DNA of 64,000 nt from Sphaerolaimus hirsutus (taxonomy: Eukaryota; Nematoda; Chromadorea; Monhysterida; Sphaerolaimidae): contig OZ038451.1 in NCBI GenBank assembly GCA_964036195.1, forward strand, positions 20,410,318 to 20,474,317. The letters are read 5' to 3'. Below the pieces are notes generated by a model that had not been told where the DNA came from, ran no database searches, and worked only from the letters and a program-made list of their open reading frames with translations. A program made the translations under genes and the position numbers. Below, piece after piece: positions 1 to 64,000 of this stretch. Positions within the stretch are counted from its first letter, which is position 1; every line of letters starts with the position of its first letter.

Positions 1-1422
1 CAAGGACATTTATTGCCTTGTTTTTCAAACAAATTCGCGTTTGCATGGCGTGTTTTTGAGCACGTCAGTAAAATATGCTTGGGTGTCAATATCGCTCCAC
101 CTGAGTCACGCCCACAATCCATGCAGCGCGTTCCATTTGGAATTTGAAAAGCGTTATACCGAGCTTGTAGCCACCATTTATGGCGACCCAAAAAGCTGCG
201 TATATGTAAAACATCATCCAAATCATGCAGTCGGTAAAATTGACTTTTCTTATCCGTCATCAACGTTCGCTGCCGATCCATACATCTCACCCTTACCAAC
301 TTTTTGAGCCAAGCCTTGTTTCTAGGAGCTCCATCGGTTTGCGTGAAATTATAGAAGCGCGCATAAATCGCGGCCCTGTCTGGGACACAAGTGCCCATCA
401 AATCCCGCTGTAAAGCATTTGAGCGGCGTGGAAGATTTTCGCACAAGTGATCATATGCTGATCTCGTCAAATTTCCATTTAGTCCACTCAAGTAGCCGCA
501 ATACGCAATTGTATGCTTTCTAATCCGATCGGAGGGCTTGACACAGCCAAGGTCAAACCAAATCGCATCAGAACACGTGGTTTTAAGTAACCCCACACTT
601 TGCTTAACTGCCTTTAGAAACGATCTATCAATCGCTTCTAACTGTGGCCGCCGTATACCTGTCACCTCCAGGCCGTACGCGATCGCGCTTTCCGCATATT
701 GTTTCCATACGAAGTCAACACACCAGAATTTCGCATCTGTCAAATTCGCAGATTTTTGACACAGGTTACTCAGCCTTTCTGCTTTACGCACGGCATTTTT
801 CCTGTGTTCTTCAAAGGTGTCACGTGCACTAGTTAGGGTCACGCCAAGATATTTTATTTTGTCGGTTTCTGAGATAAACATGTCTTTTTTGTGATGGTCG
901 AAGCCAAGCTTCAATTTTTTGGACATGTTTGCCTTTTGCCCCCATCTCAGAACAAAACTTTTCGTGGCGTTAATTGCCACATCCCAATCCCAACTCCATC
1001 TGGAAAAAATATCCAGCGTGCGTTGCAGATCAGATTCTGTATTGCTCAAAAAGCAAATATCATCGGCGAAGAACAGAGCCGGTATTTTATGTGGCCCAAA
1101 TTTGGCCCCCACATCTGCCGCCTCTAAGTGGAAGCGTAAATCTGCCAGGTAAATGATAAAACCAGTGGGTGACCAACAACATCCCTGTCTTAATCCGATG
1201 GGATATTCCATTTCCTTGCTAACATGGTCGCCAAATGTCATTACGCATTTTTGGTTTTTGTATGTATTTGCGATCGCTTGCACAAATTTCGATGGGTACC
1301 CAAAGTGACCCATTTTAGCCCACAATTTTTTCCTGTTCACGCGGTCAAATGCTTTTACCGCATCGACAAAGCATGAGATTAATCTTCCCTTTGTTTTGTC
1401 CGCGTGCCTTTTGCATGCCTGC
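1..1422 (-). pseudogene. LINE copy B, C-terminal part (RT C-terminal region and Cys/His tail), cut by window edge and LTR insertion
   Basis: Reading the minus strand from 1422 to 1 continues the reverse transcriptase of the LINE frame seen intact at 13768-12536. Bases 190-1422 match 12536-13768 with no difference that I could find. Beyond the duplicated part (189 to 1) it supplies the true C-terminus that copy A lacks. This includes a Cys/His cluster (CMDCGRDSGG, then KHILLTC), the zinc-knuckle-like tail usual at the end of LINE ORF2 proteins. The frame stays open to the left edge, so the stop codon and the 3' UTR lie outside. The N-terminal side of this copy is at 11519-12535, separated from it by the LTR element. 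A one-base insertion there breaks the frame, so the copy is non-functional as a unit. Confidence 0.88.
1418..1422. repeat. Target site duplication (CCTGC), left copy of the LTR element
   Basis: CCTGC sits directly before the left LTR and again at 11519-11523 directly after the right LTR. In the uninterrupted LINE copy A the same place (around 13764-13768) has CCTGC once. The empty site is therefore present in this window and proves both element boundaries. Confidence 0.95.
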
Positions 1423-1574
1423 TGTAAGATGTGATATAAAAAGTGTATGATAGTAAACGCGTAGTGATTGGGTATTTCTGATTGTGTGATATTTATGTGA
1501 TAATGTACGTATACAGAGCAGCTTTGGATGAAATGGAATAAATTTAAGAAAATAACTTGAGCGTTGAACTTATA
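1423..1574 (+). repeat. 5' LTR (152 bp)
   Basis: It begins TGTAAG and ends CTTATA, an imperfect inverted pair, with the conventional TG start but a TA rather than CA end. A TATA-box-like TATAAAAA is at 1435-1442 and an AATAAA polyadenylation signal at 1537-1542. It reads the same as 11367-11518 base for base. Confidence 0.96.
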
Positions 1575-1594
1575 TGGTGGACCTGGTGGGCACC
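1575..1594 (+). promoter_or_regulatory. Probable primer-binding site region
   Basis: The sequence immediately after the LTR starts TGGTGGACCTGG. TGG is the complement of the CCA end of a tRNA and the position is right for minus-strand priming. I did not match it to a specific tRNA. Confidence 0.6.
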
Positions 1595-1654
1595 ATTCTC
1601 AGTGCCTATAAATTTATTCTCCTCCATAATCCAAAGCTCTGAGACATTTTTATA

Positions 1655-4600
1655 ATGTCCGACCATCAGGGAAGAACTTCCCCTGCCCCAATTTACTATG
1701 AGGGTTTACCCTCCCAAAATACACGCTCACAAAACCCCGGCATTGGTTCTGGGATGAATCGAAATGAATTCTTCAGGCAGGCTGAAAATCTGCTATCAGG
1801 CAGACAAGCCATCGAGCATCATGACACAGGGTCTTCTGTGACTACTGCCGTCTCTCCTGAAGTGCATGAAAGTAATTTGCTTTCGTCAATGATGAATTTA
1901 GTAACCGAAAGTGAAACTGGAACTCGCTACCAATTGCCTAGCGAGAGGGACAATGACAATGATTTGGGGAACGAATACGAAACGCTATTCCACAATTTCG
2001 AGATTATCGTGGATCGGAAAATCGCACAGTCACACGACTCAATTAGAAACGAATTTGCACAAAAATCTCTCGAAATCACCAACAACATTTCGTCCTCGAT
2101 TGTACCAATTATCGAACAAAAAGTACACGAAATTGTTACTGCCAACGTGGCCCCGTTAACACAAGCTGTGTCCGAATTGACGTTTGCCGCACAAAAACAC
2201 GGCAAAGACACGGTTCTAGAACAGCCAAAAAGCCAACAATTGTCACCGGAAAATGACAACAGCGAAAATTCGAATGTCTCCGATCATGAACAGTTGACCT
2301 TAACTGATTTGGACGCAACTTTGGCCACTACTCTGCAACTATTGCTGTGTCAAATGGTCATTTTCGACAGCTCGACCGATGACAGCTTCAAGGATTGGAA
2401 AAATAGCATCATGTGCCATCTAACAATTTTTCCAGTGAAGTTTTGGCATTCTATTTGGCAGTTGATTTTCCAAACGAAACTAAAAAAAACTGCCAAAGAC
2501 ATCTACAAAGCCTTTACGCCGGAACAGAGAAAAGACTACAAATTTGTCCTGAAGGAATTGGAACTCCTTTATCATCCATTTGACCAGCGCATGAACATGA
2601 CGAATTGGCTAGCTTTGACACAAAAACATTCAGAAACCGCAGTACAATACTGTGCACGATTATTAGCCAAATTGCCAAATGAAATTATAAAAAACATGAC
2701 ACACTCCGCCTGGAAATTATACGTTGCACACCACTTGTTGAGAACAATTCAACTTCAAAAATACGACTCGAATTTCGTTTTTGGGCTTAGAAGAGATTTG
2801 AATAGTGGAAAGTTTACTGAGCCCAGAGAAGTAGCCTTGCAGCTGGACACCTATACCCGTGAAATGGCTGATTACGGTTCTGGAACTAATGACCGGTACG
2901 ACAGAAATACTAAACGACCATTCTCAAAAGGATTTCATGACAACAAAAAAATAAATTTTGAATCAAAAAATGACGACCAGTGCGATTTTCCTGGACATTC
3001 GGGTCATAAAAAATCGCAATGCTTCCGCAGACAAAGACTGCAACAACAAGCCAGATTCGCAACAAAGAAATCCCCAAACAACAGTTTTCAAAATGCTAAT
3101 GCAGGCTTCTCGGGGGTGAAAACTACGCGACCGACCCCTACACATAATAATACTATTCCAGAGAAAGCAAACGCATATCAGCCACCGTCAGAGAACATCA
3201 ACGATAAAAAACATCACTTGAACACGTTTATGGTGGAATTTTCCCAACAAGCTACCGATTTACCAACGGCACTGCAGGAAAAAATTGCCGAAACTGTGCA
3301 TGCGTTCATGACATCGTCTACCGAGGAAAGCGGAGAAATTAGCGGTAAGTTGAGTGGTATAGTGAACATTTTATACAGTGAACATGAAATGTCCGATTTG
3401 AAAACGTCCGATTTGAAAATGTCCGATAATAAAACGTCCGATTTGATTTCGCAGAAGACGGAGACCGGAATCCCGATGAAGATGGTGATTTCGAATACAG
3501 CAGGAACAATGAAGACAACGCAGACTTCGAACAGGCTTCAGGAACTGGCACAGAAAGTGATTCAAAGTGGAAAGACGAAATGTGATCACAGTAATGTGAA
3601 TGATTCTGACAAAATGGAAACTGCTCGGTCATTGGACCTGGAAATGAAAATTACTGGGATGCTAAATGATCTAGAAAAATCAACAGAAATAAAACCAGAA
3701 ACTCCAAAAAACGAATTTTTCACAGTCTGTAATCTGGGCGAAATAAGGTCATCCATCGGCAAATTAATCCAGTTTCCAATTTACTTGATGGGAATTCTAC
3801 AAAATGCAGTCATTGACCCCGGAGCTGTAAAATCAGTCATTCCAGGATCATTGTACAATGACATGAAAAACAAAATGAGAAATTTGGCTCTTAAAAAATC
3901 AAATTTTGTCCTTCGGCACGCAACTGGCATGAGCAAACCAAATACAATCTATGAAACTAAAATCCCAGTATCGGTTTTCGATTCAGAGAGCAAAAAGCTC
4001 TACTGTGCAGTTTGTACTTTCCTGGTGAATTTTGCCAGAAATGCCACAAATAAAGTATTGATTGGAAGTGATCTAATTAAACATCTAAATTTACATCAAT
4101 TTCTTCTAAAAAATTACTCTAAAGACTTTTCAAAGAATTCTCAGAACAAAACGCTATTCACCAACTCTGAAATTAGTGCAGTCAAATGGTGTCAGGGACC
4201 AACTAAACCATCAGATTGGACAGATTATGCGATAGAAAATAATCCATCGAATTCACAAAAATTCGGTATTTACCTTACTCAGTCAGCTGTACTGCATCCT
4301 CGGCAAATTTCTAGAGTTACAGCTCGTATTAATTTGGGAAAACCAAACAAAAGAAAAATAATTTCAGGAATTATGAATGTTTCCAAAATCGATGAAAATT
4401 TTCCATTTTTAACTTCACACGATGTTGCAATTTCCTCTGAAAATGTGGGACACATTGTACCAATCTTTTTGAACAACGAGGGTGAAAGAACTATTGTCCT
4501 AAAGAAAAATTACCACCTGGGTTATCTAATCGATACAAAACATATTTACAAGTATAAAAATACCTCCAATCTGGAAACATTCTACGCCACAGAATGGCCC

Positions 4601-7471
4601 ACTCCACCAAATTGGACGCCTAAATTAGAAGAATTCCCAAAACAACCATCTGACAGATTTGCACACATAAAAAAAACATTACCACAAAAGGATCAAATTC
4701 CATTGTCCGAAAATCAGCGTTCAAAATTTTGGACATTAATTGAAAAATTTCATGATTGTTTCAGTTGTGGGGAATTCGATGTGGGATTGACTACTCTAGT
4801 TAAACACTACATCAAAACAGATCCAGAACACAAACCAGTTAAACAGCCACCCAGATTCGAATCAGCAGAAAAGAGACAGTATATAACGGATACAATAGAA
4901 AATATGTTGAATCAACAAATTATTGAACCCTGCGATTCGCCATGGACCAGCCCCATTTCTGTGGCCAAAAAAGGCGACGGGGGATGGAGACTAGTAGTAG
5001 ATTTTCGAATTCTAAATAGTCTGACCTTAACCCAGTCATGGCCATTACCTCAAATTGGACATATATTGACAGAATTAGGGGGTAGAAAAGTATTCAGTTC
5101 CCTGGACTTAAAACATGGGTTTTACAATATTCCCTTAGGAGATGAACAGAGTAAAGACGTTACCGCTTTTGCTTGTTCAATGGGACAATTCCGTTTTCTG
5201 AGAGCTCCAATGGGAGCTTCAGGAAGCCCTGCCTCGTTTCAGAAATTAATGACTATAATGTTGAGAGGACTCTGTGAAGATCAATCAAGAAAATGGGTAA
5301 GAGCCTATTTAGACGATATTTTAGTGTCCAGTGACACTATTGATCAACATCTTGAACATTTAGAAAAATTGTTCAAGAGACTAAGATGGGCTGGGTTGAA
5401 ACTCGGGCCTAAAAAATGCCTTTTCTTAGTAAAAAAACTACGCTATTTGGGACATGACATTGGAGCTACTGGAATCGCACCTGCCTACGACCGAGTAGAA
5501 GCTGTACTGTTACAGGATAAACCCAATACTAAACAAGACCTTAGAAGATTTCTAGGAAAAACAGTTACTTTTGCACATTTTATACCTAGATACTCAGAAA
5601 TCGCCGCTCCATTAACAGATGCCATGGCTGGCAGATATCTAAAAAATGGGGCCGACGAAATAATTTGGACCCCCGAAATGAATAGTGCCTGGAGTGAACT
5701 TAAACGCATTTTGACATCTGCACCAGTTTTGTCCCATCCTAATTACCATTCAGGTAAACCATTTGTGCTACAAACAGACGCTTCAAAAGCTGGTTTGTCA
5801 GCTGTTTTGCTACAAGAATCTGAAGTTGATCACAAACTACACCCTATAGCATTCGTCAGCAAAAGAATTCATGCACAGTATAAAAACTGGTCAGCTGCAC
5901 AACTCGAGGCCTTAGCCATTGCTTTTGCACTTAGGAGATTGTCACCTCTAGTTGAGGGACAAGGGATCATTTTACAAACTGATAACAAAGGGGTAGTAGA
6001 TGCGTTTAAATCGCCACATGCATCCATCTTGGAAAGATGGGCCATGTACTTACAGGATAAAATTTTGAGGATAGAACACAAACCAGCTAATCTGAATGTA
6101 GTAGCGGATCAACTATCTAGAAATCCTATCGATAACCAAATTGACGACATTGAGTTGAAACAGTCCGCTAAATTAATCGATGTACTTCCACACCTGAGCC
6201 CAGAATACGAACACACTGAAAATAAAACGTTGATCGACACTTTCACAAATGAAGACGCTGAAAACACACAGGGGACTCTAAAATTAGAAAAAACTATAAA
6301 TTGGGCTTCTGAACAATCAATTGACGAGGAAATAGTTCAGCTGAAAAACGCTATTGAATCCCAAAATGGCTCAATCAGTCAAAAAAGTTTGAAAGTGATT
6401 GATAACATTTTAATGTGTCAAAACCCCGAAGGTAAATACGTCCCATATGTGCCAAAACATCTCAGACACTACTATTTATATGAATTCCATAAAGGAATCT
6501 TCGGTTCACACGGAAATGCAGAAAAAACTGCAAAAATCCTCACCAATTATGGAACATGGGAAACTATAGCTGATGACGTCTCAGAATTTTGTAAAAATTG
6601 TGAAAATTGTAAATTGTCGAAATCAATGCCTACATTCGCCCCTGAAATACGCGCCCCCTCCAGCGCAAGTTTACCGTTTCACACAATTCATGTAGACTTA
6701 TGTACCATGCCAAAACTGAGAGTTTTCCGATATTTTATGATAATTGTGGATTCACTTACGAGGTATATAATTGCAGAACCAATTGCCCAGAAAACAGCTA
6801 AGAATGTATCTAATATACTCGAAAAAGTATTTTATACCTACGGATCACCAGCTGTTGTAATTTCCGACAACGGAACTGAATTTACTGGATTTGAGTTTCA
6901 AGCACTCGCCAAAAAATTCAATTTCCAGCACTCAACTATACATCCTTACCACCCACAAGCCAACGGACTCGCAGAACGAGCAATACGTTCCATTTTAACA
7001 CAACTCAGACTTTTAGAAGACGAGAGATCCGATTGGGTAAAAAATTTACCTATCGCCGTTCTAAAACAAAATCTCACTTATCATAAATATACCGGAAAAC
7101 CCCCATTTTTGCTAATGTTCAATAGATTACCAAAACACGCTTATCTAGGCTTCATTTCAACCAACAACAACTCGAACTGGTCAAAAAATTGGAGAACTGC
7201 CAAACTGAACTCCAATATGAATCGGAAAAAATTCGTGGATTGGATAAATCAGAAAAACGAAAAAAAACGCCACAAATTTATGTTTCAACCAGGGACTCTA
7301 GTTTTAAGAAAAATCGAAACACCCGGAAAACTCGACAAACGAAATGACGGACCATTTCAGGTTTTGTCATACAAAAATGGATTTGCAGTTATTCAACCAC
7401 TCAGTGATAAACAAAATACTGGGGCCACAGAACCACTGGAAGTCCATGTTTCGAAATTAATTCCAAATTGA
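1655..7471 (+). CDS. gag-pol: Gag-Pol polyprotein of the LTR retrotransposon
   Basis: Single 1938-codon frame, no internal stop or frameshift. Gag occupies roughly residues 1-520. Near residue 442 it has a Cys/His motif of the form C-x4-H-x2-H-x4-C instead of the canonical CCHC knuckle. A run of short repeats built on (M/T)SDLK lies near residues 580-600. The protease active site is DPGAVKSVIPG near residue 721, with Pro where DTG or DSG is usual. The reverse transcriptase starts near 1070 and has YLDD near 1218. RNase H has LQTDAS near 1373. The integrase has the HHCC zinc domain (His near 1612-1622, CKNCENC near 1646) and the D, D, E triad (HVDLC, DNGTEF, GLAERA) near 1679, 1738 and 1773. 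A GPF-type module follows near the C-terminus and I see no chromodomain. It looks fully capable of coding. Confidence 0.95.
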   Translation: MSDHQGRTSPAPIYYEGLPSQNTRSQNPGIGSGMNRNEFFRQAENLLSGRQAIEHHDTGSSVTTAVSPEVHESNLLSSMMNLVTESETGTRYQLPSERDNDNDLGNEYETLFHNFEIIVDRKIAQSHDSIRNEFAQKSLEITNNISSSIVPIIEQKVHEIVTANVAPLTQAVSELTFAAQKHGKDTVLEQPKSQQLSPENDNSENSNVSDHEQLTLTDLDATLATTLQLLLCQMVIFDSSTDDSFKDWKNSIMCHLTIFPVKFWHSIWQLIFQTKLKKTAKDIYKAFTPEQRKDYKFVLKELELLYHPFDQRMNMTNWLALTQKHSETAVQYCARLLAKLPNEIIKNMTHSAWKLYVAHHLLRTIQLQKYDSNFVFGLRRDLNSGKFTEPREVALQLDTYTREMADYGSGTNDRYDRNTKRPFSKGFHDNKKINFESKNDDQCDFPGHSGHKKSQCFRRQRLQQQARFATKKSPNNSFQNANAGFSGVKTTRPTPTHNNTIPEKANAYQPPSENINDKKHHLNTFMVEFSQQATDLPTALQEKIAETVHAFMTSSTEESGEISGKLSGIVNILYSEHEMSDLKTSDLKMSDNKTSDLISQKTETGIPMKMVISNTAGTMKTTQTSNRLQELAQKVIQSGKTKCDHSNVNDSDKMETARSLDLEMKITGMLNDLEKSTEIKPETPKNEFFTVCNLGEIRSSIGKLIQFPIYLMGILQNAVIDPGAVKSVIPGSLYNDMKNKMRNLALKKSNFVLRHATGMSKPNTIYETKIPVSVFDSESKKLYCAVCTFLVNFARNATNKVLIGSDLIKHLNLHQFLLKNYSKDFSKNSQNKTLFTNSEISAVKWCQGPTKPSDWTDYAIENNPSNSQKFGIYLTQSAVLHPRQISRVTARINLGKPNKRKIISGIMNVSKIDENFPFLTSHDVAISSENVGHIVPIFLNNEGERTIVLKKNYHLGYLIDTKHIYKYKNTSNLETFYATEWPTPPNWTPKLEEFPKQPSDRFAHIKKTLPQKDQIPLSENQRSKFWTLIEKFHDCFSCGEFDVGLTTLVKHYIKTDPEHKPVKQPPRFESAEKRQYITDTIENMLNQQIIEPCDSPWTSPISVAKKGDGGWRLVVDFRILNSLTLTQSWPLPQIGHILTELGGRKVFSSLDLKHGFYNIPLGDEQSKDVTAFACSMGQFRFLRAPMGASGSPASFQKLMTIMLRGLCEDQSRKWVRAYLDDILVSSDTIDQHLEHLEKLFKRLRWAGLKLGPKKCLFLVKKLRYLGHDIGATGIAPAYDRVEAVLLQDKPNTKQDLRRFLGKTVTFAHFIPRYSEIAAPLTDAMAGRYLKNGADEIIWTPEMNSAWSELKRILTSAPVLSHPNYHSGKPFVLQTDASKAGLSAVLLQESEVDHKLHPIAFVSKRIHAQYKNWSAAQLEALAIAFALRRLSPLVEGQGIILQTDNKGVVDAFKSPHASILERWAMYLQDKILRIEHKPANLNVVADQLSRNPIDNQIDDIELKQSAKLIDVLPHLSPEYEHTENKTLIDTFTNEDAENTQGTLKLEKTINWASEQSIDEEIVQLKNAIESQNGSISQKSLKVIDNILMCQNPEGKYVPYVPKHLRHYYLYEFHKGIFGSHGNAEKTAKILTNYGTWETIADDVSEFCKNCENCKLSKSMPTFAPEIRAPSSASLPFHTIHVDLCTMPKLRVFRYFMIIVDSLTRYIIAEPIAQKTAKNVSNILEKVFYTYGSPAVVISDNGTEFTGFEFQALAKKFNFQHSTIHPYHPQANGLAERAIRSILTQLRLLEDERSDWVKNLPIAVLKQNLTYHKYTGKPPFLLMFNRLPKHAYLGFISTNNNSNWSKNWRTAKLNSNMNRKKFVDWINQKNEKKRHKFMFQPGTLVLRKIETPGKLDKRNDGPFQVLSYKNGFAVIQPLSDKQNTGATEPLEVHVSKLIPN

Positions 7472-7627
7472 TTTTATTGAAGAATTACAAATCCAGAAAA
7501 TCGAAAGAAAACAAAAAAAAAACAGAACACAACATTCTCTAATGACTTTAATTTTTTTTAAAAAGCCTCTGTACTAGTGGTAGGGCACCTAATTTTAAAT
7601 CGACCGATGCAATTTAAACACACTAAC
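7472..7627. other. Convergent intergenic spacer between pol and the antisense gene
   Basis: The A/T-rich spacer lies between the pol stop and the stop codon of the minus-strand gene. The two frames run toward each other. It contains long A and T runs but no frame I would call. Confidence 0.6.
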
Positions 7628-9297
7628 TCATTTTTTATCACTGCTACTCGCAGCTTCAGCATTCTCGTCACTTTTCCCTTTGTCCACGCGAGGATAATCT
7701 GTATTAAAATGTATATTAAATTTAAATTTCATCATTATTAAATACACGCATTTACACACATTTTTGAAAATTTGTCATTATCAAATCCACATTTTTGGAC
7801 TTAAAAATACCTTTTTGGACAAAGGACATTTTTTTGAATACAGATGCACAAAATAACATAAACGACACAAAATCCACATTTTTGGACTTAAAAATACCTT
7901 TTCGGACTTAAACACAATTCTGATACAAATGATATGAAATCAATGAAAGTAATCCAAAAAATAAAAGTACGAAGTTATACCTTTTCCGTCAAATTTCTGA
8001 TCCGGAACCAAACCTTTCGTTACGCGAGCCAAACGAGCAACTTCGTCTAATTCGCGGCCCAGAAGAGCACCCGTAAAGCGCACCTAAAAGTTAATGTACA
8101 AAATAAAAGTGTCCCGAAAGCTTAAAAATAAGCGTAAATAAGTTGTAAACAAAATATATTTTGTTCTCTTTCAACACCAATTTAAATAGAAAAATAGAGC
8201 TAACTTTTTCCTCCACAGTAGTCGAATTTTCATAAATTCGACCACCCGGCAACCACAATCTCTGTCCATAAATTTTCTCGGTAAAATGAATTGAAATTTT
8301 CGGATTATAGTCCCAGTCTTTTTCATTGTTGAGACTTTCAATTTCAGCATAAGCTAAAATGCTCAACGGCGGCTTGTTGTGCCTTTAAATAACAATCTAC
8401 TAATTACACAGTCAATCAAAATTAAAAATAATAAAAACCAACTTTCGCCCAAAAAGTTCCATCCCGAAAATTTTCATTTTTCCGATTTGAACACTCTGGT
8501 GTCCAAAACCTTCCAAAATTGCGCAAACTCCGAGTTCGGTATATTTATTAATTTCGGTGCAGTACATCGCTACCTAAAAATACCAACTTAATTTAGATTT
8601 TGGACTAGCAAATGAAATTAAATAAAAATAAAAGTGTCTAAATTCACCGTCAAACCATCTTTTTTCCCTAAATTATCCACCAAAGCGCCACATTCTCCAA
8701 AGCGGAAATTCTTTGCAAAATCGAACAACAACTTAGACGGGCGGGAACCACAACCGTCACACGTGCACACTGTGCAAATCAATTTGCCAGGAATGAACTT
8801 TTGATAGCCATTTTTGCGGCAGAGATCAGACAAGGCTCTGTCATTCACAGAATACAGCACCTAAAAATAAAAAACACAACATAAAACGTTCAACTCACAC
8901 ACACATTCAACTATAATAATAAATTAAAGACCTTGATCTGATGGAAATTGTAGTCCCGAAAGGTTCCATTTTCATCGATGATGACGTCATAGTCATCTTC
9001 GCGTTTGACAAATTCAATTTCCCACACATTAATATTGTTCGATAGTTGATTTTCCAACTCGAAAAACCCGCGGCGCACCATCATACCGGTCAAATCGACC
9101 TCGCGGACACCGATAGCACGCTGAAATTAATTGAAAATACTTAGACACATAGAACAATAAAATTGTCACTCTCTAATCTAGTAATGTCAACAAAATACCT
9201 CGGGAATAACGACATTTTTCAGGGCTCGATAGACAGTCGCAGCCGTCTTCGAAGGCGCACGATAGTCAGAAAAAGGTGGAATATATTGCGCTGCCAT
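7628..9297 (-). CDS. Seven-exon antisense accessory gene of the LTR element (327 codons, family unknown)
   Basis: Exons on the minus strand: 9199-9297, 8932-9120, 8648-8860, 8443-8573, 8205-8382, 7981-8083, 7628-7698. Every intron is GT-AG (60, 71, 74, 78, 121 and 282 bp) and every junction keeps phase, giving an uninterrupted product from ATG at 9297 to TGA at 7628-7630. Exon 3 encodes a tight Cys cluster (ICTVCTCDGCGS) with further Cys residues, possibly metal-binding. Exon 5 contains a Gly-rich WLPGGRIYE segment. The tail is acidic, Ser/Ala-rich and ends in KK. I see no signal peptide or membrane segment, and no enzyme motif I recognise. It could be a captured host gene or an element-specific regulator. 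The GTCTTT, GTTGGT and GTTAGC donors are weak, so individual boundaries may shift slightly. Function unknown. Confidence 0.78.
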
Positions 9298-9564
9298 TTT
9301 CAACACTTTTGAGAAAAAAGACGCCAGGAATTTTCTTTTTTTTTTAATTCAAAACTCCGCCTTCATAAATAATAAATAAAAAGTATTTTGAAATTTTGAA
9401 ATATTTCGAAATCAGAAGACAGTTTGGAATAATTTACATCAACAATACAAAAAAAATAAGCTACGAAACACACATAGTGGTATTTTAACGCAAAAAACTG
9501 TATTTATCACTCGACGTTAGCTAAAAAACACACTAAAGGGCAGTATCGACTACGCAATACGAAA
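9298..9564. promoter_or_regulatory. Shared upstream region of the divergent accessory genes
   Basis: The 267 bp between the two start codons is A/T-rich with long T and A tracts and no frame. Both flanking genes start at its edges and run outward, so it must hold 5' UTRs and possibly a bidirectional promoter inside the retrotransposon. This is inferred from gene order; no core promoter element is clear. Confidence 0.5.
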
Positions 9565-11323
9565 ATGGCAAGCTCCACGTCAGACGGGAGCAAGGCAAAT
9601 GCCGTTATGGAAAAATTGTGTCCCCACCATTTTCCATACATCAGCCGTTGTTTTGCGTGCCGATCATTCCTTCACAAAGTCAGCAAAGAATTGTTTAGCC
9701 AAGAAAATGAGAAAACAAAAGCTCTGGCAGAAACAGCTCAAATGCAAAAAGAGATAAATGGAATGCAAGCTATTGTCCTGCAAAAGGATGCCGAAATCGA
9801 CAAACTTCACAAAGAAATCGAATGCTTGAAAGCTGTGCATTTTTTGCCCGAATCTCAGGTTCGAACAAGGGAACAACACATTACTTTACTAAGCTAAGTC
9901 GTTGGAACTATAAAGCTCCAACTTTCTAAAAAACTTTTTTGAAGAAAAGATGCCGTGCCGCTGAACAGTCCCGAGTCGAACCTGTGACGACTAGAACCAA
10001 TTACACGGGTAGCATAATTCACTCACCTAGTAGAGTTCATTCTATACCTATTTTACCTATACTTCCGTCCTACGTTGAAACATCTTTTTCACGGGTTTCG
10101 CAACTCAGTCGACTTCAAACATCAGTAGGCTTTGAACAAATCAAGTTAAAAAACATTGAAAATCAAATTAAATCAATTAAATTAATTAAAAAAAAAAAAA
10201 AAAAATTCAATGAATATTCTTTTTGTCAGACAGTGTGGGCTGTACATGCACTGGCGGGACGTCTGAACAGAAGATTAAACGTGACTACGGCCCTGCTCAA
10301 AACGGAACCCGACTGTGCAGTCGATATCGATGGATTCGACGCAAAGGCACTGACTAAAAGAATGAGGACCACTATCAAAAACGAGCACTACAACCCAACA
10401 ACGAACCCCGAAAACTCGGACATCAAAACGTCCGATTTCAAGGTAATAAAATTTAGGGGTTCGAATTTTGGAACTCAAATGAATGTCCATTACAACATAG
10501 TAATAAGTTATAAATATCCGGACACTGAAATGTCTGATTTGAAAGTAGTAAAATTAACAAATTCGGATTTAAAACAAAATCACAAATGCTGAAAAATAAC
10601 AAACTAAAATTAATTTTTATCCTAAATTAACTAATTATTTAAAACAATCAGGAACTTGCATTATAAATTATAAATATTCAGATTCCCAAGAAAACCTACA
10701 AACCATGCGGAACTGAACAGTTGTTCGGTGAGAGAGCCACTTCTGTGACGGCGTCACTGGGAATCGGGGCCTCTTACAACCGCGGCAGAGGGAGGTATAA
10801 CAACAGGCCCGGCCATCGCTTCAAACGCGGCACCAATAAACGACATCTCAACTTCAACCAAGATCAAATGAAAAGATTTTTGGACGACTACATGGAGTTC
10901 AAGTCCAACAACACTGATGATGACAATCAAAGCATTGTCACATATACCACTGAGGACCAGGAAAAGTCGAATATTGCATTGCCAATGTCAAATAAAGGTT
11001 AAATGGTCAACTCTAAAAAGTGTTAAATAGTCAACTTTTAAAATGTTTTAAATGTTAAAATGTCCTCAAATACCAACAAATTAAAAATTGATTGCTTTCA
11101 AAAACATTTAAAGTTAAAAGCCAAACATGTTGAACAAATTTAAATTTAATAAAATAATTCTAATTCAGACAAAAAGACAACTACTACACTGGATGCGAAA
11201 GGCCAAAAACCACAAACATCCAGATCCAGGACGGTAACAGAATCAACTTCGATGGAAGATGGACAGGATGGACAGGAACCGGAACCGGAACCGGAGCAGC
11301 AGATGGAAGAAACGGCGCAGTGA
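9565..11323 (+). CDS. Four-exon sense accessory gene of the LTR element (325 codons; Cys/His, coiled-coil, Arg/Gly-rich)
   Basis: Exons 9565-9858, 10230-10442, 10682-10997 and 11169-11323, stop TGA at 11321-11323. Introns of 371, 239 and 171 bp are GT-AG with good pyrimidine tracts (TTTTTGTCAG, TATTCAG, CTAATTCAG), and phases agree. Exon 1 encodes a Cys/His-rich start (CPHHFPYISRCFACR) followed by a heptad-like charged helix (about residues 45-90), probably a coiled coil. Exon 3 encodes a basic Arg/Gly stretch (YNRGRGRYNNRPGHRFKRG), typical of RNA-binding tails. Exon 4 ends in an acidic run of EP repeats. No signal peptide or membrane anchor is present, so it is not an envelope protein. The layout suggests a nucleic-acid-binding accessory protein. 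Family not recognised; function inferred only from composition. Confidence 0.75.
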
Positions 11324-11354
11324 AGTAGTGGTTTGACAGTTAGTTTGTTCAGGT

Positions 11355-11366
11355 AAAAGGGGAGGA
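11355..11366 (+). promoter_or_regulatory. Polypurine tract
   Basis: AAAAGGGGAGGA directly abuts the right LTR, the required position for plus-strand priming in LTR retrotransposons. Confidence 0.9.
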
Positions 11367-11518
11367 TGTAAGATGTGATATAAAAAGTGTATGATAGTAA
11401 ACGCGTAGTGATTGGGTATTTCTGATTGTGTGATATTTATGTGATAATGTACGTATACAGAGCAGCTTTGGATGAAATGGAATAAATTTAAGAAAATAAC
11501 TTGAGCGTTGAACTTATA
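11367..11518 (+). repeat. 3' LTR (152 bp)
   Basis: Identical by eye to 1423-1574, with AATAAA at 11481-11486. It is followed at once by the CCTGC target duplication. Confidence 0.96.
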
Positions 11519-11523
11519 CCTGC
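11519..11523. repeat. Target site duplication (CCTGC), right copy
   Basis: Pairs with 1418-1422; the LINE sequence resumes directly after it. Confidence 0.95.
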
Positions 11524-12535
11524 ATTATCACGACGTTATCCAATGTTCGTCGTTTTCCACGAAATCCGCCCTGAATGTCACCGAATCCGTTATTTTTCTC
11601 GAAGGCGTCAAGCGTTCGCCTGTTCAACACCGCCATGTATAATTTCATTACATTACATCCAATTCCCAGAGTGCGGTAGTTTCTGATATCCATCGTACTC
11701 CCCTTTTTGTGCAAAAGTACCATTTTGCACAGCTGTTTATCGGGGTCAATTCTGCCTCCGTTGAACCAGTCATTAAACAGCGTAACGAGGCAAAGGATTC
11801 GTGACTGGTCCAAAATCTTTAAAACCTCATGTGGCATTTCGGTTGTGCCAGCAGATTTTCCACCTTTAAATTTTTTTTATTTCCGCGCGAATTTCTACTT
11901 CCGTAATCGGTTTTGTTAAATCAGATTTCGATTCCGGGCTAATAATGTCCCCACCAAACCATTTTCGCGCATCCATATTGTTGGATCCTGGGTTTGGAGA
12001 CATCACAATGTCCCATGCCCGTTCAAGTTCCCATTGTATTTCCGGTTCGGTGCAAACTAGCCCCGTCTCATTTTCCAGTGCAAAGCGCCTCGATGAAACA
12101 TCCTTCATTCCATTCATGTGATGGTAAAGGCGCTTGACTGCCGTGCTGCAGTTATATTGCAGCTGAGTTATGAAATGTAACTCCTTTTCATCCTTTCTTG
12201 CGCATCTGTATTTGCGCAAATGAAGCCGTGCTAGACGCAGCCGTAAGATGGCCTCTTTGTCCGTCCGGTTTTTTTTCAAATGCCGCCGTGATTTATTAAC
12301 CTTCCGGGACAGCTTTAACTCGTAATCGTCGTATTTTTCCCGCTTTTGCTGCCCGCCCTTGGGTCTCATTGGCGCAACCCTATCAGCTAAATCATGAATC
12401 GAATCAATGAAACTCGAATGTGAGTTCCCTTTGTTCAGCGGGTTATCGTTCATGAGTTCCGACAGCTGTTCCAAATGTATTTTCTTCCGTGAAATTTTCG
12501 CCGAGTGGGCTGATACATCACGAGCCTCACTATCC
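11519..12535 (-). pseudogene. LINE copy B, N-terminal side of the duplicated segment, frameshifted
   Basis: Matches 13764-14779 of copy A. I noted three differences: an eighth T in a T-run at about 11871-11878 (copy A has seven), and single substitutions near 12032 (Trp for Arg) and 12518 (Arg for Cys). The extra T breaks the frame in a Lys-rich stretch, so the long LINE frame ends at 11866 just after the second EIKK motif. At 12535/12536 the segment is fused in frame to the end of copy A, with only CC shared at the joint. The RT continues after the LTR element at 1422 to 1. Confidence 0.9.
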
Positions 12536-14779
12536 AAAAAGCTGCGTATATGTAAAACATCATCCAAATCATGCAGTCGGTAAAATTGACTTTTCTTATC
12601 CGTCATCAACGTTCGCTGCCGATCCATACATCTCACCCTTACCAACTTTTTGAGCCAAGCCTTGTTTCTAGGAGCTCCATCGGTTTGCGTGAAATTATAG
12701 AAGCGCGCATAAATCGCGGCCCTGTCTGGGACACAAGTGCCCATCAAATCCCGCTGTAAAGCATTTGAGCGGCGTGGAAGATTTTCGCACAAGTGATCAT
12801 ATGCTGATCTCGTCAAATTTCCATTTAGTCCACTCAAGTAGCCGCAATACGCAATTGTATGCTTTCTAATCCGATCGGAGGGCTTGACACAGCCAAGGTC
12901 AAACCAAATCGCATCAGAACACGTGGTTTTAAGTAACCCCACACTTTGCTTAACTGCCTTTAGAAACGATCTATCAATCGCTTCTAACTGTGGCCGCCGT
13001 ATACCTGTCACCTCCAGGCCGTACGCGATCGCGCTTTCCGCATATTGTTTCCATACGAAGTCAACACACCAGAATTTCGCATCTGTCAAATTCGCAGATT
13101 TTTGACACAGGTTACTCAGCCTTTCTGCTTTACGCACGGCATTTTTCCTGTGTTCTTCAAAGGTGTCACGTGCACTAGTTAGGGTCACGCCAAGATATTT
13201 TATTTTGTCGGTTTCTGAGATAAACATGTCTTTTTTGTGATGGTCGAAGCCAAGCTTCAATTTTTTGGACATGTTTGCCTTTTGCCCCCATCTCAGAACA
13301 AAACTTTTCGTGGCGTTAATTGCCACATCCCAATCCCAACTCCATCTGGAAAAAATATCCAGCGTGCGTTGCAGATCAGATTCTGTATTGCTCAAAAAGC
13401 AAATATCATCGGCGAAGAACAGAGCCGGTATTTTATGTGGCCCAAATTTGGCCCCCACATCTGCCGCCTCTAAGTGGAAGCGTAAATCTGCCAGGTAAAT
13501 GATAAAACCAGTGGGTGACCAACAACATCCCTGTCTTAATCCGATGGGATATTCCATTTCCTTGCTAACATGGTCGCCAAATGTCATTACGCATTTTTGG
13601 TTTTTGTATGTATTTGCGATCGCTTGCACAAATTTCGATGGGTACCCAAAGTGACCCATTTTAGCCCACAATTTTTTCCTGTTCACGCGGTCAAATGCTT
13701 TTACCGCATCGACAAAGCATGAGATTAATCTTCCCTTTGTTTTGTCCGCGTGCCTTTTGCATGCCTGCATTATCACGACGTTATCCAATGTTCGTCGTTT
13801 TCCACGAAATCCGCCCTGAATGTCACCGAATCCGTTATTTTTCTCGAAGGCGTCAAGCGTTCGCCTGTTCAACACCGCCATGTATAATTTCATTACATTA
13901 CATCCAATTCCCAGAGTGCGGTAGTTTCTGATATCCATCGTACTCCCCTTTTTGTGCAAAAGTACCATTTTGCACAGCTGTTTATCGGGGTCAATTCTGC
14001 CTCCGTTGAACCAGTCATTAAACAGCGTAACGAGGCAAAGGATTCGTGACTGGTCCAAAATCTTTAAAACCTCATGTGGCATTTCGGTTGTGCCAGCAGA
14101 TTTTCCACCTTTAAATTTTTTTATTTCCGCGCGAATTTCTACTTCCGTAATCGGTTTTGTTAAATCAGATTTCGATTCCGGGCTAATAATGTCCCCACCA
14201 AACCATTTTCGCGCATCCATATTGTTGGATCCTGGGTTTGGAGACATCACAATGTCCCATGCCCGTTCAAGTTCCCGTTGTATTTCCGGTTCGGTGCAAA
14301 CTAGCCCCGTCTCATTTTCCAGTGCAAAGCGCCTCGATGAAACATCCTTCATTCCATTCATGTGATGGTAAAGGCGCTTGACTGCCGTGCTGCAGTTATA
14401 TTGCAGCTGAGTTATGAAATGTAACTCCTTTTCATCCTTTCTTGCGCATCTGTATTTGCGCAAATGAAGCCGTGCTAGACGCAGCCGTAAGATGGCCTCT
14501 TTGTCCGTCCGGTTTTTTTTCAAATGCCGCCGTGATTTATTAACCTTCCGGGACAGCTTTAACTCGTAATCGTCGTATTTTTCCCGCTTTTGCTGCCCGC
14601 CCTTGGGTCTCATTGGCGCAACCCTATCAGCTAAATCATGAATCGAATCAATGAAACTCGAATGTGAGTTCCCTTTGTTCAGCGGGTTATCGTTCATGAG
14701 TTCCGACAGCTGTTCCAAATGTATTTTCTTCCGTGAAATTTTCGCCGAGTGGGCTGATACATCACAAGCCTCACTATCC
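12536..14779 (-). repeat. Tandemly duplicated LINE segment (2244 bp unit)
   Basis: The unit equals 11524-12535 plus 190-1422 of copy B, 2245 bp with one extra T. It is a head-to-tail direct repeat internal to the LINE. It does not start at a LINE end and shows only a 2-bp overlap at the joint, which suggests a segmental tandem duplication rather than two independent insertions. Confidence 0.88.
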
Positions 14780-17700
14780 GGCCAATGCAAGGTTAATTCC
14801 AATGCGTGATGGTCACTCGACATCGGACTTGATGTCCCATCGTCGTCTATGCGACCGCTCATCAGTCGCGTATGCCAGCTGTCCAAGAGCGCCAGATCAA
14901 TAATCGATCTACAATTATGGCGCGTGAATGTCCACAAACCAGACATTTTTTTGTTAAGTAATTCTAAGCCGGATTCTTTATACCAATCGCGCACTTCCCT
15001 ACCGTTTGCGTTCAATGTCGCAGTGTTGCCTGGTATTCCCCATTTACCGGTCCCTATGTGGCCGTTAAAGTCTCCGACCAATAGTGTTTCGATTTTTTTC
15101 GATCTGTTTTTTGCAACCACATCCGTCAAAGTGTTCAGAATTGACTTATTATTTTCCATTATTGATTGCGAGCGGCTTGCCTTGCCATTGTTCTCCAGGT
15201 AAACTAGCGTCACACCTATTCTACCCGTTTCGCTTCGTAAATGAACACTCATTATGTGATTTTCGTGTCTATTGGGTGAGACATATTCACCCCGCCACTT
15301 CACATGTGTGTAAATCAACAGACCGCCTGTTTTTTTTGCGTCTGACTTGACACGGATAAATCGATCATAGTTCTTCAAATGCGGTGCATCCACGCCGGAA
15401 AGACATTGCGCCTCACATAAGCAGATGACGTCATATTGCGACATGCTAGCGACTTCTCGTAAAGCGTTGAAATTCCCGCGTAGTGATCTGACATTCTGAT
15501 ACAAGATTGTTAGATCATTTCCCTTTTTCACGGCCTCAACCTTTCTCCGACTACACTGTGCCAAAATTGCCCCTGTCGCTAGGCTAGCTGCTACCGGCAC
15601 GTCTGATATTCTTACGTTATTTGAGATTTGCGGTTTGATTGCAAGCGTCGGAGCACAGTGCAATACTAGCACGCAGATAAGTACTTTAAACGCAGTAAAT
15701 TCAATTCTCGACTTCCAATTCACGCTAAAAATCTTCATGTAATTGCCGAAAAACGAACACCAAACAAACACATCCAATAAAAATTTCACAATGATTGCAC
15801 AAAAATTTTTTACCAGTTCGTAGGTGATCAACTCCTTAATGTTCCGGAAAAAACCCCAAAAATACGTATTTGGGAGGGGACAAAATGCACGATAAAACAT
15901 TTCCAAAAAACTGTAAAGCGATAAATTCGACGGCAGAGATCTCTGTAAACGTAAGAGATTAAAAAAAATCAAAAAATCACATTTGGCAGCAATACACGCT
16001 GTCAAATGGTCCCCTAAAAAAATCTGCCCCAATCCTCCTCTCTCGCACCGGTGCACCATAAAACGGGTGGCATCTGCGCGCGTGCAGTTGAATGCGTATT
16101 GGTCAAATTCAACAACCAACAGCGTTACTTGGAAATATGCCAAGTTATAGCCACCAACCTCAGCGGCTGTTGCGGCGCGGCATACACAGCCGGCGCAGGC
16201 AGTCCCTAATATCGTTCGCCCACACCCCCTTGACGCTGGGGACGACCAAACCGGCCTCCAATCTCTGCTCCAAATCGACCCGCGCCTCGGCCTCGGCCGC
16301 GCCAACCCCGCCCACGATTCTGATAAGGGGGATTCATTAATGTCAAACGGTTTGCCATACATACTATAGCGGTTCTTAAGTGGAACCAACGGTTCATTCA
16401 AGCTCATTTCCTTCACCAATTCGCGCGTTACAATCGCGTCAAATAAGTGGGAGGCGTGAACGCCATCCCTTTGACAGCCAAACAGATAAGCGATCTGTTC
16501 GTTGTTCAGTTCGCAAAATCGCATCGAGTTCTTCGTCAGCCACTCGATCGGCCGCAGTGCCGTCACAAAGGGCACGTCCCGGAAGTAGCTCCAAACCAGG
16601 TACTCCAGGTTTCGCACCCATTGCAAGGTGTCGTCGATGCTGCGCTCGTCCATGCGCCGAGACAGGGGCGCGTGCAGCAGCGGGCTCACAATGCACACAT
16701 AAATTTGTGCATCGCGCATCTGCCAGTTGCTCATCCAGGCCCGCAGGCGCGTCAGCATGTGCAGCATCGGGTGGCACAGCGTGGCCGTGGCGTGTGCCTC
16801 GTCGAAGTGGTTCATGCTCTCCAGCGTGGCTAGGCTATCGAGCACGCCCTTCACCAGGACTGCGTCGTAGCGCCTCATAGGGGCGTAGCAGTTGATGACC
16901 GTGGGGATTATCGACCCAATGCGCTTGCCGTGGAATGCGCCACGGAACAGCTTCATTTCGCCCGCCCAATTTCGATTTTGGGTGAGGCGCTGATATTCAA
17001 TTGGCAGGCGCGCCGTTGTGCTATCTCCAATGGTCAGCACAAATTTGGATGTGCGTGGCAGGTCAATGTAGTGCCTGCGCCAGGGCGGCTGATCGTAGAA
17101 AACATTCAGCGGCCGAGTGAACTCTCGGTGCGGGGCATCCGGCGCCCAAGCAGTCCCCACGCGCACATGCCGCAGCATGTCGGCCACCGAAATCTCGTTG
17201 TTAGAGATCTGAGGCACGCTTACTAGCGTGACATCCATGCGGTGGCGCTCGCCGCGCATCGATCTTTGCAGGCAGGCTCGGACTTCCGTTTTTGTTTCCT
17301 CGCTCAGATCCTCTGGCTGGATGTAAATCGGTCCCGGTTGTTCAGCTGCTGGTTCGGCAGCGGCAGCCTCGGCCACGACCCGGGCCTCGGCCGCACCACC
17401 ATCCTCCGGCGCGAATATGTCCAACGGCGGCATATTTTCGTCCGCGTCTTCCGGAGCCCGCACATCGCCGGCGGGTTGTACGTTGCCCTGAATGTCCTGG
17501 GCCTGATGCTCAATATGTTCGGGCTCTGGCGAGCTTGCGCGCTCGCCATCCTCGTGATCGGCCGGTACTTCGGCGGATACATCCAAGTCATCGTCTTGGA
17601 CGTTTTCAACAATTTGGGGCCCCACGTTCTCGTCACGAACCTGAAAATTTTGTTGCGACAGTGGTTGAAATGTGACGCTACGCGAACTGCCCCTTACGTT

Positions 17701-19602
17701 GGCTCGGCTGCCCGCCCGTAGCGCCGCCCCGCCCGGTGGCTGTAAATTCAAAGTTTCAAGTACATAAATATCAGCAATACGCGCATTACTCTGCGTTTGG
17801 ATGGTGCTAACATTGTTTTCGGCCAAAAGTCCAATGCGACTGGATCTCCCCGACTCAGGCTGAGCCGATGCCTGTGTTTCGCGGGCGCGTACAAGCTGCC
17901 CAAAGTGCGCAACATAGCGTACTTTGTGGGATGGTTCGGTGTAATCATCCGCCCATATTTTCGTGTCCATGTAGATCTTGAAATCGCGGTCATTTAGCCG
18001 CCGCGGGCCCACTTTCTCCTCAAAAGTGTTTAGCAGCTCCTCCCTGATGTCCGTCATCGCTTCGCCCAGAAGCCCCATAAATGGCTTGAGCCAGAACTCT
18101 CGCTGTTCATTTGCGATATCCACCTGTGTGTGGATCATATGCAAATATGCGCCTAAAATATCGCAATTTTTGCCAAATTTTAAACTTCTTTGCAGTACCT
18201 CGGCCTCGTATTTTTCCGCCCCGATCATTAAGGCCGATCGGAAATCCCATGGCGCCTGGGCATTAAATGGATGCCTTCCGCATGAAACGAGGCGACGCCA
18301 TTTTTTTTCCCCGTCCGATTCCACGTATGTTCGGACCAGGATCGGCGCCAGCGTTTTGCTGCAGTCGATCGCCCCCCGTATCTGTGTTATATCACAGATT
18401 GCTCGTATATACGTTACGAGTCTGTTAGCGGGTTGCAAACCAACCACATCCAGTAGTGCCTTGTACGCTGTTGATTCTTTTGCACCTTCCACGCTCGAGA
18501 TGTCGTCCATGGGGAACCAATGATCCCCTTTCGCAATGTTGGCCCACAGCCGTTGCGTGTCGCGGTACCAGTCGTACCAGCGCTCATCAAAGCCGGCGCC
18601 ACTATGGCACCGGTACGCCGCTGACACGCGCGCCAATTCGGTGTAATCATCATCAGATGCACCGCAGTGCTCCATTTGCAACTGTAAGTAGGTCGTGTCA
18701 TTACTACACAAAAGTGGCGCTATAAACGCGTTTAAGCATCTAACCCGCATCAAAGCCAGCATCATGCATGGATATGGATCGTCACAGTGATCCAGCATGA
18801 CAGGATACGGCCACGTCAGACTTAGTTGTTCTGAAAATTCATAGGCCGCGAATTTTATCGGTGGCGTGCGGGCCGGCGGTGTTTCGCAGGGCGATGAAGT
18901 GTCGCTTTCGAGATCGCTAACCCGATCTCTCAAGTCGGAATAGCGCTTTTCGGACTTGTGAGCACGCCTTTCCAGAGCGCACATGCGGCGTTCATTGTCC
19001 ATCAATACGGACAACACGAAATCCATGTCAGCGAGGCATGTGTAGGCATCTTCGCCGTCCTTTTCAATGCCGCGCCTTATATCGCGTCGGGCAGACCTCA
19101 AAGTGTCTTCCTGCGTGCGCTCTTCTGTGTCGCGCATGCGCTTTGGAGTTTTTGCTGTGTCTTCTTCGGCCTTGCGCTTTTTCGCGGCCAGCGATGCTGA
19201 GCACGCCCCATTGCTTTCCTGCAAGGCAGTTGGCAGCGTTCCAGTTCGGAATTTTATCGAACGCACCCTTACTTCGGGCAAGGCATGTCCGTATATTTGG
19301 TCATGGACATCGACAAAATCACAAGCGATTATGTTCATCACCGTGAACATAACAAGTGCAGTAACGAGCAAGAACCCATAAAGTGCGAAAACTCGCTGTT
19401 TCGCTTTTAAACCAACCGCGGGTTCTTTGTCATTCTTTTTCGGCACATTTTCAGGCATCGGCTCTAAAAGCGAGTCGTCCTCTTCCATTATGGCCAAATT
19501 TCCGTCCTCGCTCGCGTCCTCACCGCGATTTTCCTCCGGGCGTCCGCGTTCCTCGTCGCCAGACATTTTTAAACCGAAAACTGCGATTTCGTCTTGTTTC
19601 AA
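12536..19602 (-). CDS. LINE (non-LTR retrotransposon) polyprotein, copy A: membrane segment, SGNH-like domain, APE endonuclease, reverse transcriptase
   Basis: The frame is open from 19602 through 12536 and, by the duplication, on to 11866 (2578 codons). An acidic N-terminus is followed by a hydrophobic segment at about residues 71-95. A GDSTT motif near 854 and a DGVH motif near 1050 resemble blocks I and V of SGNH esterases, a domain known from ORF1 of CR1-like LINEs. The endonuclease (about 1357-1600) shows YQNVRSLRG, GDFNGHIG and SSDHHAL, the APE-type signature. The reverse transcriptase (about 1800-2090) has FFADD near 2059. Residues about 1100-1350 are hydrophobic and unlike a known domain, and may be an inter-ORF region that happens to be open. 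The natural start could be the Met at residue 13. This copy lacks the C-terminal Cys/His tail because the duplication joint replaces it. Confidence 0.9.
16206..16340 (-). other. Overlapping Arg/Gly-rich frame inside the LINE
   Basis: A second minus-strand frame encodes an RG-rich tail (NRGRGWRGRGRGAGRF and more) ending at 16206. The long LINE frame over the same bases reads as an irregular Arg/Trp/Ser mixture. RG-rich tails are common in ORF1-type RNA-binding proteins. A frameshift near the C/T-rich stretch at about 16326-16336 would join the SGNH-like part to this tail. This is an inference. Confidence 0.4.
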
Positions 19603-20300
19603 CTTTTTTCTTTTTTGCGATATCAGTGACTAATACTAATTGGCACTGTGCCAGTCTTGGCACACTGCCAAATAAGTAGTTATGCCAATTTTGGCAGATC
19701 GCCAATATGCCCTCTCTCTCTACTTGAGAGCTAACAGCAGAGCTGCAAGCGTGTTTGAGGAATGGTACATACAATGTAACACGCTCTCGTAAAACTATTA
19801 GCGAGGCACTATTCCAGGCTTTAAATCAAGCCCTGTTATGTCTCAATCCGACACAGTTTGGCACTCTGCCAAAAATGATCGATGAATCACCTATCGACAC
19901 TTCTTCGCAGTTCGCGTCTTTACACAGTGCAGCGTCGAATACGTTTCGGTAGTTAACCGCGACGTGAAATTCCTTCCAGGTCCAATACGTTAGGACACCA
20001 GAGTCAGTGCTCAATACCCCACTGGTTTGGCACTTGTCCAAAAACAACCTCACTTGGTTGTTTTACCTACCAGTCAAACAAAAAAGGTCGAAAACAAACA
20101 AAAACGCCAACCTGGTCAAGCTAACAGAAAGCAACACCAAAACTCCCACTTCCTTCCGCAGCAAACCTCTAATTTGATCCTTTTACCGCTCCTTTAAGAA
20201 AAAGAGCTCGCTCACTTTTTTCTTTTTCTTTCTTTAGTAATTCAATCAAATACTACACTTTGTAAAGAACGTCCCCCCAATCTTGGCAAAGTGCCAAAAA
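19603..20300 (-). promoter_or_regulatory. LINE upstream region with a cluster of NFI-type palindromes
   Basis: Six sites of the form TTGGC-N5-GCCAA occur. Four are perfect: 19657-19671, 19691-19705, 19858-19872 and 20283-20297. Two have one mismatch: 19640-19654 and 20027-20041. TTGGC-N5-GCCAA is the established consensus of Nuclear Factor I dimers. Six in under 700 bp, just upstream of the LINE start codon, suggests an internal promoter or enhancer. The 5' boundary of the LINE is not resolved. A further perfect site is isolated at 47720-47734. Confidence 0.6.
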
Positions 20301-20352
20301 CTGTCCCATTTTTCCTCAACTCAACACACTCCTCAACACCACCCCCTTTCAG

Positions 20353-20548
20353 AGAACTAGTACCCCTGGTAGCTTCAGGGGTGCTCATCGGTGCAGCCAC
20401 AGCGGCCATTTTAATAGCAATTGGCATTGCCATTTTCCTGTACTGCCAGGCGAGAAAAGAGAGGCAGCAGGCAGAAATGTGTGAATATGCCATGCTCGCG
20501 GATGGGGCTGATAAGAGAGATGTGGTACTGATTGGGAGTAGTAAATAG
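20353..20548 (+). CDS. Probable terminal exon of a single-pass membrane protein
   Basis: The exon follows a good acceptor (CCCCCTTTCAG) and stays open to TAA at 20546-20548. It encodes about 25 hydrophobic residues rich in Ala/Ile/Gly (core SGVLIGAATAAILIAIGIAI), then Tyr-Cys and a basic stop-transfer stretch (ARKERQQ). The short cytoplasmic tail contains a YAML-type tyrosine motif. Upstream exons are not visible. They may lie outside the window, with the LINE in the intervening intron. It could also be a chance open frame. Confidence 0.4.
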
Positions 20549-20988
20549 GTTTGGCGGTGATTTTGCACCCTTTTATTGTGATGTGTGATTGTTTTTGGGT
20601 GTACTCAGGGCCAGGGGACTGCGAAGTATGCGCCCATAATTACTTGTGTCTTAGTCGATAACGCGTGAGCAGGATACTTATGTATGCACTTTCACAAAAA
20701 GAAAAAGGCGGAGTCGCGTACAAACGACGAATGTTTTTCCTGAAACGCTTTTTCTTTTTTGTTTGAAATTTGTTTTTGTATTTACGATGACGTCATGATG
20801 GACTGTTTCATTCAGAAAAGTGCATGGCCTTCGGTCCGCTGAGTAAAGACAATATGCTGGTACGAGTGGATTTCCTCATGCAAATGTGTGTCTTGGCTTG
20901 GGAAATGCCTGTCATGGTATTGGTGCTGTATGAATTGAGTTGATCACCTATTTTCCTGGTTGCCTAATGGTATTGATAAAGCAGCATC

Positions 20989-21648
20989 CAGGGGCCAGTT
21001 TCGCAATTGGAGAAGTGAGTAGTAAAATGGCAAAAGTGCAGTGCAGGGGTATCTTGAATTTTGACCCTCGGAGTGGTTGGATAGATAGCAAATCGCTCCT
21101 CCGGAGGGATAGATAGCTGAAAAATTTTCTGGGGGGGGGTTGGGGGGGGGTTTGGGGGGGGGGTTGTGGTGGTTCGATATATAGGCTTTTTCAGGGCATA
21201 GAAGGAAGAAAAGGGAGAAAAATCGCTAAAAGTAGGTGTAAAATAGCTCAAAATGGGTATACAAGAGCATATAGTACTTAAAATAGCTGAAAATAGGCAG
21301 TTAGACGCATGAACCAGTGATTTTGGAGGTGAAAATCTATATATAGGTATGAAAAATAGCGATTTTGAGCGAAAATTGGGGTATAGTTTCTGAAAAATCG
21401 CTCCAGATAGGTAGATAGCTGAGCGATTTGGGGGGGGGTTTAGGGGGTAGTAGCCCAAAATTTTGCCTCCGGGATAGATAGATAGCTGAGCGGCCTCCGG
21501 GATAGATAGATAGCTGGGCGGTTTGGGGGGGGGTAACCCCCCCCCAACCCCCCCCATTCGAGACCCCTGGTGCAGTGTAATGGTAAAAGCTTTTGCCATT
21601 TTACTTCGCTTTTGCCGTTTTACTTCTCTATTCTTGCGGAACTGGTTT
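20989..21648. mobile_element. Palindromic MITE-like element, split by a nested insertion
   Basis: Ends are CCAGGGGCCAGTT and GAACTGG, with inner inverted arms (AGTAAAATGGCAAAAG and TTTTGCCATTTTACTTC). A related uninterrupted copy is at 39156-39330. A second element (21044-21569) interrupts it. Confidence 0.65.
21044..21569. mobile_element. Nested hAT-like MITE with 8-bp target duplication GTGCAGTG
   Basis: Termini CAGGGGTATC and GAGACCCCTG are inverted repeats. GTGCAGTG flanks both sides (21036-21043 and 21570-21577). An 8-bp duplication and a CAGGG-type end are typical of hAT elements. The interior has long G and C runs and repeated AGATAGCTGA units. It has no transposase frame, so it is non-autonomous. 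Confidence 0.8.
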
Positions 21649-21649
21649 A

Positions 21650-24600
21650 TCAATGATTGACTGTGGGCATTTTGCCAGGTCTATCATTTGTATGTGCAAA
21701 TGCATTTGCTATAAAACCTTGCAGAAACATCAACTGATAAGTCAAGTGATAGGTAGACTTCGTGTGGAAATGCTTATCATTCATTGACAGTTTGTTTTTA
21801 CTTGGCTGGTAACTTTTGACTTAAAAACTTACAATCCCTGGTGCAGAATTTGCCCCTGGTCCATCTGATTTTATTTGTTTGTGCATTTTGGTTTGCTTTT
21901 CCAATGGCACATTTTATTCTCTTCGTTGCCAGATACAATCTCATCCAGCTTCTATAATTTTTGTGGTATTTTAAAATAGATTGTGGTAGTAGATAAGGTA
22001 AATATGTATATATTTCTACATTGTAAATATTTGAGTGTCTCTGGCTCTGAGCAGAATCAAAAGTGCCATTTGATACAAATGCTTTAATACATTTTGACCA
22101 TGCTTGAGAATGTATTTATGTAGATATATGACAGTGCAAAAAGTGATTGTGATATGAAATTTTGTCTCCTGTATATTTTCATGTATCAAGTTTTGCTTGC
22201 ATTGCATTCATTTATTAGCTGCTCAGTGTTAGCAAATAACTTCAATGCATACAATTAATGAATATTGTGACTGATGGAACATAGAAATGCCATAACCATA
22301 GACCTTAGAGCTCTTAAACTTATGGACTGGATTTTTATCTAATGGTTAAAGATAATTAGAACCCAAATAGATTTTCTAAAGACTGATTTTCTGAATTGAA
22401 TTACTCTATGTTCCACAAGCCACATTGCTTACATAAATACATACAGTTTTGATAAAAACAACTGCAGATCAAAAGGAGTAGCGCCATGGCACAATATGGT
22501 AAATTAATGGAATGACAAAATGTGGCAAATCATACAAAAATATACCTTTTGCAAATGCTTACGCAAGGTAACTTCACACATTGGGAAAATCTTGATATAA
22601 ATATAGGTATGTATTGACGTGTGTATTTATATCTACAATATGCAATCTTGTTAATGTGATATGATTACCTATGCTATTTTTATTGATCTTGTAGATTTTG
22701 TTTTACCTGATATACTGACTGGACAAAATTTATCTAATATAATGATGAATAAAACTACTTAAACTTAACCCATGTAGTAAAAGTTGGAACCAATGTGTGG
22801 TCATGATCAATGTATACCTTTGTTTGATTATTCAAATTACATATAGGTACCTAAGTACATTTCAGTGCATAACACTGATGATAAATTTTGTTACAGATTC
22901 AGTTTTGTGACAAGGGGGAAATAACCTATGCAAAAACATTTGATAATAAAAAGGTACCTATATTACCTATGAGAAAATCTTTCGAAAAACCGCTGGCAAG
23001 CACAAACAAGGATACAGTAGCTTTAAACAACAGAATAGAAAAGAAAATGCAAAGAAATCCCTGCATGCAAATTGGAAATCAGCCAAAGAAAGATCCTTCA
23101 AACATCACTAAATATCAATTAGCAATAAATATATATAAATATCAGAAACATGTACCGTATTTCCTCGAAATACCCCCCTCGAAATACCCCCCCTTCGAAA
23201 TACCCCCCCTCCCCTCAAAATGGGCACTATGAATTTATTAGCCCCCCTTGAAATACCCTCCTCCCCGTTTTGAGTGTAAAGGGAACGTAAACGACAAACG
23301 CTATGGTTTGTGATCCGGGCAATGCAGAACAGACGCCAAAAACAATGACTGTGTTACGTTAACACCTGTTTTATACCATCTACATATTTACTTACCTATG
23401 TAAGTCTATAGACTCTGATACATGGTGCTTATTGTTGCGTTTTTCGACGTCTGCGTACGTTACAAACAACAAATTAGTACTGGGAGTTCAAAAAATTTCT
23501 TGCGAAATAGTAAGCCCCCCCCCCCTCCTCGTTTAACCCCCCTCAAAATTCTCACTCTGAATCAATCACCCCCGGGAGGTATTTCGAGGAAATACGGTAG
23601 ATGGAAAAAATGTTCCACGCATTCTTGAATATGTACCCTTTGGGAGTTTTTTTTTCAGAGATCAGAGATCTTTGAAAAATTTCTTTCCCGTTCAATTACA
23701 CTCCTGATTTCGAGTGGAGGTGTGAATCAAGGGGGGGTGTCATGTTTTTGTCTTTTTCATTTGTTTTTTTTTCGAATGGGGAGTTATTCAAGAATGTATG
23801 GAAGGTAAGTGTCAACTAGTGATGGGCAGCGCCCCAGTAAAATGGCGCTAACAGCACAATCCAAAAATTCTTGACGCTCGCCAGATGACGCCAGGAAAAT
23901 GCCTTACGCAACTTTAAAGTGCCCCAACACGATGATGCCACCACTAGTCACAACACTTTACCGTCACACTTTAAAAAATCACTTAAAAATCCAACTTTTC
24001 CAGTCAGCGTCCATCGTGTTCACCGGCGACGTTCAGCACTACCTGATCGGCGAGGGCCGCGGCTCTCGCAGTCGCAGCTAGTGGTACTGAATCCGGCTCC
24101 AGTAACATGGCTGGGGGGGGGGATTTGGGGTTGATTTGTTGCGGTGGGGGGGGGGGGTTGTAAATTGCGCGGATTTGTGTTTGCGGAAGTTATATTGCTA
24201 GATTGTCTCCGTTGTGTTTGAATATGTATCGTGTCTAAAAGTGTCTGAATTGTGTAAGATGTCATGAAAAATGTCAAAGAGTCCATGTCCAGTAACAAAA
24301 TAAAGTTTTTTTTGGACATTTTATCGCGGCGCAATTTACATGACTTTGTATGACATTGGAAACCGTACAGGGCAATTTTCAGGGTGTGGGGTTGGCCCCT
24401 TTTTGTAAAGACAACTCGACTTATTTTCTTCGAATGCCAAGCGTTTGCCAGCTTTCATATTTGAAATCGATTAGCACTAACCACTTCTGCCGTCATTTCC
24501 GCAGGCATTCAATATCTGCTGTTGACTATTTCGTGGCGAAATTTTGGCGCCAGCTCCATTTTTTGGCATCCCGTTCATGGTGCCAGGCGCCACATTTTGG

Positions 24601-25278
24601 CGTCGCGTTTGACCCGGCCCACCCCAATCGTCCATGGTGGATGGTAAACGGGGGTCTCCCTGTACGTTTGTGGGGGGGGGGGGTTGAAGGAAGAAAATTT
24701 TTGTAAACGTGTAAATAGTCCTGTATAAGACTCCCAAACTTTGGCGCCGCCATGGCGCGTTTTGCTCAGACGCTAGCACCATGGCGCTTTTACATCACTA
24801 CTTGTAAAGTTTACGGACAGCACACCTTACAATGAAATCTACCATATCTCATCTGAATAAACGAGCAGACATCAATTTTTTCGCGTCAGATCACATTGCT
24901 CACACTTTGGTTGTATTTGGTACGAAATTTTTCGCGAAACGAAACTTTTTCATTCAAAATATGGTAGCATTCATTGTACAGCGTCCAGTATACTTAATAA
25001 AGAACTCATTCGGCGCATTTTAAGTCCACGAAAATTAAAATGTATTTTTGCTGCCTGAGCTCAAAGTAAAGGCGGGTTTTTTTGTGATGTCCAATGATCT
25101 CTTTAAGATTTTTTTATCAATGCCCCCTCAAATTTTCTTTCGACATACTACCCGGGGAGTGATCTTCGGACAATTTTAACTTAGGTTTTTTCGAGACAGC
25201 CGTTTAACGGTGTACTTGATTTTACCACCAAAATGTCATACTCCTACCACACGGAGTAATTATTCAAACGGGGGTGGG
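21650..25278. other. Gene-free interval with repeats
   Basis: A/T-rich sequence in which I find no supported gene. It contains a TA-flanked MITE at 23155-23597. A GCGCC-rich region with TAGTGATG/CATCACTA-like ends runs from about 23818 to 24798 and includes G runs near 24112-24157 and 24672-24683. The open frames here overlap repeats and lack coding character. Confidence 0.5.
23155..23597. mobile_element. TA-flanked MITE with CCGTATTTCCTCGAAATA ends
   Basis: Inverted termini CCGTATTTCCTCGAAATACC and the reverse at 23580-23597 are flanked by TA on both sides, consistent with a 2-bp TA duplication. C-rich left and G-rich right arms enclose a conserved interior shared with the copies listed below. 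Confidence 0.75.
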
Positions 25279-28200
25279 CTATATAAAAAATGAACGGCAT
25301 TTCAATTGGCAAACCTTCACATCGGGGCATTTGATCGGAATTCCAGTGACGGCCGCCTGTCTCGCTTGAGCGGCCCTTTGTTTCTGCTTTTGTTCCCTTT
25401 TGTCTTTCATTCTTCTATTTTGGAACCAAATTTTCACCTGCGTTTGATTGCGGAAATTGTGGTTGGAAAATTTTTGAAACAATTTTCATGATCATGTCAT
25501 GTACATTTTCATTTTCATGATCATGTCATGAAGTGACGTCGTGATTTGTTTTCAAACCACCAAAGAGTAATCCCAAAAAGCAAGAAATTTATTCTACACA
25601 GGCTAGTTGTCAACTGGTTTCCCAGCCAATTCAGATTTTAGTTGACGGGTTGCGGCGTATTTATAAGTGCCCATGCGGAAATGTTAAACAGGAATTGATA
25701 TTGGTACGTGTACTACGTCGGCGACCCGTCAACTAAAATCCGAATGAAAACAGGTCTGCCCAGTTGACACCGGATGTAATTGTCAACTAGTTTGTGTACG
25801 GCCAATCCCCAACATTTACCTGTCTTTCATTCAAGCCTAACTGCTTCGCCAAGTCGGCCCTTCTCTGCCTGGTGACATATTTGCAAGTGTGAAATTCCTT
25901 TTCTAATTCCACCACTTGCAAAGTGTTGTATGTTTGTCTCGGCCGCCGGCCAGAGTCGTCTGGAAAGTTCGTAACATTTTGAGTTTGTTTGAGTTTGGTA
26001 TTTTTGAGTAAAAATTTTTTTTTGAGCTTTTATATTTTATAGAGTAATTTTGTGGGATTGTTTCCAATTTGGTAGATTGTAAGAAAATTATTACCCCATA
26101 ATGTTGTGTTCCCGTGCTGAAATTCTTAAACATTTATGTAAATACCTCTAGGAATTGTTTTTACATTAAGTTACGTTATTTTTGGTCCATTCCGTCAATT
26201 CGTACATTCATAAATATTTACGTGCGGGATTAAATTAGATTCCCCCGACACATTTTTTCTGACAGTTCTGTTAATTTGTATTTTAAATTACATTAAGCCC
26301 CCATTAAGTGGTACTGTTCAGATTCCAAATATGTAAGTCCACACCGAAATTTTGGTCCCTTGGCCGTGCGAATTTTGCGAACTTTTATACGGGAAATTTG
26401 AATATTTTTTGAATTTGTCACTTAACAGGGCGCTTTCATACAATTTTACCCCTTTTCCCAGACCCTGTAAAATGTTACATTTTATTTTTTACCGGTCCTT
26501 TGACATTTCACGGGGGATTTTACATGAATTTTGACACTTTGCATGACATTTTACATTTCACAAAGTCTGGGAGTGGCACTTGATTGTTCGCATGATAAAA
26601 CATATCCGGCACATATAACATATTTACATAATCTAATTTACGCACGTCATAAATAATCACAATTTTAATGATCACACGATTTTGTCGATTATCGACGACA
26701 AATAAATATGTCCCTAATCAAAGATATTTACGTCTAATTCGCCTAGGCAAGTTTACACAATCTTTTAAATACAAATGACACATTTTACGGACCCAGTGAT
26801 TTGTCAGAATTTCGGACGGGGGGAATTTCAGATTGTAATCGCTTAGAGATGTCTATCAGTGTGCAACGATACACACTTTGAAGTGTCTAGCCGTGTGCAA
26901 AAGTGTGCCGCTCGTGAAGCGTTGAAGTGTGGGCCAAAAGTTTACGCAATTTTCAGGGGGGGGGTGGCGCAAATCTGATTTACGTCCGAAAATTGTGAAT
27001 GATTACCACGATTTTGACCGTGGCCTGACCTCGGGTCGTGATATTTCTGCTTTAATCAGATCGATTATTTGCCTTTGATCGATTGATTAATCGGTATTGA
27101 CCGATTTTATTGAGTTGTTCAGAAGCTAATTGTTTCCTGTTTAGCGCTCGATGAATGAAAAATAATAATCGACAGAAATCTCGCGATTGAAAACATCACG
27201 TTATTGGTGAAATTTATACGGCCCATCATTATTGACATTAAAAGTTTTATTGAAATTTACTTTCGCCGCATTGAAAGTTTACAACGCGATGCAAAAATGT
27301 CATAAATCAACACACGGGCGGCCGTATGACCCACCTGAGTTTTGTTCTATTGAAAATTTTGCACAACGGCAAATGTTTCCGCGCAAAAATATCATCAGTG
27401 TAAATATGCATGCATTATTGGCAGCGCATGGACATTATTGTGACACTTTTTATTTTTCGATTGAATTTCGAAATTCATGATTAAAATGGATTTAATGCAT
27501 GTTATAGTAGGTGTTTGTTAAATTGGTATATTTTATCTGAGAATCATCCCCTTTCTTCAAGGACGCAAAAGCAGCTAATCATCCACATTGTCAATGACAA
27601 AAACCATTTATGACAAAGTACTTTGTATAGTTGAAGTATTTCGAGTTTTTCGAGGGGAATTATTCAAGCATTTACGGTACTTCTAACGGTACACTATGAA
27701 TCCCGAGCTCAAATAATTCCTCTAATTAGGTATTCATGCATTTTTCTCCATTTCCCGGAAGTGGAAATTGTCAGAATTTCGTTTCGAAGAAAACAGACAC
27801 TCATTCGACACTTAATTAACACAGTTGACATTTAAAAACATCCCCAAAATGTCTTTTCGAGACCCACACTAATTTTCGTCTATACCATCACAAAAATGTC
27901 CACTTAAATTTCATCAAACCCACCCAGCGCGTATGGAGAAAAGTTTTCCTAGCGGCGCGATCAAAGCAAATGTGTCAAACTGAATCAATGTCAAAAAGTC
28001 TGTGCGAAGCTGTCGCTTAGATTGTGCTAGTAAATTGAAATTTGCAGACCGCCACAACTGTTTTTCTTCTCTTAATTTTCATTGTTGTTATACTTGCGGT
28101 GGGTTGCGGTATTTCATGATACATATACGCAATTAATTTAATGTGCTGTGTTTGGAGAAAATTGGTGAAAAATGGGAAAAAGTTGGGAGGGTTGGTAGTT

Positions 28201-31200
28201 TATGGCCGAAATTGACGCTACTGATAATTCTGCTTTAAACACTTCTCAGTTTTCGGAATGAATCGTTTTCGACGTCCTTTTCGATATCGAGTTTAGGAGA
28301 TTTTCGATATCGATTTTATGGACTACTCAGTCAACTCAATTTATTTCATGTTCATTTATCAGTTCCCGAAACATCACACGTAAACTAATGTAGTGTGCGT
28401 GGGGCGGGACCATTACTTAACATCCAAAAAGATTTCTCAATGTTTAGGTAGTTATTTACGGTACCCCCTCTGTCCAGAAGAGATAGGGTTTATATCTGTG
28501 CACGTAACTATTGATAAATTTTTTTAAATACGTACACACCATATTTGGGTTTTACATAATCCATTCAGATTGACAACTCATGTAAATACATCGTTTTCTG
28601 ATCACCGTATTTCCTAGAAATAACCTCCCCCTTTTGAAATACCCCCAGGTATGAGTGAGCTGTGGAAAAAACACCCCTCGAATAAGCGAAATACCCCCCA
28701 CCTCCTCAAAATTTTAACTTTGGCGCAAAGCGCCAAAAGCGCCATGGCGCTTTTCCGACCCATAGCGCCAAGCGCCAGAAGCGCCATGGCGCTTTTTGCT
28801 TTGACGCTAGCGCCAGGCATTTTGTTCCTGGCACCGGTCAAGAATAGCGCCAAGCGCCAATGGTGCCACAGCAAAATAGCGCTAAGCGCCAAAAGCGGCA
28901 TGGCGCTTTTTGTTTTGGCGTTATCGCCAGGCGCCAGCGCCATGGCGTTTTTACATCACTGGCCTGGGGTATTTCGAGGAAATACGGTATAATATGTGGT
29001 GAACATTCGGAATGAACAAGCGTTCCCTGGAATAATCCCCCATTCCCTATTCCGATGGGAAATTTCTTACCGCGGTATATTTTTCAGTGTTTGATTTGTG
29101 GAGACAAAAAAACTGAAAATATCGTTGAAATATAGTATGAAAGAATTTAAAAAAAACTACATGCGGTATTATTCGGGAATGCTATTCATAAACATACTGT
29201 ATTTATGTTCCGTGTAACACTTAAAATGTCACGGACACGGTGAGATGAATACCTAATACAGTATTTCCGCCGCAAAAATCGGCCAATTATTTGTTTCACA
29301 TTCGATTTCAACAATACAAATTGTTATCATTTGAAAATCGTGCAAAATTCAAATAATGAGATGAAATTTATCTGATTTTGAAACGTCCTGATAAGATACT
29401 GTGATACAAAATTGAACACATTGTTTCCGCTTTTCACTGACTAGGTTTTGCGAACAAAAGATAAATAGTTTGACATGGTATTTGCATGGTACATATTTGA
29501 AATTTGAAAATAATCGATCAGCCAATGTGACATATCAAAGGAGTCTACCGACACTCCCTGCTTTATATAAATTTAGATACGAAAATATGTATACGGTAGC
29601 GGGGCTAAAATATAATATTTACCTTGCGTGTTCGAATACCACCTGTCAGAGGGTGCGATTTTTGCATTTTAATGCGCTATGTTCAGAGAGTTCTGAAGTG
29701 TACAAAACGGGGAATGGCGGATTCCCCATAACCGCGCATTGCACATTTGTAATAAACCTCCCATAAGTGCCGCACATTCCACAAATTAATAAGTTGCACA
29801 TGGGGACATAATATTCCCCATGGCGGGCAAAGATTCAACGCCAAAATGGGTATCCATTTGCCATAACACAAAGTATGCACAGCCCTCATGTGCAATCTTC
29901 TGTGTCCATGTGCAATTTGTGCAGATGTGAAGGGTCCAAATTCACAGTATTTACAAAAATGCATTTAATGCAAAAACACAGCTGCCCTTCATTGCATAAT
30001 AGTGACAAGTATACAGATTATCCAAATATTACTGGCCATTGGCACTATCTGTCACTGTTGTATTTGGGGTTGATCAAAATCTATGAATTTAAGTTGGCTG
30101 ATTATTTAGCCAATATTGAAAATCGATTTGTTTTAATTGCTTGAATGAAACTGTCTCATTTTTCTTCAAAATTCTCTGAAGGGAATTTTAATAGATCCCT
30201 AGAATCTATTCCAAACGATAACCAGTAATAGCCATTTTCAGCAAATATATGGCCCTAGACATACTTTTTAGTTGACAACTGAAAATTCCAATGCTGATAA
30301 ATCTGTTTTAAATACATTTCAGTTTGCCAGAATAAATAAGTTGATGAAGATTAAAAATCTCATATTGACTGATACTGTTCACAGAGATTAAAAATCATTC
30401 ACTATGGTAAACTCAAATGTATTCAAAATATATTTATCAGTTTTGGAAATTTCAGTTGTCAACTAGTGTGTGCCAACAGTATATACAATAATGCAAGTTA
30501 ATGCAAAAACACAGCTGCCCTTAATTGCATAATAGTCTCAAGGATACAGATTATCCACATATTTATGGCCATTGGCACTTTCTGTCACCATTGTATTTGG
30601 GGTTGATTAAAAATATAATTTTTAAGCTGGCTGATTTGTTTGCCATTATTGAAAATAGATTTTTTAATTGCTTGAGTCAAACTCAGTCTCATTTTTCAAT
30701 GAATACGTTGATAGAGATAAAAATCTAATATTGAGTAATACTGTTGACAGAGATCAAAAATTGGTCAGTATGGTAAACTCAAATGTGTTCAAAACAGATT
30801 TATCAGTTTGGGAAATTTCAGTTGTCAACTAGTGTGTGTAGGCACAATCACATACATTTACTTGCACCTGTTTGCACATTCAGCTCAATACTCAACAATC
30901 CCTTTGATTTCACAGCTGCATACTTTGCATTATGGGGAATTTACTGGTGCCATGTGCAATTTTTGCTACTTGAGACTCGCCATATATGTGCAATCTTAGT
31001 TCTGCCATGTGCAACTGACAGCACTCATGTGCAATGTTAGGTTTGTGCAATACAGGAGAAAAATTGTGCAACGTATTTGCATGTGCAATACGCCGTATGG
31101 GAAATGCGTAGGCTCTCTACAAAACTCGGGAACAACGAAAAAAATTCCGAAATTTTCGTAGTTAATATTCCTTTGATCGCTAGGTGTTATATTTATCGAC

Positions 31201-34200
31201 AGTAATTTCATTCGTATTTTTAAAAAATTCCGCTGACAGCTAATGCCCAACGAACCTCGCTAATTCTCAAAATTACAAATAAAAAACTCGCATTTTTACA
31301 ACCCCCAAAACCACAAATCCACCTAAAAAGTGCTCTGGAAATTTTGCAAAATCTCCTTAAATGGTTCAAAGTGATTTATTGCCAAAATGGGAGACCTTGG
31401 CTGTCGTCGCTTGGAGAGAGGCAAAATAATAAATGTTATTCTTGAATCTACTAAATTTCGGGTGTCAGCGTGTCTGTGTGTGTTCTGAAATGAACGCAGT
31501 GTGCAGCTGTTGTATATTTTTGTGTGCGTTTGGGTGAAAATTTTGGACATTGTAAATTGGATTTGGCAAGTGGCGAAATACATGCACGGTCACAGCATGT
31601 CGGTTTCACATTTGAGGGAGTTTTACATGCACTTATATGTGTTGCATAGGTTCTTTTTATAATTATGTTGACCTGTGTCAAATATATTGGATGTTTTTAA
31701 AATTGAAGTAGTGTAGCCAAATGCGAAGAGCTTACTTCATTTATTGTGGGATTTTTTGATGAGTAATGCAAATCCAGAAAAACATCAGAATAATCTTATT
31801 GCATTGATTATGCAAATTCTTATGCCCTACTATATTTATTTTCACAGGAGATAGTTATCCACCAATAAAGTCTGCATACAATCACCCTTGAATTATCCCC
31901 TAATATAATCCACTATGCAACATAATTACATTTTTTGTGTATGTAAGCTGGCTACAATGCAAAAAAATGTTTGCATACTGATTCAAAATTTTCACCTCAT
32001 GTGAACTTGATCACAATTCACAACCATTAACTGTATCCAATTCTAGACAGCCCTTCAACATGCCTTTCCCATGTGCCAGGATATACCCCCATCACTATCC
32101 ACCATACAATAAAGTTCTGAATGAAGTCCACTAAATTCATGCCATCCTTTTTCAACACTGTATCTTGAGTCTAGAGTATACTGGCAAAAAGGCCACCCCT
32201 CACAAGTATACCGTATTTCCTCAAAATACCCCCCGGGGGGTGATTGTTTCATAGTGGTCCCGAGAGGGGGGGGGTATTTCGAGGGGGGGTTATTATTTCG
32301 CCAGAAATTTTTTCAAATCCTAGTACAAAATCGTCGTTTGTGATGTACACTGGGGTAGGAAAATGCATCAATAACTGACATGTATAGACTCCTGTAGACT
32401 AATAGTACTACGTAGATGGTATAAACACTGTTCTAACGTGATTACAACATTGTTTTAACATGTGTTCTGCACTACGCAGAACACAATCTGCAGTATTTGT
32501 CATGTACGTTCTCTTTACACCCAATCATGGGGGGGTATTTCGAGGGGGGTGATTGTTTCATAGTGGTCTCGAGAGGGGGGGGGGGGTCAAACGAGGGGGG
32601 GTGTATTTCGAGGGGGGGGTATTTCGAGGAAATACAGTATATAGAATCCATCCTTTTAAGTCCATAACTCATAAATATAAAATGAAAGATTTGCCAGTAA
32701 GTAGGGTTATACAATTCAAATATGTAATGTTCATATTCTTTATTGGAGTATTTTACCAATAAAAAAATACAGCAGAATCTCTATGGTGCAAAAATCACGC
32801 ATATGCAACAATGTTTTATGCCACCCCATGCGGTTGTGCACTTTTTGTCACAGCGCCGGTGCCGCCCCGCCCCCGAAATACAAACCGACACTTGCCCAAA
32901 AGTGATGTGACATGTTTCATGATGCAGTTTTTGTCGGAACAAAATTCTAAAAGTGACACCGGTCCCATCCATCATATGCTTATGCCCCCCCCCCTCCCCG
33001 TTTTAAAACACCAAATTTCGGATGGGCACAGATTTTGGCGCAGATATATATATCCGTTCTATTTAGTGTATTTAAAAATTGAACGGATTTGCGCATTGTT
33101 ACATTTGGCAGGTGTTTCGTTGCTTTAGGTAAATACAACATCCTTAATATGTTAGGTCGATTCTTGAAAGGGCACCGAAATGTTATGTGTGTAATATTTA
33201 TCCTTGTACTTGCCATTTTTGATCGCCTTTCAGATTTTGGCGATCTCGCGAAGGGCGATTTAAGCGCTAAAATGCGCCATTAACTGGAAACTTTTTGGAA
33301 ACTGCACATTTTCAGAAAATTCTTTTGAATAAAACGACAGTTTCTTCCAAAAACTCCTTACGAAATTGTCAGTTTCCAAAAATGATCAGTTTACAAAATT
33401 AAATTTGCGTATGCAAACTGCGTATGCACTTATTTATGCTCGATCACAATTAACCACACTTGACATAAAATTGCTAATCGTGAAGTGTATCCTGTCTTGG
33501 TTGTGTCACCGGTGGAACGAAATCCACTAAGTAACGCCCAAAAGGCTCAATTTAGTACCTGCCAGGATGGCGCTAGCGCCATTTCCATGGCGCCAACAAA
33601 AAACGCCATTTTCAGTCGGGCGCAAAAATCACTGCCACTCACGTAAAATTAAACACTTCCGGAGCGTTTATACATACATACCCCGATATCAAAATATAAG
33701 CGCTATATCACCACGGATTGACACTTGTCTAAGCTTGACTGACAACAGGATTTTGTCAGTAATGTGTCACTCGTTTCCCAGACGGCGGCTTAAGACAATG
33801 TGTACGCGCACGCAGCGTTGAGAGGCGGAATTTTGCCGCCGTCCGGAAAGCGTCCGTTTCGAAGGTGTCACTTGTTCTTGATGATAACCGAAAGTGAAGT
33901 GACATGCGCAATTGTACGCGCGTGCGCTGGGAGATTGAATGTGCGCCCATGTAAAATTACGGTAGAAAACTGATGTTTCCAGAGTGAAATGTCAAAAGGG
34001 AGGAGAGCGGGATAGTTAGATTACATTTTAAAACTCAATTACCATCGAAAATGTTCACTTAAAAATCTCAAAATTCCAAAATTTGAGCGTGCACACAACA
34101 TCCAGTGGCAAACAGGTGATCGATCACTTTGTGTCACTTCGGCTAAAACGGGCGTTGGCAAGCAAAACGAATTCACCAAATTAAACAGTTGTCTTGGTTG

Positions 34201-37200
34201 CGTAATTGAATGTTCGCCGTCTGGCGAGAAATTAAATGTGCCCGACACGTTTTGTCGGGTCGCCCGACGAAATGTGGTTCCGATTGGTTAACTGGCAATT
34301 TGGATTTGTCAACTCGTGACGGGATTGGGTTGAACGAGTCGAGTCAGTAGGGGAAATCGATTTTCACGCGCAATTGAGATTTTTCGATTTCCAGGAATAT
34401 TAGTATATAACAAATCAGGAATAATGATAAAGCGCCATGTTTGTTTTTGGCGCCTGGCGCCAATGTCTTGACGCTTTTTGTAACTACCTATTGTAAATTA
34501 GGAAAAATCCTTTAAACGGTGTACAGGCAGCGTACAGCATGCGACAACAAATAAAGCATAAAATAAAGATGTACCTAGTCAAAGGCCAAAAATAGAGTTC
34601 CCGATATTTCAAAAATGATTTCGATTCACACACTTAGGTCAGAATCATTCTGCAGTCAAAATATGTACCAAATGTGGCGTCAGTTCAATCGGCTTTAGCT
34701 TTTTCTTTATCAAAATCTATGCAATTTGACAGAATTTGTGCGAATACTTAGATCGTAACGTAACGATTTTCGTGTCAAGATTTCCATCCCATTGAAGGCT
34801 AGAAACCAGATGGAATTCAGTCTGAATTCGAATTCGAAATTTGACATTTGTGAGTTGAATGTTGGTGCTGCCAAATACAGTAGGCTAGGTTCCTTATTTG
34901 ACAAGCTTCTCAAATGATAAGCCTGTTTGAGAATAAAATGCAACAAATTGTTTGACACTTACCATGTTTACTCGACCTATTCATGGAGGAAATTATTTGA
35001 AGGGGCAATTACTATTTCATCAGATTTTTTAGTGTGTTTCCAGCAACTCATTTACTGAAATATGCTTCATTTACAGAATAGCAGTCATTTTTGTTCGAAT
35101 TGGACACAACAAATTGACTAAGCCTCCCAAGGGAGGAAATTATTTATGGAGGAATTATTCTTTCTCACTCATCTAACATGGTAAATATTCAAAAGACAGA
35201 ATTATTTCAGGGAAAATTATTCAAGCAAATATGGTACCTTAATTGAAATACAAAATATAGGTAGATTTATCTTACCTTGCAAATAGATATTCACTAATTA
35301 GTCCACTTATGGATAAAGTATAAAATGTGGAGAAAAAACAAATGGCATGCTTAAAACACCACTCTTTCACATTTTTCATGACTTTCTCAAGCTTTATCAT
35401 AATATTTTAATAACCCACCACCAAAGAATGTCAAAACACATCAAACGAGCCCAGCTTGTTAAATGCACACTTGTCAAATGCACCAGGCCCAACCTCCTTC
35501 CACCCAGCACCAATGGGGGGTCATTTATCATTTTGCCTTTGAAAAGAAGACAATGTCGGCAACCTGATTACAAAGGGTGACTGAAGGCTGACTTAGCGTA
35601 TCCTGCTGACTTTTCAATGTGGAAGTGGATGCAAGTTGGATTCAGATTGATGGGTTGTGAAGTGACACTGGTTGCAAAGTGAACCACTTTTTGTGGTTTT
35701 TGGAGTTTTTTTCAACTGTTGCGATTTTTGAATAAAAATTGTTTGTAGGATATGAACCCGATTTCTTACAGGGAGATGATTACCCGAACCAGTATGGAAA
35801 TTTTGACGTGGAAATGATTTCTTGCTATATTTATCTAACCCGACACCCACACGATTAATTGCAGCTTAAATTATTCGTTTCCCGATTCATATCGAAAAAG
35901 TCTGACCAAAGTTTTTCCCATTTATCTTTCCAAACGATTTTTTACATTTTTGTTCCGCAAACTATATATTTGCGATGGGACGCAAAATTTTCGCAGGCAA
36001 AATTCATTTGATTTTGAACCACCCCTCATTTCCTTTGGCGGCGGGCCTCAGTTGCCCCAACTTTGGAAGTTGAGACAACTGTTTTCAATTTTCGGGAAGC
36101 GGCGAGTCAATTTTGAAGTGAAAACAACATCGCTGGGCGTGTTGCTTTTCGCCGGTTATGGTCAAGATACGAGGTGGTCCAAAACAAAACACAAAATTCC
36201 CGTGAAACTTTCCAGCCGGCTTCATAGATTTCCAATTTCAAAGCGACTCGATTACGACAATAAATAATAGGTCGCCCCTTTGTAAAGGGACGAAAAAACC
36301 GCCTGATAATGCGTCAAATCGGAGCATGAAAACGGGAACACCGCCCCGAATGAGAATTTCGCCGCGCGGCCGGCCGGCGAAATTCATGCGCAAACGGAAA
36401 ATGAACGGGCTTTTCTATCGCGTCATGAGCGCTTAGTTGCCATGGGCCAAATGACAGCTGGAATTGAACGTGTCCTTTTGTTCCGAGCCGCTTAAAACCG
36501 ATTGGCCGGCCGCCCCCGGTTCGGGTTTTAGCCGTGGGAACCGGAACCGGACCCGACTCAAAAGCGGAAAAGTTAATGCCTGGCGTAATATAGATTTGGA
36601 TTTGGGATTGCAGTGATTGTGTAAATTTACATGATTTTCTATTTCCATTACCTGAACTGTAGGAGCCAGTTCCACAATGTAAAATGCCACATAAAAAGTT
36701 TAATGTCTGGTAATATGCCTGGTAAAATGCAAAAGAAGATTCTACTGGGTATTTTACATGATATTTGACAAGTTTCTTTGATATTTTGAATTTTACATAA
36801 CATTTTACCGGGTATGGGACCAGCTATTGCATGCAGTACTGGAATTAAGTTGTGTATGCAAAATTTGTGTGCAGTTCCCTGCCCAGTGCTCAGGGCACCC
36901 TTCGTGCATGACCATAGAGGAGTACATCCCACATCATGAGCACGCACTTTGCATGGGCAACTATCTCAGTGGTAGAGCTCACGCTTCGCATGCGCGAGGC
37001 CCTGGGTTCATTCCCCAGGTCGTCCACCACTAATGGATCCCAATTTGATTAGGGATTTTAGGTGAGTCATTCATTCATCCAACCAATTTTTTGACACTTT
37101 AACATCACATAAATAGCAATAAATCAACAATTGAAACAATCGCTTGCAAACATCAAACAAACTCAAATCACACATCCTGACAACCATCACATAATGCAAC

Positions 37201-40200
37201 ATTGCAGAATGCAGTCCAGCATGATCTGACTCCAGCAGTCTTTGCTCAGTACCCAATACTGAGCGATCCCAGTCTCACATAATATACAATCTCATTTGAA
37301 TGGTTAAATGTCACACAGATTTATAAAATGTCATGTAAAATGCCTGATAAACTATTCTTTTACATTTTGCTAAGCATTTTACATGATGATTGACATTTTA
37401 GACATTTTACAGGATGCAGTGTGGGGCTTGCCCCAAAAGGGATCAAGGCATGCTAACTCAGAACTGCCCAAATTGTGGATGTCTTAAATACCATATTTCT
37501 TAAATACCATAAAAATACCCCCCCTCAAATAAAGTTCTCCATTGAAATACCCCCAGCTCTGATACACCTGAGGAAAAATAAACCCCACTAAAAATACCCT
37601 CAATTCTGAATGAGAGGGGGCAAGAATAACCTGCCTCCTCAAATTATTCCCATCTTAAATGTGGTACATCACGTATGCAATATGCATGATGTATTCATTG
37701 GAGCCAATTGGCATGCAGCTACACATAGACAAGTCTGTGTCTCTGAGATGTATTTATGTTGATAAGTCCTTATATATCCTGTTTTGTCATATTTATTACC
37801 AGTTTTGGGTATGTAAAAGCCTCTTTTTACTACGCTTCTCCATAAAAATCCCTGGTGAAAAAATAACCCTCCTCAAATAAGTCCCCTTCAAATTAACCAC
37901 CCTCAAAAAGTAACCCCTTGGGCTTATTTCGAAGAAATACGGTACATCCTTATACATTTTAAGGGTGCTTTAAATAACTATTTCGATCGAAAACTCGGCG
38001 CCAGTTTCGCGCGTTAAATTTTCGGGTCGGGTGCAACTTCTAGCCCTAGCCAGCCGCAAAAATGCTTTATTTATAAATAGGATATTGTGTTGTCAAAATG
38101 GGCGTGTGCGGGGCACTGCTCGGGCTAAAAATGTGAAGTCAAATGGGTTTGCTAAAGTGAATTGAATCCAATTGAATTCAATTTTCAATTCGGCATGCAG
38201 TGAGAGCAGATTTACGATGGACGATTATTAAGTGCGTATGTACATTGATGTGACGTTTTGGCCTGACACACGCTTGCAGCAATTAACTTTAATCATTTTT
38301 GGATATCTTCATTAACGCTGCCGAACAAAAAGCAAGCGAACTCGTGTAATCAATTATCATTTTTTTGCAGCGCGAACAAAACATTTAGATTTTTTATGGT
38401 ATGAAGGTGGTAAAATGCGAAAAGCACTGTAATTTTTTGAGCAAAATAGAGCAAACATGCAAGACAGAATGGCACCGTCAATGTTGCTATGGGCTTGAAT
38501 AACAAAAAATCTTTTTACTGTGCTTCAAATAAATATGACCATTACTCATCCAAATAATCAACCCCACCTAATAAGTAATGAATTTTGTGTTGCAAACAAC
38601 GTGGAAGGCAGCACACAGAAAGTGGGTGAAATACAAACTTCTCTTGCAGAAGACACAATTTAGAAATTTGCGCTGGCACTCTGCATGAACGAAAAAGCAA
38701 TTCATCACAGAAGTAAACCCTGGGATGGTAGTAAGTGAGAATATGGAACTGCCGCACGCACTATGGGTGGCGCTTGGTCAATACTGGGATAATTTGATAG
38801 CTAAATTTCTTCTTTGCAATTTGAAACTACAGTCAATTGAAAATGTTGTTGCTTTATTTGTGATTAAATTTCGACTAGGCAGCCTGTCAATTATTGAGTC
38901 TTTGAAGTTCTTTGATTTGATGACAGTTCAATGTGCTGGTCATGAATTACCACAAATTAGTTATAGATTGGAATTCTTCTCAGAATTCCTGAAAAATCAT
39001 AAACTCATAATTCAGACAAATCAAAAAGCTCCAATCTTTAGATCAAATCAGGTGTCATTAAATCAATCTCAAACTCCCTGAGAAACCATGACAAACTGAC
39101 TCGAATTCACACCAAAATAAATGGCATCATGGCAAGTGCACACCCATCTGCGTCCAGGGGCCAGTTCCGCAAATTGAGAAGTAAAATGGCAAAAGCGAAG
39201 AGAAATTACTTTTTATTTTTATTTTTTTACTTTGCCAATTCACTTGCCATCTCACTTCACTTTTGCCAATTGACATCACATTTGCCATTTTACTTCTCAT
39301 GTCTCCACTTGCGGAACTGGCACCAGAACCCATTGAATGTCAACACACACTCAATTCACCAGACACCCAACTAAAAGCCAAAAACGGCGCGAAAATGTCT
39401 AAACGCGTCCCACGGTGTGGCGGCGCGTGCGTTGGGTCATTTGTCACCGCCGCGCCGCCAAAGAAACAGACTTTCGGCCCGAGATCCAGCTGCTTGATAT
39501 CATTTATCAAGTGCTGGAATGCAGAGACACATTTCGAATATATTTATATACACATACACGTACTACGGGATGGGCTCACTGCGCTGGTGCGACTAGGTTC
39601 AGTCGACTTTTGTTTTTAGCTGATATTTGGCGTATTGGCGGCGCGCGTTTTATTAGTTAACGGCCAAATTTCGGCAGCTTAGACGCGCCTGAGTTCACCG
39701 GTATTAGGGGTCCGTCAACTACTTTTGACCGAGAGCAAAAATAATTCATTTTGGAAACTCAAGTGTGTTTAAAATAGATTTCGGCAATTTCGGTGTCGGA
39801 AATTTCGGCTGTAAACTAGTTTGTGTGGCCACTTATGTTTGTACGAGTTTCATTTGGTATGATATGCTTATTATAAATGCGATGTTATGAGCATTTGCGG
39901 CTGGTGAATATCTACTTAAAAACAAATTGATTATTTGCAACTCTTTTTGCCTTGGTGTAGAGAGGTTTTTTTAAAAGTTTTTATCAGTGATATTTTCAAC
40001 GCAGCGTGTGGAAAAAGCGCGGAGTGTTAAAATTTTTCATCGCGAGATGATTTCTATCGCGTTTTGTCTAGAAAAAATACACATATTTACACATTGAGAA
40101 TTGCGCAACTTGTCATCATTTCTCTACTATAAAAGCACTAAAAATCCTAGAATAGATAACTATACTGATTAAATTTAGCACGCTGTCACATTTTGACACC

Positions 40201-42342
40201 ACTATAAATCTAACAAAGATAAAACCCATACCCAACCCATTAAACCATTACCATTAAACCAACCCATTACCCCAAAAATTGTTACCCAAAACGCAATAAT
40301 TATCACCCACCATCCATTCCCATGGCCCCACATTCTCCACTGCTCCCAAAAGGACTCCCTGCTCCAATGTCTCCACCTTGATTATTTTCCGCAGCCGCGC
40401 CGTGTGTCGCAACACCATCCACTACACAATGACCGCTATCAAGTTCGCTGTGTGTCTGGTGTTGCGCAAATTTGTGTGACGCGCTAGTGTTGTGCATTTG
40501 CAATTCTGCCGCGGTGCTCAATGCAGTTGGTAGGATGGTGTTTGAGGGTTCCAATCCTGAAGGATTTAGGGCGCTAGCTCCAGGCGGCCAGGTCGAGGAG
40601 AGAAAAGCCTGAAGGGTGTGGGGATTTTCACATAGGGATGTAACATGTGGCATGGTATTTACTTTGTGGTGAGGTGATATTTTTTGTTAAGGAAAGTGAG
40701 TGTGTTTGGTATTTGATGTTCATTTCAATGAATGAATTCCTATTTATACATATTCCAGATGTTGGAGTTACAACAATAGTGTTCATTTTTGTCTGTTTAG
40801 CTATTCTTCTCTTTTACCCCACTCAGGAACCGCATAAAATGCATCAAAATCAGTTTGCTATCAAAAATGATGCTTTAATACGGTTTTCTTTCATAAACGA
40901 CAATTGTGACAGTCACTGTAGAACCATCCTAATTTCTCGCAGTGATTTCAGTGACCTAAATATTCTAGAATACTACCCAAATGTAGCATTTACCTGATGG
41001 TGATGTTGCGGCAGACATCCAGCTGCATACATTGCCACCGCAGTTTGTTCCAAGTGTTGCTGTATAGGGTCCGCTGGATATGTGGTTATCTGAAATTGAT
41101 GGCAAAATGTGTTCTTTTAAGTTTTTGGTCTGATTTTTTTGGATGTTTTGAGGGTGTCTTTTCTACTGGTTCGTTTCCGTTTCAAGTGACCTTGCGCACA
41201 GTTTAAAGTGTATCCATTTATTCTTGGCGTTGTTATGATCCGGACGTGAATTTCGCTATCCATCATTACAAATTAATTTCTCTTAAATATAATTTCTCCC
41301 TATTATAAATAATCTCAGTTAAAAAGTAATCGACCTCAGTTAAGCCCAACGCAAGGTGCATTAACAATCTAGTTTCCATAGGCAAACTGAAAACTGAAAA
41401 GTTTAAAGTAAAATACCAAGAATTTTAATAAGGACAGGTTCAGGACAAATTCTTTGTATTTGTGCTTCAATCTTGCTCAAGTTTCCCTAAAATGTGAGTG
41501 ACCGATTCCGAGACGACGATTGATCCCCCAAGCGATTCCGACAATTTGATCATTTCACTTTTCAAAATTACTTGCAAATTACTTATCTTTAACTACTTTT
41601 CCAACATCCTGAATACTTATTAACCATCTCAAAGGAATCCCCCCGAAAAAAATTGAAAAACTCTCCTCCCCCAAACCTGCGCTTGGGCGACGCCAGGCTC
41701 TTCCTCGACCGCGGCGCCATCGGCACTGGCGTCAACGCCAACGCCATTTTGCACGGCGGCAGCGGCGGCGCCATTCGCTCTGGCGCCAGCGCCATACAAA
41801 TGTGCCGGCGGCGGCGGCACCACGTACGTTGGCGCCATACCTCCGTAGTAGTAGCCGAATTCTACCGGGGTCTGGGAATGGGGTGGGCTGATATTCAGAG
41901 GGTTATGGTAGTAGAAGTCGAGAGGTAATAACGTTCAGTGATTTTTGGACAATCTGTAAAGTGCCCATGTGAAGTGACAAAATTACGAGAGAGTGCAATT
42001 TTTGATGCTGCCGTTTGCTGATCTGCAACTTTCCTGAAGACAATGCATTCTGATTTTTATGTGCATTGTGTCTTGGCTGCATTTTTTATTCTACCCGGAA
42101 AGCTATTCTTCAACTGGTAGCACATTGGTAGTCTTGAAGTACCTATGTTCTACGTAATTCACGGGAAATTTGAAACTTTGTCCGAAATTTGTCACTTTAC
42201 AAAGTGCGTTTTGCCTGGGTGAAATTACCTGGGCCTGTGCCGCCGGATGAACATGTTGGGTATTTACAAATCTGCCGAAACTCTGTTCCAAATATCCCAG
42301 CGGCGAATAGCCGCCCACACCCAAATAGCCATTTGCGGCCAT
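25279..42342 (-). CDS. Antennapedia-class (HOX-like) homeodomain transcription factor, five exons
   Basis: Exons on the minus strand: 42229-42342, 41677-41871, 40311-40608, 25820-25959, 25279-25437, 301 codons. All junctions are GT-AG and in phase. The 60-residue homeodomain is split between exons 4 and 5 after Gln44 (NERQ, then VKIWFQNRRMK), a known intron position in several HOX-class genes. Arg5, Trp48, Phe49, Asn51 and Arg53 are present, so it should bind DNA. Tyr25-Val26 and Gln29 recall posterior HOX proteins, whereas the RQTY start recalls the central group, so I leave the paralogue unassigned. Exon 1 starts MAANGYLGVGGYSPLGYLEQ, tyrosine/glycine-rich as in many HOX N-termini. Exon 2 is Ala/Gly-rich. 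No clear hexapeptide. The product would act in the nucleus. A possible donor near 25319 could extend it beyond the TAG at 25279-25281. Confidence 0.83.
25438..25819 (-). other. Intron inside the homeobox (382 bp)
   Basis: It separates homeodomain residues 1-44 from 45-60. It contains most of a palindromic repeat whose arms carry GTTGACGGGT and ACCCGTCAAC (about 25606-25800), a family also seen near 30465, 30825 and 45522. Confidence 0.7.
28605..28987. mobile_element. TA-type MITE with CCGTATTTCCT ends and a GCGCC-rich interior
   Basis: Inverted termini CCGTATTTCCTAG and GAGGAAATACGG. The interior (28720-28960) is a dense run of GCGCCA/TGGCGC words in place of the interior found in related copies, and contains CATCACT, the end of a hAT-like family. 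It is probably a composite of two elements. Confidence 0.6.
29969..30692. repeat. Imperfect direct repeat (29969-30164 and 30497-30692)
   Basis: Both units share a start near AATGCAAAAACACAGCTGCC, the words GGCCATTGGCACT and TGTATTTGGGGTTGAT, and an end near TTAATTGCTTGA. Spacing is about 528 bp. Both are followed by TTTATCAG...TTTCAGTTGTCAACTAG-type sequence, so the whole unit was probably duplicated. Confidence 0.7.
32211..32637. mobile_element. TA-flanked MITE, long form
   Basis: Ends CCGTATTTCCTCAAAATACC and GAGGAAATACAG, flanked by TA. The interior is nearly the same as that of 60656-61097, including TAGTACAAAATCGT and TGTGTTCTGC. The right arm repeats GTATTTCGAGG several times. Confidence 0.8.
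36640..36840. repeat. Palindromic GTAAAATG-type repeat
   Basis: GGAGCCAGTTCCACAATGTAA on the left and ACCGGGTATGGGACCAGC on the right, with ACATGAT/TTTTACAT words between. It is related to the intron-forming element at 56552-56744 but diverged. Confidence 0.5.
36955..37029 (+). pseudogene. tRNA-Ala-like sequence (anticodon CGC), probably a retro-derived or SINE tRNA
   Basis: It has a recognisable D-arm AGTGGTAGAGC, anticodon loop CTTCGCAT and T-arm CTGGGTTCATTCCCCAG. The acceptor stem (GGGCAAC against GTCGTCC) and the D-stem each carry a mismatch. CCA follows in the DNA (37027-37029). An encoded CCA and mismatched stems suggest descent from a processed tRNA rather than a working gene. Confidence 0.6.
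37491..37942. mobile_element. Degenerate TA-type MITE
   Basis: Ends CCATATTTCTTAAATACC and GAAGAAATACGG, with C-rich arms reading AAATACCCCC. It is more diverged than the other copies. Confidence 0.55.
39156..39330. mobile_element. Palindromic MITE-like element (CCAGGGGCCAGTTCCGC type)
   Basis: Ends CCAGGGGCCAGTTCCGCAA and GCGGAACTGGCACCAG, inner arms AAGTAAAATGGCAAAAG and TTTGCCATTTTACTTC. This is the uninterrupted relative of 20989-21648. Confidence 0.7.
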
Positions 42343-45300
42343 TTTTTTAGTGTTTTTGGCGTCACACTTTTGAATTTGTGACGCTTGGAAAAGTGAGATT
42401 TATATTGGTAATAAATCGTCTGTTAATTAATTGTGCCTGAGAAAGATAAATACGAATTAAAATGCAAAGTTTATGCAAAAAGTATACGACATCACCCTAA
42501 AGATTAATAGCTCCTAGTTAAATCGAACCTGATTTATTGGGTCACAAAAACGTCATAAAAACGTCACGTTTCGTGGGGATCGGGGGGAAAAATAATGGCG
42601 CCGCCTAATTTGTTAACGATCGACAATTAGTTATCTTAAACGCTAAAATCTCTCGCTCGCTCGGGCGCCAAATTTCGCCGCCGCTCGAATTTACTCGCGC
42701 ACGGTAAAAATGATAAATGGCTAGGAACAGCGGAGTGCTATAAAATATGCAAGATTCCGCATTTTGATATATACGCCGCCGCGCGGCCGCAAGGGGGGCT
42801 CATTACTCATTTTAGGGGCCCCCAAAATCCACACTTGACGTGGGAACATTTGCTGCGCGCCACCCGCGTTTTAATAAATGTTTTGGCGCTGGCGCCTATA
42901 TGCGGCGCCATTAATTTTCCTCTGGAACGTTTTGTGTTTTGGTGCGGAAACGATGCATTTGATTGTAGTTATGAATTTGGTTAATAAGATAGTATGAACG
43001 GCGATGATATACATTATGTTTGTAAATTTTATCAAGCAATTTAACTTTCCTTGAGAATCAATATTTTTACGCGATCAATCAAAACATAGTCATTAACACT
43101 TATACAATTAATCTAATCGCCCGCACATATTTAATCCACTCTGTGCAAAATGTAAAGGACACATATCTCAGTCAGAACCTGTTTGGATGCGTAAAATAAA
43201 CGGATTTTAGTTAACCAATCAGAGTAGGGCTTGACCCCGCCCACCTACAATGCGTATATCACATCAACATATCTTTAGTTTTCGTCTCTATATAAGTCTC
43301 TTCCTAGTAATTTCATGATAATATACTTAGTACTATCACGTGTGATTTATATTATTAATTGATTAGATATTTTAGGTAAAAAAATTATGTACAATTGATG
43401 CACCGCGTGTCAGAATTTTACACTGATATTGTTGAAATATTTTTGTTCTCTCTGAAAATAGCGACTGAGTGGATTACAGTTGATGTAAGTCCAAAACGAG
43501 TTGCATTGCATCAGAAAGTAAGTAATCAAGACGTTCACCACATAAAAATGCACAAAATACACAACTTTAAAAAACATACATACTATTTAACCTTTCAAAA
43601 TCTCAATTAAAAGTCAAATTCAAAGTGAACACCAAACTGGTAAACTGGAAGCTTCAAGTAATGTTCAAATCACAAATTGTGGTCAATTTTTCGCCCGCTT
43701 GTCCAGTCAGTAAAGCTGCTCGATCACTCTGCATCAAATCAGCAGTCATATCCGGTTTTCGCTTTTCGGCATTAGCCACAAAGGCCCAAAACGCGCACCC
43801 TACAGGGTGGTTCGTTTTAGATGAGACTTTTGAGATTTTGTGATTTGTGTGGGTGTGTGTGTGCTATGATGTGAGATTTTGATGTGCAAATTGGAATTTT
43901 AGTGTGAAATTTGAGATGTTTATATTTTAAAGTATCTGAATGGATTAATCACACTTTTACTACTGTATCTGCAGGTTATAATTCATATAATCTATTGACA
44001 TGATGCTTGAATTTTAAAAATTCCTGACAATGAGACATTTTCAATTTGCATGTGTAAAGTTATTGAATTCTTGTGATCAAATGCTTGATATAGCATGCAT
44101 ACATATTTACAATATTGGATTATCAATTCAGTTTTTGACACAGGCACAAAATGATTCAATTGAGCTGTTTCCTTTTCTGCTGCCATGTTGTGTGCTAGCA
44201 CCATGCACTGTTTTTTTACCATTCCACTGTGTCATTTGGATGCTAGTTGAATGAAGCTATCACCCCTACTGATCTTGGACTCTGAATTTCTCTACATTTT
44301 CACATTTTTGCTCAGTAAAATTTGTTTTTTTTGTTGCTTGTTTACTACACACTTTGTACTCGGATCTGACCCTGTGAAATGTCAAAAGTCGTTTAACAGA
44401 ATGTGCCATTTCACAGGGCATTTTACAGACTCTAGACACTTTGCTGACATTTTACACTTGACAGGGCATTTTACAGCTTTTCTAGTAGTGACAACTGGGC
44501 CACCCTGTAACGGCGGGTGGTTAAGAAATTGCGCGGCTGCAGGGCTGCAGCTTCGCTGCGGTTCAGCGATCGGTCATTTTCGACTTTAGCTGCAAACTGT
44601 CTCAATTCTTCACCCCGTTCATTTGGCATCTTCCAATCTGATTTCCACATTCGATGCATCAAGTGCCTTTCCTGTTTTCTGGCCATTTTGCGACCGGAAA
44701 ATGACCGGGACATAAGTTGATCAAATGTGAAAGGTTTTGATTTGGTCTTTTTCGACGAGTTACGGTAGGGTTGTGGAGTTTTTCGTTGTTTTTTTGTGTA
44801 AAATGTTTCAATTTGTTGAATTTGAATTCAATTTTTGAAATAAAATTGGGTGTGCGACTTTTTATGGGGCAGCATTTCGTTAGTACAGGCGATTCGAGAA
44901 AGCCCAGTGCGTAAATCTACTGGTGTGTGAAATCGAAATTTTTGAAACGCTGATCAAATATTTTGAAGAAAAAATTAGATCAAGTAAAGGTGCACAATTA
45001 AATTGACCAACACAAATACCCAAGTTGTAAATCGAAAAAATCAAAATCATCCAGGAATGGATATGCGTTAAATATTGATTAACGCAGTGAGCTTGCACCG
45101 CGCTAGTTGACCGCCTATCAATTGAAGCTGGCGTCAATTTATTTATTTATTTAGCATTTATTTTGGATTTCATCCCGCAGCCAAAATTATAAACTACTAA
45201 AATCCCCGGTTCCCATGACATCAGTATACCGGTCCAATTGAAAAATCTGTTTTAAACACATTCTTCTTGGAAGCGTATAAACTTTGTCTCTGCTGCCTAA

Positions 45301-48300
45301 TGAAGAGAAAATAATATTTCCCATAAACCGGAATGTTTTAAAAACTGACTTTTAAGTTGATCACATACAGGGTTGGTTTTTATTTGAATTTTTTTTACTA
45401 AAATTGTAGTAAAATTGTATAAAAATTGATTTAATTCTTCTATTTTCCATTTTATTTTTATTTAAATATTTTTTTTCTGAGATTTTGCCAACCCTGATCA
45501 CATTCTCCAGTTGGCCGTCGGTCAACTAGTGTCTGTAGCCCCAATTTAACCCCAAACATTTTTTTTCACCTTACCTATTAATATACTTTTCGGTGTTAAA
45601 AATAATCGTAAAAACGGCGTTTATAAAACGCCAGCAATATTTTTGCCTCACCTTTATCACATTTTAAATTTTTGTATCGCGGGAAAAAACATCAAAAACA
45701 AATTGGGACCTGTCCGCAATGTATGAATACCGTAAAACGCATCAATCACGAACTTTTTTCTGTTTTCCACATATAAACTGACCCCACTTTCGTGCCAATT
45801 TCCCAATTTGCGATAAAAAAACCGAGCAATGGTCGCAATGCAATTTTGCGTTTTCCGTGGAATTGTTCTGAATACGTAGGTAAATAGGAATATCGAGTGA
45901 ATTTTACGACCATAGTCCAAATCTAAATACATATTATACCTCTGGCGGCGCGTGTCTCTGATCTCGCGCGCATATTTTCTACATTCCCCCTTCAACATTT
46001 CGATACTATCCGGGATTACCTCTTACATTCTGTTCAATGACGTGCTACCATATTTCAAATGTGCAGCGTGCTTTCCTGTGTTAGTTGGTAACTGTGCATT
46101 AGGTAATATTTGGTGGATTTTAGACAATGGATCTCACATGAACATGATGAAATTTTTTATTTTTGATGCTTAGGCTGGAAGTTTTTCAATAATCTAATGA
46201 AGTGGAATTTACATTACACCACCAGTGTTAAATTTCAGGGAAATGGTTGTATTTATCACAAAAATAAGTAACATTATGTTACAGCCCATGCAGAAAATTG
46301 AGAAGTCTTTAGCATCGTATTCTTTGATCAATTCCTGTACCTTTTTCCCATCACACCCAAAAATGGGAACATAACAAATTTGATATTTATTATTATTACT
46401 TAACTTGATTAATGGTCCAAATGAACCCTTGACACTAATTTCTAATTTTGATTTTGTATTCTGGGGCAGTGCAAATTCATTCAACATTCTTGCAAGACTT
46501 TTACTTTTGAGCATTTGCATTATATGAGCTGTGGTTGAGAAAGTATTACTTCTCAAGAATGCACCAACTACAGGGCTACTGTTCCCTGTTTGTCAATCAT
46601 TTTTGCAAGGTAACATAACATTTCTAATGGTTTGATAAGGTGATTAAAAGTGCCAAGGACATAGGTTTTTCTACAGATTTTACTATCATGCAATTAAAGT
46701 GGCAGAAGGAATTGTGTGAGAAATAAGGTAAACATTCTCATTTTTGATACAACTTCATTTACATGAATTGTGTTCTCAATTTTTTCCTGAAGCACATCAT
46801 CAGATAACATTTAAGCCAGAACATTCACATGCATGCAGCTTTGCAGTTTGATAATCTGTACAACAATCCCTATTATCTAGTGCAGAATTACCTACCGATC
46901 CAATTCAACCGGCCCTTTCTCCCATTCAATTCGCAAAATTACTGTAGCGGGTGTATTCAGTATTTATTATGCATTTCTCAATGATGGCTGGCCATAAAAC
47001 GTCCGCCAGTTTTACAACCCCCTCCAGTTGCATTTTACATTTGGGTGATGATCACCTATCATCGTTGCATTTATTTGTCGTTTTATTTATTTATTTTTTA
47101 GTTGTGAATTGTGTTGCTTACGCTGTTTTGATTGACTGAATGTTGAGTTGATGTGAAAAATGTTGGGTCAAAATAAAATTGATGCGTTTTTTGTTTGTTT
47201 GTTTGTTTTTTTGTTCTTTTTATTTTGCCAGTAGATCTTGAGCATACATGGTTAATTGAGCATCCATGGTTTATCCTGGTCCGGTTTTTCACTACTCATT
47301 TTTTATGTCGGCAGTTTTACAGCCGCTTTTCCACCACTGTATGCCACCATAATGTCTTTCTAGTTTTGATATGGGTACTTCAATTAATTTTCTGTCAAAA
47401 ACTTGTAAATGCTTCCTGTATTGGCGTAACACTCCCTCACTTACCTCAAAACGAAATTGAAATCTTTAAAAATGTATCGACGTACCTTTTTCAAACACAT
47501 TGCAAACATAACTGATAACATTTGGCCGAAAAAATCCCTGAAATGCCGCGAAAATCATTGCACTTCTTTCGAAATAAATACCTTCCACATGTGAATATAA
47601 TGTATCAAAACATACATATTTACCCAAATACATACACATCAAAGCTCTTTCATTTAAGTAAGCGACCATTTTGTGTGCAGCTACTGCGTGCGGCGGCGCC
47701 TGATTTATGACTATGGCATTTGGCACTGTGCCAAAACGATACCTTCTAGTATGTTGTGTGTATTTCGTATGTTGTGCGTGTCTCTGTGTGTGTTCGATTC
47801 GTGGAGCCAGTGTAATTTTTTCGCTGTGTTTTACTTTTGCAAGCGTTTAACTGTGTGGGATTTCGCGTTTTTATGTTTTTTCTTTTTATGGTAACGGTTG
47901 TTTTTTTCGAGAATTTCGATTCGATTTCATGTCAATTTCCTACGTCGTGGCTAACTTGACTTCTTGAAAACCAGTAACACTTTCCGCTTATTTATGCACC
48001 CTCCATCCCAAAAACTCTGCGAATTTTCGTGTGAATCCAAGGCCCTAATCACGCAATCCCCCACACACAATTTCCACAAAAATCCGACATCTTCCAACGT
48101 CCCACTAAATCGACCTCAGATGAAACCTGTAATTTGCATAAAAAACAGACATGAAAAAGTGTTTGAATATCATCTTCGTAATCATAAAAACCTTCTAGCT
48201 TAAGTGCAGAAGTGTCTGTCATTCATTCATTGTTGGTAATTCATCACTGGAACTCGATTGTGTTTCTAAGCAGATATGTTCATTGGATTTGTGGGTCACT

Positions 48301-49552
48301 GGGTGCTGATGCCATGACCACAACAGTAGAGACTTGAAAAATGACTATTGATGTGAATGGGCTCGCACACACTAGTTGACATCGCAAATAAATGTCAACT
48401 GAATGTCAACTAAATAACACGAATTTTTTTTAAACATCACACTCAACAGAAACAATAAAAGTTGCCTGTCACAATATAAAATTAACTATGCTCTATCGGA
48501 TAGGAAAAACAGCATAATTAACTTAAATTAAGTTGACATTAATAGTGATGGAAAGGCACCGGGGCATCGGTTCCCCGGTGCTGGGCACCGAAGGGCCATT
48601 TTTCGTGGGTGCCCTTCCGGTGCCGGTGCCATTTTTTTCGGAATAGCACTGTGCCGGTGCGGTGCGGTGCCATTTTTTGGCTGGTGCCAAAGGTGTCTAG
48701 TGCCAAATGTGCAAGGTGAATTGAACTTGCATGACAATTTAATTAGTGGGTATGCAGGCTGTCTAGGCAAATTAATGGTATATTGATGGTATCCACATTC
48801 AAATTAATACAACCATTGGCTATCAAATGATTTTGTTCTTGCTCATTGGTCAGCGTAGTAGTTAACTGGGTGTAGATAATAACTCGATACAGTATTCAAA
48901 TGCTAATGCAGGCATAACCTGATCAGTTATTTTTCAGATGTATCTAAATGCATTGTACCCACGGCTTGCAGATGAATTTTTTCAAAAAATGATATCCTAC
49001 TCACACAAGAAAGAGAAGTGTTTTGTCATGATTATTTGCTGCTTGCATTTCTCAGTGAGCTGCTTTGGCATTTGGCTGCTTGCATTTGGCTCTCTGCCAG
49101 AAAACTGTTGCCCTTTTCATCACCACAATCAATGCAAAATTGCCTTCAAAATTATGCAGCATGTTTTCTTTTCATTTTATAATTAAATTGGAATGTCATT
49201 TCTATTGTTACCCCCCATTATCAAGTCTGCAGGAATTACGCCACTGTATGTAGTCCCTTCTCAGTTTTGAGAACCTGCAATAATGTTTGTCCTTTGGGGT
49301 GGTTTTTCAGTTTTCACAGGGTGGTTCAAAACTAGCACATTTGAGTATTTTTTTGTTCCGTTTTCTGTTGTGATTATGATGATTTTTGGTGTGTTTGTAA
49401 AGCATCCCACCCAATCACATAAAAATTTAAATGTATAGCCAGCCATACCCTATTGCGCAGGTTCTAAGTAATTATGCGTCTTAATTTGTTGCAAAGTTTT
49501 TCACGCACATGGTTCTGTGTAAGTCTGAATAGGCACAACGTGGTGCCAGTGC

Positions 49553-50253
49553 CAAAATACAACGGCAACCTCCAATAGAACGGCACCTCCAATAGAAGGG
49601 CAGGTGAAAAAGTTGACAAAAGTAGAACGACGCTATTCCATTAGAAGAAATACAGTAATTACTTTTCGGAGAAAAGTGTTTAAATTTCGACGTTCTTTCT
49701 CAAATGACGTCCTGTTTTGCGATTTTTTCCGAATATAGACTTCGAAACTTTTCGAATTTTAGTTTGCCATTCACTGAAGGTTGAATTGTCACATGAGTTA
49801 GGTAAAATACCACTTATGACTTATCACTTACGGTATTTCTTCTAATAGAAGAGCGCCGTTTTATTTTTTGTCAACTTTTTACCTGCCGTACTGTTGGAGG
49901 TGCCGTTTTATTGGAGGTTGCCGTTCTATGTTTCCCTCAACTTTTTCACACATTTCTCTTTCGTACACGGCCTTTTTTAACGAAGCTTGAGTAATATTTT
50001 AATATCAGAGCGTCGATGTGAAGTTTAATATCTATTTGAATGCTTTGAACATTGTCACCGCCCATTTACCTATTTTATTTGTGTGTTTTGACAAAGTCTC
50101 AATGTGATTTCTACCTGCCGTTATATTGGAGGTGCCGTTCAATTGGAGGGTGCAATTGTATTGTTTTTGTGCGCAAAAACGTGCCAAAACCTGCCGTTCT
50201 ATTGGAGGTCCCCTTCTATTGGAGATACGCCGTTCTATTAGAAGAAATACGGT
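49553..50253. repeat. Inverted and iterated TCTATTGGAGG-type repeats
   Basis: The phrases CCTCCAATAGAACGGCA and GCCGTTCTATTGGAGG recur in both orientations, and both arms approach CGTATTTCTTCTAATAGAAG-type ends. It looks like two facing MITE copies plus a third arm. The same family forms 51009-51374. Confidence 0.6.
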
Positions 50254-50382
50254 ACAACTTTTCTTGTCACTTTACCATTTATGGAAATAGAACCGGCAGC
50301 AATGGACTGAGCAGCATTCGTAAATACCTAACAGCTAGCACAATGAATCACCCAAAAGAATCCGAAAATAAATTTCGTTATA

Positions 50383-50650
50383 TTGTATTTCCTCGAAATA
50401 CCCACCTCGAAATACCCCCCCTCTCAAAATGATCACTATGAATTTATGAGCCCCCCTCGAAATACCCACCCGAAATTCAGAGAAAAGGGAACGTAAACGA
50501 CAAAAGCTCGTTTGCGTACGTTACAAAGAACAAATTAGTACTGGGAGTTCAAAAATTTGCTGGCAAAATAATAAGCCCCTCCCTTCGTTCAACCCCCCTC
50601 AAAATTCTCACTCTGAAACAATCACCCGGGGGTATTTCGAGGAGATACGG
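50383..50650. mobile_element. Short TA-type MITE
   Basis: Ends TTGTATTTCCTCGAAATACC and CGAGGAGATACGG, with C-rich left arm; the interior words GTACTGGGAGTTCAAAAA and CTCACTCTGAAA are shared with 23155-23597. Confidence 0.65.
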
Positions 50651-51008
50651 TATTTATTTATGATTTTATCCGCGGTATTTATTTATCGCGATTTTCCATT
50701 GGAGGTTGTGTTCACTTTTTAAGAGCTGGAAACTGAGTGAACGAATCCTATTTGTTTTCATTTTCACGGACAATTTCTTTCAAAATGTTTCAATTTTTTC
50801 CCATTTTTATACATTTTGTACCATTTGCAATTTATTTCGAAGCGTTCCTATGCCTTTATTACTAGGTATTTCTTAATTTGCTTTTCAATATTTGTCGCGA
50901 ATTAAAAACACAGAAAAAGTGTTGTTCTAGTTTTTGACAAGGTGCAGCGATACGGATATGTGTTTGGTCAAGTTCCTACACCTTTTTTGTCACTCATTTC
51001 ACTATTTA

Positions 51009-51374
51009 CCGTATTTATTCTAATAGAAGGGCGCCCTTCTATTGGAGACCATTCTTCTATTTTTTCGTCAACTTTTCAGCCTAAAAGATATAAGTATTAC
51101 GTCACGGACAGTGGATAGAATGACGATACATGGAGCTCATTCAACATTTGATGTTAAAATATCACAAAATAAAATGACCAAAGCCACTCTATCACAGCGT
51201 CCGCTCATATATTTTATGTTTTTATGCATTTTGCACAATTATAGCACTTTGTGTACCTTCTATTGCGGATCGCCCTTCAATTTATTTCGTGGACCAAATT
51301 ACGTCGAAAAAGTGTACGCTCTATTGGAGACGCCCTTCTATTAGAGACCTGCCCTTCTATAAGAACAAATACGG
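51009..51374. mobile_element. TA-flanked MITE with TTCTAATAGAAGG ends
   Basis: CCGTATTTATTCTAATAGAAGG on the left and CTTCTATAAGAACAAATACGG on the right, both flanked by TA. The CCGTATTT core is the same as in the G/C-rich MITE family but the subterminal sequence differs. Confidence 0.7.
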
Positions 51375-52187
51375 TAGTAGTGACGTCTCCAAACGCAAAT
51401 GAAATCAACGTAAAATGTTCACTGCCGCTTATCTAAAAGTGCATTGGCGCTGCCGTTGGCGCCTAGCGGTAGCGCCAGAGCAGAAAGCATGAATTTAATG
51501 GCGTTATTCTGCGGCGCCATTGAATTTTGACGCTTGACGCCATTCACAAAGAAACGTCATGGAGTCAGACTAATTGCGCTTTTCACATCACTAAAATGTG
51601 GATTTCGGTCAAAACTGATTCGTTAGCTTTTGAGTTGACAAAAATGACCAGTTCGTGTACTCCTGTTTACGAAAATCAAAAATGATATATTCTCGTAAAC
51701 ACAAATGTGTTTGGAATTTTTTGTCAGTTTCGAAATGTTGGACTATTTCACTCTTGCACATTACTTTTCCTACTTCACATAATAAACTTGTTAAACCAGA
51801 AGGTCGGTTTCGCTTTGATTCAACAGTGGGTATTCATGGGTATCGATACTCACCTTTGTGATGGTATCACTTAAAAAAAACCCCCGGAGATTCAATAGAT
51901 ACGCGGCAAACAAATTATGCTAGGAATGCAGTGTGGATTTTTGTGTAAATGTGATTCAATTTTTTTATCTGAATCTCTGTTCGGAAAAAAACGTGTCTGT
52001 TTTCATTCTGTGCACTATTTCTCAGGAGAATTCTTCGTGTAAACTGGTACTTGTATGTTATGTAAATGAAAATATGCGCTTTTATGTAAATTTGTGATTT
52101 GGATGTTTGCCATACCTGTGTTTTATCGGTTCGTTTTCCCTTTGCGATGGGAGGAACATTTGAAGTTTGAATTGAATATCATAATAT

Positions 52188-53460
52188 GATGTAAACTGGT
52201 GGCAAATATAAATGGGAAATCAGGTACCTCATTTTTCATAACTATCTCACAGGGTTACGTGCAGCCCAATATGGCTGCCATTTGATGTGGGGCTGCCCAC
52301 AACATTTGCCTACATATATGCCAAGTGGCACCCCCTAGCATCCCCCTGTTCTGCTGCTAGAGATTGATGAATGTTTTTTCCAATTTTCTTCCCGGCAAAT
52401 ATAAATGGGAATTTTCAAAAACACACAAAATACAGCTGCAGTAAAGTGCACAGCCGATTTTTTTTGTGTGCTGCCAACACAAGCAATGAATGCACTTGTG
52501 TTGGGTCCTTTTCAAGTAAAATAAAAATTACTTATAGCTTTCCCACAGCCATATTTTGACTGCTGGTAAGTTGGGAGTATAATTTGGCCCCTGGTCCACT
52601 CACACCCACAAAACTTGCCCCCAGCAAGCAGGCATGGACCACAAAAACATGACAACAATGATTTTAAACTTTGTGATTATCAAAATTGTAGTTGTGATTG
52701 AAAAACTGTGATTTTCAATTTTCTGGGCATGACCTCTTCATTTGTTTATCCCAGTCACACTAGATACAGGGCACATTGCCCATTGGCCCCTATAGGTTTT
52801 TATCAAATAATGAGTGTCCACATTGGATGGGCACAAGTATTTTGTCATTTGCGTCAAGACACTGCAGGCGCCAGACACGCTGTCAGGCGAGTGCCCCCTC
52901 TACGCAGGGCCATTTTTATCATTGGCTATAAAAAATACTCGAATGCAAAAATGGAGCCCAGGAGCAGCCATATGTTGCCCCTGACACCAAACAATCCAAT
53001 TCTGGCCCCCATGTGCTCCATGAATAGCTTGGGATAGTGGATTGTTCACTTTTTCAAACCTACGTTTTTCTCCAAAAAAAATTTCATGTTTGATCAACAA
53101 CGCCACCATTGTGTGGGGCTTCCGAGGTTTCTGACTGGGTAGAAAAGTTGCACATGATTACAATCTACCAATGTCAAAAAAACTTTTTGGTCTCATATGT
53201 CCAGAAAAAAATTTATCAATAATTTTTGTTTCATCAGGAACAAAAATTTGTATGGAAGTTCCATTTATATTTGCCAGAAAAAAAACATGAAAAAAATATT
53301 TTCTGCATCAAGGGTGGCCTGAGGGGGGTGTCCCCTAGGGTATATATAGTAAATACTTGGGGGCACCCTCACACAAGATGAAAGCCTAACAGCTTGCATG
53401 TGGGATTTGTAAAATACAATTAGGTGATTTTCCCATTTATATTTTCCACCAGTTTACATC
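52188..53460. mobile_element. Non-autonomous DNA transposon with about 35-bp terminal inverted repeats
   Basis: The left end GATGTAAACTGGTGGCAAAT and the reverse of the right end match over about 35 bases with few differences. The terminal word AAATATAAATGGGAA also recurs internally near 52395 and, inverted, near 53262. No transposase frame is seen in the 1273 bp. Confidence 0.75.
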
Positions 53461-54676
53461 TACCCAAATACATTTTTTAAATTTTGAATGTAAGAAAATT
53501 ATTTTTTTTCAAACACACATTTATATAATTTTAAATACCTCCATTCGAAACTTCTAATGCAAAAAGCTGCTGCAAAATACCATATCTAGACAGCAGAAAA
53601 AATTTATTAATAATGTGCCTAATATATCGGACAAATTTTCAACGGCTATTTATTATCTAACGTACCTCTGCTATTTACTATTCAAAAGTCTATTATAAAC
53701 TAAACATGGATTCAATTTTATCAAATAATTGAAAAAAATCCAATTTAATGACTAATTACACCAATTAATGAAATGGAAGTGTGTGAATATGCCCAGTAGA
53801 TCTGGGCTTATGCCGTTTCAAAAGTCTCCGGACAGAAGCTCGTTTCTACTGGTATATTTCCTCACGTCCGAGTTTATTGCGATGTTGCATTCTTTAATTT
53901 ACAATGGTGAGAGTTTATATTTTAGATAAGTTTTGGTGTCAGGTAAAAAGATATTTACTGTGACGGTTTTGCTTGTTTTTCTTTGTCGTATTTATTTATT
54001 ACGTTTTCATTGTCTACACTTTTGTGACAGCTCCCACAGAATATGGTAGAATATATTTCAGAATGTGAAACTAATTTATGATAAAGTTGCGTATTCCATT
54101 CCATTCCATAATGTTGTAATTCCGCTACAGACACTTATGTTTCACTTGATTTGAAACTATTCAGAGACGGTAATCGGTGTAATGCGAAACCTTATGAAAT
54201 TTTCACTGTGTAAAAATGCTGGATGCAGTTAGCAGTTCGTAACCTGTAAAGTGTCAAATGACAGTGACAATACAATTTAAAAAAAATTATTACACAGCAT
54301 TTAGCATTTTGTATGACATTTGACAAATTTGTATGACACTTGAAAATTTTACTTTACACTTTACACGGTGAGGGACTGCCCCTGATACCGCCAATTCTGC
54401 AAGTGGACAAGTGACAATGAAATTAATTTATTGACACTAGTAAACAACAGTTCAATTTGTTAAAATTATAATCTACGTCACTTATACCGAATATCCCGTG
54501 GGGGTATTTTTCATAGTGGAAATTTTAAGCGTGATTAAACGAGGGGGTAAATACGTTAAGCGAAATCGTTACCAAATTATCACAATTGTAAATTGCGAAC
54601 ATACCATTACAACTTTTTGTCACCTGTCCACACACGAAATTGGCCTTTGGCTTAACTGGAATATTGAAGTAGCTAT

Positions 54677-55441
54677 CAGAGTTGTGAAAATACCGGTATT
54701 TTTGGAAAGCGTAAGCGTAAGCGTAAATACACTTTCCAGATTTTGAGTATGGATACTAAAAGCGTAAGGTATTTTTAAAATACCTAGGAAAGCGTAAAAA
54801 AAAGCGTAAGCGTAAATTTTTTTTTGAAAGGGCTCTTGCTTGTTGAGCATGGGAAAAACGCGTGCTTTTACATTTAGATGTATCTATTTATCATATCCAT
54901 TCATAATTTCAAATTTTTCTCATCAAAACAAGCTTTCAGCAAGATTTTTCCCATGCCCACTTGGTAGTCTGCTCTTGGATGTCGATGCAATTCATCGACA
55001 GTGACACTTAATCCATCTTCTAACTCGGAGTTAGCGATGTCGACGGCGATAACATTGTCGTCAGAATCCATTGTTGGTCAAAAAAATTTTTAATCTAAAC
55101 CTTTGCTAGACAACACAATTTAGGCCAGACGTTCGTATTTCGACACCTTTGTATTTACATGTGCCGCTATGTACAGTACGCTACTGCACACATGCATTCA
55201 TTTATTTTTGGTACACCTCATTCTCTTCTCGTTCACTTTTTTTTGTGGTTTTACGCTTTTTCAAAAGCGTACAACTGGACCGTATGAAAAGTCTTTTTAC
55301 GCTTTTAGTACCCGGGTATTTCAGCCAGGAAAGCGTAATAAAGCGTACGGGTATTTTACGAAAGCGTAAGCGTAAGCGTAAATATAAATACCCATTTACC
55401 CGGGTATTTCGGGTAAGCGTAAATACGCTTTCGCAACTCTG
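54677..55441. mobile_element. hAT-like MITE with 8-bp target duplication GTAGCTAT
   Basis: Ends CAGAGTTGTGAAAA and CGCAACTCTG are flanked by GTAGCTAT at 54669-54676 and 55442-55449. Both subterminal regions are arrays of CGTAAG/CGTAAATA. There is no transposase frame. It is related to 59007-59500. Confidence 0.85.
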
Positions 55442-55630
55442 GTAGCTATTCCCAAAACACATAATATTCTTTTACCATCGATGTCATTCTGATGAAATAA
55501 TTTCCAGCGCCAGCGAATTGGCGCCATTGAATTTTTTTACCAACCCCCACGATCTCAACATAAAGATATCCAATGAACATCGCATTTATTTTAACAATAC
55601 TTTCAACCCAAATGAAAAAAACAGAAAAAA

Positions 55631-58600
55631 TCACTCCCTCAAGTTCACCCTCACATCATAATGTCTCGGCTGTCTAAGGAAAGAAATCAACGGTTCACTC
55701 AAAAATGCATCCTTATCACGTTGAGTTGCGAATTCAAAGTCAAAATGCTGCAATAAAGTGACGAAAATCAAAAAAAGTTCCATTCTAGCCAAACTTTCGC
55801 CCACGCACAATCTTTTCCCCATTCCAAATGGTATCACCTTTTCACTATTGTTTGTACTAGAGTCGGTTTTATAAAACCGTTCCGGTTTGAATTCCAGGGG
55901 ATTTTCGAAATTTTCGGGATCGTACATGACGCTGGCTAAGGAACCCTCGATTATTATGCCTGTGAAAGTGGAATTTTTGGGAAATTTTTTGGTAATAAAT
56001 ACCTGAACTTTAAAAAAACATCTCTGAAAACCCCCCTGAAAAGATAAACAAAATTATTTCATTTTTATCGTATTGGCAAAAATATAACTCATTGTATACA
56101 TGATGTACATCATTCAAGACGGGTTTTTTTTCGAGGGGGGTATTTTTTCCTCAGCTCGAAAACACCTGGGGTATTTCAAGGGGTGGGTTTATTCAAGGGG
56201 GGGTATGTCGAGGAAATACGATATGCAGTAATCGTGGCAAAATTTGACACCCTGCCACACCCGTTTCATAAGCTAATCCACTATCCATCTTTAGCAACTA
56301 AATATACTCCACAAGTAACCTTCATATTTCACTAACATTTTCACACTGATTTTCACCCATCCAGTCAAAAAATTCCCCGAAACGTTTGATAATATTTACA
56401 CGCCACAAAACAACCCAAAAACACACCTTTCTTTAGCAGAAACCCTCTAAACATTAGATCCTCCATCATACAATGTGGTACATTGGCCGGCAGCAAATTC
56501 GTGTGTCTCTGAATTTCAAGAATACACGCCACGGTATATGGCATCTGGGTCCTGGGGGCAGTCACAGACCATGTAAAATGTCTTGTAGAATGTCAAGTGC
56601 CATGCAAAGTGTCAAAAGTCATGTTAAATGCCCTGCAAAATGGCAACCGAGTTGCCATTTTGCAGGGAATTTTTTCATAACTTTTGACACTTTGCATGAC
56701 ATTTGACATTCTACAAGGCACTTGACAGGGTCTGGGACTGGCACCTGTGCGACATGGTCACTTGTTCGGTTGGCGCCAAAACTTGGCTAATCTCCAATTG
56801 TATTTTTTTCTGCACATCTGTGAGGGAATGTAATTCATAGAGTCCTGACGAATTTGGGCGGCACCATTCTTTCTGTTGGTGTAAATCAGTGTTGCAAAAA
56901 TGTATTTATGTTTACCCGAAATACCCGGTAGTTTGGTATTTATACTTACGTTTACATTTACGTTTTTGCAAATACCCTTATGTTTTGTTACGTTTCCCTG
57001 CTGAAAGTACCCGGGTACCAGAAAACATAAAAATTTGATAAATTTTCCTGCAAGTATTTGACATTTCAGAGAAAGTGCTCAACATGACACATTTATGTAA
57101 TTTTAAAATGTGTGTGTATTTATGTAATTGCACATTATATTCATGTTTACCGTATTTCCTCGAATTACCCCCCGGGGTTTATTTTTTCAGAGTGAAAAAT
57201 TTTGAGAGAAAAACGTGAAAAATGCAACAATAACCACCATTTATAAGTTTTTACAGCCTTATATAAGGATGTAGATGGTATAAACGATGTTCTAACGTAA
57301 CACTGTAAGTGTTTTGAACGTCTGTTATGCATTTCCCAGACCACAAATTCATAGTGCCCATTTTGAAGGGGGGGTATTTCGAGGGGGGGGGTATTGCGAG
57401 GAAATACGGTATGTTTATATTTATGTAATAACCTAGCATAATTCTCTATGTACTTAAATACATCCAGTTTACCTCTATCGTACACTTTTATACATATTAG
57501 CAGTCATTTTTTAAAAAATGAGTTTAAAAAATAAATCAGTCACTTGCATTGGATCCATATCATGCAAGTTCCCACTCTGAAACAATCACCCCCGGGGGGT
57601 ATTTCGATGAAATACAATGAATGTAAAGACGCGTTAACAGCTGTGAAACTCAAATGTGTTCAAAGCTCATTTATCAATTCTCCAAATTTTTCTAAATGCA
57701 CTTAGGTAGGTAGATAGAAATGTAACTAGTGTTTGTCTAGGCACAATGGACTACACGGTAGTTGACATTAACACCAAATGTCAGCTGGTTCCGATCCCAA
57801 TTCAAAGCTTAGTGACGAGTTTCATACCCACTTCATGCGGGCTATACACATAACCGCCAGATTCTTTCAAAGCTACGGCCTCATTTGCAACATTCCGTTT
57901 GCACTGGAACGTCGTTCATTGGCTCGTCAGCAAACTGTGAATTAGGATTGGAACCAGTTGACATTTGGTGTCGTTGTCAATTACAAATGTCAAATCTGCG
58001 TGGCAACATCGAATCAGGCACCTGGTCTGGCGCACATGTGGCCCATGGCGAATTTCAGCGTGGTCAATGTGGTATCCATGCCGGTCACCCAAATGTCCGA
58101 AGTTATTCGATACAGTTGGTAGTCGCTGCGGTTTTTTGTCGTGAGCGTAAATGGACGGTTTTTGATACGATTTTCATTTTCATTTTCAGGCATAAGATAG
58201 CAAACAGTTAAATTTCTGTTATTGAAAGTATCAAACTTTTGTTAATTTTTCATCCCTGTCAAGCGATCGACATTGTCAAGTGATTTTGGACACGATAACG
58301 GTATTGACTAATGTATGTAAAATTGAGACCTGGGGGCAGTCCCAGACCCTTTAAAGTGACTTGTAAAATGTCAAATGTCATGCAAAGTTTTAAAGTCATG
58401 TAAAATGCCCTGCAAAATGGCAAACGTACGTTCGCGATTTTCCAGGCATTTTACATGACTTTTGACACTTTGCATGACATTTGACATTCTACAGGGCACA
58501 TTACAGGGTCTGAAATTGTCACCTGTATCATCATTCAATCTCATGCAATCAATTTTCGGTTTGTTTGAGTTTGACATCAAGCTGTAATCTCAGCTTAAGT

Positions 58601-61600
58601 TCACAGCAGTGTTCACAATAAAATGCAAAGTTTACAACGAATTGAAAATTTAACTTGTCGCAGCAGATTTAAAATTCAAAATCGTCTGAAAATTTTTAAC
58701 TTCAGATATGGCAAAAATGCAGCAAAAACAAGTTGCAAAAGTGCAGAACATACCTGTACAAATCCTCCAAATCCATCCTACCAGATTTTCTGTACCTCTC
58801 TTTTTGCTGTCTGTAAGCTTCGACATAACAATCTGGTTCCGTGAATTTTTGACTTTTGCTTTTTTCTGCCTGCATGGAAAGGGTTACAATTTGTTGAGTC
58901 AATATGCAAATTCAACAAGTAGAGAAGTGCCAATAAAAGTGGTAAGTGATACAAAAGAAAAGTTGCATGCGGTAAGTCATTAGTCTACCGATAAGTAGGC
59001 TATATGCATAGTTGTTAAAACGTATTTACTTTTACTCGATAAATACGTATACTCGAGTACAGAGTAAATACGTTTACGTTTCTTCCGAAAAAGTTCTGGT
59101 ACTCGCTTTTACGTGTACTTTTTGAAAGTACTCGAGTACAGAATGCGTATTTTAGATCGTCTTTTATATAGGTTTTTACGCATAGAAGGGAAAAAATGAG
59201 CTAAAAATACTGGAAACTAGTCGAAAGAAACAAAAATATACCTAGTTAAAAATGGTGTAAGATAGGCGAATAGTTATGTAAACGATTGATTTTGAGCAAC
59301 ATTTCTCGAAAATATGGGCGACACTCCCAAAAGTACTCACGTTTACGTTTTTTGCGGGAAAAGTACGTTTACTCACGTTTACTCATGAGTAAAAGTAAAA
59401 AAATTTACTTTATGTTTTATGTACTCAAGGGGTGAGTAAAAAATAAATACTTTACGTTTACGTATACTTTGAAAAAAGTTCGGTACTTTGAACAACTCTG
59501 GCTATATGTCGACTAATTTTATTTAAAAAGTGACTTGTCTCTTACAAGTTTACTTGACACATGACTACTGCTCACAATTTTATCATTTGCCACTTGTTTG
59601 TTTGTTGTGCTCTGCCAGTTTGAATATATTGCCTAGTTACCTACACTATCAAATTTTTCAAAATCAAAAATTACCTGTCTATCAAGAAGTTTCTTGAAAG
59701 CGTCGTGAAATCGAATCTCTGCTGCTAACAACTTGTCCATTCCAAAATGACCAAACAGAGGAATTTTGTACAAAAATGGCACCATGCCAAGAGCCTGATG
59801 TAGAAATACTGTTTTGTTGTCGAATGTTCCCATATTTTCTTTGATTATTTTTAAGATTTGCACAAATTCTGGATCATCGTACTCGTATCTGAAGAAGAAA
59901 CGAAAGGGAATTTGTTGAAGATTGTTGAAGATATTTTTAACATTTGGATCTTTGGATTTTTTAACATTTTTTAACATTATTAAAAACGCGTCTGCCTTTG
60001 CAAACTAGTTTACATAATATGGAAATTTTTAAATTGTCAAGGATCCTCCAAGCATCAGAAATAGGTAATCAATGTTCAATCCTCCAATGATATTTCAGGG
60101 CAAATGTTTGGTGTGATCGAACCATTCAAAGGATCATTCCTGATTCCTGAAGGTTCATTCGATTTTTTTTGCATATGCACACTAGCACAGTGAATTGCTG
60201 TTTTCGTTGTTATCTTTCAGAAGCAAAAAAATGGAAAACATCTGATGCAAAATGAAAATGAAAGCCATCTGATTTTTAAATGGAAATCCGAATTCATTTA
60301 CCTAACACACCTCCACTCCATGCATTTGGTGTCACTAGTGATGTAAAGGCACCGGGGCACCGGTGCCCCGGTGCTGGGCACCGAAGGGCACCAGCACCGG
60401 TGCTGGTGCGGTGCCATTGCAATCTTCAGGGGTGCCATGCCGGTGCCGGTGCCATTTTTTTCAGAATAGCACCGGTGCCGGTGCGGTGCGGTGCCATTTT
60501 TTTGCCGGTGCCAAAGGTGCTAGCACCAGGGCCAAAGTAAAAGGCACCGGGAAAGGCACCGGCCAAGGCTTCATGTGCTGTGCAATTTTGTCCATAGTAG
60601 GTGCTTATTCATATTTCAAAAAACAGCGATATATTTACCCAACCGTTTTTGCCTACCGTATTTCCTCAAAATACCCCCCGGGGGTGATTGTTTCATAGTG
60701 CTCCCGAGAGGATGGGGGTTAAACGAGGGGGGTATTTCGAGGGGGGGGGTTATTATTTCACAGGAAATTTTTTGAAATCCTAGTACAAAATCGTGGTTTG
60801 TGATGTGCGCTGGGGTAGAAAAATGCATCAATAACTGACATGTATCAACTCCTGTATACTAATATTAGTACGTAGATGGTATAAACACTGTTCTAACGTG
60901 ATTCCAACATTGTTTTAACTGTGTTCTGCAGAACGTGTGTTCGCAGAACACAAACTGCAGTATTTGTCATGTATGTTCTCTTTACACTCAATCTGGGGGG
61001 GGGGGTATGTCGAGGGGGAATGATTGTTTCATAGTGGTCTCGAGAGGGGGGGAGGGTCAAACGAGGGGGGGGGGGGGGGTATTTCGAGGAAGTACGGTAT
61101 TTTGTAACCCTCCCATCAAATAAATATACCTACTGTGAAATCCATTATACCCGATACGTGATCTGATAAGCGAATTTAAAATTTTGTTGTATTTAAAATC
61201 ATTTTTATATTTTATATTTATCTTACTTTTTTGTTCAAAATTTGTTGTCAGTTTATGACAAAGATAGTTCCATTCTCTGTACAGCAACGACTCCGATCAG
61301 TAGACAATAGTGGCTATGGACATTGTAGTGAATTAAATATTTTATCTTTGCTTCATAAAAGTGATTGCCACATCATTCTGATCATTTTAAGTGCTCAACC
61401 ATCAAAATCGGTTGAAAATTCATGGAAATATGCACTTCCAAATGTGAGAGACCACTGAGAAACTGCCCGATATTTACTTCAGAAATTCCAGCCCGGTGCG
61501 GTGCCTTTCGGTGCTAGCACCGGCAACCCGCCGGTGCCCTTCGGTGCCGGTGCGGTGCGGTGCCATTTTGTGGCCGGTGCCCCAGGGTGCCAGGTGCCCT

Positions 61601-62761
61601 TTTCATGCGTTGGCAAAGGTGCCGGTGCGGTGCGGTGCCATTTTTCCCGGTGCCTTTAACATCACTAGGTGTCACTTTTAAAACTAAAATTTACAAAAAT
61701 CAATTTAAAAAACCCAGATACAGGCAGTCAAGCGGTTTTTGTCGTTGTAGGTTTTTTAATAGTAAAATTACCTTTCATTAAACAGTAGATTTGCTATGAC
61801 AGAACTAATACAGGTAGCCAATTTCGCACTGAGATCCATCACATTTTCGCCACTTCTCAATTTGTGTTTGATATGGCCCACTAAACGATCAAGGTCGTAA
61901 TCTACCTTTTCTTCCATGAGGTTCCTGTAAAAAATTTACGTCATAAAAATGAATATAGACCACCTCAAATCCTCGAAAAAAAGCCCTCGAAGAACTCCCC
62001 CTTTGAATAACTCCCCCTGTTACGAGGTGAGGAAAAAATGACTCCCCCGAAATAATAGCTCCCTCGAAGAAGCCCCCTTGACTAGATTTGCTGGCGGAAT
62101 AGTAAAATCCCTGGGGGTATTTTGGTGAAACACGGCAATTGGAATTAGCCACAGGGATGCCACATTATTTACAAAGCGACACGAGGCACCGGACCGCATA
62201 CAAGCGAAAATCCACAACTAAATGTTTCAACTACCGTATTTGCTTGAATAATCCCCCTGGGGGATTATTTTTTCGTCAGACTTCTTGAGGGGGGGGGGGG
62301 GCTATTCGAGGGAGGGAAATATTTAAGGGGGAAATTATTATTTCGTCAAACTTTTCAAGCATGTTTGTACCAAATGGTTTCACGAATTATGCTTTACGAA
62401 CACAATATAGTGCCATTTTGGTTCAAATTGGGAAAAACAAATTGATCATTTCTCTTAAGGGGGGATTTTTCAAGGGGGTAATTATTTTTTCCTGACTCAT
62501 CTTACAGGGGGGATTATTCGAGGGGGAATTATTCAAGGGGGAACTATTCAAGCAAATTCGGTATTTTTTGTTGGAAAACTCGCCTGCTGAGACCGAAATC
62601 TTTCAAAGTGTGCACAGCGAATCTCCTGATCTCACGCCAAGTCTCGCCCGAAGACATGATGAGGCCCCAATTTGCGGGGCCGTTTTTCAGCGATTCCGGA
62701 GCGCTGGCTTTCATGGCGTACAAAAACGCGGTAAGTGGCGCCCGGCCGGCGAACGCTTCAC
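55631..62761 (-). CDS. Cytochrome P450, CYP2-like (clan 2), eight exons, N-terminus not in view
   Basis: Exons on the minus strand: 62584-62761, 61772-61924, 59675-59888, 58754-58869, 58022-58125, 56745-56817, 56427-56551, 55631-55959, about 429 codons in consistent phase. Landmarks in order: C-helix ETWREIRRF; DFGLSR followed by the next exon's NLMEEK; I-helix VTGMDTTLTTL; K-helix ILEIQR (ExxR); PERF region FKPERFY; haem-binding loop FGMGKRLCVGE with the Cys thiolate ligand. Family members are haem mono-oxygenases of the endoplasmic reticulum. About 70-100 residues, including the membrane anchor and proline hinge, are missing; those exons must lie past 62761. The Gly-Met-Asp-Thr-Thr I-helix replaces the commoner AGTETT. 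The first donor here is GC (AG|GCGAGT). One intron (56552-56744) is a repeat from end to end. Confidence 0.93.
56552..56744 (-). mobile_element. 193-bp P450 intron that is entirely a palindromic, introner-like repeat
   Basis: The flanking exons encode contiguous P450 sequence (VTMSHR, then TQMPYT), so the boundaries are firm. The intron reads GTGCCAGTCCCAGACC at its donor end and GACTGCCCCCAG at its acceptor end. These are the terminal inverted repeats of a family seen at 58327-58530. The middle is a perfect 17-bp stem (56631-56647 with 56651-56667) and a 3-base loop. No unique sequence is left in the intron. Confidence 0.85.
57150..57409. mobile_element. TA-flanked MITE in a P450 intron
   Basis: CCGTATTTCCTCGAATTACC and GAGGAAATACGG, flanked by TA. 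It lies within a region rich in TTTATGTTTAC words (56890-57440), probably a hAT-like element that it interrupted. Confidence 0.7.
58327..58530. mobile_element. Second copy of the introner-like palindromic repeat
   Basis: Ends ACCTGGGGGCAGTCCCAGACC and GGTCTGAAATTGTCACCTGT. The inner arms ATGTCAAATGTCATGCAAAG and the reverse match 56552-56744 closely. It lies inside the larger P450 intron 58126-58753, not as an intron by itself. Confidence 0.75.
59007..59500. mobile_element. hAT-like MITE with 8-bp target duplication GCTATATG, in a P450 intron
   Basis: Ends CATAGTTGTT and AACAACTCTG are flanked by GCTATATG at 58999-59006 and 59501-59508. The interior is made of CGTATTTACT/AGTAAATACG words. 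Same family as 54677-55441, inserted between P450 exons 4 and 3 as listed. Confidence 0.85.
60336..61667. mobile_element. hAT-like element with GGTGTCAC target duplication and GGCACC-rich arms
   Basis: Ends TAGTGATGTAAAGGCACC and GGTGCCTTTAACATCACTA are inverted repeats. GGTGTCAC flanks both sides (60328-60335 and 61668-61675). Both arms consist of GGCACCGG/CCGGTGCC words for about 180 bp. A TA-type MITE (60656-61097) sits inside. The whole lies within a P450 intron. A similar block is at 48545-48710. Confidence 0.85.
60656..61097. mobile_element. TA-flanked MITE nested in the hAT-like element
   Basis: CCGTATTTCCTCAAAATACC and GAGGAAGTACGG, flanked by TA. The interior is nearly the same as 32211-32637, so these two copies are recent relatives. 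Confidence 0.8.
62234..62561. mobile_element. TA-flanked MITE with TTGCTTGAATAATCCCC ends
   Basis: CCGTATTTGCTTGAATAATC and its reverse at 62541-62561, flanked by TA. It begins about 20 bp inside the P450 GC-donor intron. Degenerate relatives lie near 27650-27680 and 35120-35236. Confidence 0.75.
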
Positions 62762-64000
62762 CTGGGTGCAGGTTCGAGTTGATCAACTCGAGTGAGTTAT
62801 TGGTATAATGCACACTACCGTATTTCCTCGAAATACTCCCAGGGTGATTGTCTCAGAGTGAGAATTTTGAGGGGGGGGGGGGGTTCAAGGAGGGGGGTGT
62901 TCGAGGGGGGGGGTGTTCGAGGGGGGGGGCTTATTATTTCACCAGAACTTTTTAAAAAATTCCAGTACTAAATTGTCGTCTGCAACGTACGAAGGCGTAG
63001 AAAAATGCAACAATTACCGCTATGTATAAGAGTCTGTGAACTTCGTAAGTATGTACCCCCCTCAAAATGGGCACCATGAATTAATAAACCCCCTTCGAAA
63101 CCCCCCCCAAATTCAGTGTATAGGAACGTAGATTACAAAAATTCTGGGAAACGCAGAACACACGTTAAAAACAATGATTGTGTTACGTCAGAACATGGTT
63201 TATATCATCTACATACTTATATAAGGCTATAGACTCTTATACATGGTGGTTTTTGTTGCATTTTTCTACGTCTGCGTACGTTATTAGTAATGGGTGTTCA
63301 AAAAATTTCTGGCGAAATAATAACCCCCCCTCGAATTACACCCCTCGAAATACCCCTCAAAATTCTCACGCTGAAAAAATAAACCCCCTGGGGGTATTTC
63401 GAGGAAATACGGTACATGGCATAAACACTGTGCTAACGTATACCGTATTACCTCGAAATACCCCCATGGGGGTTTATTATTTCGCCAGCAAAATTTGAGG
63501 GGGGGTTAATTCGAGGGGGGGGGGGGGTTATTCGAGGGGGGTTTTATTATTTCGCCAGAAAATTTCGTGGAATTCATAGTAAAGAATACGCTATTTCTTA
63601 CACAAAAACGGTAATAAATGTGAGAATATAGGTTATATTGGGGCTATAGATGTACATCTGTACACAAATGAGCGTATAAAAGTAGCTGTGATGCAAATAA
63701 GTAGTAATAAATACGTCATGTACATTGCATACATGATGTACATCATTCCGGAGGGGGGGTATTTCGAGGGGGGGGGGGTTTATTATTTCCCCAGCCCATT
63801 TTGAGGGGGGGTTAATTCGAGGGGGGGGGGGGGGGTGTTAATTCAAGGGGGGGATAATTCGAGGTAATACGGTATATTCATTGTTTTTAACTTGTGTTTT
63901 GCATTGCCCGAATCACAAACCGCAGGTTTTGTCATTAACGTTCTCTTAACACTCAATTTGGGGGGGGGGTATTCCGAGGGGGTGATAAATTCATAGTGGC
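62762..64000. other. Stack of G/C-run MITEs at the right edge
   Basis: Two TA-type elements can be delimited: 62818-63412 and 63443-63872. A further arm begins near 63960. No P450 N-terminal exon is visible in this stretch. Confidence 0.6.

Follow-up and report, generated by a model that had tools for sequence, protein, structure and literature searches.

A Ty3/Gypsy element lineage of the nematode Sphaerolaimus hirsutus with an old, selected pair of divergent, intron-rich accessory genes

Considering that retrotransposition of spliced RNA erases sense-strand introns, an LTR element that carries two spliced genes between pol and its polypurine tract raises the question of whether such genes are an integral part of the element, and of how introns in the sense orientation have been retained. 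Penelope-like and DIRS retroelements also keep spliceosomal introns, but represent different retroelement classes. In the current work, this question is addressed for a complete Ty3/Gypsy element of Sphaerolaimus hirsutus, which occupies positions 1423-11518 of a 64,000-nucleotide stretch of genomic DNA (here named the window). The boundaries and coding core of the element are as follows:

1418..1422, no strand: 5' copy of the target-site duplication (TSD), CCTGC, from sequence comparison of the flanks
1423..1574, + strand: 5' LTR of 152 bp, identical at 152/152 positions to 11367-11518
1575..1592, + strand: primer-binding site (PBS) TGGTGGACCTGGTGGGCA, two diverged relatives having the identical 18 bases after their 5' LTR
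1655..7471, + strand: gag-pol, a single open frame of 1938 codons, with reverse transcriptase (RT), RNase H and integrase as Pfam matches
11355..11366, + strand: polypurine tract (PPT), from the sequence
11367..11518, + strand: 3' LTR, identical to the 5' LTR
11519..11523, no strand: 3' copy of the TSD, CCTGC, from sequence comparison of the flanks

The assignment to Ty3/Gypsy is based on the RT-RNase H-integrase order, the LTRs, PBS and PPT, and the short TSD; within gag-pol, the gag label, the CHHC knuckle and the protease-like DPGA follow known motifs and are presumptive. The element is inserted into a LINE segment that is present twice in tandem, and the uninterrupted second copy (12534-14779) provides the empty site. 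A preliminary description of this DNA had reported certain boundaries, an intact pol and, beyond it, a divergent pair of genes with seven antisense and four sense exons; the identical LTRs, the duplication and the empty site, the open gag-pol frame and the gene models given below bear out each of these statements.

The two genes, arranged head to head, occupy the region from the pol stop to the PPT, and all of their predicted introns are GT-AG. The antisense gene, encoding 327 amino acids, is listed below together with the spacer between the genes and a candidate poly(A) signal:

9298..9564, no strand: divergent spacer, 267 bp between the two ATGs, defined by position only
9199..9297, - strand: exon 1 with ATG, from the gene model
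8932..9120, - strand: exon 2, from the gene model and spliced alignment to relatives
8648..8860, - strand: exon 3, with a CxCxxC motif invariant in 11 rows, from the gene model and alignment
8443..8573, - strand: exon 4, from the gene model and spliced alignment to relatives
8205..8382, - strand: exon 5, from the gene model and spliced alignment to relatives
7981..8083, - strand: exon 6, from the gene model
7628..7698, - strand: exon 7 with stop, from the gene model
7473..7478, - strand: AATAAA at the end of pol, candidate poly(A) signal

Residues N64, R73, H93, G121, C128, C130, C133, N147, G151, G154 and G161 of the antisense protein are invariant in the 11-row alignment, and the CxCxxC cysteines of exon 3 are likely zinc ligands. 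The AATAAA at 7473..7478 likely serves as poly(A) signal of this gene: of 12 elements (a set that includes some close relatives), 7 have an antisense-strand AATAAA no more than 60 bp from the end of pol, with 1.1 being expected from the local frequency. The spacer is presumed, from its position, to be a two-way promoter.

The sense gene encodes 325 amino acids in four exons:

9565..9858, + strand: exon 1, with a C-x2-H-x6-C-x2-C finger and a coiled coil, from the gene model and alignment
10230..10442, + strand: exon 2, from the gene model and spliced alignment to relatives
10682..10997, + strand: exon 3, with an RG-rich basic segment, from the gene model and sequence
11169..11323, + strand: exon 4, with an acidic tail and stop, from the gene model and sequence

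Invariant residues in a 9-row alignment of the sense protein include C19, H22, C29, C32, W101 and H104. Residues 150-235 are basic and RG-rich (pI 10.3) and are followed by the acidic tail, while a single-sequence structure model of exon 1 alone predicts one long helix at residues 30-91 (mean pLDDT 80.4, pTM 0.49, with pLDDT block means up to 98).

Single and profile queries retrieved no convincing relative of either protein from Pfam, the PDB, a library of 5.8 billion proteins or IMG/VR. The antisense protein matched six Pfam families at E 0.014-0.16, each in just one or two of the 11 rows, and nine PDB sequences at E 0.21-2 by single query and none by profile; for the sense protein there were weak matches to 33 Pfam families, with E 0.00089 at best, and to 12 PDB sequences, with E 0.073 at best, most of these being coiled coils and none of them convincing. 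For neither protein was there a match at E 1 or less in the protein library, in which spliced eukaryotic genes may be under-represented since it is composed of predicted proteins of public genomes and metagenomes, or a confirmed match in IMG/VR. The location between pol and the 3' LTR would suit an env-like gene, a reading that is extremely unlikely considering that the Pfam matches listed for the two families (25 of the 33 weak ones in the case of the sense protein) include no envelope or fusion domain.

Several components of this arrangement are known separately, namely single antisense ORFs, spliced sense accessory genes, spliced antisense retroviral genes and extra ORFs (in the available parts of PMC5408684, PMC11963269, PMC10186651 and PMC5718144, on which the following comparisons also draw). 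HTLV HBZ and APH resemble the antisense gene in being spliced antisense protein-coding genes of an LTR element, but they are expressed from the 3' LTR, whereas the gene described here begins between pol and its divergent sense partner, is predicted to comprise seven exons and encodes a protein with no bZIP match in Pfam. Plant Retand and Grande elements likewise contain a conserved antisense gene between pol and the 3' LTR of a Gypsy element, and GENE23 of Grande has its own promoter; the Retand ORF has a TRP28 domain (PF04195), which was not found in the present antisense gene by Pfam search, and the accessible accounts of Retand and Grande describe no divergent intron-rich pair. The ORF3s of bdelloid rotifer LTR elements are varied, acquired ORFs located after pol and expressed via spliced messages, but are of DEDDy, GDSL, TM, CC or env type, and no such match, including DEDDy exonuclease and GDSL esterase, is present among the Pfam matches listed (25 of the 33 weak sense families). 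The preliminary description knew of no family with a divergent, intron-rich gene pair; its separate ingredients are thus not new, while for the pair itself no description was found in an LTR element among the titles and abstract openings covered, mostly of papers free of subscription.

Recurrence was assessed in the 348-Mb assembly that contains the window, with matches being grouped by hand into loci. The antisense protein gave 98 exon matches in 51 loci and the sense protein 98 matches in 33 loci, a sense match being located within 6 kb of the antisense match at 22 of the 51 antisense loci. The pair is head to head at 21 of these 22 loci, one of which (C42) contains an additional sense match in a different orientation; the exception is the C3 copy, which is ~97-99% identical to the window element and retains both genes, but in which an internal segment is inverted, short breakpoint pieces have been lost and no TSD was seen. 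At the remaining 29 antisense loci no sense match was obtained with the window sense query, and a profile search of nine of these recovered a weak head-to-head sense-type match in seven (L031-L034 and L046-L048, with L031, L032 and L033 being near-identical copies), at E 0.0056-0.1 and with a CxxH...CxxC pattern in common, and none at L012 and L028.

The distribution of the module was also related to RT similarity, for which the 150 best of 1,772 candidates were scored and the 82 with an RT identity of at least 68% were compared. Among the 21 elements with RT identity of at least 77%, a set that counts the window element and its C3 copy, an antisense match is present in at least 20 and a sense match in at least 18, the distance from the RT match to the antisense match downstream being 1.6-5.2 kb (19 antisense-oriented, one in the inverted copy). 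The module therefore recurs in other copies, whose lack of it would have counted against the preliminary description, and a recent private capture is ruled out. For RT identities of 68-76%, the window queries detected an antisense match in at least 14 and a sense match in at least 2 of 61 elements. One element of RT 74% (L057) has a diverged sense gene, with three pieces at profile E 0.00003-0.0007 and a spliced-alignment score of 102 as compared to a sense control maximum of 70; no antisense gene was found in the ~0.9 kb upstream of it, so that the antisense gene may not be universal. Neither gene was found within 3 kb of L058, an element of the next clade (RT 53%). In two diverged relatives the module is enclosed by terminal repeats, which match over 158 bp with 1 mismatch in one relative and over 149 bp with 2 mismatches in the other; the TSDs are AGGGA and ACATG, respectively, and both relatives have the 18-base PBS of the window element.

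Trees of integrase, antisense and sense sequences alike recover the groups L013, L036 and L037, and L014, L038 and L026, as well as the pairing of L053 with L029, while L047 and L048 are grouped in both trees that include them. By integrase and antisense sequence the window element is grouped with L053/L029, while in the sense tree it is grouped with L045 (support 0.80), whose placement shifts among trees. Mantel correlations, the r values of which are inflated by related copies, are 0.90 for integrase-antisense (12 loci), 0.76 for integrase-sense (10 loci) and 0.89 for antisense-sense (10 loci), each with p 0.0001. The trees are largely congruent, and by this measure the module is of old standing and has been inherited together with pol. 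The possibility raised in the preliminary description that one element captured a pair of host genes, which were then carried along, is very unlikely in view of this co-inheritance and of the presence of the module in diverged lineages, and no intact host progenitor was found. A locus at C7:6.985 Mb could be cited in its favour, as it contains an antisense-type gene (L051, L012, L052) with mostly longer introns and with no sense gene or pol found in the 30 kb covered; exon 3 of this gene is, however, frameshifted, and the gene may have been derived from an element or domesticated.

Conservation of the genes was assessed with a purpose-written spliced aligner, for which four shuffled or reversed queries on 20 loci were used as controls and scored at most 75. 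The antisense query scored 196-687 in diverged relatives, except in L045 (127), L049 (110), L046 (100) and L050 (97), and the sense query 233-558 in loci with the gene; for L031-L034 and L046-L048 the single window sense query remained at control level (52-68), and for L028 and L012 it scored 36-47. Among distinct loci scoring at least 200, the antisense intron at 97/phase 0 is present in 19 of 20 (the exception being the decayed L043) and the sense intron at 99-100/phase 0 in 16 of 16, with an extra sense intron at 28/phase 2 in one clade.

Values of dN/dS were obtained by NG86 and refer, for each gene, to the 22 pairs with the smallest dS, synonymous sites being saturated in many pairs. Among the pairs listed, old sense pairs with finite dS range from 0.046 to 0.42, the lowest values (0.046-0.065) including L014-L040 (0.046) and L014-L026 and L008-L040 (both 0.057), while old antisense pairs range from 0.17 to 0.56, with 0.17-0.19 for L028 versus L031, L032 and L033 and 0.35-0.56 for the remainder. 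Young pairs listed range from 0 to 0.6, and some of their copies contain stops; the antisense value for L039-L043 is 0.60, with stops in both copies, and the sense value for the window and C3 (0.59) is too high because of false exons at the C3 inversion. Between these last two elements, 14/983 exon and 23/686 intron sites differ in the antisense gene, and 3/684 sites of exons 2-4 and 5/410 intron sites in the sense gene. Comparison of the copies shows the reading frames of both genes to be under constraint, and the purifying selection for which the preliminary description proposed a test is evident in the listed diverged pairs, all of which are below 1. The aligner scores relative to controls, the dN/dS values and the conserved introns rule out chance or a gene-prediction artefact. 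Antisense regulatory transcripts are known in retroelements (available part of PMC7264820), and antisense transcription might thus be functional per se through RNA regulation, the protein being incidental; with codons, phases and invariant C/H residues all conserved, this is highly unlikely. Taken together, the sequence data show that members of this lineage possess a two-gene accessory module that is old, under selection and integral to the element.

A record of splicing is retained in L056 (C1:12.27 Mb), an LTR-bounded copy (LTRs of 151 and 148 bp, TSD GTGGG) in which the PBS and a partial gag are present and pol and the antisense gene are absent. Three of the four sense introns found in its nearest relatives, L008 and L014, are missing from this copy, and the 28/phase 2 intron is kept. 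The joints at 99 and 167 correspond base by base to predicted exon borders, while the joint at 243 preserves the frame and agrees with the predicted border. These losses at predicted joints indicate reverse transcription of a sense RNA, presumably initiated in the 5' LTR, from which some of the introns had been spliced; this one genomic copy thereby shows, from its DNA, splicing of sense-gene introns in sense-strand RNA. The joint between gag and the sense gene looks like an internal deletion; a splice origin of this joint gained no support, as no GT/AG is visible at its borders, although these are fuzzy by ~15 bases. Although L056 demonstrates that sense introns can be spliced out and the product re-inserted, they persist across diverged element lineages, the 99/phase 0 intron being kept in 16 distinct sense loci, so that selection of some kind apparently favours genomic RNA that remains unspliced.

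An accessory gene of this kind is known from Cer1 of C. elegans, in which CERV is produced from a spliced five-exon mRNA, is needed for export of unspliced genomic RNA and has a potential leucine zipper and a possible C4 finger (available part of PMC10309623). The sense gene likewise has an accessory character and several exons, its introns being removed from sense-strand RNA, as seen in L056, and its finger and coiled coil are comparable to the potential zipper and finger of CERV. In contrast to the sense gene, CERV shares the gag frame in exons 1-3, and the accessible text describes no antisense partner in Cer1, whereas one is present here. The likeness drawn here to CERV and Rev is one of architecture and intron retention.

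Our preferred reading, which we hold with slightly more conviction than doubt, is that of an integral module in which the sense gene encodes an export or protection factor for genomic RNA and the antisense gene a second regulator. From the protein architecture and the intron argument we infer that the sense protein is made and has such an export role: with its zinc finger, coiled coil and RG-rich segment it probably acts on genomic RNA that has not been spliced, in the manner of CERV or Rev. These three parts would allow it to oligomerise on element RNA, and it would either let intron-containing genomic RNA leave the nucleus or shield such RNA from splicing, through which the introns would survive reverse transcription. 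The antisense protein would be produced from a separate transcript starting in the spacer and ending at the pol stop, where the poly(A) signal is supported; because of their orientation, the introns of this gene are not recognised when the genomic RNA is spliced. This protein may bind zinc and act as a second regulator, either of the element itself or of silencing by the host. Divergent genes that keep their introns suggest regulation of a kind found in complex retroviruses, and the better of the two readings in the preliminary description is that of an element with its own regulatory module, with its function being deduced rather than observed. It is only tentatively that we propose an independently evolved, complex-retrovirus-like module of a Gypsy lineage, consisting of a Rev-like sense exporter and an antisense regulator from two new protein families. 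The origin of Rev/CERV-type control is directly testable in this retrotransposon family.

Alternatively, the sense protein could act after export, as a packaging factor or nucleic-acid chaperone supplementing Gag, while the antisense protein would counter host silencing. This is unlikely, as it leaves the retention of sense introns in reverse-transcribed RNA unexplained; it would be in keeping with the RG-rich basic segment of the sense protein and with the unusual knuckle of Gag, which has the form C..H..H..C in the window element, L053, L054, L055, L047 and the C3 copy, and is a canonical CCHC in L046.

Relatives of the window element, or of one of its two accessory genes, were located at the following positions of the same assembly (C1, C3, C7 and C13 being its sequences):

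C3:11635091-11644846 (L010), near-identical copy of the window element
C1:1.757-1.852 Mb (L049, L050), duplicated stretch, 98.7%
C1:12269501-12275500 (L056), LTR-bounded retrocopy
C13:2833501-2836500 (L057), element with an RT 74% identical
C7:6985413-6989016 (L012), solitary antisense-type gene

The LTRs of the C3 copy were matched over 153 bp with 0 mismatches; an internal 3.2-kb segment is inverted, and no matching TSD was found at this copy. The duplicated stretch carries the sense gene together with an antisense remnant; L049 also contains a DUF1759 gag-like ORF and a further ORF weakly matching a viral fusion glycoprotein, below the cut-off of that model.

Both pol and the antisense gene are deleted from the retrocopy, in which three sense introns are gone. 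The C13 element possesses a diverged sense gene, and no antisense gene was found within the stretch examined (C13:2833501-2836500). The solitary gene on C7 has, according to spliced alignment, intron positions in common with the element antisense genes (intron lengths 72-787 bp, as aligned) and a frameshift in exon 3, with neither pol nor the sense gene being found around it within 30 kb (L051, L012 and L052). It is possibly a progenitor or a domesticated copy.

The following features are located in the window:

188-1422 / 12534-13768, tandem LINE-segment duplicates
11516-12535 / 13761-14779, tandem LINE-segment duplicates
11866-19629, LINE frame with endonuclease and RT matches
2981-3022, gag knuckle, also present in relatives

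The window element was inserted into one copy of the duplicated LINE segment, the tandem duplication of which is recent. The knuckle assumes the form C-x4-H-x2-H-x4-C in this element's lineage, whereas that of the diverged relative L046 is canonical CCHC.

Short related repeats around TCCGATTTGAAAA / TTTTTGGACTTAAAAAT, spotted by eye except for a 38-bp pair obtained from a separate sequence comparison, are located in the gag-pol linker (3380-3445), the last antisense intron (7783-7907) and sense exon 2 / intron 2 (10418-10556).
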